Assembly (NCBI GenBank): GCA_002722055.1
Contig: PBKD01000002.1
Location: 62,001 to 126,000 of the forward strand
Reading direction: 5' to 3'
Source of the DNA: Rhodospirillaceae bacterium
GTDB taxonomy: Bacteria > Pseudomonadota > Alphaproteobacteria > SHVP01
Length of the DNA: 64,000 bases
Shown piece by piece: positions 1 through 64,000 of this stretch. The position numbers and the translations under genes were made by a program. The notes under the pieces were generated by a model that was not told where the DNA came from, ran no database searches, and saw nothing but the letters and a program-made list of their open reading frames with translations. Positions within the stretch are counted from its first letter, which is position 1; each line of letters starts with the position of its first letter.

Positions 1-689
1 TGTGCAATAATACCATTTTCTAATTCATATCGGCTCAATATTTTATCTAAACTTTTTTGATTACTATTTATTGCCTGTTTTGCATTAATTGTAGCTATAT
101 CAGAAAGTGACCCTTCTGGTACAAAAATAGGAAAAATTTTATTCTGATTCTGAGTTAAGTTTATCCAAGAAATTCTCCACTTATTTGGATCATCCCACAA
201 CATCATAACCCCTTCTTTTTCATATACAGGAATAATGATTTGCCTTTTACTAATTGATTCTGAAAATAAGATATCGTTGGACTTAAGAAATTCTCTTATT
301 TTAGAAGAATTAAATTTAACTAAAAATGTTGCAAAATATCTCTTATCTAGAGCCTTTTCTTTATCGATCTGCAATGATGAAATCATTTCAATAATCTTTT
401 TATCATTTATTTTAGGAACTAAATTAATTTGATCCGCTACAACTAATCTTTTAATTAATTTTAAATAAGCTATTCGCTGAGCTTTATTTAAAGCGATATC
501 TCTAGCATTTGAGGTAGTAGTTGAGGTTATATCTACAACAATATTTTTTACAACATAAGGGTCAACTGTTTCATTTGCCTTTGCATTATTTAGGCTAATT
601 ATAACTAGGAAAAAAGACAAAAGTACAGAATAGATAATTCTATAATATATAAGATTATTTATTAATTTAAAATTATAATTTTTTATCAT
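1..689 (-). CDS. DUF2066 domain-containing protein (3' end outside window)
   Basis: Reading the minus strand from ATG at 689 gives an open frame that runs off the left edge (about 229 codons visible). The N-terminus is basic, followed by a hydrophobic stretch (about residues 12-32, with VLLSFFLVIISL) ending in NAKA before NETVDPY, so a secreted or periplasmic protein is likely. The next region (VVKNIVVDITSTTTSNARDIALNKAQRIAY) matches what I remember of the DUF2066 family: an early 'A..A...A' helix after a short beta strand. Its function is unknown. In Alphaproteobacteria this gene commonly sits divergent from purM, as here. The start is 114 nt from the purM start, so the two share a promoter region. 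Confidence 0.7.
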   Translation of the reverse strand, partial: MIKNYNFKLINNLIYYRIIYSVLLSFFLVIISLNNAKANETVDPYVVKNIVVDITSTTTSNARDIALNKAQRIAYLKLIKRLVVADQINLVPKINDKKIIEMISSLQIDKEKALDKRYFATFLVKFNSSKIREFLKSNDILFSESISKRQIIIPVYEKEGVMMLWDDPNKWRISWINLTQNQNKIFPIFVPEGSLSDIATINAKQAINSNQKSLDKILSRYELENGIIA

Positions 690-802
690 TGAAAATAACA
701 AAACTATTGTTAAAATTTATTATTAATATATTAGTATACAATATATTAATAAATTTAAATAAAATAAATTATCAAAAAAAAACAAACATCAGGCTAAATT
801 AT

Positions 803-1840
803 ATGAAAAAAAATACTTACAAGTCCTCTGGTGTAGATATCGATGCAGGAAATCAAATAGTTAATGATATAAAGTTATTAGCTAGAAAAACTAAAAGAAC
901 AGGTGAAGTCAATAAGTTAGGCGATTTTGCAAGTATTTTTGACCTAAAACATGCAGGGTATAAGGATCCCTTAATCGTGTCCTCTACTGACGGAGTAGGA
1001 ACAAAATTACTTATAGCATCAGAATTAGATAAGTATGATACGATTGGGATTGACTTGGTTGCAATGTGTGTAAATGATCTAATTGTTCAAGGGGCAGATC
1101 CTCTATTTTTTTTAGACTATATAGCTATAGGTAAATTAGATAAGAAATTAATTATTTCAATAATGAATGGTATAATTAAAGGATGTGAAATATCAGGATG
1201 CGCATTATCTGGAGGGGAAACAGCTGAGCTACCAGATATGTATAATTCAGATAAATTTGATCTAGCTGGCTTTGCAATAGGAGCAGTAGAAAGAGAAAAT
1301 TTAATCACAAAAGATAAAATAAAAAATAAGAATATAATTATAGGAATTCCTTCATCAGGTTTTCATTCTAATGGTTATTCACTAATAAGAAAAATAATTA
1401 TATCAAATAAAATAGATCTTAATAAGAATTTAGATTTCATACCTAATACTCTGGGCGAGGAGTTATTGATTCCTACTAAAATATATGTACCATTTTTAAA
1501 AAAATTAAATAAATATAAATTATTAAACGGTATTGCTCATATAACTGGTGGTGGATTAACTGAGAACATCCCAAGAGTATTACCTGATGGTAAATCAGCT
1601 AAAATTTTTTTAAATTCATGGGAAATACCTGAAATATTTAATTGGATTAAAGAAATAGGATATATTCCAAGTCAAGAAATGTTAAAAACTTTCAATTGCG
1701 GTATAGGTATGGTTTTAATTATTGATGAGCAAAATTACAATAAATTTAAAGAGGTTTGTGATAAAATTAATGAAAAAATATTTATTATTGGTGAAATTGA
1801 AAATGATGATGATAAGCCTAAAGTAATTTATAAAAAATAA
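803..1840 (+). CDS. purM: Phosphoribosylformylglycinamidine cyclo-ligase (AIR synthase)
   Basis: PurM closes FGAM to aminoimidazole ribotide with ATP in de novo purine synthesis (cytosol). Family motifs seen: STDGVGTK (about residues 61-68), CVNDLIVQGADPLFFLDY, SGGETAELPDMY, GIPSSGFHSNGYSL and AHITGGGLTENIPR. I take the ATG at 803 (345 aa, the usual length, protein starting MKKNTYKSSGVDIDAG). An in-frame ATG at 689 would add 38 residues of Ile/Asn/Lys-rich sequence not found in the family and would overlap the divergent gene's start. It is followed after 20 nt by purN, the next-but-one partner in the pathway, so the two are probably one operon. Confidence 0.95.
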   Translation: MKKNTYKSSGVDIDAGNQIVNDIKLLARKTKRTGEVNKLGDFASIFDLKHAGYKDPLIVSSTDGVGTKLLIASELDKYDTIGIDLVAMCVNDLIVQGADPLFFLDYIAIGKLDKKLIISIMNGIIKGCEISGCALSGGETAELPDMYNSDKFDLAGFAIGAVERENLITKDKIKNKNIIIGIPSSGFHSNGYSLIRKIIISNKIDLNKNLDFIPNTLGEELLIPTKIYVPFLKKLNKYKLLNGIAHITGGGLTENIPRVLPDGKSAKIFLNSWEIPEIFNWIKEIGYIPSQEMLKTFNCGIGMVLIIDEQNYNKFKEVCDKINEKIFIIGEIENDDDKPKVIYKK

Positions 1841-1860
1841 TAAATGGAGTATATATAATT

Positions 1861-2511
1861 TTGTTTAACCTAGGTATTTTAATTTCTGGAAAAGGCACTA
1901 ACCTCGAAAATATTTATAATTTTACCCAAAAATTTTCAAATAAAATTAGAATTTCATCTGTTGTATGTAATAATCCAGAAGCATTAGGAATTGATATTGC
2001 CAAGAAAAATAATTTGCCTTTAGAAATTATTAATCATAATAAATTTATTGATAGGGTATCATTTGAGAAAGAAATAGACTCTGTATTTTCTGAAAAAAAA
2101 GTTGATTTAATTTGTAATGCAGGTTTTATGAGAGTTCTTACAAGTTGGTTTGTAAATAAATGGTTAAATAAACAAATAAATATTCACCCTTCTCTTTTAC
2201 CCTCCTACCCTGGACTTAACACACACAAAAGAGCAATAAATGAAGGTGTAAAATTCTCAGGTTGTACAGTTCACTTTGTGAGATCAAAATTAGACTCAGG
2301 ACCAATAATTAATCAAGCAGTTGTACCTATAAGTCCAGAAGATACAGAAGAAACTTTAAGCAAAAAGATACTAAAAGCCGAACATATAATCTACCCTCAA
2401 GCAATCAGACTCATATCAGAAAAGAAGTTAGAGGTAATTAATAATAAAGTTATTTATAAGGAACATTTTTCACCTAAAGAAATAACAATTAACCCTTCAG
2501 AAGGCAACTAA
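1861..2511 (+). CDS. purN: Phosphoribosylglycinamide formyltransferase
   Basis: PurN transfers a formyl group from 10-formyl-THF to GAR in purine synthesis. The protein (216 aa) starts with the family's [12 protein letters not shown] nucleotide loop. It carries NAGFMRVL and the catalytic Asn/His in [12 protein letters not shown], and the catalytic Asp in [14 protein letters not shown]. The start is TTG at 1861; no ATG lies upstream in frame, and a GGAG sits 11 nt before it. It is downstream of purM. Its stop overlaps the stop of the convergent ndk gene by 4 nt, so there is no room for a dedicated terminator. Confidence 0.94.
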
Positions 2512-2930
2512 TCTAAAATTTCTAGTTCACTAAAGAAAAAATTTATTTCTATTTTTGCATTTTCGATTGAATCAGATCCATGCACAGAATTCGCAGTTAA
2601 TGATTCTGCAAAATCTTTTCTAATAGTTCCTTCATCAGCATCATCTGGATTCGTAGCACCCATAATTTCTCTATTTTTTTTAACAGCGTTTTCTCCCTCT
2701 AAAACTTGAACAACAACCGGACCTGAAGTCATGAAATTACATAGTTCATTAAAAAAGGGTCTATCAGAATGTACTGAGTAAAATTTTTTTGACTGTTCCA
2801 TGGTTAAATGTAGTTTTTTTAATGCAATAATTCTCAGCCCATTATTTTCAAATCTAGATAATATTTGCCCAATTAAATTTCTTTTAGTTGCATCAGGTTT
2901 AATAATAGATAAAGTTCTTTCATTTGACAT
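2508..2930 (-). CDS. ndk: Nucleoside diphosphate kinase
   Basis: Ndk moves the gamma-phosphate of ATP to NDPs through a phospho-histidine. The 140-aa product starts [18 protein letters not shown], the standard N-terminus. It contains the catalytic His in [12 protein letters not shown] near residue 117 and the [14 protein letters not shown] segment. A longer reading from 2945 (MKGYK...) adds five residues not typical of the family; I chose 2930. It ends tail-to-tail against purN with a 4-nt overlap. holC lies just upstream (stop at 2951), so holC-ndk may be cotranscribed with pepA. Confidence 0.95.
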
Positions 2931-2950
2931 TTTATAACCTTTCAAAACAA

Positions 2951-3409
2951 TTATGATAAATATTTATCAGATTTTTCCCAACCAGAAATTTCTTGTCGCC
3001 AACAATCAACTTTGTATCCTTTATTCTTTATATGTTCAACTCTGACCAGGGCATCTTTAATAATTTGATCATCTTTTCCATCAAAAATATCAATAATTTT
3101 TTTATATTTTTCTATATTTTCAGGTAAATAACCTTCAATCGTAACAAAAACATCTGCATTATTATTAATATTTTCACTAAGGGACAACAATATGGGGTGT
3201 ACATTAATATAATTTGAGTCATCTACATAGTGAGGAATAAAAGACTCATTACTATAAGTCCATAAAAAATCATCAATGTATTCTAACCTATTTTGGTTTT
3301 TAAATAAAAAATTAACCATTGAACCCTCTTGAATAATTTTTTCGAGAAGTCTAGGAAGTAATTTTTCCACACTTGATCTTGTGATTTTATAAAAATTTAT
3401 TTCAGTCAC
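2951..3409 (-). CDS. holC: DNA polymerase III chi subunit
   Basis: HolC (chi) links the clamp loader to SSB. The 152-aa protein starts MTEINFYKI, and has the pattern [20 protein letters not shown], ..[19 protein letters not shown].. and ..HPILLS.., which matches the chi family (LxxLL start, 'LWTFxxxSFLPHG' motif, then HPV/I). It overlaps the end of pepA by 4 nt (ATGA), the usual pepA-holC arrangement in Alphaproteobacteria. The family diverges fast; the pairing with pepA strengthens the call. Confidence 0.88.
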
Positions 3410-4896
3410 TTTTCATAATTATCTCTAATGAACTGATCAAGTAACCTAACACCAAAACCAGTACCACCTTTGGGAACAGTAGGTTTAGATGAGTTTCCCC
3501 ACGTTACTCCTGCAATATCTAAATGAGCCCATGGGGTTTTATTAACGAATCTTTGTAAAAATTGCGCAGCTGTTATACTTCCAGCACCTCTACTACCTAC
3601 ATTTTTCACATCAGCAATTTGACTATTGATTAATTTATCGTAATCCTCAGATAATGGAAATCTCCAAATTAATTCATTTACTTTTTTACCGGCACCTATC
3701 AATCTTTCGGCAAGTAAATCATCATTTGAAAATAGACCAGCATATTTTTCACCAAGAGCAACAATTATTGCCCCTGTGAGAGTAGCTAGATCGACCATTA
3801 TTGATGGTTTATATTTTTTTTGCGTATACCATAAAATATCTGCAAGAACTAACCTTCCTTCAGCATCCGTATTAATTACTTCTATTGTCTGACCTGACAT
3901 AGATTGAACTACATCTCCAGGTCTCTGAGCACTACCTGAAGGCATATTCTCAACCAAACCAACAACTCCAATAGCGTTTACCTTTGCTTTCCTATTCGAC
4001 AAACAACTCATTAGACCTGCTACAACCCCTGCTCCTCCCATATCCCATTTCATATCTTCCATACCTTGAGAGGGCTTAATTGATATACCTCCTGAGTCGA
4101 AAGTAACACCTTTTCCAATAAATGAGAGAGGCTTTTCATTTTTAGCCCCCCCATTATATCTAAAAACTATTACTCTTGGCTCATTTATACTTCCTTGGGC
4201 AACGCCAAGAAGAGCATTCATTTTTAAATTTTTTATTTGATTAGGTAGTAAAATTTCTACTTTCATATTTGGTTTTTCAAGTTTTTTTGTTATTTCTGCA
4301 AATGATTTAGGAGTTAGTTCATTAGCTGGCTCACTAACTAGATTTCTTGTAAGAAAAACACCATCAATTATTTTACTGGTAGAATTAAAATCTTTTTTTA
4401 TTAATTCAAAATTATTAACCATAAAAAAAATTTCTTTAAGTGAATTCTTTCTTTCCTTGAGTTTATTTCTTAAATATTTGTTAAATTGATAATTACTTAA
4501 CCTCAAACCCAGTAATAAGTGTGAACAAAATTTTTCAAAAGTAATTTGCATTCCATCTAAATTATCCATAATTAAATAGGCAATTTCTACTTTAGACTTA
4601 TTCAAAAGGTTAGCAGTTTTACCACCAATATTTTCAGCTAGAAGACTGTCTTGTTTCTTGATATCTCCTATTCCAATTAGTAAAATTCTAGAAATATTCA
4701 TTTTATTTGGAGAAATAACCTCTATATTTTGTCCATTTTTCCCAGTAAAATTTGACCTTTTAATTGCCTTGCTAATTTGACCTTCAGTTTTAAGGTCTAT
4801 TTTTTTTAAAGATCCTGTTAATTTTTGACCTTCATATACAAAAATAACCAAATTATGTTTTTGTGGCATTGAAATTTTACTAAAACTGATTTTCAT
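3406..4896 (-). CDS. pepA: Leucyl aminopeptidase (M17 family)
   Basis: A 496-aa cytosolic zinc/manganese aminopeptidase that removes N-terminal residues from peptides. The M17 signature NTDAEGRLVLADIL is present (about residues 340-355). So are metal ligands in GKGVTFDSGGISIKP (Lys and Asp), the segment MKWDMGGAGVV and the C-terminal HLDIAGVTW. The N-terminal 160 residues form the less conserved macrodomain-like part. The start ATG at 4896 is preceded by a GGTGAGG-like stretch on the minus strand. First gene of the pepA-holC-ndk unit, divergent from lptF. Confidence 0.95.
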   Translation of the reverse strand: MKISFSKISMPQKHNLVIFVYEGQKLTGSLKKIDLKTEGQISKAIKRSNFTGKNGQNIEVISPNKMNISRILLIGIGDIKKQDSLLAENIGGKTANLLNKSKVEIAYLIMDNLDGMQITFEKFCSHLLLGLRLSNYQFNKYLRNKLKERKNSLKEIFFMVNNFELIKKDFNSTSKIIDGVFLTRNLVSEPANELTPKSFAEITKKLEKPNMKVEILLPNQIKNLKMNALLGVAQGSINEPRVIVFRYNGGAKNEKPLSFIGKGVTFDSGGISIKPSQGMEDMKWDMGGAGVVAGLMSCLSNRKAKVNAIGVVGLVENMPSGSAQRPGDVVQSMSGQTIEVINTDAEGRLVLADILWYTQKKYKPSIMVDLATLTGAIIVALGEKYAGLFSNDDLLAERLIGAGKKVNELIWRFPLSEDYDKLINSQIADVKNVGSRGAGSITAAQFLQRFVNKTPWAHLDIAGVTWGNSSKPTVPKGGTGFGVRLLDQFIRDNYEK

Positions 4897-5007
4897 TTAA
4901 CCTCACCTTTTCTTTTTTATGCAAATAGTATAAATATCTTATAAAATATCGACAACTTATTATTGTAATTTATTAAAATACCTTATTTTTTATGTTATAT
5001 TAAAAAA

Positions 5008-6126
5008 ATGAACAGAATTACTTGGTATATTTTCCGACAACATATAGGACCTTTTTTCTTTATTACATTAACTCTAACCAGTGTAATATGGCTAACTCAA
5101 AGTCTAAGGTTTTTAGATTTAATTATTAACCGTGGCTTATCTGGTAGCACAATTTTATACCTCACTTTACTGCTTCTTCCAAACTTTTTAGTATTAATTA
5201 TACCTATAACTGTCTTTTGCTCTGTGCTTTTTGTATACTATAAACTTCAAAATGATAGCGAATTAGTCGTAATGAAGGCTGCAGGATTAAGTCAATGGAG
5301 ATTAATGCAACCAATATTGCGGTTTGGACTAATTACTACTTTTATATTATTTATTTTTACGTTGATTTTACAACCTTTAGGATTTGGTACTTTCAAAGAT
5401 AAACAATTCACTTTTAGACATAATTTAGCACCTGTTATTGGTCAAGAGGGAGTATTTAATACAATTATTCCTGGTGTTACAGTTTTTGTAAGAGAGAGAG
5501 GTTCTGCTGGAGAACTTAAAGGGATATTAGTTCATGATGAAAGAAACCGAGATAGGCCTGTTACAATGATTGCAAAAGAGGGATCATTTGTAATTCTTGA
5601 TGATAGTCCTTTTTTTGTTTTGTCAGAGGGCAATAGACAGGAATTTCGTCAAGTTTCTAATCAAGTATCGCTTCTCTATTTTGATAGATACGTAGTAAAC
5701 CTTGGAACAATAGCGAAAAAACCCAAAGATAGATGGCGTGAGGGTTCTGAGAGATTTCTACACGAGTTATTTAATCCAGGGGATTCACCTGATGATATAG
5801 AAAACTATAACAAATTACGTGCAGAGGGTCATAGAAGAATTTTAACCCCTTTCTATGCTCTTTGCTTGGCTCTGATAGCCGGAGCAGGGGTTTTAAGCAT
5901 AAGCAATGAAAGAAGAAAAAAATGGCATGGGCCAGTTATCGCGAGTATTGCGGCTTTAGGGTTTGAAATTATTGGTTATTCAATTTTATCAATAATACCA
6001 AAAATTCCTCAAATTACTCCTTTAATCTATTTACATATCCTATTAACTATTTCTATAGCTTTATTAATAATATTAAAACAACCAAAATTTAAATTTAATA
6101 GTTTACAATTGCATCAGAAAGTTTAA
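5008..6126 (+). CDS. lptF: LPS export ABC transporter permease LptF
   Basis: LptF is one of two inner-membrane permeases of the LptB2FG extractor that pulls lipopolysaccharide into the Lpt bridge. The 372-aa protein has TM segments near residues 12-35, 50-80 and 98-125. A periplasmic beta-jellyroll domain follows (about 135-265, containing FVRERGSAGELKGILVHDE), then three C-terminal TM segments. The motif NDSELVVMKAAGLSQWRL is the cytoplasmic coupling region that contacts LptB. The gene is immediately followed by lptG (no gap). lptB is not in the window. Confidence 0.93.
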   Translation: MNRITWYIFRQHIGPFFFITLTLTSVIWLTQSLRFLDLIINRGLSGSTILYLTLLLLPNFLVLIIPITVFCSVLFVYYKLQNDSELVVMKAAGLSQWRLMQPILRFGLITTFILFIFTLILQPLGFGTFKDKQFTFRHNLAPVIGQEGVFNTIIPGVTVFVRERGSAGELKGILVHDERNRDRPVTMIAKEGSFVILDDSPFFVLSEGNRQEFRQVSNQVSLLYFDRYVVNLGTIAKKPKDRWREGSERFLHELFNPGDSPDDIENYNKLRAEGHRRILTPFYALCLALIAGAGVLSISNERRKKWHGPVIASIAALGFEIIGYSILSIIPKIPQITPLIYLHILLTISIALLIILKQPKFKFNSLQLHQKV

Positions 6127-7224
6127 ATGAAAATATCATTAACTCTCTCAATTTATCTAGCTAAACAGTTCATTTATGGTTTGCTATTATCATCATCTAT
6201 TCTATTTGGTTTAGTTTTTTTGATTGATTTAGTTGAACTTTTAAGACGAGCATCTGGTGAAGAAATAAACTTTACAACGGTAATTTTAATGGCAATACTT
6301 AAGTTACCTATAATGATTCAAAAACTACTACCTTTTGTAGCACTTTTTGGAAGTATTTTCACTTTTGCTAAGCTTAGTAGGACAAATGAATTGGTTGTTA
6401 CCAAGGCGGCAGGAGTTTCAGTTTGGCAATTTTTATTTCCTTCTTTAGTTATTTCTCTAATTCTAGGTGTATTATTTATTACACTCTTAAACCCACTTTC
6501 ATCATTAATGGCAAGCAAATATGAATGGCTAGAGACAAAGTACTTTAGAAAAAGCTCTAGCCTATTAGCAGTCTCGCCTGGGGGTGTTTGGCTTAGACAA
6601 GTAGAGAAAGATAGCTTATCGGTTATCCATGCCGAACGTGTAACAGGACAAGGAATAGACTTAAGAAATGTAATTATTTTTTTATATAATAAAAATGGAG
6701 ATAAGTTTCTAAAAAGAATAGATGCAAAAGTTGCCATATTGAAACCTCCTTTGTGGTATTTAAAAGATGTATTAATTACTTCCTCAGAGAAAGAACCTGT
6801 GAATAAAGCAGAATTTAATTTAGAGACTAACTTAACAAAGGGACGGATTCAGGATAGTTTTGCCTCCCCAGAAACATTATCTTTTTGGACATTACCAGGT
6901 TTTATAAATATACTTAAAGAAGCTGGTTTTACTGCTAACAAACATAGGGTTTACTGGCATTCTCTATTGTCTATGCCCCTTTTTCTTTTTTCTATGGTAC
7001 TAATTGCAGCTACATTTTCTCTCAGGTTATCGTACAATAGAAAAGGTACAGGTATTTTAATTATTGGTGGTGTTATGTCGGGTTTTGTTTTATATGTATT
7101 TTCTGATATTATCTTTGCATTAGGGCTGTCGGGTAAACTGCCTGCTATTTTAGCTGCGTGGACTCCTGCAGGTATTTGCACTTTAATTGGTTTTTCACTA
7201 CTATTTCATCTAGAAGATGGTTAA
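6127..7224 (+). CDS. lptG: LPS export ABC transporter permease LptG
   Basis: Second permease of LptB2FG. The 365-aa protein has the same plan as LptF: TM segments at about 15-35, 60-82 and 100-125, a periplasmic jellyroll (about 140-260) and C-terminal TM segments. The coupling motif is LSRTNELVVTKAAGVSVWQF; VSPGGVWLRQ in the periplasmic part is typical of LptG. It starts directly after the lptF stop and overlaps lptD by 8 nt, so the three are translationally tied. Confidence 0.93.
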   Translation: MKISLTLSIYLAKQFIYGLLLSSSILFGLVFLIDLVELLRRASGEEINFTTVILMAILKLPIMIQKLLPFVALFGSIFTFAKLSRTNELVVTKAAGVSVWQFLFPSLVISLILGVLFITLLNPLSSLMASKYEWLETKYFRKSSSLLAVSPGGVWLRQVEKDSLSVIHAERVTGQGIDLRNVIIFLYNKNGDKFLKRIDAKVAILKPPLWYLKDVLITSSEKEPVNKAEFNLETNLTKGRIQDSFASPETLSFWTLPGFINILKEAGFTANKHRVYWHSLLSMPLFLFSMVLIAATFSLRLSYNRKGTGILIIGGVMSGFVLYVFSDIIFALGLSGKLPAILAAWTPAGICTLIGFSLLFHLEDG

Positions 7225-9370
7225 AATTAGACAAAAATTTAAAATTTTGATTTTCGTATTTATAATTTTTTTTTCAATAAAAAATTTGAGTGTTGCTAAT
7301 CAAAATGAGAGTGATAACGAAGTAATTATCGCTGCCAATAATATTTATTTTGACAATAATGATAAAACAGTCACTGCAAGTGGTAATGTTGAGATTGTTT
7401 TAAAAGATAAAGTTTTATTTTCAGATAAAGTAGTATATTTCCAAGACACTGACACGATAACAGCTCAGGGAAATATAAGTTTACTTCAAGAGAATGGTAA
7501 TGTTTTTTTTGCCGATTCTTTAGAACTATCTAATCAGATGAGTGAAGGTATAATCGAGAGTTTTAGAGCCTTACTAAAAAGTGATGCAAGGTTTGCTGCT
7601 CAGTCAGCCATAAGAAAAAACGAAATTGTAATTATGAATAATGCTGTTTACTCTCCATGTAAACCATGTGAAAATAAAAAATATGAACCTCTCTGGCAAG
7701 TCAGAGCAAAAGAAATTATTCATGATGAACAAAAAAAAGAAATACAATATACTCACGCAAGATTTGAAATTAGAGGTATCCCTGTCTTTTACACCCCAAT
7801 ATTTTCTCACCCTGATTCAACAGTAGAAAAAAAGACTGGTTTTTTAATTCCAACTCAAGGAAGATCCTCACAACTAGGAGGAACGGTTTCAATTCCTTTT
7901 TTTATTAATTTTTCCCCTAATTTTGATATGACCTTAGAGACTAAGTTTACTTCAAAAGAAGGTGCAATAATTAGTGCTGAGTTAAGACATAAAACAAAAA
8001 AAGGATATTATCAATTTGAGGGATCTTTAACTAACCCTGATAAAAGGGATGAGAATAATCAAAAAATTGGTCAAAAAAAAGAAAGAAGTCATTTATTTGC
8101 ATCAGGTAATTTTAAATGGGATGAAATTTGGGACTGGGGTTTCTCTGGAGCAGTTTCAAGTGATGATACATATCTCAGAAAGTATAATATTAATAGTTCT
8201 GACACACTTCAAAATAATATATTTATTGAAGGCATAAGTGGAAAAAGTTATGCAAGCTTTAATACATTCTTTTTTCAAGGTTTAAGAATTGAAGATGATC
8301 CAGGTGAAACACCAATAATTTTTCCTTTTTTAGAGCATAGATTTATAAGCCAACCAAACGACATAGGTTTATTATTTAAATTAAATAGTAATTTCATCCA
8401 TTTACATAGAAAACAAGGAATAGATAGTACCCGACTATCTCTAAGGGGAGGTTGGCATTTACCAAGCACAAGCAAATTAGGCGATTTAATGATGCTATCT
8501 CTCGAGTTTAAAGCTGATAGCTATGTAACAAATGATATACCATTAAATAATGACTCATCAATAGTAAATAATAATGAATTTGTATATAGATTAGTCCCTG
8601 AATTATCGGGTGAATGGAGCTGGCCAATAATTAAAAGAGAGAAAGATTCGCATCAACTTATAGAACCAATAGCAAGTTTTGCTGTAAGTCCTTATGGAGG
8701 AAATCCAAGCAAAATTCCAAATGAAGATAGCAGAAGTTTTGAGTTTGACGATACAAATGTTTTCAGTATAAATAGGTTTCCTGGTATTGATAGAATTGAG
8801 GGGGGGCCACGAATTAATTTGGGTTTAAAATATGGTATATATGGTAAAAATTCTGGTTCAATGAATATTCTTATAGGTCAAGTATTCAGACTAAAATCAG
8901 ATGATACATTTGCAGAAAGATCAGGACTAGAAGATAGAACTTCTGACTATGTAGGAAAAGTATCATTTTCTCCTCAGAAAGATATAAATTATTATCAAAG
9001 ATTGAGATTAGATAAAAGGAAACTATCATTAAGAAGAAATGAAATAGGACTAGATCTAGGTCCTGAAAAGCATAAATTTAATTTAACATATATTTCACTC
9101 AATAGGGAATTAACTGCAGATGAATTAGTAGACAGGGAAGAAATTTCAGCAACAGGTAGAACAAATTTTTTGAATAATTGGCATCTTCAAGGAACAACTA
9201 GAAGAGACCTTACAAGTGACGGTGGGATGATAAACTCTGGGGCAAGCATAGAGTATTTGGATGATTGTTTTATTTTTATTATCAGTTTTGATAGAAATTT
9301 TACCAGAGATAGAGATCTTCAACCAAGCTCGTCTATTACATTTAGAGTAAAACTTAAAAATTTGGGGTAA
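7217..9370 (+). CDS. lptD: LPS-assembly protein LptD
   Basis: LptD is the outer-membrane barrel that inserts LPS together with LptE. The 717-aa protein has a basic/hydrophobic signal peptide (cleavage near residue 27, after SVA). An OstA/LptA-like periplasmic domain follows (about 35-130: ITAQGNISLLQENGNVFFAD). The rest, about 200-717, is a strand-rich barrel ending in a hydrophobic strand. The cysteine pair in SPCKPCENKKYEPLW and the Cys of YLDDCFIF near the C-terminus are the expected disulfide positions. Overlaps lptG; surA follows after 5 nt. Confidence 0.93.
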   Translation: MVKIRQKFKILIFVFIIFFSIKNLSVANQNESDNEVIIAANNIYFDNNDKTVTASGNVEIVLKDKVLFSDKVVYFQDTDTITAQGNISLLQENGNVFFADSLELSNQMSEGIIESFRALLKSDARFAAQSAIRKNEIVIMNNAVYSPCKPCENKKYEPLWQVRAKEIIHDEQKKEIQYTHARFEIRGIPVFYTPIFSHPDSTVEKKTGFLIPTQGRSSQLGGTVSIPFFINFSPNFDMTLETKFTSKEGAIISAELRHKTKKGYYQFEGSLTNPDKRDENNQKIGQKKERSHLFASGNFKWDEIWDWGFSGAVSSDDTYLRKYNINSSDTLQNNIFIEGISGKSYASFNTFFFQGLRIEDDPGETPIIFPFLEHRFISQPNDIGLLFKLNSNFIHLHRKQGIDSTRLSLRGGWHLPSTSKLGDLMMLSLEFKADSYVTNDIPLNNDSSIVNNNEFVYRLVPELSGEWSWPIIKREKDSHQLIEPIASFAVSPYGGNPSKIPNEDSRSFEFDDTNVFSINRFPGIDRIEGGPRINLGLKYGIYGKNSGSMNILIGQVFRLKSDDTFAERSGLEDRTSDYVGKVSFSPQKDINYYQRLRLDKRKLSLRRNEIGLDLGPEKHKFNLTYISLNRELTADELVDREEISATGRTNFLNNWHLQGTTRRDLTSDGGMINSGASIEYLDDCFIFIISFDRNFTRDRDLQPSSSITFRVKLKNLG

Positions 9371-9375
9371 TTGAT

Positions 9376-10278
9376 TTGAATAATTTACAAAAGAAAATAA
9401 TTTTTGTTATCCTGTTTATTTTTTTGTATACAAAAATATGCTACTCAGATATCCAAAAAATTGCTGTTGTAGTAAATGATGAAATAATTTCAGAATATGA
9501 TATTAATGAGAGAATAAAACTTATTACCTTTTCATCTGAAATAAAAAATAATAATTTAAGAAACAAAGTTTTAAATTTATTAATTGACGAAAAAATTAAA
9601 ATACAAGAATCAAAGAAGATTGGCATTAGTATAAGTAATAAAGATATCGAAAGAGGAATAAATATTATAGAAAAACAAAATAATATGGATAAAGGTCAAT
9701 TAAAAATAAAACTTAAAGAAAAAAATATAAGTATACATACTCTAACCGAACAGATAACTGGTGAAATATTATGGCAAAAGCTACTATCAAGGAAAATTCT
9801 TCCTCAAATTGCTGTAACTGAAAATGAATTAGAAGAAGCATTAAAAATTGAAAAAAATAATTTAAAAATTATAAATACAAAATTTAATTTAAGCCAAATT
9901 ATTTTTGAAAAAAAATTAAAAATTAATGATAAAAAAATATACAAAAGTATAAAAAATATAAATAATTGCCCTGATTTTGAAAAGAAAGGTAAACTTCTTG
10001 GAGCTAAAATATCAACAAATTTAGGTGATATAAATATTAATGATACACCGAAAATTATTAAAAATGCTTTAAATAAATTAAATATAGGTGATAAAACTAA
10101 TTTAATTACTACCTCAAATGGAATTCAAATATTTATGATTTGTGATATTAAAGTTGTTGATTCAAGCAAACAAAAAAATAAGGTTAGGCAACAGATTGCT
10201 CGAAAAAAAATATTCAATTTATCAAAAAAATATTTAGATGATATAAAAAGAAACTCAGTAATCGATATAAGACAATGA
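9376..10278 (+). CDS. surA: SurA-type periplasmic chaperone/peptidyl-prolyl isomerase
   Basis: SurA escorts outer-membrane proteins such as LptD through the periplasm. The protein (300 aa) has a signal peptide (to about residue 24), then the SurA N-domain (IAVVVNDEIISEYDINERI, LLIDEKIKIQESKKIGISIS, LKEKNISIHTLTEQI). A single, degenerate rotamase-like domain follows (about 165-265, ending TTSNGIQIFMICD). It is shorter than E. coli SurA (about 430 aa, two rotamase domains), but single-domain forms are common in Alphaproteobacteria. The start is TTG at 9376, five nt after lptD. Very Lys/Asn/Ile-rich. The neighbourhood (lptD-surA-pdxA-rsmA) supports the call. Confidence 0.85.
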   Translation: MNNLQKKIIFVILFIFLYTKICYSDIQKIAVVVNDEIISEYDINERIKLITFSSEIKNNNLRNKVLNLLIDEKIKIQESKKIGISISNKDIERGINIIEKQNNMDKGQLKIKLKEKNISIHTLTEQITGEILWQKLLSRKILPQIAVTENELEEALKIEKNNLKIINTKFNLSQIIFEKKLKINDKKIYKSIKNINNCPDFEKKGKLLGAKISTNLGDININDTPKIIKNALNKLNIGDKTNLITTSNGIQIFMICDIKVVDSSKQKNKVRQQIARKKIFNLSKKYLDDIKRNSVIDIRQ

Positions 10279-11291
10279 AAAAAAAATTAGATCGCCCGAT
10301 AGCAATTATTATGGGGGAACCTTCTGGAATAGGTCCTGAAATAATTATCAAAAGTTGGTTAAGAAAGTTAAATTCAAAATATAAATTCTTTGTAATAGGA
10401 AATTATGATTTTTTTACTAAATGGAAAAAAATTCTTAAAATAAATATACCTTTAAAAAAAATCAATGAACCAGAGGAAACTGAAAATTTTTTTTCTGACT
10501 TTCTTCCAATAATTGATGTTCCTTTTTCTAATGATTTTACTGTTGGAAAACCTTGTGCAGAGAATAAGGATTCTCTTTTAAATTCGATTAAATATGGAGT
10601 TGATTTAATTAAATTCAATAAATGCTCTTCAATTATTACATGCCCAGTGCAAAAAAATATATTCTATGGAAGTTCATTTAGCTTTCCTGGAATGACAGAA
10701 TTTTTAGGTTCATTAGTAAATAATAAATGTACCCCAACTATGATGCTTCATTCATCAGAAATTAAGCTTGTACTTATAACTACTCATATTCCATTGAGAG
10801 ATATATGTAAACGTCTCACTTCTCATGATATCTACACAAAAGTTAAAGTAGCAATAGAGTATCTGAGCATTTATTTTTGTATAGAAAAGCCAAATATAGC
10901 TGTTGCAGGACTTAATCCTCACTTAGGAGAAATGATAAAGGAGAATAATGAAGAAAATAAAATAATTAGCCCAGCGATTAATCGACTAATTTCTGAGGGT
11001 CATAATATTATAGGACCTTTAGCTTCTGATAGTTTATTTTATAAAGATAATAGAAAAAAATTTGATTTGATAATTTGCATGTATCATGATCAAGGTTTAA
11101 TACCTATAAAAACAATTGATTTTTGGAATACAGTTAATATTACTCTTGGGCTTCCATTTCTTAGAATATCACCAGATCATGGGACCGCACTTGATATAGC
11201 AGGTAAAGGGGTAGGAAACCCCAGTAGTTTATTACAATCAATAAAAGTAACTGAAAAAATCTTAAACAATAAAATTAAAATTTATGCATAG
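10275..11291 (+). CDS. pdxA: 4-hydroxythreonine-4-phosphate dehydrogenase
   Basis: PdxA oxidises 4-phosphohydroxy-L-threonine in the DXP-dependent route to pyridoxal phosphate. The 338-aa product has IIMGEPSGIGPEI at the N-terminus. Metal-binding histidines lie in LITTHIPLRDI, in CMYHDQGLIPIK and in SPDHGTALDIAGKG. The ATG overlaps the surA stop (ATGA) and the gene's own end overlaps rsmA by 8 nt, in the conserved surA-pdxA-rsmA string. Confidence 0.95.
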   Translation: MKKKLDRPIAIIMGEPSGIGPEIIIKSWLRKLNSKYKFFVIGNYDFFTKWKKILKINIPLKKINEPEETENFFSDFLPIIDVPFSNDFTVGKPCAENKDSLLNSIKYGVDLIKFNKCSSIITCPVQKNIFYGSSFSFPGMTEFLGSLVNNKCTPTMMLHSSEIKLVLITTHIPLRDICKRLTSHDIYTKVKVAIEYLSIYFCIEKPNIAVAGLNPHLGEMIKENNEENKIISPAINRLISEGHNIIGPLASDSLFYKDNRKKFDLIICMYHDQGLIPIKTIDFWNTVNITLGLPFLRISPDHGTALDIAGKGVGNPSSLLQSIKVTEKILNNKIKIYA

Positions 11292-12114
11292 AGAAGAAAT
11301 AAATTTAAAATATTTATTAAATAAATATAATTTAATTTCAAAAAAATCTCTTGGTCAGCACTTTCTTTTTGAAAAAAATATCATTTTAAAAATCATAGAA
11401 GCAGCTAATATAAAAAAAAATTCGCACATTTATGAAGTTGGGCCGGGTCCTGGAAGTCTTACAATTGAATTAGCAAGAATGAAACCTAAATCGATCACAG
11501 TAATTGAAAAGGACGAAAGATGCTTAAAAGCTCTTAATGAAATTAAAGACTTAGCTAGCACACAAATTAAGATTATTTCAGGTAACGCTCTAAAATTTGA
11601 TGAAATCTCTCTAGGAAAAAAGGATATGATTAATATTTCTAATTTACCTTATAACATATCTTCAAAATTACTTGTAAAATGGATAGAAAATAAAGCACCT
11701 TTTTCAAGGTATATACTTATGTTTCAAAAGGAAGTAGCCGATAGATTAGTATCAAATAAAAATGAAAAAACCTATAGTCGTATTTCTGTTTTAACACAAT
11801 GGTTTTATGAAGTTAAAATACTTTTTAATGTTCCAAGAACAGCATTTATACCAAAACCAAAAGTTAATTCATCAGTTATTATGCTTAAACCGAGACCAAA
11901 GCCTCTCTATCCAGCAAATATAGTATACTTACAAAAAGTATTGAGAATTTGTTTTGGATACAGACGTAAAATGCTTAAAACAAGTTTATCATTTTTGCAC
12001 TCAAAACCAGAAGAAATTTTAGATAAAGCAGGTGTTAGTAAGAATTTAAGACCAGAGGACTTATCAATTAGAGATTTTTGCGAAATTTCTAACGTTCTTG
12101 AAAATATCTCTTAG
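11284..12114 (+). CDS. rsmA: 16S rRNA (adenine1518/1519-N6)-dimethyltransferase
   Basis: RsmA (KsgA) dimethylates two adjacent adenines in helix 45 of 16S rRNA during 30S maturation. The 276-aa protein has KKSLGQHFLF at the N-terminus and the SAM loop YEVGPGPGSLT. The catalytic NLPYNISSKLL motif (N-I/L-P-Y) and a C-terminal helical domain (FGYRRKMLKTSL) follow. It overlaps pdxA by 8 nt. It is the last gene of the lpt operon and ends 7 nt from the convergent gmk. Confidence 0.95.
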   Translation: MHREEINLKYLLNKYNLISKKSLGQHFLFEKNIILKIIEAANIKKNSHIYEVGPGPGSLTIELARMKPKSITVIEKDERCLKALNEIKDLASTQIKIISGNALKFDEISLGKKDMINISNLPYNISSKLLVKWIENKAPFSRYILMFQKEVADRLVSNKNEKTYSRISVLTQWFYEVKILFNVPRTAFIPKPKVNSSVIMLKPRPKPLYPANIVYLQKVLRICFGYRRKMLKTSLSFLHSKPEEILDKAGVSKNLRPEDLSIRDFCEISNVLENIS

Positions 12115-12121
12115 TTTGCAA

Positions 12122-12781
<660 letters not shown>

Positions 12782-12925
12782 AATTTATATTTACTCACTA
12801 TTTAAGATTTTATATTTTATAAAAATTTTTTAACAACAACAATATATTCATTATTTAAGGTATAAATTAGAATATTTAATATTTACTAGAACTCTCATAT
12901 ATATCGTATAACGTATTAATTATAT

Positions 12926-13912
12926 TTAATTTTTTCTTTTTTTTGAATTAACTATTTTTTTCCATTTTTTTATATTTGTAATATGGTCAGAGTATTTTGT
13001 AGCAAAGTTATGCCCTCCCCTTCCATTTGCAACAAAGTATAAATAATCTGTTCTTTTGGGATTAAGCGCAGCTTTAATTGAATCTAAACCAGGATTAGAT
13101 ATTGGACCAGGTGGCAAACCATAATTTAAGTAAGTATTATACATTGTATGAACTTTAATATCCTTTGATTTAATTTTTTTGAGTTCATGGTTATTCTTAA
13201 TCATCAGGCCATAAGCTACGGTTGGATCAGATTGCAATCTCATTCCTATCCTCAATCGATTATGAAAAACTGATGAAACTAGACTTTTTTCATTACTTAA
13301 ACTTGTTTCCTTTTCTATAATTGATGCAAGAATAATCGCCTCTCTTTTATTTTTTATAAAAATCTCTTGTGAGCGTTTTAACCATTCGTCATTTAATTTG
13401 ATAGTCATAGATTTCATCATTAAGTCTATAATTTTTTGCTTACTTTCCCCCCAAGAAAAGTAATATGTTTCAGGCAAAACGTCTCCCTCCTTAGGAAAAT
13501 TAATTATTCTCCCAGTTAGACCATCAGTAGTTCTTATTTTTTCTATAATTTGATTTATCGTATTACCTTCTATTATTGTGATAGATCTAAGGATAGTTTT
13601 TCCTTCAGATAGAGTTTCGTATATTTTTTTTGGTGATACATTAGCAGGGAATATATACTCACCAGCTTTCAAATTATTTTCTAATCTTTTAATTTTAATT
13701 AAAAAAGTAAATATTTTTGGTTTTAATAGAATACCATTTTGACTTAGTACACCAGAAATCTCTCTTAAACCTAGACCTTTCTCAATTAGTACTGTATTTG
13801 ATTTTTTATTTGGACCATCATGAAAATAATAAGATAGAAGGAAATTCAGTAAAAAAATTATACATATCAAAATTATTGATGAAAAAATAATAATTATCCG
13901 AAAAGCTTGCAA
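12926..13912 (-). CDS. mltG: Endolytic murein transglycosylase MltG (YceG-like)
   Basis: MltG cleaves nascent glycan strands and acts as a terminator of peptidoglycan elongation at the inner membrane. The 328-aa protein has one TM helix (about residues 5-30). Then come VLIEKGLGLREIS.. (LysM-like part), GDVLPETYYFSWG, the catalytic Glu in ASIIEKET, VFHNRLRIGMRLQSDPTVAYG and YNTYLNYGLPPGPISNPG. The start is TTG at 13912, ten nt after the fabF stop and inside a 16-bp palindrome. fabF-mltG adjacency is conserved in Alphaproteobacteria. Confidence 0.93.
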   Translation of the reverse strand: MQAFRIIIIFSSIILICIIFLLNFLLSYYFHDGPNKKSNTVLIEKGLGLREISGVLSQNGILLKPKIFTFLIKIKRLENNLKAGEYIFPANVSPKKIYETLSEGKTILRSITIIEGNTINQIIEKIRTTDGLTGRIINFPKEGDVLPETYYFSWGESKQKIIDLMMKSMTIKLNDEWLKRSQEIFIKNKREAIILASIIEKETSLSNEKSLVSSVFHNRLRIGMRLQSDPTVAYGLMIKNNHELKKIKSKDIKVHTMYNTYLNYGLPPGPISNPGLDSIKAALNPKRTDYLYFVANGRGGHNFATKYSDHITNIKKWKKIVNSKKRKN

Positions 13913-13917
13913 GCTTT
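13902..13917. promoter_or_regulatory. 16-bp perfect palindrome over the mltG start codon
   Basis: AAAGCTTGCAAGCTTT reads the same on both strands and lies between the fabF stop and the first codons of mltG, covering its TTG start. As DNA it could bind a dimeric regulator. As RNA a perfect palindrome without a loop would lose its centre to the turn and make only a short hairpin, which could still affect initiation. A role is inference only. Confidence 0.4.
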
Positions 13918-13922
13918 AAGAC

Positions 13923-15191
13923 CTATTTAATAAACTTAGAAAATACTAGTGATGCATTAGTGCCCCCAAAACCAAAAGAATTTGAAAGAGCAGCATTTAC
14001 ATTTCTCTCCTTACATTTATGAGGAACAAGATCTATATCACAACCTTCCTCTGGGTCATCTAAGTTAAGAGTTGGAGGAACAACTCCATCTTTTATTGCG
14101 AGCACAGAAAAAATTGCCTCAACACTCCCTGCCGCACCTAAGAGGTGACCTATTGCTGATTTTGTAGAAGACATCGACAAGTCATAGGCCGAGGAACCAA
14201 ATAGTTTCTTAACTGAATTCAATTCTATTTCATCTCCCAGGGGAGTAGATGTTCCATGAGCGTTTACATAATCTATATCCTCTGGGTTTAACCCAGCACT
14301 TCTAAGAGCTGCTTTCATAGCTCTATAAGCACCATCACCATCCTCTGCTGGAGCTGTAATATGATGTGCATCACCAGATAAACCATATCCTTTTATCTCA
14401 GCATATATTTCAGCACCACGATTTTTTGCATGATGTAACTCCTCTAAAACAACAACTCCAGCACCCTCACCCATTACAAAACCATCTCTATTTTTATCCC
14501 AAGGTCTTGAAGCCACTTCGGGTGTATCGTTAAAGTTAGTTGATAGAGCTCTACAAGAGCAAAACCCAGCAATACCAAGTCTACAAACTGCTGCCTCGCT
14601 TCCACCAGCAATCATTACATCGGCATCTCCAAGCGCAATTAGTCTTGATGCATCTCCAATTGCATGTGCTCCAGTTGAACAAGCTGTAACAACTGAGTGA
14701 TTAGGCCCTTTAAAGCCATAACGAATAGATGCATGACCAGATATTAAATTGATAAGTGCTGATGGAATAAAAAATGGACTAAGTCTTCTTGGACCTTTTT
14801 CTCTTAGCACATTTGAAGCTTCAACAATTTCAGGTAGTCCACCTATACCAGATCCAATTAGAACCCCAGTTCTTTCTTTATCGTTATCTGAAGAGGGGAA
14901 CCAGTTTGCGTTTTCTACAGCCTGATTGACTGCTGCTAAGCCAAAGAGAATAAAATCTGCCATTTTACGTGACTCTTTTGAAGAAACATAGTCTTCTGCC
15001 TTAAAATCACCTGGCATATCACCCTTTGGAACTTGGGCAGCGATTTTTGAAGCAAGGTCAGACACATCAAAATCAGAAATCTTATTCGCTCCTGATTTTC
15101 CAGCAATGAGCTTTTGCCAAGTCTCACCAACACCACTTGCAAGTGGTGTAACCATACCTACGCCAGTCACTACAACTCGTCTAAGTTCCAA
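13923..15191 (-). CDS. fabF: Beta-ketoacyl-ACP synthase II
   Basis: FabF condenses malonyl-ACP with acyl-ACP in type II fatty-acid elongation. The 422-aa protein shows the active-site Cys in VTACSTGAHAIGDA, the two catalytic His residues in NAHGTSTPLGD and SAIGHLLGAAGSVEAI, and the glycine-rich NSFGFGGTNASL near the C-terminus. It starts with MELRRVVVTGVGMVTPL. It lies 40 nt downstream of acpP. GC content here and in acpP is higher than in neighbours, consistent with high expression. Confidence 0.97.
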   Translation of the reverse strand: MELRRVVVTGVGMVTPLASGVGETWQKLIAGKSGANKISDFDVSDLASKIAAQVPKGDMPGDFKAEDYVSSKESRKMADFILFGLAAVNQAVENANWFPSSDNDKERTGVLIGSGIGGLPEIVEASNVLREKGPRRLSPFFIPSALINLISGHASIRYGFKGPNHSVVTACSTGAHAIGDASRLIALGDADVMIAGGSEAAVCRLGIAGFCSCRALSTNFNDTPEVASRPWDKNRDGFVMGEGAGVVVLEELHHAKNRGAEIYAEIKGYGLSGDAHHITAPAEDGDGAYRAMKAALRSAGLNPEDIDYVNAHGTSTPLGDEIELNSVKKLFGSSAYDLSMSSTKSAIGHLLGAAGSVEAIFSVLAIKDGVVPPTLNLDDPEEGCDIDLVPHKCKERNVNAALSNSFGFGGTNASLVFSKFIK

Positions 15192-15231
15192 TTTTCTTGC
15201 CCCTAAAAGCTAAAAGAGCATGAGGCTAAGC

Positions 15232-15468
15232 TTAAGATGCGCTTGCTTCAAGGTGCTCAACTGCATCCTTAACAGTAACAATTTTTTCTGCTACCTCATC
15301 AGAAATCTCGCAACCGAACTCTTCCTCAAAGGCCATTACCAACTCTACTGTATCTAAACTATCTGCACCCAAATCGTCTATAAAACTGGCAGAATCAGTA
15401 ACTTTATCTTCCTCAACACCAAGATGTTCAACTACTATCTTTTTTACGCGTTCAGCGATGTCGCTCAT
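15232..15468 (-). CDS. acpP: Acyl carrier protein
   Basis: AcpP carries fatty-acyl intermediates on a 4'-phosphopantetheine arm. The 78-aa acidic protein has the DSL attachment motif in [21 protein letters not shown], with Ser near residue 37. The N-terminus ([18 protein letters not shown]) is standard. The ATG at 15468 has GGAAAA upstream. It is located between fabG and fabF as in most Proteobacteria. Confidence 0.97.
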
Positions 15469-15504
15469 TCACGTTTTCCTTTAAAAAAATTAATTTAACC
15501 TTTG

Positions 15505-15523
15505 TAGCGGAATACAACCGCTA
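15505..15523 (-). promoter_or_regulatory. Short hairpin in the acpP leader
   Basis: TAGCGG (15505-15510) and CCGCTA (15518-15523) form a 6-bp stem with a 7-nt loop in the 156-nt gap between fabG and acpP, about 36 nt upstream of the acpP start. No U-run follows it directly on the minus strand, so a classic terminator is unlikely. It could be an mRNA processing or stability element that lets acpP be expressed more than fabG, which is inference. Confidence 0.35.
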
Positions 15524-15624
15524 AAAAGATACTAATAACAATAATATATTTAGTCTATATTTTTTTTTTTGTACATACAATTAATAATTTAAATAAATAT
15601 TTTGAATATTTATTTAAATTATTT

Positions 15625-16362
15625 CTATATCATCGCCATACCGCCATTTATGTGAATAGTTTGTCCAGTGATATAACTTGAATCATCACTAACTAAGAAA
15701 GCCACACAATTAGAAATATCCTCTGGCTTTCCAAACCTTCCCATTGGTATTGAGGAAAGAATACTATTAGTCTGATTTTCCTTAATTTTATCCGTCATGG
15801 GTGTTTCAATATAACCAGGGGCAATACAATTTACAGTAATTCCTCTTTTAGCCACTTCCTTTGCCAATCCCTTAGACATTCCTATTAAACCGGCTTTAGA
15901 AGCTGCATAATTAGATTGGCCTCCATTACCCATTACCCCGACTATTGAAGAAATATTAATTATCCTTCCCCATTTTTGCCTCATCATTGGCTTAAGAGCT
16001 GATTTAGATAATAAAAATGCTGAAGTTAAATTAACGTCTATTGGCATTTGCCAGTCATCTTTTGACATTCTAACAGCAAGGCCATCCATCGTAAGACCAG
16101 CATTATTAATTAAAACATTAATTTCTTCACCATAAAGTTCTGAGGATTTATTTACTAAATTTGATACAGAAGAAAAATCTGATAAATCACATTTTATAAA
16201 TGATGCTTTATTATTTAATTGATCAGCAAGATTTTGTAATTTTGCCTCATCTCTTCCAGATAAAATTACTTTAGCACCTTTATTAATTAATAATTCAGCA
16301 ATTGACTTACCTATTCCACCATAGGCACCTGTCAATAAAACAATTTTTTTTTCAAATAACAA
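15625..16362 (-). CDS. fabG: 3-oxoacyl-ACP reductase
   Basis: FabG reduces beta-ketoacyl-ACP with NADPH. The 245-aa SDR has the cofactor loop TGAYGGIGKSIA (the usual 'TGASGGIG' with Tyr in place of Ser), NNAGLTMDGL, Ser in NISSIVG and the YAASKAG catalytic Tyr/Lys. The C-terminus ends TIHINGGMAMI. I use TTG at 16362 (protein MLFEKKIVLLTG) because the nearby ATG is out of frame. It begins 12 nt after fabD and is followed by acpP. Confidence 0.95.
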   Translation of the reverse strand: MLFEKKIVLLTGAYGGIGKSIAELLINKGAKVILSGRDEAKLQNLADQLNNKASFIKCDLSDFSSVSNLVNKSSELYGEEINVLINNAGLTMDGLAVRMSKDDWQMPIDVNLTSAFLLSKSALKPMMRQKWGRIINISSIVGVMGNGGQSNYAASKAGLIGMSKGLAKEVAKRGITVNCIAPGYIETPMTDKIKENQTNSILSSIPMGRFGKPEDISNCVAFLVSDDSSYITGQTIHINGGMAMI

Positions 16363-16374
16363 TAATTTTTTCCA

Positions 16375-17313
16375 TTAATTTAATTTAAATACACTATCTA
16401 AGTCCTCTGGGCCTTGAACCGATACAGCGGAACAATCTGGATTTATTCTTTTAACAATTCCAGACAATACCTTACCAGAACCTAGCTCAAAAAAACTACT
16501 TATTTGATTTGTAATCATAAAATTCATAGACTCCCTCCACCTAACCATACTTGTAACTTGCTTTACAAGGAGTTCTTTTATTTTTTCTGGATTAAATTCT
16601 GGTTTAGCTGTCACGTTTGATATTATTGGTAACTTAAAATCTTTAAAAAATATTTCTTGAAGTGCATCATTCATTTTATCAGCAGCTGGAGACATTAAAT
16701 CACAATGGAAAGGAGCTGAAACCGGGAGTAAAATACATTTTTTTATTCCAATATCTTTAGAAATTAGAATTGCTTTATCAATAGCTGTCTTGTTTCCACT
16801 TATTACAACTTGCCCTGGAGCGTTATCATTTGCAACCTGACATACACCATATTCTTTAGATAAATTTACAACTTCAAATGCTTTATCTATATCTGAACCA
16901 ATTAGTGCAGCCATTGCACCTTCACCGATTGGAACAGAATCTTGCATAGATTTACCCCTAATATCTAATAGTTTTGCAGCATCACTTAATTTTAATGATT
17001 CATTGATTACCAGAGCAGAATATTCACCAAGTGAGTGACCAGCTAAAAATTTTGTTTTCTTCAAAATATCCCCACCTGACTCTTTAATTACTCTTGCTAC
17101 TGCTACGCTTACTGCCATTAATGCAGGTTGAGTATTCTGGGTTAAAGTAAGTTCTTCTTGAGGTCCATTGAACATAATTCTGCTTAAATGCCTATTTAGT
17201 GTATTATCCACTTCTTCAAATACTAATCTTGCAGATTCAAACGAATCTGATAGTGATTTTCCCATTCCAACTGTTTGGGAACCCTGACCAGGCATTATTA
17301 AAGCTAAAGACAT
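16375..17313 (-). CDS. fabD: Malonyl-CoA:ACP transacylase
   Basis: FabD loads malonyl groups from CoA onto ACP. The 312-aa protein has IMPGQGSQTVGMG at the N-terminus, the serine nucleophile in GHSLGEYSAL, the QxxxxPAL-like TQNTQPALMAVS segment, and the catalytic His in PVSAPFHCDLM. A GAGGG ribosome-binding site lies directly upstream of the ATG at 17313. First gene of fabD-fabG-acpP-fabF-mltG, divergent from rpsF. Confidence 0.96.
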   Translation of the reverse strand: MSLALIMPGQGSQTVGMGKSLSDSFESARLVFEEVDNTLNRHLSRIMFNGPQEELTLTQNTQPALMAVSVAVARVIKESGGDILKKTKFLAGHSLGEYSALVINESLKLSDAAKLLDIRGKSMQDSVPIGEGAMAALIGSDIDKAFEVVNLSKEYGVCQVANDNAPGQVVISGNKTAIDKAILISKDIGIKKCILLPVSAPFHCDLMSPAADKMNDALQEIFFKDFKLPIISNVTAKPEFNPEKIKELLVKQVTSMVRWRESMNFMITNQISSFFELGSGKVLSGIVKRINPDCSAVSVQGPEDLDSVFKLN

Positions 17314-17474
17314 TAAAAACCCTCTTTAAAATATAGATTAATCACTACATACAGGAATATTTATTAATTTTTACTTTATATAGAGAGAGAATCAAGTTAA
17401 AGGTTGCTAAGATAGGTAAGATTATTATATTGTCTTTTCTTTATTAACCTCTTGTTACTAAATAGTAGCTAAAA

Positions 17475-17497
17475 CCGGTCAGTATTTAATTGACAGG
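17475..17497 (+). promoter_or_regulatory. Possible S6:S18-binding leader hairpin upstream of rpsF
   Basis: About 22 nt before the rpsF ATG, CC-G-GTCA (17475-17481) and TGAC-A-GG (17491-17497) can pair around a 9-nt loop. This leaves a G/A mismatch after an exposed CCG. The published S6:S18 autoregulatory RNA motif has a hairpin with a conserved CCG at an internal loop in front of rpsF, so position and sequence are suggestive. I matched this from memory without a covariance model. The AAGGGGAG ribosome-binding site follows at once, so binding could block translation. Confidence 0.4.
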
Positions 17498-17518
17498 AAA
17501 ATCCATAAGGGGAGTTTT

Positions 17519-17932
17519 ATGGCACTGTATGAACATATATTTATAGTTAGGCAAGATACACCTCACCAAAGGGTAGAGGAACTAACTAAAGAATTCTCGG
17601 AAATAATTTCTAAAAATGGTGGCGAAGTTAAAAAGACTGAGTTTTGGGGTCTTAGATCACTTGCTTACAAAATAAAGAAAAATAAAAAAGGTCATTACAT
17701 TCTTATGAATATAGATGCACCCAGTTCAGCTCTGAAGGAAATGGAAAACTCTATGCTGCTTAATGAAGATGTTATTCGTAGTCTATCAATTAAGGTAAAT
17801 AAACATGAAGAAGGTCCATCTATTATGATGAAAAGTAAAGATGACAAAGAAGTTAAAATTAATCTCTCAAATAACTCAGATGGAGACTACTCAAATCAAT
17901 ATTCAAATAATTTAAATAATATGGATATATAA
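17519..17932 (+). CDS. rpsF: 30S ribosomal protein S6
   Basis: S6 binds S18 on the 30S platform. The 137-aa protein has [13 protein letters not shown], a ferredoxin-like core with [23 protein letters not shown] (the S6 signature region) and ..[12 protein letters not shown]. After residue about 100 comes a hydrophilic Asn/Asp/Ser-rich tail that is longer than in E. coli. Strong RBS GGGGAG ahead of the ATG. Its stop overlaps the rpsR start by 1 nt. Confidence 0.96.
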
Positions 17933-18165
17933 TGCATAATAAATCTCGTAATTTTTTTAAAAGAAGAAAATCTTGCCCTTTCTCAGGCAGTGATGCACCC
18001 AAAATAGATTATAAAGATATTAGACTATTACAAAAATTTCTCTCAGAGAGAGGTAAAATTGTCCCAAGTAGGATTACTGCTGTCTCAGCCAAAAAACAAA
18101 GAGAACTCTCTACAGCAGTTAAAAGAGCTAGATTTTTAGGCTTATTACCATACGTTGTTGATTAA
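17932..18165 (+). CDS. rpsR: 30S ribosomal protein S18
   Basis: S18 partners S6 on the 30S platform. The basic 77-aa protein starts [19 protein letters not shown] and contains the family core [51 protein letters not shown]. Overlaps rpsF by 1 nt and is followed 12 nt later by rplI, the standard rpsF-rpsR-rplI operon. Confidence 0.97.
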
Positions 18166-18177
18166 TAGGAGTTTAAA

Positions 18178-18843
18178 TTGCAAATAATTCTATTGGAAAA
18201 AGTTTTAAAACTTGGACAAATGGGCGATATCGTAAATGTTAAGGATGGTTTTGCAAGAAACTATCTTTTGCCCCAAAAGAAAGCTTTAAGAGCTAACCCA
18301 GAAAATATAAAGATCTTTGAAGAAAAAAAAGCTAACCTAGAAATAGATAACTTACAGCAAAAAGAAGACGCCAATAAAGTTTCTGAAAAAATGAAAGGTT
18401 TATCTGTTGTAATTATAAGACAAGCAAGTGAGAGCGGACAGCTTTATGGTTCAGTCACTTCAAGAGACATTGCAAAATCTATTTCTGATAAAGGATATAA
18501 AACAAGTAGAAAACAAATAATTCTAAATAAAACAATTAAACAAATTGGTATTTATAAAATCGAAGTTTCCTTACACCCTGAAGTAATTGAAACAATTGAT
18601 ATAAATGTCGCAAGGTCCTCCGAAGAGGCAAAAGCTCAATTAAAAAATAGTTTAGTTCAAGATAGTAAAAAGGATGATAATATATTATCTGGCAACAAAG
18701 AAGCAAACCTCTCTGTTTCAGAAGATTTTTTTGAAAATAAAGAGTTAGCTGATAATGCAAAAGAAAATATGAAAATGGATGAAGAAACTCAAGAGAAAGG
18801 TAATAACAATCCTTCCATTGAAACTGACAAAATTAATGAATAA
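18178..18843 (+). CDS. rplI: 50S ribosomal protein L9 with long acidic C-terminal tail
   Basis: L9 binds 23S rRNA at the base of the L1 stalk. The N-terminus MQIILLEKVLKLGQMGDIVNVKDGFARNYLLPQKKAL is diagnostic. The second domain (about 75-150) has SGQLYGSVTSRDIA. At 221 aa it is clearly longer than the usual ~150 aa: residues 150-221 are an acidic, Asn/Glu/Lys-rich extension without recognisable fold. The start is TTG at 18178, six nt after a GGAG; no ATG is available. Confidence 0.95.
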   Translation: MQIILLEKVLKLGQMGDIVNVKDGFARNYLLPQKKALRANPENIKIFEEKKANLEIDNLQQKEDANKVSEKMKGLSVVIIRQASESGQLYGSVTSRDIAKSISDKGYKTSRKQIILNKTIKQIGIYKIEVSLHPEVIETIDINVARSSEEAKAQLKNSLVQDSKKDDNILSGNKEANLSVSEDFFENKELADNAKENMKMDEETQEKGNNNPSIETDKINE

Positions 18844-18859
18844 TTAGCCCTGATAGAAA

Positions 18860-20068
18860 ATGCTTAAAATTCTTCTAAAAAATCTGATTAAAAAGGGAAC
18901 TTTAAGAGTTATACATGCAAATGGCTCTAAAAAAATATATCAAGGAAAAGAACCAGGACCTGATATTACCGTTAAAATTCATAATAAAAAAACTGAAAGG
19001 TCATTATCTATTAACCCTAGTTTAACATTAGGTGAGACTTTCATGGACGGAGGAATAACTATTGAAAACGGTGATATTTATGACTTTCTAGAGCTGTGTG
19101 TAATGAATATTGGATGGGGTCAAAATGAACATTTGATACAAAAGTTATTTAGCAAATCTAGAAGACTTACACGAAGAATTGCTCAACATAACCCTATTTC
19201 AAAATCAAAAAGTAATGTAGCCCATCACTATGATTTATCAGATACCTTATATGACCTTTTTCTTGACAAGGATAGACAGTATTCCTGTGCATATTATATG
19301 AATGAGAATGAATCTTTAGAAAATGCACAAAACAATAAGAAAAGGCATATAACCGCAAAACTCCTTCTTAATAAAGATCATGAAGTTTTGGATATTGGTT
19401 CTGGTTGGGGTGGACTTGGACTATATATAGCAGAGAAAACAGGAGCTAAAGTCACTGGAATCACTCTCTCCGAGGAACAACTCAAAGTATCAAGCAAAAG
19501 GGCTGAAAATTCAAATTTTTCAAATAGAATAAATTTTAAACTTCAAGACTATCGTAATGAAAAAAATTTATTTGATAGAATTGTTTCAGTAGGAATGTTT
19601 GAGCATGTAGGTGTGGGATATTATAAGAATTTTTTTGAAAAAATTAAAGAACTTCTTAAAGATGATGGTGTTGCACTAATTCATACAATTGGTAGAGCTG
19701 ATGGCCCTGGTTCAACTAATCCTTGGCTTGCAAAATATATCTTCCCTGGTGGTTATACACCTTCTTTATCTGAAATTGTTCCAATAATTGAAAAAGTAGG
19801 TCTATACATAACCGATATTGAAATATTACGTCTACATTATGCTTCAACACTTCGAGCTTGGAGAAGAAATTTCAACGTTAATAGACAGAAAGTAAAAGAA
19901 CTTTACGATGAAAAGTTTTGCAGAATGTGGGATTTTTACTTGGCAGGTTGCGAGAATGCTTTCAGATACGGTGGTCAGTTAAACTTTCAAATTCAAATAG
20001 CAAAAAAACAAGACGCAGTTCCATTAACAAGAGATTATATAATAGAATGGGAAAAAAAACATAACTAA
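18860..20068 (+). CDS. cfa: Cyclopropane-fatty-acyl-phospholipid synthase
   Basis: Transfers a methylene from SAM to the double bond of membrane phospholipid acyl chains. In the 402-aa protein the N-terminal lipid-binding part (1-110) is followed by NVAHHYDLSDTLYDLFLD, DRQYSCAYY, the SAM loop LDIGSGWGGLGLYIA, and VSVGMFEHVGVGYY, all typical of the CFA synthase family. It follows rplI after 16 nt and precedes dnaB. Related MTs of the same family with other lipid targets cannot be excluded. Confidence 0.88.
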   Translation: MLKILLKNLIKKGTLRVIHANGSKKIYQGKEPGPDITVKIHNKKTERSLSINPSLTLGETFMDGGITIENGDIYDFLELCVMNIGWGQNEHLIQKLFSKSRRLTRRIAQHNPISKSKSNVAHHYDLSDTLYDLFLDKDRQYSCAYYMNENESLENAQNNKKRHITAKLLLNKDHEVLDIGSGWGGLGLYIAEKTGAKVTGITLSEEQLKVSSKRAENSNFSNRINFKLQDYRNEKNLFDRIVSVGMFEHVGVGYYKNFFEKIKELLKDDGVALIHTIGRADGPGSTNPWLAKYIFPGGYTPSLSEIVPIIEKVGLYITDIEILRLHYASTLRAWRRNFNVNRQKVKELYDEKFCRMWDFYLAGCENAFRYGGQLNFQIQIAKKQDAVPLTRDYIIEWEKKHN

Positions 20069-20081
20069 TATATACACAAAC

Positions 20082-20090
20082 TTATCCACC
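20082..20090 (+). promoter_or_regulatory. DnaA-box-like 9-mer upstream of dnaB
   Basis: TTATCCACC differs from the consensus DnaA box TTATCCACA at the last base. It lies 105 nt before the dnaB ATG in the 126-nt cfa-dnaB gap. A single near-match in AT-rich DNA may be chance; a role in linking dnaB expression to DnaA is speculation. Confidence 0.25.
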
Positions 20091-20194
20091 TAATACTTGA
20101 TTTCATCCCCAATAATCAAAAAAAAAATATATAAGAATATTTTTCACTAATAATTTTATATATAATTAATTTTATTTAAAAACATTACTTTATC

Positions 20195-21685
20195 ATGACT
20201 GAATTAGAATTAACAAATATTAGTAAAATTGAATCATCTGATTTTAGCTTTAGATCTCAACCTTCTAATATAGAAGCAGAACAAGCTCTTCTAGGTGCAA
20301 TACTTGTAAATAATGAAATTGCTTCATTAATAAGTAATATAATTGAATCAAGTCATTTCTTTGAACCTATCCACTCAAAGATTTTTGATACAATAAATAA
20401 GCTTATAGATAAAGGACAATTAGCTAACCCGACAACAATAAAAAGTTTTTTTGAAAATGATGAAACTTTGGCTGAAATAGGAGCTAATAATTATCTTAAT
20501 CGATTAGCTGATGGAGCTATAACTATTATTAATGCAACAGATTACGCTAATGTAATAAGAGACCTATCAATTAAAAGATCTTTAATTAATATTGGTGAAG
20601 AAATGGTAAACTCAGCCTTTGAAATCAAACCTGAGGAAGATTCGATACAGCAAATTGAAGTGGCTGAACAAAAATTATATCAACTAGCTGAAAAAGGAAG
20701 AAACGAGGGTGGTTTCAATTCTTTTTCATCTGCTCTTACTAAAGCAATCGAAAATGCTGAGGCTGCAAAAAGGAGAGATGGTCATTTATCTGGTATAAGC
20801 TCAGGTTTTAAAGATTTAGATAAAAAACTTGGAGGGTTTCAATCATCTGATTTGATAATTTTAGCAGGACGACCTTCTATGGGAAAAACTGCTTTAGCTA
20901 CAAATATTGCTTATAATACAGCTTCATTACTCCAAAAAGATCTAATTGATGGAAAAGAATTAAGTGAAGGTACTGGAGTAGCTTTTTTTTCTTTGGAAAT
21001 GTCTGCTGAGCAGCTTGCTACGAGGATTTTAGCAGAAGTTACGAATATACCATCTGAAAGATTAAGAAAAGGAAATGTTTCAAATGATGATTTTGATAAC
21101 TTAGTTTTATCAAGTCAACAACTTGAAAATATGCCTTTTTTTATTGATGACACTCCTGCAATAAATATTTCAACACTTAGAGCAAGGGCAAGGAGGTTAA
21201 AAAGACAAGAGAATATTGGGTTAATAATTATTGACTATCTTCAACTTATAAGGCCAGCATACTCCTCTAGGACAGAGACTAGAGTAATAGAAATTTCAGA
21301 GATAACACAAGGTTTAAAAGCTTTAGCCAAGGAACTTAATGTCCCAATTCTTGCACTTTCTCAATTAAGCAGACAAGTTGAACAAAGAGACGACAAACGC
21401 CCTCAATTATCAGACTTGAGAGAATCTGGTGCAATAGAACAAGATGCAGATTTAGTTATGTTTATATATAGAGAAGAGTATTATCATGGACGTAAAAAAC
21501 CTAATGAAATGAATGAACAACTAGTTGAGTGGGAAAAAAGAATGGAGGAGATACAAGGTATTACTGAAGTGATTATTGGAAAGTATAGACATGGACCAAC
21601 TGGAACAATTACACTTTTATTTAATGGCGAAGTGACAAAGTTTGCAGATTTAGCTTTGAAAGAGAGAACTCCAGAGATATATTAA
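20195..21685 (+). CDS. dnaB: Replicative DNA helicase
   Basis: DnaB is the hexameric 5'-3' helicase of the replication fork. The 496-aa protein has the N-terminal primase-interacting domain starting RSQPSNIEAEQALLGAIL. Walker A is GRPSMGKTALA. FFSLEMSAEQLATRI, IIIDYLQLI (Walker B), ILALSQLSRQVEQR and DLRESGAIEQDADLVMFIYREEYY are the other RecA-fold motifs. No intein or insertion is apparent. It is followed by alr after 1 nt, an arrangement frequent in Alphaproteobacteria (rplI...dnaB-alr-radA). Confidence 0.97.
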   Translation: MTELELTNISKIESSDFSFRSQPSNIEAEQALLGAILVNNEIASLISNIIESSHFFEPIHSKIFDTINKLIDKGQLANPTTIKSFFENDETLAEIGANNYLNRLADGAITIINATDYANVIRDLSIKRSLINIGEEMVNSAFEIKPEEDSIQQIEVAEQKLYQLAEKGRNEGGFNSFSSALTKAIENAEAAKRRDGHLSGISSGFKDLDKKLGGFQSSDLIILAGRPSMGKTALATNIAYNTASLLQKDLIDGKELSEGTGVAFFSLEMSAEQLATRILAEVTNIPSERLRKGNVSNDDFDNLVLSSQQLENMPFFIDDTPAINISTLRARARRLKRQENIGLIIIDYLQLIRPAYSSRTETRVIEISEITQGLKALAKELNVPILALSQLSRQVEQRDDKRPQLSDLRESGAIEQDADLVMFIYREEYYHGRKKPNEMNEQLVEWEKRMEEIQGITEVIIGKYRHGPTGTITLLFNGEVTKFADLALKERTPEIY

Positions 21686-21686
21686 T

Positions 21687-22802
21687 ATGTTAAATCAAAA
21701 TAATTATAATGGAATTTTAGAGGTAAATTTAGATACGATATCAAATAATTATATTAATCTAAGAAAAACTTTAAAAAAAAAAGTTTGTTGTGCTGCAGTA
21801 GTTAAAGCAAACGCATACGGCCTTGGTATCAATAAGATTTCCAAAATTTTATTTCACTCTGGTTGTAGAGTTTTCTTTGTTTCAAATATGCTAGAAGGTA
21901 TAGAATTAAGGTCAATTCTCAGAAAAGAAAAGGAGAATAACAAGGCTGCTATATACATACTTCATGGCCCTTCAGAAAAAAATTTAAACGAATTTAAAAA
22001 TTATAACCTACGCCCTGTATTAAACTCTTTATATCAATTAAAAAAATGGGAAGAATACACATTATCAGAAAACTATAAATCAAAAATTGCAATTCATATT
22101 GATAGTGGAATGAATAGACTTGGATTAAATAGAAATGAAGTAGATGAAATAATAAAAAATAAATTTCTTTTAAAAAATTTTAATATTTCTTTAATCATGA
22201 GTCATTTATCTAACGCAGAAGAAGCTGACAGCCCTTCAAATGATTCTCAAAAAGAATATTTTGATAAAATATCTAAATTTTTTCCTGATAGTAAAAAGAG
22301 TCTGGCAAATTCTGCCGCAACTTTATCAAATTCTAAATACCATTATGATATGGTGAGAACAGGTATAATTCTCTATATAGGGAGTAAATTTAGTAATTTT
22401 TCAGCAAAACTTAAGAACTCTGTATCCCTAAAAACACATATAATTAGTATCAGTGAAATAAATAAGTCAGAAACTGTAGGTTACGGGTCAACATTTAAAG
22501 CTAAAAAAAAGACAAAAATTGCAACAATCCCAATTGGATATGCTGATGGATTCCCAAGAAGTTTGAGTAATTCAGGGTTTGCTTATATAAATAATAAAAA
22601 AGTAGATATAATTGGAAGAATATCTATGGATTTAACCGTAGTTGATATTACTAATATAGAAACAGAAATTGGTTCTGAAGTAATAATTTTTGGAACCAAC
22701 TCTAACCTAGATGATGTTGCAGCTAGTGGAAACACTATAAGCTATGAGTTGCTTACAAATTTAGGAAATAGATATAAACGCAAATATAATTTAAAAAAAT
22801 AG
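21687..22802 (+). CDS. alr: Alanine racemase
   Basis: PLP enzyme making D-alanine for peptidoglycan. The 371-aa protein carries the PLP Lys in AAVVKANAYGLG, HIDSGMNRLGL, the VRTGIILY segment and the second catalytic Tyr in SETVGYGSTFKA. PIGYADGFPRSLSN and GRISMDLTVVDIT complete the C-terminal barrel. Start 1 nt after dnaB stop. Confidence 0.95.
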   Translation: MLNQNNYNGILEVNLDTISNNYINLRKTLKKKVCCAAVVKANAYGLGINKISKILFHSGCRVFFVSNMLEGIELRSILRKEKENNKAAIYILHGPSEKNLNEFKNYNLRPVLNSLYQLKKWEEYTLSENYKSKIAIHIDSGMNRLGLNRNEVDEIIKNKFLLKNFNISLIMSHLSNAEEADSPSNDSQKEYFDKISKFFPDSKKSLANSAATLSNSKYHYDMVRTGIILYIGSKFSNFSAKLKNSVSLKTHIISISEINKSETVGYGSTFKAKKKTKIATIPIGYADGFPRSLSNSGFAYINNKKVDIIGRISMDLTVVDITNIETEIGSEVIIFGTNSNLDDVAASGNTISYELLTNLGNRYKRKYNLKK

Positions 22803-22813
22803 TATGTATAATC

Positions 22814-23599
22814 ATGTTAGATATTTTTAGAATTTTTTCTTTAATAGGTCAATTCACTATAAGTTTATTTACTGTTATCGGAAGGCTAGGAATTTTTACA
22901 TATTCATCTGTATTAAAAATTTTCCTTCCCCCCATATATATAAAAAATATTTTGCAGCAAATGTTTAATGTTGGATATCTATCTTTGCCTGTGGTTGGCC
23001 TTACTACATTATTTACGGGAATGGCTTTGGCTCTTCAAATATATGAAGGAGCATCAAGATTTAACGCTGAAAGCACGGTAGCATTTGTTGTTGCGATAGG
23101 GATGGTAAGAGAATTATCCCCTGTACTTGGTGGTTTAATGGTTGCGGGAAGAGTTGGTGCTGCAATGGCTGCTGAAATAGGAACAATGAGAGTTACCGAG
23201 CAAATTGATGCATTATACACACTATCTACTGACCCTTTTAAATATTTAATGGCACCAAGGTTGATTGCTGGAATAACCATGCTACCTTTACTAGTATTAA
23301 TTGGAGATATAATTGGAATAAGTGGTGGATTTTTTATAAGCACAAGTTTACTTGATCTCAATCAAACAACATATATTAAAAATACTATAGATTTTCTTCA
23401 ATCTATAGATGTAATTTCTGGGTTAGTAAAAGCAGCTTTCTTTGGTTTTATAGTTACATTAATGGGTTGCTATAATGGCTTTTATAGTAAAGGAGGGGCA
23501 CAAGGTGTAGGTTCAGCAGCAACAAATGCGGTAGTAAGTGGTTCTATACTTATTCTTTCAGCTAATCTAATTATAACTAGAATATTTTTTGGTGCATAG
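22814..23599 (+). CDS. mlaE: ABC transporter permease MlaE
   Basis: MlaE is the inner-membrane permease of the Mla phospholipid transport system that maintains outer-membrane lipid asymmetry. The 261-aa protein has about six hydrophobic segments and the signature GMVRELSPVLGGLMVAGRVGAAMAAEIGTMRVTEQIDAL (EQ-loop region). The next gene is its ATPase, one base after the stop. No mlaD follows in this window (radA comes next), so the MCE-domain partner must be elsewhere. Confidence 0.92.
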   Translation: MLDIFRIFSLIGQFTISLFTVIGRLGIFTYSSVLKIFLPPIYIKNILQQMFNVGYLSLPVVGLTTLFTGMALALQIYEGASRFNAESTVAFVVAIGMVRELSPVLGGLMVAGRVGAAMAAEIGTMRVTEQIDALYTLSTDPFKYLMAPRLIAGITMLPLLVLIGDIIGISGGFFISTSLLDLNQTTYIKNTIDFLQSIDVISGLVKAAFFGFIVTLMGCYNGFYSKGGAQGVGSAATNAVVSGSILILSANLIITRIFFGA

Positions 23600-23600
23600 A

Positions 23601-24368
23601 ATGACAAATCCAATAATTAAATTATCTAATATTACAAAAACTTTTGGTGATAAAACAATTTTAAACAATTTAGATTTGCAGGTTAATAAAGGCGAATCAT
23701 TGGTTATAATTGGTGGTTCTGGAACAGGTAAATCAGTGACATTAAAATGCATACTTGGTCTATTAAAAATCGATTCAGGGAGTATAAATATTTTTGATAG
23801 AGATATTGAAAAATCATCAATAAATGAAAAACAAGAGATATTGAAAAAAATTGGTATGCTTTTCCAGGGATCTGCTCTTTTTGATAGCTTAAATGTATGG
23901 CAAAATATTTCTTTTGGCTTAATTAAAGGAAAAAGAATAAAACAAAGTTTAGCCAAGGAAATAGCAATTGAAAAATTAACTCAAGTCGGACTTAAAAAAG
24001 ATATAGCAAATTTATACCCTTCTGAATTATCTGGAGGGATGCAAAAAAGAGTTGCTCTTGCTAGAGCTATAGCTACTGATCCAGAGATAATTTTTTTTGA
24101 TGAACCAACAACTGGTCTTGACCCGATAATGGCTAATGTAATTAACGATTTGATTAATAACATTGTTAGAAAAATAGGTGCTACAGCTTTATCTATTACA
24201 CATGATATTGAAAGTGCTAAAAAAATAGCTGATAAAATATCAATGTTGCATGAAGGTAAGATTATTTGGACGGGTTTATCAAGTGAACTCGAAAAAACTA
24301 ACAATAAACATGTAAAACAATTCATACATGGTAAGACTGAAGGTCCAATAGAAATCAATCTAACATAA
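23601..24368 (+). CDS. mlaF: ABC transporter ATP-binding protein MlaF
   Basis: ATPase of the Mla system. The 255-aa protein shows Walker A GGSGTGKSVTLKC, Q-loop region LFQGSALFDSLNV, signature LSGGMQKRVALARAIA, Walker B IIFFDEPTTGLDP and the H-loop SITHDIES. I chose ATG at 23601 (MTNPIIKLSNITKTFG), one nt after the mlaE stop; the in-frame 23589 start lies inside mlaE and adds only four residues. Confidence 0.93.
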   Translation: MTNPIIKLSNITKTFGDKTILNNLDLQVNKGESLVIIGGSGTGKSVTLKCILGLLKIDSGSINIFDRDIEKSSINEKQEILKKIGMLFQGSALFDSLNVWQNISFGLIKGKRIKQSLAKEIAIEKLTQVGLKKDIANLYPSELSGGMQKRVALARAIATDPEIIFFDEPTTGLDPIMANVINDLINNIVRKIGATALSITHDIESAKKIADKISMLHEGKIIWTGLSSELEKTNNKHVKQFIHGKTEGPIEINLT

Positions 24369-24379
24369 ATTTATAAATA

Positions 24380-25741
24380 ATGAAAAAAAATAATTCTGTT
24401 AAATATGTATGTAGTGTGTGCAGTAGTACTTATTCAAAATGGATAGGTAAATGTGATAATTGTGGAAGCTGGAATACACTATATGAGGAAAATAACAGTC
24501 TTTCATCTCTAGATGAAAAAAATTCTATTATAATAGAATTAAACAGTCTTAAACAAACAGAGGTTACTAGGAATAGAATATTAACAGATATTAAAGAATT
24601 TGATCAAGTTTGTGGAGGAGGTCTAGTTCCCGGTTCTGCTATACTTCTTGGAGGGGACCCAGGTATAGGAAAATCCACACTTCTTTTACAATTACTTGCT
24701 AAAATTGTGGATCAAAAATATAAGTGTATATATGTTTCAGGTGAAGAATCTGTACAACAAATAAAAATAAGAGGTGATAGAATAGGAGTTTCTGAAAAAA
24801 CAATAAATGTTTTTTCATCTATAGATGTAGGTAGCATTATAAAAACTGTAAAAAACAATAATGATATTGATATTTTAGCTATAGATTCTATTCAAACTAT
24901 GTTTCTTAATAATTTAGAGTCCGCACCGGGTACAATTTCACAGGTTAGATCTTGTGCACAAGAACTAATCAAAATAACAAAACATTTAGGTATAAATCTA
25001 ATACTTGTTAGCCATGTAACAAAAGATGGACAAATTGCCGGTCCAAGAGTACTTGAGCATATGGTTGATACTGTACTTTATTTTGAAGGTGAGAACTCTA
25101 ATGATTATAGAATTTTAAGAAGTATCAAAAATCGTTTTGGACCTACCGACGAAATTGGTATTTTTGAAATGACTGCTTTGGGTCTACAAGAGGTTAATAA
25201 TGCATCTCAAATATTTCTTCCAAATCATGGGGCTCAAATTAATGGTAACGCGATTTATGCCGGTATTGAAGGAACTAGGCCTATTTTATTAGAAATTCAA
25301 GCTTTAGTTGCATCAAGTTCACATAGCAACCCAAGAAGGTCTGTAATTGGATGGGATAATAATAGACTTCCAATGATTCTAGCTATACTTGAAAAAACTT
25401 GTGGAATAAACTTAAGCAATAAAGATGTTTATTTAAATGTTGTCGGAGGCCTTAAAATCAGAGAAACAGCAGCAGATTTAGCTGTTGCATCAGCTATACT
25501 TTCTTCATATTTTGCAAAACCAATCCCAGACAAATCTATAGTATTTGGTGAACTAGGTTTATCTGGTGAAGTTAGACCAATAAAGCAAATGGTAAAAAGG
25601 TTAAATGAAGGAAAAAAACAAGGATTTAAAAATGTATATATGCCACCTTCAAACTATATTCAAAAAAATAATATGGTAGTAAAAAAAATAAATAAGGTTT
25701 CCCAATTAATTCAGGATTTTAATTTTTCTAGGAATACTTAA
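24380..25741 (+). CDS. radA: DNA repair protein RadA
   Basis: RadA is a RecA-like, DnaB-like helicase that acts in recombination branch migration. The 453-aa protein has an N-terminal zinc finger CSVCSSTYSKWIGKCDNCGSWNTL (four Cys), Walker A GGDPGIGKSTLLL, the RadA-specific KNRFG motif (SIKNRFGPTDEIGIFEM), and a C-terminal Lon-protease-like domain (GGLKIRETAADLAVASAILSS). It starts 11 nt after mlaF and is followed directly by cvpA. Confidence 0.96.
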   Translation: MKKNNSVKYVCSVCSSTYSKWIGKCDNCGSWNTLYEENNSLSSLDEKNSIIIELNSLKQTEVTRNRILTDIKEFDQVCGGGLVPGSAILLGGDPGIGKSTLLLQLLAKIVDQKYKCIYVSGEESVQQIKIRGDRIGVSEKTINVFSSIDVGSIIKTVKNNNDIDILAIDSIQTMFLNNLESAPGTISQVRSCAQELIKITKHLGINLILVSHVTKDGQIAGPRVLEHMVDTVLYFEGENSNDYRILRSIKNRFGPTDEIGIFEMTALGLQEVNNASQIFLPNHGAQINGNAIYAGIEGTRPILLEIQALVASSSHSNPRRSVIGWDNNRLPMILAILEKTCGINLSNKDVYLNVVGGLKIRETAADLAVASAILSSYFAKPIPDKSIVFGELGLSGEVRPIKQMVKRLNEGKKQGFKNVYMPPSNYIQKNNMVVKKINKVSQLIQDFNFSRNT

Positions 25742-26257
25742 ATGATATTTGAACTTTTTGAATTTACAATTACTATAGCAGATTTAATTTTAATTTTTAT
25801 TCTACTTATATCTGGTGTACTAGCCTTTTTTAGAGGTTTTATAACTGAGATACTTGCTATAGCTAGTTGGGTTGGAGCTACAATATCTACATTAAGTTTA
25901 TTTAAACCAATACAACCAATTACTAGAGAAATTATTCCCATATCTTTAGCAGCAGATGTTATTACTGGGATAGTAATATTTCTTATTTCTCTATTACTAA
26001 TATCACTAATAACACATAGTATAGCCAATCTTATTAGGGGTAAAAGCTTAAGTATTTATGATAGGTGCCTAGGATTTATTTATGGGATTCTTAGAGGTGT
26101 ATTTTTAATTTCTTTCTTACAATTACTATCAGTTCAAGTGATACCCCTTAATGAACACCCAGATTGGGTTAAAAAATCTATATCTTTACCATATGTCACT
26201 TATGTAAGTGACTTTCTTTTAATTTTAGTCCCAAATAATTTAATAGATGAAAGTTAA
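25742..26257 (+). CDS. cvpA: CvpA family membrane protein
   Basis: A 171-aa inner-membrane protein with four hydrophobic segments (about 10-32, 38-58, 68-98 and 118-140). It has the family core ADLILIFILLISGVLAFFRGFITEILAIASWVGA and IYDRCLGFIYGILRGVFLI. CvpA is needed for colicin V production in E. coli and is otherwise tied to envelope stress; the molecular role is not known. cvpA-purF adjacency is conserved across Proteobacteria and seen here (17 nt gap). Confidence 0.92.
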   Translation: MIFELFEFTITIADLILIFILLISGVLAFFRGFITEILAIASWVGATISTLSLFKPIQPITREIIPISLAADVITGIVIFLISLLLISLITHSIANLIRGKSLSIYDRCLGFIYGILRGVFLISFLQLLSVQVIPLNEHPDWVKKSISLPYVTYVSDFLLILVPNNLIDES

Positions 26258-26274
26258 AAAAAAAGACTGATACA

Positions 26275-27720
26275 ATGATATTTGAAAAAGATAAGTTCAA
26301 GGATGAATGTGGGGTATTTGCAATTTATAACCATAATCATGCATCTGCACATACTGCTTTAGGCCTACATGCATTGCAGCATAGGGGTCAGGAAGCAGCT
26401 GGTATAGTGACATATCAAGATGGTAAATTTTATTCTGAAAAAGGTAAAGGCCATGTTGGTGATATATTTAGTGATGAAAAGGTTATTGACAAACTACCGG
26501 GTAAATTTGCCATTGGTCATAACAGGTATTCAACATCAGGTGAGACAAATTTAAGAAATGTACAACCAATTTTCGCTGAATTTGAATTTGGTGGCTTTGC
26601 ATTAAGTCATAATGGTAATTTGACTAATGCAAAAACTCTAAGGAAGAATTTAATAAAACAAGGTTGTATCTTTCAATCTACTTTAGATACAGAAATAATT
26701 ATTCATTTAATGGCAACAAGTAGACACCATGAAGTTGTTGATAGGTTTATAGACTCATTAAGACAAGTCGAGGGAGCTTATTCTCTTGTTGCTTTGTGTA
26801 ATGAATCAATTATTGGAGTAAGAGATCCACATGGTGTTAGGCCTTTAGTACTAGGTAAAATTGAAAATGAATCATGGATACTAGCATCTGAGACTTGTGC
26901 ACTGGATATTATAGGAGCTAGTTATATAAGAGATATTGAACCAGGGGAGATGGTTGTACTTCAAAATAATACAATTCAATCAATACGACCTTTCCAAAAA
27001 AAAATAAGTAAGTTTTGTATTTTTGAATATATATATTTTGCAAGGCCTGATAGTTTTGTTGATGGAAAGAGCGTTTATGAAGCAAGGAAAAAAATTGGTT
27101 CAGTTCTGGCATTAGAGAGCCATATAAATGCTGATTTAGTTATCCCCGTGCCAGACTCTGGCGTTCCAGCTGCAATCGGTTATTCTAAAGAGTCAAAAAT
27201 TCCTTACGAATTAGGAATAATTAGAAACCACTATGTTGGAAGAACTTTTATTGAACCCGGTGATAAGATTAGACACCTTGGTGTGAAACTTAAACATAAT
27301 GCAAATCAATATTTAGTTAAAAATAAAAAAGTAATTTTAGTTGACGATTCTATTGTAAGAGGAACAACTTCCAAAAAAATTGTTGAGATGGTTAGAAACG
27401 CAGGAGCTAAGGAAGTCCATCTAAGGATTGCGTCTCCACCAACTACTCATTCTTGCTTTTATGGAGTTGATACACCTGACAGGAAAGAACTAATTGCTGC
27501 AAACAATGATACTGAAAAAATAAGAAAAGAAATAAATGTAGATAGTTTGGCATTTATATCCATAAATGGTCTATATAGAGCAATGGGTTTAGAATACACC
27601 GAAAAGGAATCATTTTATTGTGATGCATGTTTTACTGGAAATTATGCTATTACCTTAACTGATATTCTTGGAGGAGATACGTCAAAACAGCTTTCATTAC
27701 TTAGTGAGTCAAATAAGTGA
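26275..27720 (+). CDS. purF: Amidophosphoribosyltransferase
   Basis: PurF makes phosphoribosylamine from PRPP and glutamine, the first committed purine step. In the 481-aa protein the N-terminal glutaminase nucleophile is Cys12 in KDECGVFAIYN, so an 11-residue propeptide would be removed. LQHRGQEAAGI and GHNRYSTSGE follow. The PRPP loop is VILVDDSIVRGTTSKKIVEMVR. The C-terminal region has Cys residues (YCDACFTGNYA) at positions where some PurF proteins bind an Fe-S cluster. The stop overlaps the following SDR start by 4 nt. Confidence 0.96.
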   Translation: MIFEKDKFKDECGVFAIYNHNHASAHTALGLHALQHRGQEAAGIVTYQDGKFYSEKGKGHVGDIFSDEKVIDKLPGKFAIGHNRYSTSGETNLRNVQPIFAEFEFGGFALSHNGNLTNAKTLRKNLIKQGCIFQSTLDTEIIIHLMATSRHHEVVDRFIDSLRQVEGAYSLVALCNESIIGVRDPHGVRPLVLGKIENESWILASETCALDIIGASYIRDIEPGEMVVLQNNTIQSIRPFQKKISKFCIFEYIYFARPDSFVDGKSVYEARKKIGSVLALESHINADLVIPVPDSGVPAAIGYSKESKIPYELGIIRNHYVGRTFIEPGDKIRHLGVKLKHNANQYLVKNKKVILVDDSIVRGTTSKKIVEMVRNAGAKEVHLRIASPPTTHSCFYGVDTPDRKELIAANNDTEKIRKEINVDSLAFISINGLYRAMGLEYTEKESFYCDACFTGNYAITLTDILGGDTSKQLSLLSESNK

Positions 27721-28433
27721 ATAAAAAAAATTTACATAATAAAATAGCATTAGTTACAGGGGCCTCAAGAGGAATTGGCGCAGCAGTTGCGAAAAGATTT
27801 GCTAAAGAAGGAGCTCATCTTATCTTAGTTTCGCGTAACCAGATAAGTTTAGAAAAGGTAGATGATGAAATTAGAAATTATGGTAGTAAACCTACGCTTG
27901 TACCTATAGATGTAACTGATGATAAAAATATGGATCTAATGGCATCTGAAATTGCGAAACGTTTTGGAAAAATAGATATTTTAGTCGGTAATGCTGCTAT
28001 TTTAGGTCCGCTAAGTCCAATGAGTCATTATGAACCTAAAATTTGGAAAAATATTTTTGATATAAACTTTCATGCTAACTGGAGATTAATTAGAAATTTT
28101 GAAATGCTATTAAAACAATCAAATTCTGGAAGAGCAATTTTTGTTACATCTGGAATTGCAAGAAAAAAAAGAGCATACTGGGGACCTTACTCTGCTTCTA
28201 AAGCCGCATTAGAAAAGATGGTTTTGGATTGGTCTGAAGAAATAACAAAAACCAATTTAAAAGTAAATATTATTGACCCAGGAAGAGTTAGAACATCAAT
28301 GCGTAAATCTGCATACCCAGGTGAAAATCCTGAAATAAATCCAATGCCTGAAGAAGTAACAGATCTTTTTGTCAAATTATCAGATGATAACCTTCAAGAT
28401 AATGGCCAAATATTTTATCAAAATAAAAAATAA
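27717..28433 (+). CDS. Short-chain dehydrogenase/reductase (unknown substrate)
   Basis: A 238-aa SDR with the cofactor loop TGASRGIGAAVAKRF, VGNAAILGPLSPM (NNAG equivalent), Ser in FVTSGIARKKRAYWGPYSASKAAL (catalytic Tyr/Lys), and PGRVRTSMRKSAYPGE. The start is GTG at 27717, overlapping the purF stop. This SDR downstream of purF is a common partner in Alphaproteobacteria, but I know of no assigned reaction. It ends 4 nt from the convergent der gene. Confidence 0.85.
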   Translation: MNKKNLHNKIALVTGASRGIGAAVAKRFAKEGAHLILVSRNQISLEKVDDEIRNYGSKPTLVPIDVTDDKNMDLMASEIAKRFGKIDILVGNAAILGPLSPMSHYEPKIWKNIFDINFHANWRLIRNFEMLLKQSNSGRAIFVTSGIARKKRAYWGPYSASKAALEKMVLDWSEEITKTNLKVNIIDPGRVRTSMRKSAYPGENPEINPMPEEVTDLFVKLSDDNLQDNGQIFYQNKK

Positions 28434-28437
28434 TTTT

Positions 28438-29769
28438 TTAAACATAAGGATTTCTCGGTTTCCTAATGTATAGTCGTATAGGTACCCCCGGAAAATCGAA
28501 TTGATTCCTAATTTCATTTACCAAAAAGTTTAAATAACTTTTAGGTATTTTATTCCCTTTAGAAGAAAATAATATAAATGTTGGTGGCCTAGATTTTAAT
28601 TGGGTAATATATCTAATTTTAATTTTTTTTCCAGATATACTGGGAAGTGGGTGCTTTTCCGTCGCTTTTTCTAGCCATTTATTTAGTTCATTCGTGGGAA
28701 CTCTTTTATTCCAAAGATTATAAACTTCAAGAATAGAGTAGAAAATTTTATCTAACCCTTTTTTATTTTCTGCAGATATATATACTGTATTAATGCCCCT
28801 AGCTTGATGTAAAGATTTGTTTAATCTGTGATTAATATTATTTACCATAACATCAAAATCTCTAACTAAATCAATTTTATTTATTAAAATTATTAAACCT
28901 CTACCCTCCTCAATTACTAGCTTAGCTATTCTTAAGTCTTGGGCATCAATACCTATATTAGCATCTAATAGCAATAGAACTACCTCAGCAAGGTTAATTG
29001 TTTTTTTTGTTTTTATAACTGATAAAGATTCAATTTTATCTGATATTCTAGATTGTTTTCTTATACCAGCTGTATCAGTTAAAGTAATTATATGATTATT
29101 TATAGACCAAGAAACATCAATAGAATCTCTTGTAATCCCTGATTTAGGTCCAGTGATTAGTCTATCTTCATTAATCAAGGAATTTACTAATGTTGATTTT
29201 CCAACATTTGGCCTACCCACAACAGCTATTGTAATTTTATTATTATATTCTGAAATACTATTAAATTTTTCACTACTATTAACTAAGTTAGATTCAATTG
29301 CTTTTATTAAATCGTCAATCCCTTGTGAATGCTCTGCAGATAATTTTATTATTTCATCTATCCCAATCTTAAAAACTTCACTAATATCATGTATTTTTTT
29401 ACCTTCAGATTTATTATAAACAGTAATTATTTTTTTATTATATTTCCTCAATTTATAATAAATTAAAGTATCATCGATAGTCACTCCTTCCTTAGCATCT
29501 AATATAAATAGAATTAAATCACATTTTTCTATTGATTTAAGGGTTTTTTTATTTAAATTTTTTTCGAATTCGTTTTTTGTTTCATTATTAATACCAGGGG
29601 TATCAATCAACCTTACGGTAAAATCTGTAAACTTATGTAATTGATCATTCCAATCTCTTGTTACACCAGGAGAATCATTTACAATGGCTTTTCTTTTACC
29701 TATTAAGCAATTAAATAATGTTGATTTACCAACATTCGGCCTTCCTATAATAACAACTTGCTGATACAT
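28438..29769 (-). CDS. der: Ribosome biogenesis GTPase Der (EngA)
   Basis: Der is the double-GTPase needed for 50S maturation. The 443-aa protein has two G domains: GRPNVGKSTLFNCLIG with DSPGVTRDW and DTPGI at the N-terminus, and GRPNVGKSTLVNSLI with GITRDSIDV, DTAGIRKQ and NKIDL in the second. A C-terminal KH-like domain (about 350-443) ends in IRLYIRKPRNPY. It shares one base with the bamB stop, a typical bamB-der pair. Confidence 0.96.
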   Translation of the reverse strand: MYQQVVIIGRPNVGKSTLFNCLIGKRKAIVNDSPGVTRDWNDQLHKFTDFTVRLIDTPGINNETKNEFEKNLNKKTLKSIEKCDLILFILDAKEGVTIDDTLIYYKLRKYNKKIITVYNKSEGKKIHDISEVFKIGIDEIIKLSAEHSQGIDDLIKAIESNLVNSSEKFNSISEYNNKITIAVVGRPNVGKSTLVNSLINEDRLITGPKSGITRDSIDVSWSINNHIITLTDTAGIRKQSRISDKIESLSVIKTKKTINLAEVVLLLLDANIGIDAQDLRIAKLVIEEGRGLIILINKIDLVRDFDVMVNNINHRLNKSLHQARGINTVYISAENKKGLDKIFYSILEVYNLWNKRVPTNELNKWLEKATEKHPLPSISGKKIKIRYITQLKSRPPTFILFSSKGNKIPKSYLNFLVNEIRNQFDFPGVPIRLYIRKPRNPYV

Positions 29770-31076
29770 TATTTATATGCACTTAGTATTCCATCATCTG
29801 TAAGAACAATCATAGTGCCTTTTGCAATTATAGGTTCAATAAAAGCTTCTGATGATAGTTTTGTTTTTCCAAGAGTTTCCCCAGTATATGGAGAAATTGC
29901 AATCATAACACCAAGAGAGGATAAAAGAACCAGTCTATCACTAACTAGTATAGGCCCAGACCATAAAAGTTTATTACTACTCTTTTTATTATTTTTATAT
30001 ACAGTAAGTTGGTTCAACCATTTTATTTTTCCGGTGTTCTTTTCTACACATATCAATTGATTATCCATTGTAACAAAATAAATATATTTTCCTGATACCC
30101 ATGGTGAAGAAATTATTGAGAAATCTCTAGACCATACATTAGAACCAGTCCGTATATCTACCGCTAACAACCTACCTCCAGATCCAGATAGATATGCAGT
30201 TTCTTTTTCAATGATTGGTCGAGAATGAATATCATTTAATTTAACAAGAGATAATCTAGATCTAGATTTGATTAGTTTTTTACCCCATAAAACTCTTCCA
30301 TTTTCGCTATCAAGAGCAAAAACTTCTCCAGAGGAATAAGGAGAAATTAAAATTCTGCCACTTAACGCAGTACTTACACCACCTAAAAAACTAGTTGTTT
30401 CTGGAACACCAGAATGAACCCATATAATATTTCCATCTTCTTTATCAAGTGCATATGTTTGATTTAATATTGAAACAAAAAAAACTTTTCCATTACCAAC
30501 TGTTGGGGAACCTCTCAATGGAACAGAAATATTTTTTTTCCAAATAACACTACCATTAGTAGAGTTAATTGCATAAACAAAACCAAATCCAGTAATAAGA
30601 TACAGTATACCGTTATCAGCAGCTAAACCTCCACCAGAAATCGAATCTGATATACCTTTAGGAACTAAATTTAAATTCCATACATGTTTACCATTTTTTA
30701 GATTTGTTGCTATTAAATATCCTTTAGAGTTGATCGAAAATACTCTATTTTCATAAATTATTGGATTTGTAATTAATTTATTTTTTTTGTTCGAACGCTT
30801 CCCAATACGATTTTTCCATAATAATTTCGGATTGTCTGACATAAAAATATGCTGTAAATAGTTTTTTCTTGAACCACCATCTTGTGGCCAATCCTTATTT
30901 TCAATAGGCTTGGGTAATACTACCCTTTGTGAAACAAGATTAGGGTCCGGTTTCAAACTATCATCTAGAGATAAAGCTGATATCCTCTCACCTTGAGGAG
31001 AGAAATTCTTAGGCGAAAACCTACCTTCACAGGCAGCCAAGGAAAAAATAATTACAGAAAACATAATTAATTTCAT
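29769..31076 (-). CDS. bamB: Outer-membrane assembly lipoprotein BamB (PQQ-repeat propeller)
   Basis: BamB is the beta-propeller lipoprotein of the BAM complex that folds outer-membrane proteins. The 435-aa protein starts MKLIMFSVIIFSLAACEG, a lipobox with Cys16. Several PQQ-like repeats follow (for example YAINSTNGSVIWKKNI, YALDKEDGNIIWVH, FALDSENGRVLWGKKL, LAVDIRTGSNVWSRD, CVEKNTGKIKWLN). Gene order with der and a YfgM-like protein is the canonical yfgM-bamB-der cluster. Confidence 0.93.
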   Translation of the reverse strand: MKLIMFSVIIFSLAACEGRFSPKNFSPQGERISALSLDDSLKPDPNLVSQRVVLPKPIENKDWPQDGGSRKNYLQHIFMSDNPKLLWKNRIGKRSNKKNKLITNPIIYENRVFSINSKGYLIATNLKNGKHVWNLNLVPKGISDSISGGGLAADNGILYLITGFGFVYAINSTNGSVIWKKNISVPLRGSPTVGNGKVFFVSILNQTYALDKEDGNIIWVHSGVPETTSFLGGVSTALSGRILISPYSSGEVFALDSENGRVLWGKKLIKSRSRLSLVKLNDIHSRPIIEKETAYLSGSGGRLLAVDIRTGSNVWSRDFSIISSPWVSGKYIYFVTMDNQLICVEKNTGKIKWLNQLTVYKNNKKSSNKLLWSGPILVSDRLVLLSSLGVMIAISPYTGETLGKTKLSSEAFIEPIIAKGTMIVLTDDGILSAYK

Positions 31077-31122
31077 AAAAAATTTATCCTTTATAAATTA
31101 AAAAAATAAACAATTTTTTCCA

Positions 31123-31770
31123 CTATCGGTTTTTTAAATTTACTAGCATTTCAGCAGAACGCATTCTTATACCAGATGGAGCTTCAGTATTGTCAGATAG
31201 AGAAACAAATACATTTGCAGCTTCTTTATATTTACCTAGTCTAATCAATCTAAAACCATCAATTTCCATAGCAGAATAATACCATGGATTATCTTTATCT
31301 AATAAATAAGATAAATGTTTGGCAATCTCAGAGTCTTTTTCAAAATCAAAAGTATGAATAACAATTAAATAACGTGCTAAATCTCTAAAAATTATATCAG
31401 ATTTTGGATCTTCTACTAAGTTTTTATAAATTTCTATAGCATCATCAGCTTTCTTGTTTTGTAATAGAACAGATGCATGTTGAAGTTTGGCTAAAGCCCT
31501 ATAACCTGAACTAGATGAACTATATAAATTATATAAATTTGATGATGCTAAATCCCATGATTTTTTATCTATCATTTCCAAAGAATTAGAAAAAATCTCA
31601 CCTTCTTTGTTCTTTAAGCTCTCTAAATAATTATTCCAAGTTATATAAACTGCTGCTCCAAGGAAAAAAATTACAACAGCAAAAATTAGAAATTTACCAT
31701 AAGTTTTCCATAACTTTTGGTACCTTTCCCTTCTTATATCTTCATCAATTTCATTAAATATATCTGCCAA
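31123..31770 (-). CDS. YfgM-like tetratricopeptide inner-membrane protein
   Basis: The 215-aa protein has a short cytosolic N-terminus (MADIFNEIDEDIRRERYQKLWKTYG), one TM helix (about 26-47, FLIFAVVIFFLGAAVYITW) and a periplasmic helical-repeat domain. This is the layout of the TPR_21/YfgM family, which associates with SecYEG and periplasmic chaperones. The gene lies directly upstream of bamB-der. The C-terminus is SAEMLVNLKNR. Confidence 0.85.
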   Translation of the reverse strand: MADIFNEIDEDIRRERYQKLWKTYGKFLIFAVVIFFLGAAVYITWNNYLESLKNKEGEIFSNSLEMIDKKSWDLASSNLYNLYSSSSSGYRALAKLQHASVLLQNKKADDAIEIYKNLVEDPKSDIIFRDLARYLIVIHTFDFEKDSEIAKHLSYLLDKDNPWYYSAMEIDGFRLIRLGKYKEAANVFVSLSDNTEAPSGIRMRSAEMLVNLKNR

Positions 31771-31889
31771 AATTCTAACCCTAAAAAATAAAATATCTCA
31801 ATTAATATTACAAAATTAAGTAAAAGTTAACCTCTATGATCAATATTAATGAATTAATTTTTTAAAAAACTCATATATGGGATAATATT

Positions 31890-32711
31890 ATGGGATTTTA
31901 CGATATTCGTATTCCTCAAACACAAAAAGTAAAGCTTTTAACTTATGTTAACCATTTAAAGAATTATATCTCTGAGATTGGTTCCTCTGGTTATTTTGCA
32001 GATAATTTAATAACTATAGGGCGAAATATGGGTTTTATGCAGGATGAAAAGTTTCGTAATTCTCTTAATTCATCTTTAATTGATCCTGATGATATAAATA
32101 AAACTTGGAGGTTGCATGTTTATTCCTGGGCTATCAGATCAGCTTTAGAGATTGAAGGTGACTTTGTTGAATGTGGAGTGTATAGAGGTCTCTATGTAAA
32201 AACTGCTGTAAAGTATTTAGAAGAAATCATTAAAGATAAAACATTTTATTTATATGATACCTTTTCTGGCTTGGATAAAAGATATTCAAGTAAATTTGAA
32301 CAAAAACTCTCTGAAACGGGAACTTTTGATATGCCTGGTCTAGAGACAGAAGTAAGAAAAGAATTTGATAATTTTTCATGGATTAAAGTTATTAGGGGAT
32401 CTGTTCCAGATATTTTAAAAATAAATTCACCCGATAAAATTTCTTTTTTACACCTTGATTTAAATGCAGGTGATGCAGAAACAAAAGCATTAGATATACT
32501 TTTTGAGCGAGTTACAGAAGGTGGTATTATATTGCTTGATGATTATGGTAGACTTGAACATAATGAGCTTTTTGTTACTCACAATAAATGGTTCTCAAAA
32601 AAGGGTTATAGAGTGTTAGAAATTCCAACCGGACAAGGTATGGTAATCAAAAGAAAAATGATAAACTTGGATGAAAAAATAAAATGCGCGGATCTCAAAT
32701 CCGCGCATTAA
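31890..32711 (+). CDS. TylF/MycF-family O-methyltransferase
   Basis: The 273-aa protein has the SAM-binding region IEGDFVECGVYRGLYVKTAVKYL and YDTFSGLDKRY. The acidic metal-site segment FLHLDLNAGDAETKALDILFERVTEGGIILLDDYGR is the pattern of macrocin-type sugar O-methyltransferases. The sugar target is unknown; in non-antibiotic producers such genes often modify surface glycans. No glycan genes lie next to it. The last nine codons lie inside a strong hairpin that terminates the opposite strand, so the C-terminus may be a recent extension. Confidence 0.75.
   Translation: MGFYDIRIPQTQKVKLLTYVNHLKNYISEIGSSGYFADNLITIGRNMGFMQDEKFRNSLNSSLIDPDDINKTWRLHVYSWAIRSALEIEGDFVECGVYRGLYVKTAVKYLEEIIKDKTFYLYDTFSGLDKRYSSKFEQKLSETGTFDMPGLETEVRKEFDNFSWIKVIRGSVPDILKINSPDKISFLHLDLNAGDAETKALDILFERVTEGGIILLDDYGRLEHNELFVTHNKWFSKKGYRVLEIPTGQGMVIKRKMINLDEKIKCADLKSAH
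32683..32709 (-). terminator. Intrinsic terminator of the solute-binding protein gene
   Basis: An 11-bp perfect stem, AATGCGCGGAT (32683-32693) with ATCCGCGCATT (32699-32709), and a 5-nt loop. Read on the minus strand it is followed by TTTTATTTTTT, a clean intrinsic-terminator tail. The minus-strand gene ends 47 nt before it at 32756. On the plus strand no U-run follows. The hairpin lies wholly within the last codons of the opposing methyltransferase gene. Confidence 0.85.
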
Positions 32712-32755
32712 TATTAATATTTACCTTAAATAATTTTAAAAGTAAATTTCTTTTC

Positions 32756-34453
32756 TTAATCAGTAAGTTTTAAATCATGCCAACGTAAAGCTTGTTCAGG
32801 GTGCCAACCTACACCTTGAAGTTTTTTACTCATAGCCCATTGCATATTTGTTTCAATGACTGGAGCAATAACAACTTCTTGCATAAGAATTTCCTGAATC
32901 TTTGCCATAACGTCATTTCTTTCAGCATCGTTTGGATTTGTCTTAGCTTTATTCAAGAAAAGATCGTCAACTTCAGCATTACTATACAAACTGTAGTTAG
33001 ATAAACCACCTTTCTCTCTTGATACATACAAGAGCTGGATTGCATAACCAGCCTCCACACCTATTGGTTTTGAATGATCAATTATCGCGAAAGGAAGGTC
33101 TTTTTTCACTAACTCTCTGTCAGAAAATTGTGTTTGAGGTATTGGGTTCAAAACAACTGGTATACCAATCTTTTTTAATTCAGTTTGAATAACGGTTGCC
33201 ATAGGACCCAAGATATTCTCTTTCTCAGTTGAATAAGTAAGCATCATCTGATCTGGAAAAGCTTCTAGGCCTTTACCCCCAGGAAAACCTGCTTCTGCCA
33301 AAAGACTTTTTGCTTTAGCTATATCTGTCTTATATTCACCACTCCATTGGTGATAGCCAGGGTAAAACGATGGCATAACACCATTATATTTTTTACCATC
33401 TCCAAAATATACATCATTAATGATTTTTTCATAAGGCATTGCATAAGCAATAGCTTTACGTAAAGTGATATTATCCCAAGGTTTTTGCTTCCAATTCATA
33501 TGAATGTAGGAAGTAGCATTTCCAGGAACACTGATTACCTTAACATTTTTAACCTTCTTTAGAGCATCGAATTCTTTAGGTGTTAAATGCTCAACCAATT
33601 GAGCTTGACCACTTCTTAAAATAGCCAACCTTTGAACACCTTCAGGAACTTTTTTCATTATTACTCTATCTATATCAGCTTTACCTCTATAATAATCAGG
33701 ATTCGCTTTAACAACAAACTCCTTATCTTTTTCCCACCTGCTTAAACAATAAGGACCAAAACTAGGAACATTTTTATTATTTGTATAATCATGAGCCCAT
33801 GGATCAGCTTCTGTAGCATTTGCTTCCATTAGCTCTTTATCATAGATGTATAAAGCAAAGATAGTTAGAACTGGTAAGAAAAGTTTATTGGGACCAGATT
33901 GAGTAAATTCGACAGTGTACTGATCAATTTTCCTAACTTCACTATCTTTAAGTTTTTTAGCTTCTATATTTTTAGCTTCTTTTCCAAAAACTGCTGGAGT
34001 AAAACCAGCAATTGAAGCCACGTTTGATAAAAACCAACCTACTGGAGCTTTACCACTAACAGTTTTTGCTCTCTGGAAAGTGTAAATAACGTCATCTGCA
34101 TCAAAAGTAGCACCGTTGCAACCCTTAACACCTTTTCTCAATTTAAATGTCCATTTATTATTCGCTTTATCATGTGACCAAGATTCAGCCAGACGACCCT
34201 CAAATTTATTAACGTCTAAAATAACAGCTCCTTCAGAATTAACTTCTTTTGTAGCATAATAAACTAAAGGCTCCATTAAGTTAACTATACCCATTTGAGT
34301 GGGTGGTGATGATGCATTTGGACCATCATAATTTAAACTTGGCGGAACATCTTCAGAAAGGAATAGAATTGTTTTATCCTTAGCTGATGCATTTGATAAT
34401 GCTACTAAAGCCATTGCAGCTGTTGCAGCAAGATTTAAGAACCACTTTTTCAA
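32756..34453 (-). CDS. ABC transporter substrate-binding protein, family 5 (peptide/nickel type)
   Basis: A 565-aa periplasmic protein with a signal peptide (MKKWFLNLAATAAMALVALSNASA, cleavage near residue 24). The SBP_bac_5 features are FEGRLAESWSHDKANNKWTFKLRKGVKGCNGATFDADDVIYTFQRA, FGPYCLSRWEKDKEFVVKANPDYYRGKADIDRVIMKKVP, LRKAIAYAMPYEKIINDVYFGDG, AKSLLAEAGFPGGKG. The ligand could be oligopeptides or another small solute. No permease or ATPase genes adjoin it, so it is an orphan that must use a transporter encoded elsewhere. Its terminator is at 32683-32709. Confidence 0.9.
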   Translation of the reverse strand: MKKWFLNLAATAAMALVALSNASAKDKTILFLSEDVPPSLNYDGPNASSPPTQMGIVNLMEPLVYYATKEVNSEGAVILDVNKFEGRLAESWSHDKANNKWTFKLRKGVKGCNGATFDADDVIYTFQRAKTVSGKAPVGWFLSNVASIAGFTPAVFGKEAKNIEAKKLKDSEVRKIDQYTVEFTQSGPNKLFLPVLTIFALYIYDKELMEANATEADPWAHDYTNNKNVPSFGPYCLSRWEKDKEFVVKANPDYYRGKADIDRVIMKKVPEGVQRLAILRSGQAQLVEHLTPKEFDALKKVKNVKVISVPGNATSYIHMNWKQKPWDNITLRKAIAYAMPYEKIINDVYFGDGKKYNGVMPSFYPGYHQWSGEYKTDIAKAKSLLAEAGFPGGKGLEAFPDQMMLTYSTEKENILGPMATVIQTELKKIGIPVVLNPIPQTQFSDRELVKKDLPFAIIDHSKPIGVEAGYAIQLLYVSREKGGLSNYSLYSNAEVDDLFLNKAKTNPNDAERNDVMAKIQEILMQEVVIAPVIETNMQWAMSKKLQGVGWHPEQALRWHDLKLTD

Positions 34454-34576
34454 GATAATCTCCCAATTTAGGTTTAAAAATAATTTAAATAATTTTATAC
34501 TTTGTTTTTCATGTATACTAGTAAATTAATTGAATTTATGACTCAAAAGGGGAATTTTTTCTAAAATTTATCAAAA

Positions 34577-35395
34577 ATGGAACATTTTAGACTATTAAAT
34601 CTTGATAAAATCGCTTGGGAGCAATGGCATCCACAGTTTAAGGGTACTTTTGCTAAAACTATATATATTGATAACGATACAGGAGCAAATCTAAGACAAG
34701 CTTTTCTTCCAGCGGGCTTCTCATTAAATGAAAAAAAAAGACATCATCACGGCGAAACACGTGAAGGGGTATATACATTATTTGGTAATGTTAGATATCA
34801 AGAATTTGAAAACCCAGAAATAATTAATGGAAATAATAATAATTTTGAAAAGGGTTTCCTGCTTGATAGACCTCCCTTTAGTATTCATGGCCCGAAAATA
34901 GAAGATATTACTGATTTAGGTTGTTTAATTTTAGAATGGGGCTCTGGACCATTACACTTTAATTATATTCCATTTGAGGGAAATTTAGAAAAATATAAAA
35001 ATCAGTATAACCAACCTCTAGTTGTAAATTCACAAAAAGTTGATTGGGAAAATCATCCTTCAACTCAAGGATTAAAAATAAAATTTTTATCAAAAGGTAA
35101 TAAAAATAAACTTGAAGGTTTTCATCCAATTTGTAAAATTTTTATACCTCCAGATTGGAAAAGTAGTGATTTGAAAAATATTTTTCCAGGAGAAAAATAT
35201 CGAAAATGGTTTTACGTTTTACATGGAGATCTTCCCATAAAAGTTATTAATGAAAAAGATAATTTTACTTTTCATCACCGCTTACTTGAAAATGATTATT
35301 TTGAGTGGTTCGCTCCAACAAATTTATTATTATGTGATAATGAAACCTCAGATATTGGTTGTGAGTTACTTTGTGTAGGTCACGACTTAAGTTAA
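34577..35395 (+). CDS. Cupin-like protein, unknown function
   Basis: A 272-aa protein without signal peptide. Residues about 30-120 look like a cupin (ANLRQAFLPAGFSLNEKKRHHHGETREGVYTLFGNVRYQEFE, then RPPFSIHGP). The second half has another cupin-like pattern (KWFYVLHGDLPIKVI, ..FHHRLLENDYFEWFAPTNLLL), so a bicupin is likely. His-rich HHHGE suggests a metal site. I do not recognise a named family. Divergent from the solute-binding protein and followed closely by an MFS gene. Confidence 0.55.
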   Translation: MEHFRLLNLDKIAWEQWHPQFKGTFAKTIYIDNDTGANLRQAFLPAGFSLNEKKRHHHGETREGVYTLFGNVRYQEFENPEIINGNNNNFEKGFLLDRPPFSIHGPKIEDITDLGCLILEWGSGPLHFNYIPFEGNLEKYKNQYNQPLVVNSQKVDWENHPSTQGLKIKFLSKGNKNKLEGFHPICKIFIPPDWKSSDLKNIFPGEKYRKWFYVLHGDLPIKVINEKDNFTFHHRLLENDYFEWFAPTNLLLCDNETSDIGCELLCVGHDLS

Positions 35396-35418
35396 ATAAA
35401 AATGAAAAGCTAAATTTT

Positions 35419-36687
35419 ATGGATAAACTAAAAATAATGGATAAGAAAAGCACCATCTCATGGGCGTTATATGATTGGGCAAATCAAGCCTTTTTTACAT
35501 TAATAATAACATTCGTTTTTGCTACATATGTTTCAAATAGTGTAGCAAATTCAATTGATGAAGGTACAGCTATGTGGGGTACAGCTATAAGTATCTCTTT
35601 CTTTACTGTAGCAATTTTAGCCCCTATTCTTGGGGCTATTTCTGATAAAAAAGGAAATTTAAAACCATGGATTGGTTTTTTTACATATTTGTGTGTAATC
35701 TCAACTGCATTATTATGGTTTATAGAGCCAAAAAATGAATATTTATTTATAGCCCTTATATTAGTCGCTATTGCTAATTTTGGAGGTGAATTTGCAACTG
35801 TATTTTACAATGCATTACTAACAGAAGTCTCATCAAAGAATAATATAGGAAAAATATCTGGCTGGGCTTGGGGGTTAGGATATGCCGGTGGTATATTATG
35901 TCTTGTGATATCATTAGTTTTTTTTGTTTTACCTGATACCCCCCCTTTTGGACTTGATAAAACAAATTCTGAAGAAATAAGAGTAACAGCTTTATTAGTG
36001 GCTATTTGGTTTGCAATTTTTTCAACCCCTCTATTCCTTTTTACTAAAGATAGAAAACAAACAACTGTAAGCTACAAAAGTGCAATATCTGATGGTTTAA
36101 AATCAACAATATCAACAATTAAAAATTTTTCTAAATTAGGGGAGGTTGGGAGATTTTTAATTGCTAGGATGATCTATACTGATGGAATAAATACAGTTTT
36201 TGTTATGGGAGGAATTTATGCAGCTGGTACATTTGGAATGGATTTTCAAGAGATTTTAATATTTGGAATCTTAATTAATGTTACAGCTGGAATTGGTGCC
36301 GCAGTTTTTGCATGGATTGATGACTATATAGGATCCAAAAAAACAATTATTATTTCCCTTTTAGCTCTAATAGTATTAGGAACTTTAGGTTGCATAGTAG
36401 AATCAAAAGATTTGTTTTATCTAATTGGTGCAGGTCTTGGGATTTTTATTGGACCCATACAATCATCAAGTAGATCTTTAATGGCTAGGTTAACTCCAGA
36501 TAATAAAAAAGCTGAATTTTTTGGTTTATACTCTCTCTCTGGAAAAATTACTACCTTCCTCGGTCCTTTGGTTTTTGGTTGGGTGACAATTTTACTAGGA
36601 AGTCAACGCTACGGCATGGCAACTGTAATTATTTTTCTATTAATTGGTTTAATTATATTGATACCTTTAAAGAATATAAATAAATAA
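35419..36687 (+). CDS. MFS transporter, UMF1/Atg22-like family
   Basis: About 422 aa with roughly 12 TM segments. The start ISWALYDWANQAFFTLIITFVFATYVS and later GWAWGLGYAGGILCLVISLVFF, FLIARMIYTDGINTVFVMGGIYAAGTFGM and GPIQSSSRSLMARLTPDNKKAEFFGLYSLSGKITTFLGPL are typical of the UMF1 family, which is related to vacuolar Atg22 exporters. The substrate is unknown. I choose ATG at 35419 (MDKLKIMDKK), because a start at 35371 would lie inside the previous gene. Confidence 0.82.
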   Translation: MDKLKIMDKKSTISWALYDWANQAFFTLIITFVFATYVSNSVANSIDEGTAMWGTAISISFFTVAILAPILGAISDKKGNLKPWIGFFTYLCVISTALLWFIEPKNEYLFIALILVAIANFGGEFATVFYNALLTEVSSKNNIGKISGWAWGLGYAGGILCLVISLVFFVLPDTPPFGLDKTNSEEIRVTALLVAIWFAIFSTPLFLFTKDRKQTTVSYKSAISDGLKSTISTIKNFSKLGEVGRFLIARMIYTDGINTVFVMGGIYAAGTFGMDFQEILIFGILINVTAGIGAAVFAWIDDYIGSKKTIIISLLALIVLGTLGCIVESKDLFYLIGAGLGIFIGPIQSSSRSLMARLTPDNKKAEFFGLYSLSGKITTFLGPLVFGWVTILLGSQRYGMATVIIFLLIGLIILIPLKNINK

Positions 36688-36731
36688 AGATAATCAGAGG
36701 AAACTCTATCTAATAAAAATAAATTAATTAA

Positions 36732-37910
36732 TTGAATAAAATAAAAAATAATAATGCACATTTTGCGGTAAAGTTAACTTTACTAATTACTTCTGCAATG
36801 ACAATGATGGCTTTCGCACCACTTTCAGCTGCATTGCCAGAAATTGCAAGAGAATTCTCAAATAATAATAATAATATAGATTTTATAATTAAATTATCAT
36901 TTACAATACCTTCTCTTGCAATAATTGTAACTTCTCCATTTTATGGCATACTCATAGACTATACTGGAAGAAAAAAATTATTAATCTTTTCACTATTTCT
37001 ATATGGAATTTCAGGAACAATAGTAATATTTATAACTTCTATTGAAGAATTTATTATTTGCAGAGTTATAAGCGGTATAGCATTATCTGGAATTATGACA
37101 ACATCAACTACTTTAGTAGGTGATAATTTTTCTGGAATTTCTCGACAGAGATTTATGAGCCATAGAGGTGCATTTGTTAATTATTCTGCTGTAATTTTAA
37201 ATTTAATTGGAGGTTTATTAGCAACATTTAATTGGCGTACAGTATTTCTTGTTTATATAATTGGATTGTTAATGATACCGTTTACAGTCAAAACAATTGT
37301 TAGTGAAAAAATTAAGCCAAACAGTATCATTAAAAATAAATTTAATTATAAAGATAAAATACCAATTATGTTATTAATTATTGGATTATTAATAAATATG
37401 ATAACTAATTCTGCCTTCTTTATGATACCAATACAAACGCCCTTCCTCCTTAAAGAAATAAACCAATTCTCGCCCCTTTTATCTGGAATAACCACTGGTA
37501 CATCTGCTGGTGCTGTAGCTACTTCTTCACTTTTGTTTCTTAGTTTTAGAAAAAGAATAAGTGCGAGTATGATATTTGTTTTAGGTTTTTTCCTAGTTTT
37601 TGTAGGTTTTTTATGCCTTTCACAAATTAATTACTTAAGTTTTATTTACCCATGTATAATTATTTCTGGAGCAGGTTTTGGTCTTATTCAAGCCAATATG
37701 CTTACATGGATTTTAGATATAACGCCGGTTGATTTTCGTGGGAGAATTTCTGGAGGTATAGCAATGACTACTTTTGGTGGCCAATTTCTATCCCCAATTT
37801 TAAGTCAACCAATTATTGAAATTTATGGAAATCAATATTCTTTTCTATATTGTTCTCTGATCATGGGAATTATTAGTATTTCTATATTTTTATTTAGAAG
37901 AAAAATCTAG
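36732..37910 (+). CDS. MFS transporter (DHA1-like)
   Basis: 392 aa with about 12 TM segments. The N-terminus has the drug:H+ antiporter look (MMAFAPLSAALPEIAREF) and the loop motif YGILIDYTGRKKLLIFSLFLYGISG. LTWILDITPVDFRGRISGGIAMTTFGGQFLSPIL marks the second half. The start TTG at 36732 has no clear Shine-Dalgarno; the best AGAGGA is about 35 nt upstream. The first cytoplasmic part contains a run of five Asn (NNNNN) from AAT/AAC codons. Substrate unknown. Confidence 0.8.
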   Translation: MNKIKNNNAHFAVKLTLLITSAMTMMAFAPLSAALPEIAREFSNNNNNIDFIIKLSFTIPSLAIIVTSPFYGILIDYTGRKKLLIFSLFLYGISGTIVIFITSIEEFIICRVISGIALSGIMTTSTTLVGDNFSGISRQRFMSHRGAFVNYSAVILNLIGGLLATFNWRTVFLVYIIGLLMIPFTVKTIVSEKIKPNSIIKNKFNYKDKIPIMLLIIGLLINMITNSAFFMIPIQTPFLLKEINQFSPLLSGITTGTSAGAVATSSLLFLSFRKRISASMIFVLGFFLVFVGFLCLSQINYLSFIYPCIIISGAGFGLIQANMLTWILDITPVDFRGRISGGIAMTTFGGQFLSPILSQPIIEIYGNQYSFLYCSLIMGIISISIFLFRRKI

Positions 37911-38061
37911 ATTAAATATAGTTAATCCTAAAATAAGATAAATATATAATATTAAATTTATTAACCATAAATAATGGCACTTTTTGTATTAAAATATAGT
38001 TAATAAAATATTGATTGACAAAACTCAACAATTAAATATTTAATATAGCAACGAAGAGCAG

Positions 38062-38082
38062 TAGGCCACGTGTATTGGCCTA
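38062..38082 (+). promoter_or_regulatory. Hairpin in the flagellin 5' leader
   Basis: TAGGCCA (38062-38068) pairs with TGGCCTA (38076-38082) around a 7-nt loop and is followed by TTTT. A second GGCC-containing block, CCTATTGGGCC, lies at about 38097-38107. The hairpin lies about 64 nt before the TTG start, in the 235-nt gap after an MFS gene. It could be the MFS terminator or a leader structure controlling flagellin translation; the sequence does not decide between them. Confidence 0.45.
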
Positions 38083-38145
38083 TTTTAATCATTAAACCTA
38101 TTGGGCCGTACAGACATAATTTGATTAATTATCCTGGAGCCTATT

Positions 38146-38976
38146 TTGGTAAAATTGTCACTTATTACTAACACTAATGCAAACATACTTGCACAAGAGT
38201 TAGCTAGAATTACAAAAGAAATTAATTCTACACAATTAAAAATAACATCAGGCCTTAAAATTAATGGTCCTCAGGATGATTCTGCATCGTTTAGTATAGC
38301 TACTAGATTAAGAGGTGATAGAAGTGGTTTAAATGCGGTTAAATTAGCACTTTCTAATGGTGAAACAGTAGTCGATACAGCGGTAATCGGAGCAAATGCA
38401 ATAAAAGATATCTTAACAGAAATTAAAAGTAAGGTTGTACAAGGTAATCAAGCAAGTTTGGATGCTGCTACAAGGACATCATTGAATGATGATATTACTT
38501 CTCTTTTAAATCAAATAACAACTACTGTAGGATCATCAGAATTTGATAATATTAACTTAATTAAAACAGATGCATCTACTATGAATATTTTAAGCAGTGT
38601 AAAAGGATCAGTTATTCGTGTTTCTGCGCAGATTTTAGACGTTACTGCTTTGGGAGTAAATTCAATTTCAGTACTCACAAGCGCTAGTGCTGCAACTGCA
38701 CTTACTAATATTAATACAGCTATAACATTAGCAACAGATAGGACAGCAGCTTTAACTTCATCTGCTAAAGGTGTAGAAATACAATCTGACTTCACTTCAT
38801 CTTTAATTAATGTATTTGATGAAGGAATAGGCAAAATTGTAAATAGTAACTTAGCTGAAGAAAGTGCTAAATTACAAGCACTGCAAATTCAACAGGAGCT
38901 TGCTGTTCAGGGACTTTCAATTGCTAATTCAGTTCCAAACTTAATTCTTAAAATGTTTGGTGAAACAAAAAAATAA
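38146..38976 (+). CDS. fliC: Flagellin
   Basis: 276 aa. The N-terminal D0/D1 segment (LITNTNANILAQELARITKEINSTQLKITSGLKINGPQDDSASFSIATRLRGDRSGLNAVKLALSNGETVVDTA) and the C-terminal segment (IGKIVNSNLAEESAKLQALQIQQELAVQGLSIANSVPNLILKMFG) are classic flagellin. The short, Thr/Ala-rich middle suggests a minimal D2/D3. There are no flagellar genes around it. Start is TTG at 38146 after CTGGAG; a GGAG lies 9 nt upstream. No signal peptide, as expected for type III export. Confidence 0.92.
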   Translation: MVKLSLITNTNANILAQELARITKEINSTQLKITSGLKINGPQDDSASFSIATRLRGDRSGLNAVKLALSNGETVVDTAVIGANAIKDILTEIKSKVVQGNQASLDAATRTSLNDDITSLLNQITTTVGSSEFDNINLIKTDASTMNILSSVKGSVIRVSAQILDVTALGVNSISVLTSASAATALTNINTAITLATDRTAALTSSAKGVEIQSDFTSSLINVFDEGIGKIVNSNLAEESAKLQALQIQQELAVQGLSIANSVPNLILKMFGETKK

Positions 38977-38982
38977 TTTATG

Positions 38983-39981
38983 CTAAAAGTTTGGAATTAT
39001 ATGATTTCCATAATCAGCTATAATTTTTTCTTCATCTCCATTATCAAGGTAAATATTAAATTGTGTAACACCTGCTTTTTCAAGTTCTTTTAATTTTTCT
39101 ATATGTGCATCTGGATTACCTAATACACAAAAACTTTTTATTACATCTTCTGTTATAAAGTCTAAATATGGATTATCACTTTTACCATGTTTTGAATAAT
39201 CGTATCCCTTCCTATTTTTAATATAATCTCTTAAACTAGATGGAATTTGGTCAGTATCAGAACCATACTTTTCAACTATATCAGCAATATGATTACCAAC
39301 CATTGCTGGGAACCATTTAACAGCTTCGATTGTATCTGAAATAGGGCCAGTATGTGCAGGTGCTGCTGACATGACTTTATAATTTGACATGTCTCTTCCT
39401 GACTCAACCCCTGCTTTCTTAGCGCTATCGGTTAGCCATTTAACAATTGTTGGTTCTGCTATCTGAAGTATTAATCCGTCTGCTGCCCTGCCAGCTGTAG
39501 ATAAGGCTTTTGGACCATAGGCAGCAAACCATATTGGCAGTTCATAATCTTCAGCCCAAGGGAAAGTTACTGGGTTAGGACATTCACCATACTGAGCTTC
39601 ATTACCTCTTACTAGATCTTTTACAACAGATATGAACTCTTCACACTTTGCTAGTGTTGCTGGTTTCTTTCCCATAACCCTAACAGCACTATCCCCTCTT
39701 CCTAAACCAATATCAAATCTTCCACCTGATTGTTTAGCTAAAGACGCAAACAGTGAAGCAGCATGTGACCAATCACGAGTATTTGGATTAGTAACACAAG
39801 GGCCAAAGCGCATTTTTTCTGTATGTTCCATGCACATTGCCATGGCTACAAAACTTTCACGCCATAGAATATGAGAATCATAAAACCAACAGTATGTAAA
39901 ACCAACATTTTCTGCTTGCCTTACCAAAGCTTTAGCTCTTTTATGATCTACATCACCTTTAAAACAAATTGCAAATTCCAT
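38983..39981 (-). CDS. F420-type luciferase-like (LLM) oxidoreductase
   Basis: 332-aa TIM-barrel flavin/deazaflavin enzyme. It has AENVGFTYCWFYDSH near the N-terminus, MRFGPCVTNPNTRDWSHAASLFASLAKQSGGRFDIGLGRGDSAVRVMG, and PIWFAAYGPKALSTAGRAADGLILQ, motifs of the Mer-like F420-dependent LLM group. It resembles the family I know as 'CPS_4043' putative F420 oxidoreductases, remembered rather than searched. It is the last gene of the 11-gene F420 run, just downstream of the NADPH:F420 reductase, which supports F420 over FMN. Substrate unknown. The stop is 7 nt from the flagellin stop. Confidence 0.82.
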   Translation of the reverse strand: MEFAICFKGDVDHKRAKALVRQAENVGFTYCWFYDSHILWRESFVAMAMCMEHTEKMRFGPCVTNPNTRDWSHAASLFASLAKQSGGRFDIGLGRGDSAVRVMGKKPATLAKCEEFISVVKDLVRGNEAQYGECPNPVTFPWAEDYELPIWFAAYGPKALSTAGRAADGLILQIAEPTIVKWLTDSAKKAGVESGRDMSNYKVMSAAPAHTGPISDTIEAVKWFPAMVGNHIADIVEKYGSDTDQIPSSLRDYIKNRKGYDYSKHGKSDNPYLDFITEDVIKSFCVLGNPDAHIEKLKELEKAGVTQFNIYLDNGDEEKIIADYGNHIIPNF

Positions 39982-40014
39982 TATTTTTCTCCATAAATTA
40001 TTTATAAATTTTAG

Positions 40015-40686
40015 TTAATTATGTTCAGGTGCCCATATTTTTATTCCAGCATGCTTAAAAGGAACCTTTTTTGAAATATTCAATCTGATTAGAATAGGAG
40101 TAAGCGCCTCTACACACCTTGCTGATTGAGCATCACCTACATTGTATGCTTTAACTTTTAGATTACCCAATAAATCTATAACTTTCATTCTTGACTCAAG
40201 GCTATTTCCACATACGAGAATATCACAATTTATTTCCCATTCCAGATTATTTAGCACCCCAGCTGATACATTATGTAACGCTCCAATAACTGGAATGTTT
40301 TCTCCCAAAATAACTTGCGCTGCCTCTGTTGCAGAACCCTCAGGAGGCATATCAACTTTCTTGGGATCTTTTTCGCTTAAAGGCACAACAATATCTATTA
40401 AAATTTTATCAGATAGTGAACTTTTTAGTTCATTTAATGTAGCATTATGAGCTGACCACGGTACTGATAATATAATAAACTCTCTTGATCTTTCCACAGC
40501 TTCTTTATTACCACAACCAAAAATCTTATTTCCTATAGAAGGAAGTTCGTTAGATATTTCATTTGCAACTTTTATAGCATTTTCTTCATTTCTTGAACCT
40601 ATAATTACTTCTAAACCCGCCATCGCAAACCTTTTTGCTAAACCTTGCCCTTGAGGCCCGGTACCACCTATAATCGCAATACTCAT
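40015..40686 (-). CDS. npdG: NADPH:F420 oxidoreductase (Fno/NpdG)
   Basis: 223-aa Rossmann protein that moves hydride between NADPH and F420. The nucleotide loop is [51 protein letters not shown] and [16 protein letters not shown].. match the Fno family, as does the small size. Its start overlaps the cofE stop (ATGA). It would keep F420H2 available for the downstream LLM enzyme or recycle F420. Confidence 0.88.
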
Positions 40687-41456
40687 CTAAACATGTCCTC
40701 TTTTTTAGTTCTTAAAAGATCAGAGGCTACACTATTTCCAGTGGTCCAGTGAAGCCCCTGAAACAAAATAACTGGAGTCTTTTTTGATTTTTTCATCATT
40801 AAACCTGAAGCAGCAGCTATTTCATCAGCATAGGCTGGTTCAGTTACCATTAATCTTTTTCCATGATTATCTAAATTTCCTTGCTCTTTTAAGGTAGCTG
40901 GAACTCCAGACAAGCCGATAGCTACATTTACTTGACCAATTCTCCAAGGTCTTCCAAACGTATCAGTGATTATTACACCAATTCTAACACCAAAAATATT
41001 TGCAAGTTTTTTTTGTAATTTTTTTGCACTTTTATCTGGATTTTTTGGTAATGTAATAACTATATCATCACCATCAATATTTGATTCGTCAACTCCTGCA
41101 TTTGCAGAAATAAAACCTAAATTATGCTCACAAATAATTACGCCTTCATTACTTCTTTCATGTTTGAATGATCTAATTACACTTTTACTTTCATTAAGTA
41201 TGACTTGAATTTTACGTGAATCTTTGTTTAGTTCTTTAGCATAAGCTATTGCCTTATCAGATGGTTGAATTTGATTTAAATCTACTATACACCCTTCAGA
41301 TTTTGAGATAATTTTTTGTGCTATACAAAAAATATCACCATCATTTATAGAATAGTTAGCTTCCTGAACGGCATTATGTATAATTTGATCTAATTTATCA
41401 CCTTGATATATTTCTGGAATTCCATGAATTATTTTAATAGTGATTGAATCATTCAT
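40683..41456 (-). CDS. cofE: F420-0:gamma-glutamyl ligase
   Basis: CofE adds glutamates to F420-0 using GTP. The 257-aa protein has [60 protein letters not shown], and [14 protein letters not shown], all diagnostic. There is no C-terminal nitroreductase-like domain as in mycobacterial FbiB. I use ATG at 41456 ([12 protein letters not shown]), overlapping the end of cofC by 8 nt; an earlier start at 41489 would run 41 nt into cofC. Confidence 0.94.
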
Positions 41457-42093
41457 AATTATAACCTTTGATAAATCCAGGAAAATCATGAAATAGTTTC
41501 TTTACATCATTCATATTATCTACATCATTTTTAATTCTATCAAGATTTAATATTACCGGTTTTAAACCAGCGTTACTAGCTAATTCAATATGAGATAAAA
41601 ATGATTTATAGCCAAAATTAAACTTAATTGCATTTGGAGGAGATACTAAAAAAGCATTAGTACCAAGATCATAAGAAGGACAAATTACTGCAGACCTACC
41701 CTTATTAGAATATAAAAGTAAAGTTTTAATTTCTTCTGTTTTTAGATACGCAATGTCAGCCGGAAAAATACATAAACTTAAATATTTTTTTTTTACAGCC
41801 CATTCTGCAGCAGATTGAATAGAATATGACAAATTACCTTCAATCTCATCATAAATTATTTGTATATTATTTTTTCTTGTCAATTCAGAAATTTCTTTAC
41901 AATTTGTTAAAACAGCTAAATTGAAATTTCCTGCAATATTATCAGTAACTTTTTTGATATTTGATATAGTATTTAAAAATAATTTTAATACTATTTTATT
42001 TTTAATATTTTTAGGTAAGTATTTTTCTAATCTAGACTTAGAAGTGCTTAGATTTTTCATAGGGACAATAATCAAACAACCTTTATAATTCAT
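41449..42093 (-). CDS. cofC: 2-phospho-L-lactate (or related) guanylyltransferase CofC
   Basis: CofC activates 2-phospholactate, phosphoenolpyruvate or 3-phosphoglycerate with GTP for transfer to Fo; which substrate depends on the lineage. The 214-aa protein has VPMKNLSTSKSRLEKYLP at the N-terminus, LSLCIFPADIAYLKTEEI (metal Asp) and RSAVICPSYDLGTNAFLVSPP. The sequence alone does not tell which acid is used. Located between cofD and cofE. Confidence 0.9.
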   Translation of the reverse strand: MNYKGCLIIVPMKNLSTSKSRLEKYLPKNIKNKIVLKLFLNTISNIKKVTDNIAGNFNLAVLTNCKEISELTRKNNIQIIYDEIEGNLSYSIQSAAEWAVKKKYLSLCIFPADIAYLKTEEIKTLLLYSNKGRSAVICPSYDLGTNAFLVSPPNAIKFNFGYKSFLSHIELASNAGLKPVILNLDRIKNDVDNMNDVKKLFHDFPGFIKGYNYE

Positions 42094-42115
42094 TGATAAA
42101 TATTCCTAACAAAGA

Positions 42116-43039
42116 CTAAACTAATTCACTTATTTTTTTTGCTAATTTATATTTTATTGAATTATTTTTCAAAAGTATATCTTCCGTCAAAACTTTAATA
42201 CCTAGTGACTCAATAGATTTTGTGAATTTTTTATCAGATTTATCTATAATTAATACATCAATTAGTTTCTTATAATATTGCGCCACTCCAAGAACATTTG
42301 GATGATAACCCGAATAAATTAGCATTTCTCTTGCTGGGCCTTTTATTGCTCTACCTTGAATTATAGGACTTACAGCAACTTTTAAAGACCTAGATTTACA
42401 AAGAATTTTATTTATTCCATCTATTTTAATGATTGGAGATATACTTACTATTGGATTTGATGGGGCAAACACAATTATATCAGCATTTTTTATATAACTT
42501 ATAGATTCTAAAGTTACTTTTGCTTTATTTACACCCTCAAACTTTATCTTTTTAATTTTAACACTACATCTTTCTCTTACAAAGAATTCTTGAAAAGATA
42601 GCCAACCATCATTAGTGAGAATCTTTGTTCTTACTTTATCATTGGTTGGAACAGTTATATTACACTTAATATTAAATGCTTTAGAAATTTTTTTTGTAAT
42701 TTGTGACAATAATATATTTTTTTTAAGCTGTTGCGTCCTATAAATATGCAAACCAAGATCAGCATCTCCTAAGTTCATCCAAGTTTCATTACCTAGTTCT
42801 TTTAGAACATCTAAAGCTTTGAAGGTATCACTTTTTACCCCCCACCCCTTACACCTATCTATTTTCTTAGATAAAGTATAGATCAAGGTATCAACATCAG
42901 GAGAAACATAAAGACCATGAAAATCATCATCATCAGCTATATTACTAATAACATTTAAAGAAATATTATCTAGGAGGCTTAAAGACTCTGCCATTTTTGC
43001 TCCACCAACACCACCTGCAAACAAAGTAATTTCAACCAT
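42116..43039 (-). CDS. cofD: 2-phospho-L-lactate transferase CofD
   Basis: CofD joins the activated phospho-acid to the Fo deazaflavin to give F420-0 (or the dehydro/glyceryl form). In the 307-aa protein the start TLFAGGVGGAKMAESL and NIADDDDFHGLYVSPDVDTLIYTLSKKIDRCKGWGVKSDTF are diagnostic, with metal/phosphate-binding Asp residues. VFAPSNPIVSISPIIKI follows. Located between cofH and cofC. Confidence 0.94.
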   Translation of the reverse strand: MVEITLFAGGVGGAKMAESLSLLDNISLNVISNIADDDDFHGLYVSPDVDTLIYTLSKKIDRCKGWGVKSDTFKALDVLKELGNETWMNLGDADLGLHIYRTQQLKKNILLSQITKKISKAFNIKCNITVPTNDKVRTKILTNDGWLSFQEFFVRERCSVKIKKIKFEGVNKAKVTLESISYIKNADIIVFAPSNPIVSISPIIKIDGINKILCKSRSLKVAVSPIIQGRAIKGPAREMLIYSGYHPNVLGVAQYYKKLIDVLIIDKSDKKFTKSIESLGIKVLTEDILLKNNSIKYKLAKKISELV

Positions 43040-43065
43040 TTTTTAGTGAATTTTAAACATAAAAA

Positions 43066-44292
43066 TTAATTTAAAAACTCTATTGGATCAAAAGAGTTTC
43101 TTTTGACTAAGGGATCATAAAATTTAGGATCATCTGTTTTAAAAATTTCTTTTGTTTTATACAAGGTATCTCTTTGGGCAGGAATTTTATTTGTTGATCT
43201 TATTAATTTAGCCATTTCAAACCCTGTTAACTCTTGACCAAATTGTGAACCAGCAGATCTTGAAATACTCTCGTTCATTAGTGTACCTCCAAGGTCATTC
43301 ACACCACAACCTAGAAGCATTTGAACTTTCTTAGGACCAAGTTTAGTCCAAGACACCTGGATATTATCAATAAATTTATTAAAAAAAATTCTTGAAACAG
43401 CATGCATTTTCATAATTTCTATATCAGTTGGCCCAGCTCTAACATTAAGCTTTTTATCATGAAAAAGTGGTGAATTTTTATAAACAAAACTTAAAGGAAT
43501 AAATTCTGTAAAACCACTTGTCTCTTTTTGAATTTCTCTAATTTTGAATAAATGATTAGACCAATTTTTAATTTCATCAACATGACCATACATTATAGTC
43601 GAAGTAGTTTTTAATCCAACCTTATGAGCTGTTTTTATAATCCTTACCCACTCATCAGAACTTAATTTATTCTTTGTCAAAATATTTCTTACTTTTACAT
43701 CTAAAATTTCTGCAGCAGTACCAGGCATTGATCCTAAACCACATTCTTTTAAATCAGTTAGATAATCAAAATAGCTCATTTTCATCTTAGCCGCTCCATA
43801 CCAAATTTCAAACGGGGAGAAGGCATGTATATGAATCGATGGTATCTCATTTTTTATACTTAGAAGAATATCCCTATAAAATCTGCCTGGTAATTTTGGA
43901 TGCAAACCTCCCTGAATACAGACTTCCGTAGCCCCCCTATCCCATGCTTCTCTAGCCCTTCTAACTATTTCATTGAGATTTAACCATTCTGCATCTGAGT
44001 CATTTATTTTTTTAGCAAAATTACAAAATTTGCAACCCATATGACATACATTTGTGAAGTTTATATTTCTATTAATTACATAAGTAACTATATTACCATT
44101 AGCCTCTTTTCTCAAATGATCCGCTACCTTTAAAAGAGCACTAAAATCTTCATTTTTTGAAGAAAAAAGAACTTCTGATTCTTCTCTAGTTATCTCAACA
44201 CCAGATAATGATTTTTCTAAAATTTTATAAATATTTGAGTTTAGTTTGATCAAAGTCTCATTATCAATTAAATTTTTAAGAGAATTGATCAT
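43066..44292 (-). CDS. cofH: FO synthase subunit 2 (radical SAM)
   Basis: CofH uses a 5'-deoxyadenosyl radical to attack tyrosine and couple it to the ribitylaminouracil. The 408-aa protein has the radical-SAM CxxxCxxC in NVCHMGCKFCNF, then TEVCIQGGLHPKLPGRFYRDILL, STIMYGHVDEIKNW and AGPTDIEIMKMHAVSRIFF. It overlaps the cofG stop by 4 nt. Split CofG/CofH as in archaea and cyanobacteria, not the fused FbiC of Actinobacteria. Confidence 0.93.
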   Translation of the reverse strand: MINSLKNLIDNETLIKLNSNIYKILEKSLSGVEITREESEVLFSSKNEDFSALLKVADHLRKEANGNIVTYVINRNINFTNVCHMGCKFCNFAKKINDSDAEWLNLNEIVRRAREAWDRGATEVCIQGGLHPKLPGRFYRDILLSIKNEIPSIHIHAFSPFEIWYGAAKMKMSYFDYLTDLKECGLGSMPGTAAEILDVKVRNILTKNKLSSDEWVRIIKTAHKVGLKTTSTIMYGHVDEIKNWSNHLFKIREIQKETSGFTEFIPLSFVYKNSPLFHDKKLNVRAGPTDIEIMKMHAVSRIFFNKFIDNIQVSWTKLGPKKVQMLLGCGVNDLGGTLMNESISRSAGSQFGQELTGFEMAKLIRSTNKIPAQRDTLYKTKEIFKTDDPKFYDPLVKRNSFDPIEFLN

Positions 44293-45434
44293 AATAATTC
44301 CTCAGAAATTTGATTTATAGCTAAACCGTGATTATCGGCTATATTCAATATTTTATTAACCATATTAGCTGACATAAAATTTTTGTTAACTTTTTGAAAT
44401 TTTGGATAAATTGTAAGTCTTTCTCTAAGTTTATAGCCTTTATCCTTCATTAATTTATTTAATTTGTCAATCTGAGGCCATTCTCTCTCAGGATTTATAT
44501 GATCAATTGTTACTGGAGAAATACCTCCCCAATCATTAATTCCAGCATCAAGATATTTCAAAAATTGATTGCTGAGATTTGGAGGAGCTTGAATGCTTAT
44601 TTCTGGTTCTAAAATTATTCGAGATATTGCTATAGTTCTTAACATTTCATCCAAACTTGGCTCAGGTGAGTTCTGCATAGGTATACCTATTTTTGCTCGA
44701 AAATTTTGAATAATAACTTCTTGAATATGGCCATACTTTTTATGAATATCATTTATTTTTAATATTGAATTAATTCTATCATCCCATGTCTCCCCTATAC
44801 CAATAAGAATACCTGTTGTGAATGGAACCTTTAATTCTCCTGCTGTTTCAATTGTACGGATTCTTATTGATGGAACTTTATCAGGGCACTTGTAGTGAGC
44901 GCCACCCTTTTTAATAATTTTATTGCTTGTAGTTTCAAGCATCATACCCATTGAAGCAGTAACAGGTTTCAATATATCAATTTCTTTTTTATTTAAAGTA
45001 CCAATATTTGTATGAGGCAAAAGGTTAGTTTCTTTATTTACTATTTGACACATACTTGATAGGTAATCAACAAGCGAAGAGTGACCAAAAGATCTTAGTT
45101 TATCTAAAACACTTAAGTACTTTAGTTCTGGCTTTTCACCTAAACTAAAAAGAACTTCTTTGCAGCCATATTTTTCTCCTTTAGAAACAATTTCCATAAC
45201 TTGTTCTGGGTTCAACACTTTTGCTGATGGAGAATTAGGATTCTTTACAAAGGTACAATAACCGCACTGATTTCTACAAATATTTGTTAAAGGAACAAAT
45301 ACTTTTCTGGAGTAAGTAATTTTATTACCATATGACTTATCTCTTATTTTTTTAGCTTGCTTCATAAGTGAGTTTAAATCACCGGAAATTAAAAAAGATC
45401 TATCTATGTTGTTTAATTTTTTTATATTATTCAT
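44289..45434 (-). CDS. cofG: FO synthase subunit 1 (radical SAM)
   Basis: CofG closes the Fo ring after the CofH reaction. The 381-aa protein has the [4Fe-4S]-SAM motif NICRNQCGYCTF (CxxxCxxC), KGEKYGCKEVLFSLGEKPE, NKEIDILKPVTASMGMMLETTS and FTTGILIGIGETWDDRI. DAGINDWGGISPVTIDHINPEREWP is characteristic of the CofG branch. First cof gene in the run, 17 nt after the D-2-hydroxyacid dehydrogenase. Confidence 0.93.
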   Translation of the reverse strand: MNNIKKLNNIDRSFLISGDLNSLMKQAKKIRDKSYGNKITYSRKVFVPLTNICRNQCGYCTFVKNPNSPSAKVLNPEQVMEIVSKGEKYGCKEVLFSLGEKPELKYLSVLDKLRSFGHSSLVDYLSSMCQIVNKETNLLPHTNIGTLNKKEIDILKPVTASMGMMLETTSNKIIKKGGAHYKCPDKVPSIRIRTIETAGELKVPFTTGILIGIGETWDDRINSILKINDIHKKYGHIQEVIIQNFRAKIGIPMQNSPEPSLDEMLRTIAISRIILEPEISIQAPPNLSNQFLKYLDAGINDWGGISPVTIDHINPEREWPQIDKLNKLMKDKGYKLRERLTIYPKFQKVNKNFMSANMVNKILNIADNHGLAINQISEELL

Positions 45435-45451
45435 AATTACTATTAATAAAT

Positions 45452-46435
45452 TTATTTATCATCTAAGGCAACTAGCCTCTCGACATTTCTATTTTCTAAA
45501 AAGGATTTTACATTTTCTGCGGCCTGGTTGCCTGCTTTTATAAATGATCCCTCAGTTATAGCTGAGTTATGAGGGGAACCATAAAAATTTGGTAAATCGA
45601 AAAATGGATATTCTGTTTTAAAATCACCATGGGTAATAGGCTCTCTCCACCAAGAATCAATCCAAGCTTTAGCCTCAGTGTTTTCTTTTAACCAACTATA
45701 TAGTGCTTTTTGCTGAATAACATCACCTCTTGCTACATTGATAATTAGTGAATTTTTTTTTAATAAATTAATATTTTTTTCGTTTATTAACATTCTTGTT
45801 GAGTCATTTAAACTTACACTCAAAATAACAATATCTGACAAGCTTAAAACTTTATCTAATTCAGACAATTTTCCGATGAAATTTACTTTATCCTTAGTAT
45901 AACCCGACCGATTAATTGCCATAATATTTACCCCAAAAACTCTCAAATAATTAGCAGTTTTTTTTCCAATTCCCCCATAGCCAATAATTCCACATGTCTC
46001 TCCTGAAATAGACTTAGTTGGAGAAAATTGGTCCCACTCACCTTTTTTTAATTTTAAATAACGAGAGTTTAGTTCTCTATAGGAATCAATCACAATTCCA
46101 AGAATATATTCTGCAATAGGATCAGCAAATGCTCCACCATTGTGAGCAATTAAAACATCTTTTGGAAATTTATTTAATTTAAATGAGTCAATTCCAGATA
46201 TAAATGATTGTATGAATTTACCACTAAATAATGAAACCTCTTGATCAGTAAATTCTAGATTTGGCCTCGTTACTATTATAGCATTTGATTCTTTAATTAC
46301 CTTTAATCTATCTTGGGGTCTTAGATTATCAAGCATATAAATATCAGCAATATCTCCAAGCACTCTATTTATCTCAATTTTTGCATCTTCTGATATCTTA
46401 AAACTTATTAATACTTTACTTTTAAAATTAGTCAT
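45452..46435 (-). CDS. D-2-hydroxyacid dehydrogenase (NAD-dependent)
   Basis: 327 aa. The Rossmann loop is GIIGYGGIGKKTANYLRVFG. The catalytic Arg sits in NVARGDVIQQKAL, Glu in DSWWREPITH and His in SPHNSAITEGSF. This puts it in the family of glyoxylate/hydroxypyruvate/phenylpyruvate-type reductases, which reduce 2-oxo acids to D-2-hydroxy acids; the exact substrate is not visible. Directly upstream of cofG (17 nt) and 2 nt after a kinase-fold gene, so it is in the F420 transcription unit. Confidence 0.85.
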   Translation of the reverse strand: MTNFKSKVLISFKISEDAKIEINRVLGDIADIYMLDNLRPQDRLKVIKESNAIIVTRPNLEFTDQEVSLFSGKFIQSFISGIDSFKLNKFPKDVLIAHNGGAFADPIAEYILGIVIDSYRELNSRYLKLKKGEWDQFSPTKSISGETCGIIGYGGIGKKTANYLRVFGVNIMAINRSGYTKDKVNFIGKLSELDKVLSLSDIVILSVSLNDSTRMLINEKNINLLKKNSLIINVARGDVIQQKALYSWLKENTEAKAWIDSWWREPITHGDFKTEYPFFDLPNFYGSPHNSAITEGSFIKAGNQAAENVKSFLENRNVERLVALDDK

Positions 46436-46437
46436 AT

Positions 46438-47430
46438 TTATATCAGTTTTGCTAACTTAGAATGATTACGTAATGATTTAGAAAACCAGTCTAATCCAGG
46501 GAAATGAAAAGATACATGACCAATAGCATTTATAGCTTTTGCAAAACCACATAAATAGCTTAATTCTTTACCTAATAAAAAAGCATCAAATGAATTAATT
46601 TCATCTTTATTTAAAGTTCTTACTGAGTCATAACCCAATAAAAACACATCCCAAAGTTTTTTATCTAAAGAGTTTTTTTCAATTGACCATTTATAGCTCA
46701 TTATTTCTTGGGCATAAAAGTCAATACCACATGCATCAAAATCCATAATAGTTATTTCTTTTTCATCTAAAACAAAAGCATTATGTATATGAAAATCACC
46801 ATGCGTCATTCCATATCTTAAATTATTATTTTTATAAGAGAGCTTATAAATAGAATTTATTTTTGATGCTATTTCTTTATAAAACACTAAATCATCTTTT
46901 CTATGACCAACCAATTTTTCTAAATCATTAAGGGAATTATATATGTTTTGCTCTCTTTTAATATGCTTATCATTAACTTTTAAATCAAATGACTCTGAAA
47001 AATTATGTAGATTACCAAAAATAATACCCATCTTCTTAGAAATATTTATAGTTGGATTTTTTGAAAAAACCTCTCCGTCAACAAAATTAAAAACACTTGC
47101 ATACCTTTTACCTTCAATACTGTGAAATGAAAAGACCCATTCATTGGATATATTTTTTTTAGGAATTGGAACTCTAATTCCACTTTTATGTAAAAAAGTT
47201 AAGAACTCCATTTGTCTGTTTAAATCATACTTACTTTTTGTATTTGGTCTCCACACTTGAGCGACAAAAATCATATCTTTTGATCGTAATAAATAAAAGT
47301 CGTTCATTCCTCTATGAAGCAACTCACATACTAAATCTTTATTAAAATCGTATAATTTAGTAATTAATTGCCCTAATGCATTAGCATCTATGGTTGAATG
47401 TGCTGTTGGTAAAATATTGTTTTCTGTCAT
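46438..47430 (-). CDS. APH-fold small-molecule kinase (phosphotransferase), copy 1
   Basis: 330 aa. Brenner motif MTHGDFHIHNAFV (catalytic Asp) and metal motif ITIMDFDACGIDFYAQEI mark it as an APH/choline-kinase/homoserine-kinase-II fold. The N-terminus HSTIDANALGQL, CELLHRGMNDFYLLRS and the C-terminus LDWFSKSLRNHSKLAKLI match the copy at 48672-49652, so the two are paralogs. Substrate unknown; candidates include hydroxy acids, amino alcohols or sugars. 15 nt downstream of an MFS gene. Confidence 0.8.
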   Translation of the reverse strand: MTENNILPTAHSTIDANALGQLITKLYDFNKDLVCELLHRGMNDFYLLRSKDMIFVAQVWRPNTKSKYDLNRQMEFLTFLHKSGIRVPIPKKNISNEWVFSFHSIEGKRYASVFNFVDGEVFSKNPTINISKKMGIIFGNLHNFSESFDLKVNDKHIKREQNIYNSLNDLEKLVGHRKDDLVFYKEIASKINSIYKLSYKNNNLRYGMTHGDFHIHNAFVLDEKEITIMDFDACGIDFYAQEIMSYKWSIEKNSLDKKLWDVFLLGYDSVRTLNKDEINSFDAFLLGKELSYLCGFAKAINAIGHVSFHFPGLDWFSKSLRNHSKLAKLI

Positions 47431-47445
47431 AAATTAACTTAAATT

Positions 47446-48666
47446 TTATAATATATATTTTTTATTATTATAATTTAAATAAAGAAAAAACAATATTAAA
47501 AGCGATGTTACGATAGTTACAAATATCAAACTTAAATCAAAATTACCTGAAATATCTAGTATTTTCCCCATTGAAAGAGGGCCTAAAACACCCCCTATCT
47601 CAGCAAAAGTAAAGAAAAGACCCCCAGCCGCACCCATGTGCTCAGATTTAACGCCAGGGGATTCCATTAATATTAATATTGCAATAGTCATTAGAGTAGC
47701 TCGAGATATTCCTTGTAAAATAAGACCAACGGATAAAATAGGCAACCAATCAATTAATAGAAGTAGTGTTGAAACTATAGCACTTAAAATTAAAATGAAA
47801 AAAATAAACATTCTCCTATCAGGTGTAGCAAATCGTGGAATTAAAATAGATCCTACAATTCCGACTAATGTAGGGAGTGAAGCCCAATAACCAGCCTGAG
47901 ATAATGTCATATTTTTCATTCTTAATATTTCCGGTAACCAGTTAAATAAACCATGACTGTAAAAAAATATACATACACTCATAAGTAATAAAATTTTTAC
48001 ATTTCTTAATTTTATTAAATTCCAGTAGATAATTAATTGTTTAAAAATATTAAAATTATTTTGATTAGAGTTTTTAATTTGTATTCCTTTACAAAGATAA
48101 ATCCAAATAGCACTTGAAACAAAAACAAAAAAAGAAAATAATAAAATTACGTCTCTCCAATCATTTTCAAAAATAGGCATAAACAAGCTATTAGTAGTTG
48201 ATAGCGCAAAGATACTTCCAAATGCAGGGCCTGTTATATATATACCCATTGCAAAACCCCTCTCTTTGCCAACAAAATAATCAGCTATTAATTTTGGAGC
48301 ACCTATAGAAATTAGAGGGCCGCCAATACCAAAAAGGGCTACAGACAAAAACATAGTTGAAAAATCATATGATAGAGAACGCAATAAACCTGAAAGAGCC
48401 ATAATTAAAGCCGCAATGAATAGAGAGATCTTTAAACCAGCACGATCTACAAATGCACCACAAGGAATTGCCATAATTATATATATTAATGGCCAGGCTC
48501 CTAAAATTGTACCCATTTGTGTTGAAGTAATAGCTAAGTCCTCAATAATAATTGAAACAATAGGAGCTAATGAAAACATCATCAAACCAAAAACAAAATA
48601 TATTAACCAAACTCCAGATAAATATAACCACCTTGATTTATCTGGTACTGCTATATTCGAATCCAT
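47446..48666 (-). CDS. MFS transporter between two kinase paralogs
   Basis: 406 aa, about 12 TM segments. N-terminal half LSGVWLIYFVFGLMMFSLAPIVSIIIEDLAITSTQMGTILGAWPLIYIIMAIPCGAFVDRAG is a typical MFS start with a GxxxDRxG loop-2 motif. It resembles organic-anion/nitrate-type or CynX-like MFS members. Location between two kinases in the F420 run suggests import of the kinase substrate, which is inference. Confidence 0.82.
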   Translation of the reverse strand: MDSNIAVPDKSRWLYLSGVWLIYFVFGLMMFSLAPIVSIIIEDLAITSTQMGTILGAWPLIYIIMAIPCGAFVDRAGLKISLFIAALIMALSGLLRSLSYDFSTMFLSVALFGIGGPLISIGAPKLIADYFVGKERGFAMGIYITGPAFGSIFALSTTNSLFMPIFENDWRDVILLFSFFVFVSSAIWIYLCKGIQIKNSNQNNFNIFKQLIIYWNLIKLRNVKILLLMSVCIFFYSHGLFNWLPEILRMKNMTLSQAGYWASLPTLVGIVGSILIPRFATPDRRMFIFFILILSAIVSTLLLLIDWLPILSVGLILQGISRATLMTIAILILMESPGVKSEHMGAAGGLFFTFAEIGGVLGPLSMGKILDISGNFDLSLIFVTIVTSLLILFFLYLNYNNKKYIL

Positions 48667-48671
48667 GGCAT

Positions 48672-49652
48672 TTAAATCAAACCTGCTTTTTTAAAATTTA
48701 ACTTAGTTTTTTCGCTAAACCAATCAAGGTTTGGGCTTAATAATGGAGTATGTCCAACTGAATTTACATTTGCTGCAAAACCACACAGAAAAGATAGTTC
48801 TTTAAGTGCATAAAAAAAATTTAGTAAACTTAATTCTGAGTCATTAAGATTTCTTACAGAATTATAGCCTTTTAAAAATGATTCACTAATTTTTTGATCT
48901 ATTCCAACATAGTCATTAGCCCAAATAAAACTACAAATATCAAATATTAGATAATATTTACCACAATTATCAAAATCCATTATTGTAATTTTTTTATCAT
49001 TAAAAAAAGCATTGTATAAATGAAAATCACCATGCACTACACCATATGGTATTTTTTTAGAATTTAATTCATCTAATTTATTTATCATTATATTAACTGC
49101 ACTTTGATACCACTTTAAATCATCAATTCTATGAGTATTCATTTTTAATAGATAACTTATTTCTGTCTCTAACCGCACTTTCATATCAATCTCTCTTGAA
49201 ACAGTAGGTGCAAAATTTATCATAACCTCATGAATTTTTGCTAGCTCTGCGCCTAATTTATATGATTTATCAATATCAGGTTTTGAACCAAACACGTTAC
49301 CATCAACCCAGGAAAAAATAGAAAAATAACGTTTACCTTCTGGAGCATTTATCTCCATATATAAAGATTTATTTTGAGACTCTAAAGGGAATGGAATATT
49401 AATATTTTTACTGTTTAAAAAAGCTAATAACTCTGTTTCGAAAATAATATTATTTTCAGATCTAAACCCAGATCTCCATACACGACAAGCATAAAATCTA
49501 TTTGATCCATCTCTAATAAGATAAACATCATTCATACCTCTATTCAGAAGCTCACAATGTATAGGGCCTGGGAAACTCCAATTATACGAAACAAGATTAG
49601 AAAGGCTTTTAGAATCAATAATAGAGTGAGTGATTGGTAGATTATCTGTCAT
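48672..49652 (-). CDS. APH-fold small-molecule kinase (phosphotransferase), copy 2
   Basis: 326 aa, paralog of the kinase at 46438-47430. Shared blocks are HSIIDSKSL, HCELLNRGMNDVYLIRDGSNRFYACRVWRSG, GVVHGDFHLYNAFF (Brenner Asp), ITIMDFDNCG, GYNSVRNLND and LDWFSEKTKLNFKKAGLI. First gene of the 11-gene minus-strand run; its ATG at 49652 faces the pncA-like gene across a 93-nt shared promoter region. Confidence 0.8.
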   Translation of the reverse strand: MTDNLPITHSIIDSKSLSNLVSYNWSFPGPIHCELLNRGMNDVYLIRDGSNRFYACRVWRSGFRSENNIIFETELLAFLNSKNINIPFPLESQNKSLYMEINAPEGKRYFSIFSWVDGNVFGSKPDIDKSYKLGAELAKIHEVMINFAPTVSREIDMKVRLETEISYLLKMNTHRIDDLKWYQSAVNIMINKLDELNSKKIPYGVVHGDFHLYNAFFNDKKITIMDFDNCGKYYLIFDICSFIWANDYVGIDQKISESFLKGYNSVRNLNDSELSLLNFFYALKELSFLCGFAANVNSVGHTPLLSPNLDWFSEKTKLNFKKAGLI

Positions 49653-49745
49653 TATAAACCTTATTTCTATTTTAAAGAACTATATTGTAGAATATCATTA
49701 TTTAATAATATAATCTTAGAGAAAATTACTAATATTTACAAAGAT
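49653..49745. promoter_or_regulatory. Divergent promoter region of the F420 run and the pncA-flavoprotein unit
   Basis: 93 nt, very AT-rich, between two gene starts that point away from each other. It must hold the promoters for both units, but I do not see a clear -35/-10 pair or dyad operator. Co-regulation of the two units is plausible from this layout only. Confidence 0.5.
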
Positions 49746-50378
49746 ATGACAAAAATAAATCCTAACTCTAATGAAGCCCTAATAGTAGTGGATATCCAAA
49801 ATGATTTTTGTGAGGGAGGTGCTTTAGAAGTACCAGACGCAAGTAAAATCATTGATAAATCTAACAAGTTAATTAATATTTTTGATCAAGTAATACTAAC
49901 CCAAGATTGGCATCCATATAACCATATATCATTTGCAAGTCAGCATAAAGGTAAAAAGCCATTTGATATAATTGAAGTAGATTATGGAAAACAAACTCTT
50001 TGGCCTGAACACTGTATTCAAGGTACATATGGAGCAGACTTTCATAGAAATTTAATTACTAAAGCCGCGAAATTAATTATTAGAAAAGGTTATAATAAAA
50101 ATATTGACTCATACTCAGCTTTTTTTGAAAATGATAAATATACCTGTACAGGCTTAAAAGGCTATATAAATGAAAAAAAAATAAATAAAGTTTATTTTCT
50201 TGGGTTAGCTTTAGATGTATGCGTTAAAGATTCTGCTTTAGACTCTAAGAATTCAGGATTAGATACATATGTTTTTGAGGATTTATGCAAAGGTCTGAGC
50301 AAACAAAGTTCAGATAATGCTATTGATTTAATGAATAAATCAAAAATAAAAATAATTGACTCCAATAAATTTATTTAA
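49746..50378 (+). CDS. Nicotinamidase-like isochorismatase-fold hydrolase
   Basis: 210 aa. The catalytic triad of nicotinamidases is present: Asp in ALIVVDIQNDFCEGG, Lys in IIRKGYNKNIDSYSAF and Cys in GLALDVCVKDSALD. So is the metal site DWHPYNHISFASQH (Asp/His/His). Deamidation of nicotinamide to nicotinate is the most likely reaction (PncA). In this context it could act on another amide or cyclic substrate. Start of a three-gene plus-strand unit with two flavoproteins, 12 nt before the first. Confidence 0.82.
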   Translation: MTKINPNSNEALIVVDIQNDFCEGGALEVPDASKIIDKSNKLINIFDQVILTQDWHPYNHISFASQHKGKKPFDIIEVDYGKQTLWPEHCIQGTYGADFHRNLITKAAKLIIRKGYNKNIDSYSAFFENDKYTCTGLKGYINEKKINKVYFLGLALDVCVKDSALDSKNSGLDTYVFEDLCKGLSKQSSDNAIDLMNKSKIKIIDSNKFI

Positions 50379-50390
50379 AGAAGTGGTAAA

Positions 50391-51791
50391 ATGGTAATTA
50401 CTCAAGAAAATAAAAATTTTGATGTAAATTTTCCTATTATAATCATTGGGGCAGGAGCATGTGGCCTATGCGCAGCATTATCTGCAAATGAGCAAGGCAT
50501 AAATCCTTTAATATTAGAGAGAGACAAAGTTCCCTCTGGTTCTTCTGCTTTATCTACATGTTTAATTCCTGCTGCAGGAACTAAACTACAAAGAGACGCT
50601 GGGGTTAATGACACACCAGAAAATTTTGCAAATGACATTATAAATAAAGCAAGAAATTTGAATGACCCAAATATGGTTAAGTTTATTACAAATGAATCTG
50701 GGCCAACTGTTGACTGGCTGATTGAAAATGATGTTCCACTAAATTTAATAACTAGTTTTTTTTACCCAGGTCATTCTCAGTACAGAATGCACGGTTCACC
50801 TAACAGAACTGGAAACGAACTTATGGAAGCTTTATTAAAAAAAGTAAGTGAACAAAAAATCGACTTAATGACTTCAGCTTTGGTGTCTAATATTTATATT
50901 AATAGTAAAAAATCGATTAAAGGTGTTGAAATAACAAGACCCAACGGAGACAAAGAACGTGTCGGGTGCAATATACTAATTCTTGCTTGCAATGGATTCG
51001 GTGGAAATTCCAATATGGTAAAAAAATATATTCCTGAAATGGCAGATGCATTATATTTTGGACATACTGGTAATAGAGGGGATGCTATAAAATGGGGAAT
51101 TGAAATAGGTGCATCAATCTCTGATATAGGAAGTTACCAAGGTCATGGGGCAGTTACTCATCCTCATGGGACTTTGTTGTTTTGGGGATTAATGACTCAG
51201 GGAGGGTTTCAAGTAAATATTAATGGAGAAAGATTTTCTAATGAAGTAAGGGGGTATTCAGAACAAGCAGTTGATGTAATTTCTCAAGAAAATTCATATG
51301 TTTGGGAAATATGGGACTCTATCAGCCATGAAATAGGTATGGATTTTGTTGATTACAGGAATGGTGCTGATTTAGGAGCTCATAAGGTTGCAAATGATAT
51401 TAAACAAATATCATCTATAACAAAAATTCCTTTAGAAAAATTAGAAAATACATTTGAATATGTAAATCATTGTATTGATAATAAAATAAAAGATAAGTTT
51501 GGCAGAGATTGGTCAAATATTAAGACAATGACCAAGCCCTATTATTTTGCTAAAGTAACTGGTGCTCTATTTCATACACAAGGAGGTTTGGATATTAATT
51601 CTTTGGCTCAAGTATTAGATAAAAGTGGCAAACCTTTTCCTAATTTATTTGCTGGTGGAGGAGCTGCAAGAGGGTTATCGGGACCTTCAAGATGGGGATA
51701 CTTGTCAGGAAATGGTTTATTAACAGCAGTTGTTTTGGGTAAAATAGCTGGCCAAAATGCTGCAAAAAAAATTATTGGAAATGACTGTTAA
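50391..51791 (+). CDS. FAD-dependent oxidoreductase (fumarate-reductase/KstD-like), tandem copy 1
   Basis: 466 aa. FAD loop IIIIGAGACGLCAALSANEQGINPLILERD and the second FAD segment NLFAGGGAARGLSGPSRWGYLSGNGLLTAVVLGKIAG place it in the FAD_binding_2 family of fumarate reductase, 3-ketosteroid dehydrogenase and tricarballylate dehydrogenase. The middle has TGALFHTQGGL. It has no heme domain, signal peptide or covalent-flavin domain, so it is probably soluble and cytosolic. It overlaps the next, paralogous gene by 11 nt. Substrate unknown. Confidence 0.82.
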   Translation: MVITQENKNFDVNFPIIIIGAGACGLCAALSANEQGINPLILERDKVPSGSSALSTCLIPAAGTKLQRDAGVNDTPENFANDIINKARNLNDPNMVKFITNESGPTVDWLIENDVPLNLITSFFYPGHSQYRMHGSPNRTGNELMEALLKKVSEQKIDLMTSALVSNIYINSKKSIKGVEITRPNGDKERVGCNILILACNGFGGNSNMVKKYIPEMADALYFGHTGNRGDAIKWGIEIGASISDIGSYQGHGAVTHPHGTLLFWGLMTQGGFQVNINGERFSNEVRGYSEQAVDVISQENSYVWEIWDSISHEIGMDFVDYRNGADLGAHKVANDIKQISSITKIPLEKLENTFEYVNHCIDNKIKDKFGRDWSNIKTMTKPYYFAKVTGALFHTQGGLDINSLAQVLDKSGKPFPNLFAGGGAARGLSGPSRWGYLSGNGLLTAVVLGKIAGQNAAKKIIGNDC

Positions 51792-53187
51792 ATTAGATAA
51801 ATCTATAAATTTTGATATTACATACCCAGTTGTAATTGTGGGTGGGGGTGCTGCTGGGTTAACTGCAGCTTTAGCAACAAGAGACGAAGGAGTTGAAGTT
51901 CTTGTTTTAGAGCGAGATAATGAGCCAAAAGGAACAACCTCTATGTCACAAGGAAATATAGCTGGCGCAGGTACAAAAAGTCAAAAAGGCTTTGGAATAG
52001 ATGATTCAGGAGAAATTTTTGCGAAGGATATAATAAACTTAACCAAAGGTGAAACTGATCACTCACTTGCTAAGTTTTTTGCAAACGAATCAGGAAAAAC
52101 AATAGATTGGCTTGTCGAAAAACATGGTATTCCATTAGAGTTAGATCTTGATTGGGGAGCTAAGCTTGGTCACTCAAAACCTAGAATACATTGCACACCC
52201 TCTAAAACTGGTATTGAACTGATGACACTATTAACAAATGCTTGCTCTCACTCAGGAGTAGATATATTAACAAATGCTCATGTAACAGAGCTATTCATAA
52301 ATGATAAGAAAGCTATTATTGGTCTTAAATATAAAAGACCAGATGGGAGTACCGAAAATGTAGGTTGCAATTCACTAATAATTGCAACAAGTGGTTTTGG
52401 TGCAAACCGTGAAATGATTAAAAAATTTATTCCTGAAATGGCAAATGCTATATATCACGGTCATGAGGGTAATGATGGGGCCGGAATAAATTGGGGTATA
52501 GAACTAGGAGCAGCAACAAAAGATATGACATCTTTTCAAGGACTCGGAGCACTTTCTGAACCTTCAAGAATATTGATTCACTATAATACAATTTTAAGAG
52601 GCGGGGTAATACTAAATACAGAAGGCAAAAGGTTTACTGATGAAAGTAAAGACATTTCTGGAATGGGAAGAAAAGTTTCATCTCAACCTAATGGGTTTGT
52701 TTGGTTTATTTTTGATGAAAAAATTCATAATTTCTCAAAGAAATATGAAGAGCATAAAGATGCTATTGAAAGTGGAACAATTAAAAAAGCTAATTCTCCA
52801 GAAGATCTATCAGATATTACTAAAATCCCGTTATACAATTTAAATAAAACTCTAGAAGATTTAAACAAAATACAATCAGGCTCTATGAAAGATCCTTTTG
52901 GAAGAATTTTTGATCCTGGTTTGTTGCTTAACGGGCCTCCTTGGTTCACAACAAAATGTGTTGGAGCTTTATTTCATACTCAGGGAGGCTTGGTAATAAA
53001 TGAATGTGGTGAGGTAATTCGAGAAGACGGGACTAAGTTACCAAATTTGTATGCAGCTGGAGGAACTGCTAGGTCAATTTCAGGACCATCAGATTGGGGA
53101 TATATTCCTGCAGCAGGTTTATTTACAGCAACAACACAAGGAAGAATTGCGGGTAAAAATGCAGGTAAAAAAAACAAGATTAAATAA
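51781..53187 (+). CDS. FAD-dependent oxidoreductase (fumarate-reductase/KstD-like), tandem copy 2
   Basis: 468 aa from ATG 51781 (MTVKLDKSINFDITY). The FAD loop is VVIVGGGAAGLTAALATRDEGVEVLVLERD. The C-terminal GALFHTQGGLVINECGEV, NLYAAGGTARSISGPSDWGYIPAAGLFTATTQGRIAG aligns with the previous gene along its length, so the pair arose by duplication. The two could form a heterodimer or act on successive substrates; neither is shown by sequence. A longer start at 51757 would lie deeper in the first copy. Confidence 0.82.
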   Translation: MTVKLDKSINFDITYPVVIVGGGAAGLTAALATRDEGVEVLVLERDNEPKGTTSMSQGNIAGAGTKSQKGFGIDDSGEIFAKDIINLTKGETDHSLAKFFANESGKTIDWLVEKHGIPLELDLDWGAKLGHSKPRIHCTPSKTGIELMTLLTNACSHSGVDILTNAHVTELFINDKKAIIGLKYKRPDGSTENVGCNSLIIATSGFGANREMIKKFIPEMANAIYHGHEGNDGAGINWGIELGAATKDMTSFQGLGALSEPSRILIHYNTILRGGVILNTEGKRFTDESKDISGMGRKVSSQPNGFVWFIFDEKIHNFSKKYEEHKDAIESGTIKKANSPEDLSDITKIPLYNLNKTLEDLNKIQSGSMKDPFGRIFDPGLLLNGPPWFTTKCVGALFHTQGGLVINECGEVIREDGTKLPNLYAAGGTARSISGPSDWGYIPAAGLFTATTQGRIAGKNAGKKNKIK

Positions 53188-53206
53188 AATTATTCTAAAA
53201 GTCTTA

Positions 53207-53605
53207 TTACTGTTTTACCTTTTCAATATCCCCAATCTCAATTTTCCATTGATCAAATCCTCCAGACAGATGGGCAACTGGTCCAAAACCCATATCCTGT
53301 AATGTTTTTGTAGCTAGAGCCGATCTCCAACCAGACTTACAATAAAGAATAAATTTATTTCCTGAAGAAAAAATTTCTTTATGATAAGGACTTTCAGGGT
53401 CTACCCAAAACTCCAACATCCCTCTTGGTGCATGAAAAGATCCTTTAACCCTACCATCTTTCCATAATTCTCTAATATCTCTTATATCAATAACACAAAT
53501 ATTTTTAGAATTTTTTATTTGTACTAATTTTTGACAAGATACTACTTCAATCTCTCTTTCAGCCTCTTCAATTAAATTCTTAACGCCTTTAACCAGTTTC
53601 ATTTT
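53207..53605 (-). CDS. Rhodanese-like sulfurtransferase
   Basis: 132 aa, single rhodanese domain. It contains KNICVIDIRDIRELWKDGRVKGSFHAPRGMLEFWVDP and the active-site loop FILYCKSGWRSALATKTL (Cys nucleophile), then GPVAHLSGGFDQWK. The start could be 53605 (MKLVKGV) or 53614 (MDFKMKL); I prefer 53605. It would transfer sulfane sulfur to a thiol or cyanide; its partner is unknown. Convergent with the flavoprotein, 20 nt apart. Confidence 0.85.
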   Translation of the reverse strand, partial: KMKLVKGVKNLIEEAEREIEVVSCQKLVQIKNSKNICVIDIRDIRELWKDGRVKGSFHAPRGMLEFWVDPESPYHKEIFSSGNKFILYCKSGWRSALATKTLQDMGFGPVAHLSGGFDQWKIEIGDIEKVKQ

Positions 53606-53715
53606 GAAATCCAATAGAAAAAATGTATTTTAGATATAATAAATTATATAAAAAATTTTATTATAATCTATGATAGGTTATAAAAAAACATAAAATTACA
53701 TTTATTGGGGGAAAA

Positions 53716-54483
53716 ATGAGACTTAAAAATAAAGTAGCAATTGTAACAGGTTCTGGTGCTGGAATTGGAAGAGCTACTGCAAAATTTTTTGCTAATGAAG
53801 GTGCTAAAGTAATTTGTATTGATATAGATAGTAATAAGGCAAGTGAAGTTGCAGAAGAAATATCTAAAGACGGAAATAAGTCAAAAAGCTTAAAGTTAGA
53901 TGTAACTAATGAAGAAGAAATAAGTAAAGTTCTTTCAGAATTAATCCAAAGTGAAATCAAAATTGATATTCTTGTTAATAATGCAGGAATAACAGTTACT
54001 GGTTCTGTTGAAGATTTGACTACTCAAGAATGGGATAGACAAATCGATACAAATCTTAGATCAATTTATTTGATGTCAAATAAGATTTGGAAGCACTTTA
54101 AAAAAAATAAAGGAGGAATTATCCTCAATACAGCTTCAATAGCGTCAAAAATTGGTATTGCAAATGATGCTGCCTATTGTGCTTCGAAAGCTGCTGTAGA
54201 AATGCTAACAAGGTGTATGGCAAAAGATGGGGCTCCTGACAATATACGAGTAAATTGCGTTTGTCCCGGATTTGTTGAAACACCTAATATACAAGGATAT
54301 TTTGATGCCCAGCCAGATCCAGAAGCTGCACGTAAATTTGCTATAAGTCTTCACCCAATAGGGCGAATGGGAAAACCAGAAGATATTGCCAAAGGATTTG
54401 TTTTTCTCGCATCTGATGATGCTGAATGGATTACAGGATCTTCATTAGTTATTGATGGAGGGTTACTTACTGCATTACCATAA
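53716..54483 (+). CDS. Short-chain dehydrogenase/reductase (classical, unknown substrate)
   Basis: 255 aa classical SDR. TGSGAGIGRATAKFF cofactor loop with Asp at ICIDID (NAD preference), LVNNAGITVTGSVEDL, Ser in NTASIASKIG, YCASKAAVEML catalytic Tyr/Lys, and WITGSSLVIDGGLLTALP at the end. It is preceded by GGGG and 7 nt then ATG. It sits 76 nt upstream of adhC on the same strand. A role in the formaldehyde/sulfur set next to it is possible but not shown. Confidence 0.85.
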   Translation: MRLKNKVAIVTGSGAGIGRATAKFFANEGAKVICIDIDSNKASEVAEEISKDGNKSKSLKLDVTNEEEISKVLSELIQSEIKIDILVNNAGITVTGSVEDLTTQEWDRQIDTNLRSIYLMSNKIWKHFKKNKGGIILNTASIASKIGIANDAAYCASKAAVEMLTRCMAKDGAPDNIRVNCVCPGFVETPNIQGYFDAQPDPEAARKFAISLHPIGRMGKPEDIAKGFVFLASDDAEWITGSSLVIDGGLLTALP

Positions 54484-54559
54484 TAGACTGAAAATTTATT
54501 TAATGATAAGATTATATTAAATATTAATTTAAATACTTAAGCTATAAAGAGGAGAAAAA

Positions 54560-55669
54560 ATGAAAGTTAAAGCAGCAATTGCAACTGAACCAGGTAAACC
54601 TTTAATTATTGAAAATGTTGATCTAGAAGGACCAAAAGATACAGAGGTACTCGTAGAAATCAAAGCTACTGGTGTTTGCCATACTGATGCATTTACACTT
54701 TCAGGAGAAGACCCTGAGGGAATTTTTCCTTCTATTCTTGGTCACGAAGGTGCAGGAATAGTGGTTGATATTGGTAGTGAAGTGAAAAGTGTAAAAAAAG
54801 GTGATCAAGTTATACCATTATACACACCAGAGTGTAGACAGTGTAAATTTTGTCTATCAGGTAAAACAAACTTATGCCAGGCAATTCGTGAAACTCAAGG
54901 AAAAGGTTTAATGCCAGATGGCACTTCACGTTTTTCACTTAATGGTAAACCAATATATCATTATATGGGAACTTCAACTTTTTCAAACTATACAGTTCTA
55001 CCTGAAATAGCATTAGCTAAGGTTAGAAATGATGCGCCTTCTGAAGTAATATGTTATATTGGATGCGGAGTAACCACGGGAATAGGCGCAGTAATTAATA
55101 CTGCAAAAGTTAACCCCGGTTCAAATGTAATTGTATTTGGTTTAGGTGGTATAGGTCTTAATGTAATTCAGGGAGCAAGATTAGTAGGTGCAAATAAAAT
55201 CATTGGTGTTGATATTAATGAAAAGAAAAAAGATTTAGCAACTAAATATGGTATGACTAATTTTGTTAACCCTAATAACTATAAAGAAAACCTTATTGAA
55301 TATCTAGTTGATATAACTGATGGCGGGGCTGACTATTCTTTTGAATGTATTGGTAGTACAAAAACTATGCGCCAAGCATTGGAATGCTGTCATAAAGGCT
55401 GGGGAGAAAGTACAATTATTGGTGTTGCCGGTGCAGGTCAAGAAATTGCTACTAGACCATTTCAACTAGTCACTGGAAGAGTATGGAGAGGCTCTGCTTT
55501 TGGAGGAGCTAAAGGCAGAACTGATGTTCCAAAAATCGTTGATTGGTATATGGAAGGTAAAATTGAAATTGATTCAATGATAACACATACTATGCCAATC
55601 GATGAAATAAATAGAGCTTTTGATTTAATGCATGCAGGTGAGTCAATCAGAAGCGTAGTAACTTTTTAA
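54560..55669 (+). CDS. adhC: S-(hydroxymethyl)glutathione dehydrogenase / class III alcohol dehydrogenase
   Basis: Oxidises S-hydroxymethylglutathione (formaldehyde + GSH) to S-formylglutathione. The 369-aa zinc MDR has the catalytic-zinc region [14 protein letters not shown] and GHEGAGIV, and the structural zinc Cys cluster [17 protein letters not shown]. Further features are the class-III region [20 protein letters not shown], the Rossmann loop [15 protein letters not shown], and [24 protein letters not shown] precedes it. It is followed 2 nt later by its pathway partner. Confidence 0.96.
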
Positions 55670-55671
55670 AA

Positions 55672-56511
55672 ATGATTCAAGAAATCGCAAGTCATAAAGC
55701 TTTTGATGGTAAAGTATCTTATTATAAGCATATTTCTAAAACCTGTGATACCGAAATGAAGTTTTCTGTTTATGAACCTCCATCAATTAAGTCAGAAAAG
55801 GTACCTATTTTATTCTATTTAGCAGGGCTTACATGCACAGAAGAAACATTTATGATCAAATCTGGAGCATTAAATGAGGCTAGCAAACTAGGCTTATTAT
55901 TAGTTAGCCCAGACACAAGCCCTAGAAACTCTATAAATGGTGAGGAAACTAAAGACTGGGACTTTGGAACTGGTGCTGGTTTTTACCTAGATGCGACAGA
56001 GCAACCTTGGGATAGAAATTATAAAATGTTTTCTTATGTTACAGAAGAACTAACAAAAATTGTACATGAAAATTTTAATTGTAACCCTGAAAAACAAAGT
56101 ATATTCGGTCATTCAATGGGGGGACATGGTGCGCTTGTTTGCGCACTTAAAAGACCCGATTTATATAAAAGTGTATCATGTTTTGCACCAATTTCATCTC
56201 CTATAAATTCTCCTTGGGGGAAAAAAGCTTTTTCTGGTTATCTAGGAAAAAATCAAACCGCATGGAAAGAGTGGGACTCCTCTTATTTAATAGAAAAAAA
56301 TTATAATTCTTTTGATGAAATACTTATTGATCAGGGAACAAATGATGAATTCCTTGAAGAGGAATTAAAGCCAAACATTTTTTTTGATAAATGTATGTTA
56401 GTTGGTCAAAAGTTAATTATGAGGTACCAGGATAATTATGACCATGGTTATAATTTTATATCAACTTTTATTAATGATCATTTAAGTTTTCATTCTCAAA
56501 GGTTAAAATAA
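55672..56511 (+). CDS. fghA: S-formylglutathione hydrolase
   Basis: Hydrolyses S-formylglutathione to formate and GSH, the step after adhC. 279 aa, alpha/beta hydrolase: nucleophile SerX in IFGHSMGGHGALV, Asp in EILIDQGTNDEFL and His in NYDHGYNFISTF. The esterase-D-like start ETFMIKSGALNEASKLGLLLVSPDTSPR is typical. The ATG is 2 nt after the adhC stop, so they are cotranscribed. Confidence 0.95.
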   Translation: MIQEIASHKAFDGKVSYYKHISKTCDTEMKFSVYEPPSIKSEKVPILFYLAGLTCTEETFMIKSGALNEASKLGLLLVSPDTSPRNSINGEETKDWDFGTGAGFYLDATEQPWDRNYKMFSYVTEELTKIVHENFNCNPEKQSIFGHSMGGHGALVCALKRPDLYKSVSCFAPISSPINSPWGKKAFSGYLGKNQTAWKEWDSSYLIEKNYNSFDEILIDQGTNDEFLEEELKPNIFFDKCMLVGQKLIMRYQDNYDHGYNFISTFINDHLSFHSQRLK

Positions 56512-56521
56512 TATAATTAAT

Positions 56522-57538
56522 ATGATTATCGAAAATATAAGTATTAAAAAAGGCTTTATAGATACAATAGGCAATACTCCCTTAATTAGATTAAATCGAT
56601 TATCTGATGAAACAGGTTGTGAAATTTTGGGTAAAGCTGAGTTTTTAAACCCAGGTGGATCTGTTAAAGATAGAGCAGCACTAGGTATTATTGAGGATGC
56701 AGAAAAAAAAGGTCTTTTAAAGCCTGGAGGTACCATTGTTGAAGGGACTGCTGGTAATACTGGCATAGGAATTGCTCTAGTTGCAAACGCAAAAGGGTAT
56801 AATACTAAAATTGTAATACCTGATACTCAAAGTAAAGAAAAATTTGATATGTTAAGATCATGTGGGGCAGAAGTAATAGCTGTTCCTGCTGTTCCTTATA
56901 AGGATGAAAATAATTATATAAAAATTTCAAAAAAAATTTCAGAAAATTTAAATAAAGAAAAACCAGGATCAGCTGTTTGGGCTAATCAATTTGATAACCT
57001 AGCAAATAAATATATACATTTCAAAACTACAGGCCCTGAAATATGGAAACAAACTAATGAAAAAATAGACGGATTTATTTGTTCAGTAGGTACAGGTGGA
57101 ACACTTGCTGGAGTATCAAGTTTTCTAAAAGCAAGAAACCCCAATATACAAATTGGATTAGCTGATCCATTGGGTGCATCTCTTTATAATTATTTTGTAT
57201 ATGGCGAGCTTAAAGCAAATGGTAAATCTATTACAGAAGGTATAGGACAAGGTAGAATAACAGAAAATCTAAAAAATCTTGAAATTGATGTTCCATTTCA
57301 AATTGATGATGTTGAAGCAATGAATTATGTTTTTAGAACTATAAAAGAAGAAGGACTAATACTCGGAGGTTCAAGTGGAATTAATATGGCCGGTTCAGTA
57401 AGATTAGCTAAACAACTTGGTCCTGGTAAAACTATCGTCACAATTTTATGTGATCTAGGAAGCAGGTACCAAAGTAAAATATTCAATCCTGATTTCCTAA
57501 AGAGCAACTCAATACCTGTACCTAATTGGCTATTATAA
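56522..57538 (+). CDS. cysK: Cysteine synthase A (O-acetylserine sulfhydrylase)
   Basis: PLP enzyme that builds cysteine from O-acetylserine and sulfide. 338 aa. PLP Lys is in NPGGSVKDRAALG, and the substrate loop in VEGTAGNTGIGIALVANAKGY. The C-terminal GGSSGINMAGSVRLAKQLGPGKTIVTILCDLGSRYQ binds the PLP phosphate region. The EGTAGNTG form of the loop is normal in alphaproteobacterial CysK. Ten nt after fghA; probably in the same transcript as adhC-fghA. Confidence 0.92.
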   Translation: MIIENISIKKGFIDTIGNTPLIRLNRLSDETGCEILGKAEFLNPGGSVKDRAALGIIEDAEKKGLLKPGGTIVEGTAGNTGIGIALVANAKGYNTKIVIPDTQSKEKFDMLRSCGAEVIAVPAVPYKDENNYIKISKKISENLNKEKPGSAVWANQFDNLANKYIHFKTTGPEIWKQTNEKIDGFICSVGTGGTLAGVSSFLKARNPNIQIGLADPLGASLYNYFVYGELKANGKSITEGIGQGRITENLKNLEIDVPFQIDDVEAMNYVFRTIKEEGLILGGSSGINMAGSVRLAKQLGPGKTIVTILCDLGSRYQSKIFNPDFLKSNSIPVPNWLL

Positions 57539-57572
57539 ATTTTTATTCTAGATAACCTAGGACATAATACTA

Positions 57573-58418
57573 ATGACAAATAACTTTGACTTAATTGAAA
57601 CACAATGGCTAGCGAAAAATCTTGAGCAGGTGATAATTTTAGATGGATCATGGTACTTACCTAACCAAAAAAGAAATCCTAGGAGAGAATTTGAAGAGTT
57701 TCATATACCAGGAAGTCAATTTTTTGATATAGATATGATTTCTGATAAAAATAATTCCTTACCACATATGGCTCCTGACTCTAAAACTTTTGATAGCCAT
57801 ATGAGCAAACTAGGGATCAAAAACTCTGATCAAATTATTATTTACGATGGAATAGGTCTACAAAGTGCTGCAAGAGTTTGGTGGACCTTCAAACTTTTTG
57901 GACATACCAAAGTAGGTATATTAAATGGTGGTCTCCCAAAATGGTTATCAGAAGAATTACCTGTTGAAAAAAAAATTAATATTAGAAGTAAATCTAACTA
58001 TAAATCTAAATTAAATAAAAAATTAGTAAGAAATTACGGTGAAGTTTATGAAAATATTATTTCAAAGAAAGAACAAGTTATTGACGCACGTTCTAAAGGG
58101 CGTTTCTTAGGTATCGATCCCGAACCAAGAAAAAACTTAGACTCAGGGCATATACCGGATAGTTTAAATTTACCCTTTCAGGAGTTAATTTTAGACTCAA
58201 ATAAAACACTTAAAAGTTTAGATGAAATAAAAAAAATCTTCAAAGAAAAGGGAATAACTTTTAAAAAACCTGTAGTAACAACATGTGGCTCTGGAATAAC
58301 TGCCTCTATTCTAGCTTTTTGTTTACACTTAATTCATTTTGATAAGTACTCTGTATATGATGGTTCCTGGGCAGAATGGGGATCAATTGAAGGTTCCCCT
58401 TTAATTAAGGATAACTGA
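57573..58418 (+). CDS. sseA: 3-mercaptopyruvate (thiosulfate) sulfurtransferase
   Basis: Two-domain rhodanese, 281 aa. N-terminal inactive rhodanese-like domain starts VIILDGSWYLP. The C-terminal catalytic loop VVTTCGSGITASIL has the CGSG(V/I)T form of mercaptopyruvate sulfurtransferases rather than CRxGx[RK]. GQSAARVW-like LQSAARVWWTFKLFGH and IPDSLNLPFQEL are also present. It overlaps metC by 1 nt. It would release sulfane sulfur and pyruvate from mercaptopyruvate. Confidence 0.9.
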   Translation: MTNNFDLIETQWLAKNLEQVIILDGSWYLPNQKRNPRREFEEFHIPGSQFFDIDMISDKNNSLPHMAPDSKTFDSHMSKLGIKNSDQIIIYDGIGLQSAARVWWTFKLFGHTKVGILNGGLPKWLSEELPVEKKINIRSKSNYKSKLNKKLVRNYGEVYENIISKKEQVIDARSKGRFLGIDPEPRKNLDSGHIPDSLNLPFQELILDSNKTLKSLDEIKKIFKEKGITFKKPVVTTCGSGITASILAFCLHLIHFDKYSVYDGSWAEWGSIEGSPLIKDN

Positions 58419-59572
58419 TGAAAAAATCGACAAAAATAGTTCATGCAGGAAGAGATAAAAAAATTTTCAAAAATACTGCAAACCCGCCAGTTATACATGC
58501 ATCAACTATAATTGCAGATACATATGAAGAATATGTAAATATTGAAAAACGTACATCTCCGTTAATGAAATATGGTCGTGTAGGCACAACCACTACTTTT
58601 GCATTTGAAGAAGCTATCAAATACCTTGAAGATGGTGATAAAACTATAATTTTTCCATCAGGTCTTTCAGCAATTTCAACAGCAATATTAAGTGTAGTAG
58701 AAAAAAAATCTCATATATTAGTTTCCGACTCAGTCTATTACCCAACCAGAAGGTTTTGTGATTATTTTCTTAAAAAAATGGGAGTTGAGGTTCAATATTT
58801 TAATCCAATTATAGGCGCTGAGATACAAAACCTTTTTAAGGAAAATACAACTGGGATTTTTTTAGAATCACCTGGATCTCTTACATTTGAGATGCAAGAT
58901 GTTCCCTTAATATGTTCAATCGCTAAAAAAAACAATATTAAAACTATACTTGATAATACATGGGCTACTCCCCTTTACTTTAAACCTTTAAAATACGGAG
59001 TAGATTTGTCTGTTCATTCTGCAACTAAGTATATTGCTGGCCACTCTGATGCTATGCTAGGTGTGGTGACTTCAAATGAACAATCAAGTCAAAGTTTAGA
59101 AAAAACATCCTTTGAATTAGGTATTCACACAGGGCCAGATGATATTTACCTTGGCCTAAGAGGCCTAAGAACTTTAAAAGTTAGAATGAATCAGCATCAG
59201 AGATCTGGGTTAATTGTTGCAAAATGGTTAGAAGCAGAACCTCAAGTAAGTAAAGTTTTACACCCTGCCCTCCCAAACAGTCCTGGTCATAAAATTTGGA
59301 AAAGAGACTTTAGTGGAGCATCAGGATTATTTGGTTTTATTATAAAACCTGAAAAAAATTTCAATATTGAAAAAATGATAAATTCTTTAAATTTGTTCTC
59401 ATTAGGCGCATCATGGGGTGGTTTTGAGAGTTTATGTGTTCCCACTTGGCCATATCAATATAGAACGATTAATAGCGTTAAACATGATGGCTATTTTTTT
59501 AGATTATCAATTGGGCTTGAAGATCCTGAAGATTTAATAAACGACTTAAAAAAAGGGTTTCAATATCTATAA
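58418..59572 (+). CDS. metC: Cystathionine beta-lyase (MetC type, PLP)
   Basis: 384-aa Cys/Met metabolism PLP enzyme. PSGLSAISTAILSV, LDNTWATPLYFKPLKYGVDLSVHSATKYIAGHSDAMLGVV holds the PLP Lys in the SATKY motif. The end GASWGGFESLCVPTWPYQYRTI is the MetC form. Reaction: cystathionine or cystine to homocysteine/thiol, pyruvate and ammonia. Overlap with sseA (ATGA-type) places it in the sulfur unit. Other gamma-family substrates such as methylcysteine are possible. Confidence 0.9.
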   Translation: MKKSTKIVHAGRDKKIFKNTANPPVIHASTIIADTYEEYVNIEKRTSPLMKYGRVGTTTTFAFEEAIKYLEDGDKTIIFPSGLSAISTAILSVVEKKSHILVSDSVYYPTRRFCDYFLKKMGVEVQYFNPIIGAEIQNLFKENTTGIFLESPGSLTFEMQDVPLICSIAKKNNIKTILDNTWATPLYFKPLKYGVDLSVHSATKYIAGHSDAMLGVVTSNEQSSQSLEKTSFELGIHTGPDDIYLGLRGLRTLKVRMNQHQRSGLIVAKWLEAEPQVSKVLHPALPNSPGHKIWKRDFSGASGLFGFIIKPEKNFNIEKMINSLNLFSLGASWGGFESLCVPTWPYQYRTINSVKHDGYFFRLSIGLEDPEDLINDLKKGFQYL

Positions 59573-59605
59573 ATTTCAATTAATATATATTGGCAGGATT
59601 TTATT

Positions 59606-59995
59606 ATGATTATACCTAAAATACATAGAGAGTTTTATAAACTTGATCTCAGTGAAGGTTGGGAAATTCCTGAAGGCTACCCAGATGGCATAGTTCAAAA
59701 GATTATTTCAGGATCCTTAGATGAAGTTAATAAAACAGGTAGTAGAACTAGAATTCTCAAAATAAAAAAAGGGACATTTACAACAAAACCTTTTGTTCAT
59801 GACTATTGGGAAGAAGTTTTTCTTTTTGAAGGTGACTTAAGGGTTGGTAATGACGAGTATGGTAAAGGTGGTGAAGTTTTTAACCCACTTACTTATGCTG
59901 TAAGACCTCCAGGTACATATCATGGTCCGTTTTCAACTACAAACGGATGTACTGTTATGGAATTTCACTATTATGATGGAGAAAATGGGAGATAA
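59606..59995 (+). CDS. Cupin-fold protein, copy A (ChrR-like)
   Basis: 129 aa. A single jellyroll: RTRILKIKKGTFTTKPFVHDYWEEVFLFEGDLRVGNDEYGKGGEVFNPLTYAVRPPGTYHGPFSTTNGCTVMEFHYY. The conserved Glu/His of cupin motif 1 (H..YWEEVFLFEGDL) and the PPGTYHGP of motif 2 suggest a metal site. It resembles anti-sigma ChrR-type or acetylacetone-cleaving-type cupins but I cannot name the function. 4 nt before the second cupin. Confidence 0.7.
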   Translation: MIIPKIHREFYKLDLSEGWEIPEGYPDGIVQKIISGSLDEVNKTGSRTRILKIKKGTFTTKPFVHDYWEEVFLFEGDLRVGNDEYGKGGEVFNPLTYAVRPPGTYHGPFSTTNGCTVMEFHYYDGENGR

Positions 59996-59999
59996 TTAG

Positions 60000-60386
60000 A
60001 TGACTGATAAAGATAGATTGCTAAATCCAACAAATCAATTGTTTAGATCTGATTCAGAAATTGAAGAAGAAGAAGTTAAAGCTGTTGAGGGAGCTATAGA
60101 ACAAGGTGAATTATCACTTAAAGTTTTGATGGTGACAGAAAATATGATTATGCTGAGAGCTTGGAGAGGTAAAGGATTAATTGATCCTCTTCATCAACAT
60201 GACGATCATGAATCTGTAGCTACATTATTATCAGGAAAATTAAAAATGAAAATCGGTGATAAAGAGTTCATCGCAAACCCAGGGGATGTCTGGCGTCACC
60301 CTCCAGGTGTACCTCACTTTTCTGAGGCACTTGAAGAGTGTGTTCAAATAGAAGTTAAATCACCAGCAAGAAAAACATGGTCATAA
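60000..60386 (+). CDS. Cupin-fold protein, copy B
   Basis: 128 aa. Cupin motif 1 DPLHQHDDHESVATLLSGKLKMKIG (His, His and Glu ligands) and motif 2 NPGDVWRHPPGVPHFSEAL (His) are intact, so a metal-binding enzyme is plausible. The N-terminus is acidic (SEIEEEEVKAVEGAIEQGE). No sequence similarity to copy A beyond the fold. It ends 1 nt from the convergent modC stop. DMSP-lyase-type activity cannot be judged from this alone. Confidence 0.7.
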   Translation: MTDKDRLLNPTNQLFRSDSEIEEEEVKAVEGAIEQGELSLKVLMVTENMIMLRAWRGKGLIDPLHQHDDHESVATLLSGKLKMKIGDKEFIANPGDVWRHPPGVPHFSEALEECVQIEVKSPARKTWS

Positions 60387-60387
60387 A

Positions 60388-61479
60388 TTAAATTATTTTT
60401 TCTATCATTGTACTTTTAATTAATAAGTAAATTATTTGGTTTTCTTTTAAACTTAATTCTTTAAAAGATAGATTAGTAATCCTTGATACTATTTCAACCT
60501 CCCCAAATAAACAGGTAATATCAATAAAGGTTTCATTTGCTTTATTTATTTTGTTAATTTTTACCTTAAAAATGTTTCTTATACTAATATCTGCTGGTCT
60601 TACTGTAGAAATAATTATATCTTTTGAAAGAATTCTTACCAATACCTTAGAATGTATTTTAGCTTCAATTAGCGGAATATTAAGATCAAATTTATTAAAA
60701 CCTAAATACGTTAAACCATTAACATAATCATGATTTTTTGTATAACACTCAATCAAGTTACTCGGCTGTGAGTTAATAATATCATTATTTATAATAAAAT
60801 TACTTATAATCTTACGTGTTTTATCAAAAGCTTTAATTTTACCTGCCTCAATCAAAATTGTTTTATTTGTTAATTTTACAAGATCATCTATTGAATGACT
60901 TACAATAATAATTGGAATATTAGATAATTTATAAATATCTTTAATAATAGAAATTATCTCTTTTTTTACGTAAATATCTTGAGCTGAAAAAGGTTCATCA
61001 AGTAATAAAATATTCATATCAGAAAGCAAACTTCTAGCTATAGAAACCCTTTGTTTTTCACCGCCAGATAGATCAATAATATCTCTATCTAATAAGTATC
61101 TTATTTTTAACCTATCGACTATATCATCAAAGGATATTTTATTTAAATTTTTATTTATATTTCTTCTAAAACCAAATAAGATGTTTTCTCTTACTTTTAG
61201 ATGACTAAAAAGTCTATTTTCTTGAAATACAAATATTGCTTTTCTTTGGGATGTGTTAAGAAATATATTGTTTGATTTATCTTGAAATATTTTATCATTA
61301 AAGATAATTTTACCTATTGAGTTTTTCTCCAGGCCAGCAATTACTCTTAGAAATAATGTCTTACCACTACCAGAAGGCCCATATACACCAATCAAGCCAT
61401 CAGAAAAATTAATAGTACAATTAATATCTAAGATAAATTTTCTTGATTCTAAATTAGTATTTATAATTAATTTTGACAT
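60388..61479 (-). CDS. modC: Molybdate ABC transporter ATP-binding protein
   Basis: 363 aa. Walker A YGPSGSGKTLFLRVIAG, Q-loop FVFQENRLFSHLKVRENILFG, signature DLSGGEKQRVSIARSLL, Walker B ILLLDEPFSAQD and H-loop IIIVSHSIDD. The C-terminal 100 residues (LIEAKIHSKVLVRILSKDIII.. ) form a Mop/TOBE domain typical of ModC. Direct partner of modB (1 nt spacing). Supplies molybdate for molybdopterin enzymes, none of which are in the window. Confidence 0.92.
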   Translation of the reverse strand: MSKLIINTNLESRKFILDINCTINFSDGLIGVYGPSGSGKTLFLRVIAGLEKNSIGKIIFNDKIFQDKSNNIFLNTSQRKAIFVFQENRLFSHLKVRENILFGFRRNINKNLNKISFDDIVDRLKIRYLLDRDIIDLSGGEKQRVSIARSLLSDMNILLLDEPFSAQDIYVKKEIISIIKDIYKLSNIPIIIVSHSIDDLVKLTNKTILIEAGKIKAFDKTRKIISNFIINNDIINSQPSNLIECYTKNHDYVNGLTYLGFNKFDLNIPLIEAKIHSKVLVRILSKDIIISTVRPADISIRNIFKVKINKINKANETFIDITCLFGEVEIVSRITNLSFKELSLKENQIIYLLIKSTMIEKII

Positions 61480-61480
61480 A

Positions 61481-62164
61481 TTATTTTAAGAATATTTTCA
61501 ATTTATAATTTTTATTTGAAATATATAATAATAGTAAAGTAATAAATGAAAATAAAACTAAACCACCGGATAAAATATGTGCATCAAAATATTCTAAGGT
61601 TTCTACTTTTTCAAAGATTGCAATTGATAATACTCTAGTTTCTCCAGATATATTTCCACCAACCATTAAGACTATTCCAAATTCCCCAATAGTATGCGCG
61701 AAACCAAGAACCCCAGAGACCAAAAAACCTCTTAAGGATTGAGGAATAATTATGTTAATCAATACGCCTATTTTTGAAGCACCTAAATTACTAGCTGCTT
61801 CAATATCCTTAAAATCAATATTTTCAAACGCTGCATGTAATGGCTGTATAACAAATGGAAGAGAATATATAACTGAAGCTATAACCAAACCAATAAATGA
61901 AAAAACCAGTCTTTCTCCCGTATAGGAGTAAAAATTTAAACCTATAAATCCCTCTGGATTAAAAAGTATTAGAAGATAGAATCCTAAAACAGTTGGTGGA
62001 AGAACAAGAGGTAATGCTATAATAGATTGAATAATATATTTTAATTTACTTTTAGAATATGTAAGCCATAAACTAATAGGTATTCCAATAAAGAATAAAA
62101 CTATAACAGTATAAAATGCTAATTTTAGTGTAATAAATATTGTTTGAAATTCTATATTTTGCAT
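61481..62164 (-). CDS. modB: Molybdate ABC transporter permease
   Basis: 227 aa, about six TM segments. ALPLVLPPTVLGFYLLIL, and the EAA-like loop EAASNLGASKIGVLINIIIPQSLRGFLVSGVLGFAHTIGEFGIVLMVGGNISGETRVLSIAIFEKVE, are characteristic of ModB/TupB permeases (GE-G-ETRTLS-like). Tungstate cannot be excluded. Starts at the modA stop and runs into modC. Confidence 0.92.
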   Translation of the reverse strand: MQNIEFQTIFITLKLAFYTVIVLFFIGIPISLWLTYSKSKLKYIIQSIIALPLVLPPTVLGFYLLILFNPEGFIGLNFYSYTGERLVFSFIGLVIASVIYSLPFVIQPLHAAFENIDFKDIEAASNLGASKIGVLINIIIPQSLRGFLVSGVLGFAHTIGEFGIVLMVGGNISGETRVLSIAIFEKVETLEYFDAHILSGGLVLFSFITLLLLYISNKNYKLKIFLK

Positions 62165-62896
62165 TTAACAATAAATATCATAACCGCTGCTATTAATGAT
62201 ACCCCTAATATTATCTTTTTTTAAAAAATTATAAAACTGTTTTGAATGATATAAATTTTTACCATTTTTTAGAACTATAACATCTTGCTTAATTGGATTA
62301 TATAATTCTTTAGGAATAATATAATAATTTTTTTTAGAAACATTATTGTGCTTTATTTGTGATAAGGCTACAAAGGCCACATCTACATTATTTGATTTTG
62401 CAAAATTAAATACTTGAGCAACATTAACTCCTTTAACCAATTTTTTTTCTATGAAATTATAAATATTTATTTTATTTAAATATTCTTTTGCAGCTTGCCC
62501 ATAAGGCGCTGTCTTTGGGTTTGCAATTGAAATAACACTATTTTCATAATCAGTCCTAGTCATTAATCCCAGTGAATCTAAAGAAGCTTGTTTAGACCAA
62601 ATTACAAGTTTCCCACAAGCATAAGTATAGACTTCACCAACACCTAATTTCTTAATTTTTAAAAGATCAGGGTGCTTTTGATCAGCTGATAAAAAAATAT
62701 CATATGGAGCACCATTGATTATTTGGTGATATATATTAGCAGTAGAGCCAATAGATAAGTTTACATTAATATCGTATATTTTTTTGTATTCTTTAATTAT
62801 TTGCTTTATTAGATGACTAAAATTAGATGATACTGCAATATTCAAAGAATCTGCTTTTGTACTTAGGGCAATAAAGAAAGATAATAAAAAAAACAA
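62165..62896 (-). CDS. modA: Molybdate ABC transporter substrate-binding protein
   Basis: 243 aa. After a hydrophobic signal (LFFLLSFFIALSTKA) the mature part starts DSLNIAVSSNFSHLIKQIIKEYKK, followed by SIGSTANIYHQIINGAPYDIFLSADQKHPDLL, oxyanion-binding Ser/Thr and Asp patterns of ModA. The start is uncertain: TTG at 62896 leaves a signal peptide without a positive N-end, while the open frame goes on upstream to an ATT at 62935 (INNFKLIKFIFVY...). A longer start would give a more normal signal. Confidence 0.9.
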   Translation of the reverse strand: MFFLLSFFIALSTKADSLNIAVSSNFSHLIKQIIKEYKKIYDINVNLSIGSTANIYHQIINGAPYDIFLSADQKHPDLLKIKKLGVGEVYTYACGKLVIWSKQASLDSLGLMTRTDYENSVISIANPKTAPYGQAAKEYLNKINIYNFIEKKLVKGVNVAQVFNFAKSNNVDVAFVALSQIKHNNVSKKNYYIIPKELYNPIKQDVIVLKNGKNLYHSKQFYNFLKKDNIRGIINSSGYDIYC

Positions 62897-62938
62897 GTAA
62901 ACAAAGATAAATTTAATTAATTTAAAATTATTAATTTT

Positions 62939-63205
62939 TTATTCCTTTTCGTTACATTCTTTATCACCAATAGTATCCTCGCATATAGATGTATTCTTTG
63001 ATTCGTTAATATTGGTATTTTTATTATCTTTGTAATTTTTTTGGACAAAAAATATCTTTCCAACTTTACTAAAAGGTGAGCACCAAAACTCTCTTTCTGG
63101 TGGAGCCCCCACTTCACCTGAACATGTTAACTGAGTGCCACAGCCTGAAATAAAGAAAAAAATACAAAAAATTAGTGTTTGTTTATTTATTATGCTTCTA
63201 ACCAT
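62939..63205 (-). CDS. Small lipoprotein, unknown function
   Basis: 88 aa. MVRSIINKQTLIFCIFFFISGCGT has a lipobox with Cys22 (ISGC). The mature part has further Cys residues (QLTCSGEVGAPPEREFWCSPFSKVGKIFF) and a Asn/Lys/Glu-rich tail ending CEDTIGDKECNEKE. I do not recognise a family. It lies just upstream of modA on the same strand and its stop is 42 nt from the modA start, so it may share the mod transcript. Confidence 0.55.
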   Translation of the reverse strand: MVRSIINKQTLIFCIFFFISGCGTQLTCSGEVGAPPEREFWCSPFSKVGKIFFVQKNYKDNKNTNINESKNTSICEDTIGDKECNEKE

Positions 63206-63458
63206 ATTTAATATCTTTGCTATAGTTAATTATATAAATATAACATTTTCCTATAATAACTAACATAATTAATACACTTTGTATAAAAATGTATCATTAG
63301 TTATTAATATTTATCAAAAAACCTTAATTTTTTTATATAAATTATCATTTAATTTATTAAAATAATATGTATTATTTAGTAAATAATATATTAATATTTG
63401 CATTTATCGAGGAATCTTAAACCTTAAAATTTTCTTAATTAACTAAGGAGACCATGTA
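63206..63458. other. Divergent intergenic region, nothing recognised
   Basis: 253 nt, extremely AT-rich, between the small lipoprotein (minus) and the next gene (plus). I see an AAGGAG ribosome-binding site at its right end (63445-63450), but no hairpin, tRNA or clear promoter. Confidence 0.5.
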
Positions 63459-64000
63459 TTGAGCAGTATATCATTTAAATTATTTAAAAAGTTAAAAATA
63501 TTTAATATACTAACCCTAATATTATTCTCCTCAGCTTGTACAAATTTTGATCAAAATCTGAATCACCTTATCAATGACACAAAAACGATTAATGACGACA
63601 TTCAAAAGCAACATAAAGAAGATCTTGTTAGGTTTAATAATAGAATTATTGACCTACAAGATCAAATTAACTCCCTAAGAAATGATCTAGATAACCTCAG
63701 ACCAAATATTTTAGAATTAACTGAAATTGATGAAGAAATTCGTAAATTATTATCCGAACTTACTAAAATTGAAAAACCAGAAGAAGTAAGTATTAAACCA
63801 AAGACTATTAAAGATAAAAAAGAAATTATTGCAAAAGATAAAAATTTAAAAAAGAAAAAAATTCCGGAAGGCCCTATTTCACTTGCTCCAAAAAAAACAC
63901 AACAGATAAAAACTGAGAATCAATTGGGTATTCATTTAGCCTCTTTCAAGGAAATTGAGTTGGCAAGAAAGAGCTGGAAAGAAATTTTAAATAAACATGG
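63459..64000 (+). CDS. Coiled-coil lipoprotein with probable SPOR domain (3' end outside window)
   Basis: An open frame of at least 180 codons that runs off the right edge. TTG at 63459 is the first possible start after AGGAG (8-nt spacer); the ATG at 63454 reads into a stop after two codons. The N-terminus MSSISFKLFKKLKIFNILTLILFSSACTN ends in a lipobox-like SSAC (Cys27). Then comes a coiled coil (about 35-100, HKEDLVRFNNRIIDLQDQINSLRNDLDNL), a Lys-rich linker, and GIHLASFKEIELARKSWKEILNKHG, which looks like the first strand and helix of a peptidoglycan-binding SPOR domain. Confidence 0.6.
   Translation, partial: MSSISFKLFKKLKIFNILTLILFSSACTNFDQNLNHLINDTKTINDDIQKQHKEDLVRFNNRIIDLQDQINSLRNDLDNLRPNILELTEIDEEIRKLLSELTKIEKPEEVSIKPKTIKDKKEIIAKDKNLKKKKIPEGPISLAPKKTQQIKTENQLGIHLASFKEIELARKSWKEILNKH

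Follow-up and report, generated by a model that had tools for sequence, protein, structure and literature searches.

A seven-gene F420 cassette beside uracil-breakdown genes in many marine bacteria suggests that the cofactor serves uracil reduction in them

The purpose of F420 in Proteobacteria was left as an unanswered question in a 2021 review, and Paracoccus denitrificans makes only traces of it (PMC8498797). We examined an eleven-gene cluster in a 64,000-nt stretch of alphaproteobacterial DNA (the whole of which is referred to here as the window; GC content 30%), from a host genome of 2.16 Mb that is about 99% complete. An earlier note on this DNA had described the cluster as a single functional unit for F420 synthesis and use, unusual for such a genome and with an unknown substrate.

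Layout of the cluster and its F420 genes

Eleven ORFs were located between positions 38983 and 49652, all on the minus strand and tightly packed, which bears out the genes, positions and strand first proposed. In order of transcription from kinA the intergenic gaps are 5, 15, 2, 17, -4, 26, 22, -8, -4 and 33 nt, assuming that cofE starts at its 12th codon, which is the preferred start (the first ATG would give a 41-nt overlap with cofC). A search of the minus strand within the unit for terminator-like sites found none, which fits co-transcription but is not proof of it, and the cluster is probably one compact transcript, as had been suggested.

Using NCBIfam equivalog models we found that all five F420 biosynthesis proteins score above their curated cut-offs. 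These are the FO synthase subunits CofG (44289-45434; TIGR03550, 473 bits, cut-off 213) and CofH (43066-44292; TIGR03551, 494 bits, cut-off 374), the 2-phospholactate transferase CofD (42116-43039; TIGR01819, 269 bits, cut-off 257), the phospholactate/PEP guanylyltransferase CofC (41449-42093; TIGR03552, 116.5 bits, cut-off 105) and the F420-0:glutamate ligase CofE (40683-41456; TIGR01916, 243 bits, cut-off 181). The F420:NADPH oxidoreductase NpdG/Fno (40015-40686; TIGR01915, 194 bits, cut-off 150) and an LLM-class (luciferase-like) oxidoreductase (38983-39981; TIGR03842, 496 bits, cut-off 295) likewise pass, so that the complete F420 set, with its reductase and a probable F420 enzyme, withstood the profile check.

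The radical-SAM CxxxCxxC motif is kept in the translations of both CofG (CRNQCGYC) and CofH (CHMGCKFC), which are encoded by separate ORFs with a 4-nt overlap and not as an FbiC-type fusion; the window CofH also groups with the cassette clade described below, outside the FbiC-type clade. The cofE product has no FbiB reductase domain, and the CofD is the only one in the host genome. The 3PG-F420 variant of the Mycetohabitans type is marked by Ser or Thr at the position of Mrhiz-CofC S162 (PMC8764529), and since our alignment of the window CofC with 7P97 places Gly there, this variant is not supported.

A separate kinase module

The remaining four genes encode an APH-fold small-molecule kinase (kinA, first gene of the unit, 48672-49652; PF01636), an MFS transporter (47446-48666; PF07690), a second APH-fold kinase (kinB, 46438-47430; PF01636) and a D-2-hydroxyacid dehydrogenase (2HADH, 45452-46435; PF02826). 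Both kinases have intact HGD and DFD motifs, and the predicted fold of kinase A is nearest to amicoumacin, homoserine and aminopropanol kinases, with sequence and fold together narrowing the substrate only to that of amino-alcohol-type kinases.

A single catabolic pathway of eleven genes, in which the kinases, transporter and 2HADH process a substrate whose redox step needs F420, would agree with their spacing of 2-33 nt or overlaps, and with the conservation of the junction between the two gene sets in another genome of this genus (L034). However, two relatives in the family without cofD (G001 and G002) have kinase clusters with a 39-40% identical 2HADH homologue and a 51-52% identical MFS homologue between the kinase genes, and a best-hit search of 80 LLM loci, at the threshold used, returned no match (0/80) to the kinase, MFS or 2HADH queries. 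Because the kinase module persists in cofD-less relatives and is missing beside the cassette in the 80 loci, these are two modules and not one pathway; we rejected the single-pathway reading, which we consider very unlikely, and the kinA-MFS-kinB-2HADH set is a separate, family-specific module. The neighbourhood comparison thus upholds the junction, through L034, but not the single functional unit of the earlier note. A role for 2HADH as lactate supplier for F420 was also rejected, as it is not in the cassette elsewhere.

The cassette and its neighbours in other bacteria

The other seven genes, cofG-cofH-cofD-cofC-cofE-npdG-LLM (38983-45434), recur as a conserved cassette among marine Alpha- and Gammaproteobacteria. 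Some copies are plasmid-borne, and plasmids of Leisingera and Paracoccus have the same genes in the same order. The FbiC-type F420 loci of other Alphaproteobacteria share the biosynthetic steps but differ in their separate CofH clade and, in many, in the order npdG-cofE-cofD-cofC-cofG-cofH, whereas the window cassette has separate cofG and cofH genes and a dedicated LLM attached. F420 genes are not rare in this class, and the earlier note overstated how unusual such an operon is: CofD was over cut-off in 57 of 385 sampled alphaproteobacterial genomes, and cofD-cofE-npdG-LLM is also present in single-cell genomes of small marine alphaproteobacteria (1.3-2.2 Mb). CofD is present in 66/80 LLM genomes, against the 57/385 of the class sample.

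The substrate had been given as unknown, but the gene neighbourhoods of related loci point to pyrimidines. Cassette neighbours include dihydropyrimidinase, a beta-ureidopropionase-type amidase, an NCS1 nucleobase transporter, omega-aminotransferase, PntAB and a RutR-like regulator. Among the best 80 LLM loci, with neighbours matched at ≥40% identity, dihydropyrimidinase was near the LLM in 29, the amidase in 31, NCS1 in 18 and a RutR-like TetR gene in 20, while in nine cofD loci without an adjacent LLM the first three were each found in 0/9. In Leisingera the cassette is divergent from NCS1-dihydropyrimidinase-amidase-omega-aminotransferase-pntBA and is followed by a TetR gene whose best model is RutR. 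In P. denitrificans, whose LLM is 80% identical to that of the window, it adjoins dihydropyrimidinase, amidase, NCS1 and RutR-like regulator genes, two genomes (G371 and G294) have LLM, amidase and dihydropyrimidinase genes consecutively, and on a Streptomyces plasmid a dihydropyrimidinase homologue overlaps the LLM. The ring hydrolases tested near the cassette pass the dihydropyrimidinase cut-off and not that of allantoinase. Several LLM loci, including that of Paracoccus alcaliphilus, have no pyrimidine genes nearby.

Genes for PreT/PreA, which ordinarily carries out uracil reduction, were beside the LLM in none of the 80 loci, and PreA was absent genome-wide from 22 of the 23 tested genomes with dihydropyrimidinase beside the LLM, as well as from P. 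denitrificans, G371 and G294. However, absence of PreA alone is weak support, because it is missing from 83% of the sampled alphaproteobacteria (present in 64/385) and 6/50 LLM genomes have both proteins; for the same reason mutual exclusion of PreA and LLM was discarded as a statistical proof.

The proposed reaction and its alternatives

The window LLM matches TIGR03842 over the whole model length. Its nearest solved structure by sequence is F420-dependent methylene-tetrahydromethanopterin reductase, Mer (146 bits), which is also nearest to its predicted fold (TM about 0.8), and F420-enzyme relatives outscore FMN types in both comparisons. Its score with the Mer equivalog model is well short of the cut-off (126 vs 276 bits), and it would act on a different substrate. 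No FMN-LLM model, including RutA, was over cut-off for this protein, and none of the seven other LLMs in the host genome passes an F420-model cut-off. The closest relatives, the predicted fold and the linkage to cof genes favour F420, on which we predict this enzyme to depend. The LLM is not a member of the PydA/PreA family, matching another fold, and no PreA (NF006183) is over cut-off in the host genome.

From the genes observed, their conserved order and neighbours, and the profiles of the genomes, we propose that the seven genes are a putatively mobile cassette for making and using F420. CofG, CofH, CofC, CofD and CofE would make F420, which NpdG would reduce with NADPH, and the LLM, as a putative F420H2-dependent dihydropyrimidine dehydrogenase, would use F420H2 to reduce uracil, and probably also thymine, to the dihydropyrimidine. 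It would thereby stand in for flavin/iron-sulphur PydA/PreTA at step one of reductive pyrimidine catabolism. Among relatives whose pathway can be recognised, most would then open the dihydropyrimidine with dihydropyrimidinase and hydrolyse the product to a beta-amino acid with beta-ureidopropionase. Many cassette loci thus share with the Pyd pathway the downstream dihydropyrimidinase, ureidopropionase-type amidase and omega-aminotransferase, together with an NCS1 transporter and RutR-like regulator, and the proposed reaction, uracil to dihydrouracil, is the same. The difference lies in the first enzyme, which is FMN/Fe-S in PydA, whereas that of the cassette is of the unrelated LLM fold and proposed to be F420H2-dependent; the variants described in PMC7332683, using NADPH, NADH or ferredoxin, are all of the PydA family.

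The pyrimidine role is less certain in the window's own genome, because no HydA-type dihydropyrimidinase (TIGR02033) was found there, with only sub-cut-off matches (best 200 vs 393 bits), and no pyrimidine-specific genes were seen near the cassette in the annotated part of the window. None-the-less, the host does encode a beta-ureidopropionase-type amidase on contig 14 (104834-106030; TIGR01879, 396 bits, cut-off 204) that is 39-51% identical to most LLM-adjacent amidases. It is clustered with hydantoinase/oxoprolinase-type HyuAB and an Asp/Glu/hydantoin racemase, and the ATP-dependent hydantoinase HyuAB is a candidate replacement for dihydropyrimidinase that may take over ring opening in this genome.

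This same host cluster, and the presence of HyuAB in place of HydA beside the LLM in three related MAG loci, would also suit an enzyme that reduces another uracil-like ring, such as hydantoin, yanthine or another N-heterocycle, with the adjacent cyclic amidase and carbamoylase serving that pathway. A putative F420-dependent LLM has indeed been proposed as yanthine reductase in Chloroflexota uricolytic clusters (PMC12507026), where, as in our proposal, an LLM would take the place of a PydA/YgfK-type reductase acting on a uracil-like ring; that case is a proposed step of a purine pathway, whereas here the pathway is for pyrimidines, in marine Proteobacteria with their own F420 biosynthesis cassette. 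We consider a different ring unlikely, given the recurrence of the RutR-like regulator, NCS1 transporter and omega-aminotransferase beside the cassette and the dihydropyrimidinase assignment of the ring hydrolases tested. It is highly improbable, in our view, that the LLM is instead an FMN-dependent, RutA-like oxygenase with the F420 genes serving another enzyme. For such an enzyme it can be said that the F420 in the name of TIGR03842 is itself a prediction, and that 11 of the 14 LLM genomes (of 80) with no CofD over cut-off belong to a Devosia/Pelagibacterium-type clade; in this clade, however, a CofE homologue is still encoded close to the LLM, and the locus examined contains an F420-type G6PDH. 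Against an FMN enzyme are the ranking of its relatives, its standing as the sole F420-type LLM of the host, and its co-location with two distinct cof lineages, since LLM genes also adjoin the second, FbiC-type lineage.

Taken as a whole, a mobile F420 cassette with the LLM as F420H2-dependent uracil reductase, a separate kinase module and HyuAB in the host is the explanation we judge best, and a fairly probable one. More tentatively, TIGR03842 may generally be a non-homologous PydA replacement of this kind, spread as a self-sufficient cassette among marine bacteria, such that pyrimidine nitrogen scavenging would explain F420 in many marine Proteobacteria, with HyuAB opening the ring in the window's lineage. 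We found no description of an F420-dependent uracil or dihydropyrimidine role for TIGR03842 in one open-licence literature collection, and if correct this would be a reaction new to F420 biochemistry and would give pyrimidine catabolism a non-homologous first step. The role of proteobacterial F420 is now directly testable, because P. denitrificans has the cassette beside pyrimidine genes and no PreA; its F420 should rise, and be required, with uracil as nitrogen source. Also in favour of the proposal, within the window's own family the beta-ureidopropionase-type amidase class occurs in all seven genomes that have either PreA or the LLM cassette but is absent from the two near-complete genomes that have neither PreA nor CofD, and two f81 genomes have preT-preA beside similar amidase, aminotransferase and TetR genes.

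The F420 gene unit and its flanks

All eleven minus-strand genes of the unit claimed by the earlier note were found (38983-49652), with a spacing of -8 to 33 nt given a cofE start at the 12th codon, and a scan of the unit detected no terminator-like sites inside it on the minus strand. The cassette cofG-cofH-cofD-cofC-cofE-npdG-LLM (38983-45434) encodes CofG and CofH in separate genes; each of its first six genes passes the cut-off of a curated NCBIfam equivalog model, while the last gene of the unit is TIGR03842, a luciferase-like (LLM)-class oxidoreductase. The genome is 2.16 Mb in size, ~99% complete and has one CofD. Among relatives with a name, the MAG MarineAlpha2_Bin1 is closest, with an LLM 95% identical to that of the window; it is apparently the family genome G006, as the coordinates of matches in the two agree. 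Because CofC carries Gly at the position diagnostic for 3-PG, no 3PG-F420 is expected, and as CofE is without an FbiB reductase domain, a phosphoenolpyruvate route would require a separate reductase.

Upstream of the cassette lies a kinase module, kinA-MFS-kinB-2HADH (2HADH, D-2-hydroxyacid dehydrogenase), whose two kinases are similar, in both sequence and fold, to those acting on amicoumacin, homoserine and aminopropanol. The earlier note had read module and cassette as one F420 unit; its observation stands but its interpretation is only partly supported, as the kinase module is independent of F420. Within the family, CofD is found in the window's own genus only (2/10 genomes), and strong KinA homologues are confined to the family, in genomes without CofD. 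In two such members (G001 and G002) kinA, MFS genes, kinB and 2HADH are consecutive and flanked, like the window, by a divergent isochorismatase-family gene, with preT-preA, encoding the usual uracil reductase, a few kb past 2HADH; in a third (G003) 2HADH adjoins preTA too. The cassette thus occupies the side where relatives carry preTA, as seen at L066-L068 (G001, G002), and an in-place replacement of preT-preA is possible.

At the flanks of the unit, a short gene convergent with the LLM (38146-38976) has a flagellin N-terminal domain as its sole recognised domain, and a divergent nicotinamidase gene (PncA) is followed by two flavocytochrome c/fumarate-reductase-like flavoproteins (49746-53187). 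The nicotinamidase and flavoprotein genes are kept beside kinA in the genus's other genome too, with 85-86% identity for the flavoproteins.

Pyrimidine genes beside the LLM

Among the 80 best LLM loci, which are related so that counts are not independent, we detected at ≥40% identity dihydropyrimidinase in 29, amidase in 31, RutR-like TetR in 20, NCS1 in 18, PntA in 10 and omega-aminotransferase in 9. Dihydropyrimidinase, amidase and NCS1 were not detected at this identity in nine cofD loci without an adjoining LLM, and by our own estimate such a gene would turn up by chance in ~1% of 20 kb stretches, if there are 1-2 per 4 Mb genome. The neighbouring dihydropyrimidinase (TIGR02033), amidase (hydantoinase/carbamoylase family) and aminotransferase (AptA) exceed model cut-offs, and the TetR matches RutR best but below cut-off. 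Layout relative to the LLM varies by lineage (divergent, downstream or upstream), and on a Streptomyces plasmid a dihydropyrimidinase homologue overlaps the LLM.

Neither preA nor preT was found in the 80 LLM flanks, and PreA over cut-off is absent from 44 of 50 LLM genomes. These include 22 of the 23 with dihydropyrimidinase beside the LLM, which have the later pathway steps but no known enzyme for the first one. Of these 22, at least 13 are isolates, and some are single-cell genomes or MAGs that are incomplete. In two genomes (G089 and G372) preT-preA adjoins genes for the amidase, aminotransferase and TetR of the corresponding kinds. Since PreA occurs in just 64/385 genomes of the class, its lack, taken singly, is weak evidence, and the argument for a pyrimidine role is carried by the linked gene clusters.

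In sequence comparisons the LLM scores best against F420-dependent Mer, then against other F420 LLMs and less well against FMN types; its predicted structure (mean pLDDT 89.6) likewise matches Mer best, F420-bound entries included (TM ~0.8). None of the genome's seven other LLMs exceeds any F420-model cut-off, which leaves this protein as the sole recognised LLM-type F420 user. We predict computationally that its reaction is likely F420H2-dependent uracil reduction. No description of this reaction by such an LLM was found in the open-licence literature searched, where the nearest idea is an F420 yanthine reductase proposed for Chloroflexota (PMC12507026).

Ring opening in the window's genome

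A profile search of this genome gave no TIGR02033 protein over cut-off, and its best match (26% identity to the Leisingera dihydropyrimidinase) may be a dihydroorotase. On contig 14 an amidase of the LLM-neighbour class has as neighbours a nitrilase-family gene and genes for hydantoinase subunits HyuA and HyuB, and three related MAG loci have HyuAB, not dihydropyrimidinase (HydA), beside the LLM. ATP-dependent N-methylhydantoinase hydrolyses dihydrouracil as well, which makes HyuAB a plausible candidate for ring opening here. Within the family this amidase occurs in seven genomes (G000, the window's own, G001, G002, G003 in two pieces, G006, G007 and G008), each with the LLM cassette or PreA; it was not found in G004 and G009, both without PreA and CofD, or in G005, which is 64% complete. 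Genes for an Asp/Glu/hydantoin racemase and an ABC transporter are also close by in the contig 14 cluster (L257, 96000-115999).

The cassette in other bacteria

The same cassette order is present on plasmids of Paracoccus and Leisingera and, complete or almost complete, in roughly half of the 80 best LLM loci of sequenced genomes, including Paracoccus, Pseudovibrio, Marinomonas, Halomonas, Marinobacter and Vibrio. In a tree the cassette CofH forms a supported clade separate from FbiC-type CofH; in Roseibium, Roseisalinus and G203 a TIGR03842 LLM adjoins FbiC-type cof genes instead, which is an independent pairing of the LLM with F420.

CofD is present in 66/80 LLM genomes compared with 57/385 in the class sample. 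Chief among the exceptions is a Devosia/Pelagibacterium-type clade (L217, L220, L222-L228, L230, L246), in which a CofE homologue is near the LLM in most genomes and CofD was not found genome-wide. One Devosia locus, examined singly (L226:5112-10996), encodes CofE together with a true F420-dependent G6PDH. These genomes may have a CofD that escaped recognition, scavenge F420 or use a different cofactor.

Seven loci from single-cell genomes of marine alphaproteobacteria, 1.3-2.2 Mb in size (L183-L185, L187, L189-L191), have cofD-cofE-npdG-LLM-transporter-amidase-dihydropyrimidinase, an order traced one gene at a time in L183; cofC, cofG and cofH were not found within the 20 kb. Finally, a record titled Nocardioides marinus DP1N28-1 (L174) carries a cassette locus at near-Leisingera identity, and this assembly is probably mislabelled or contaminated.
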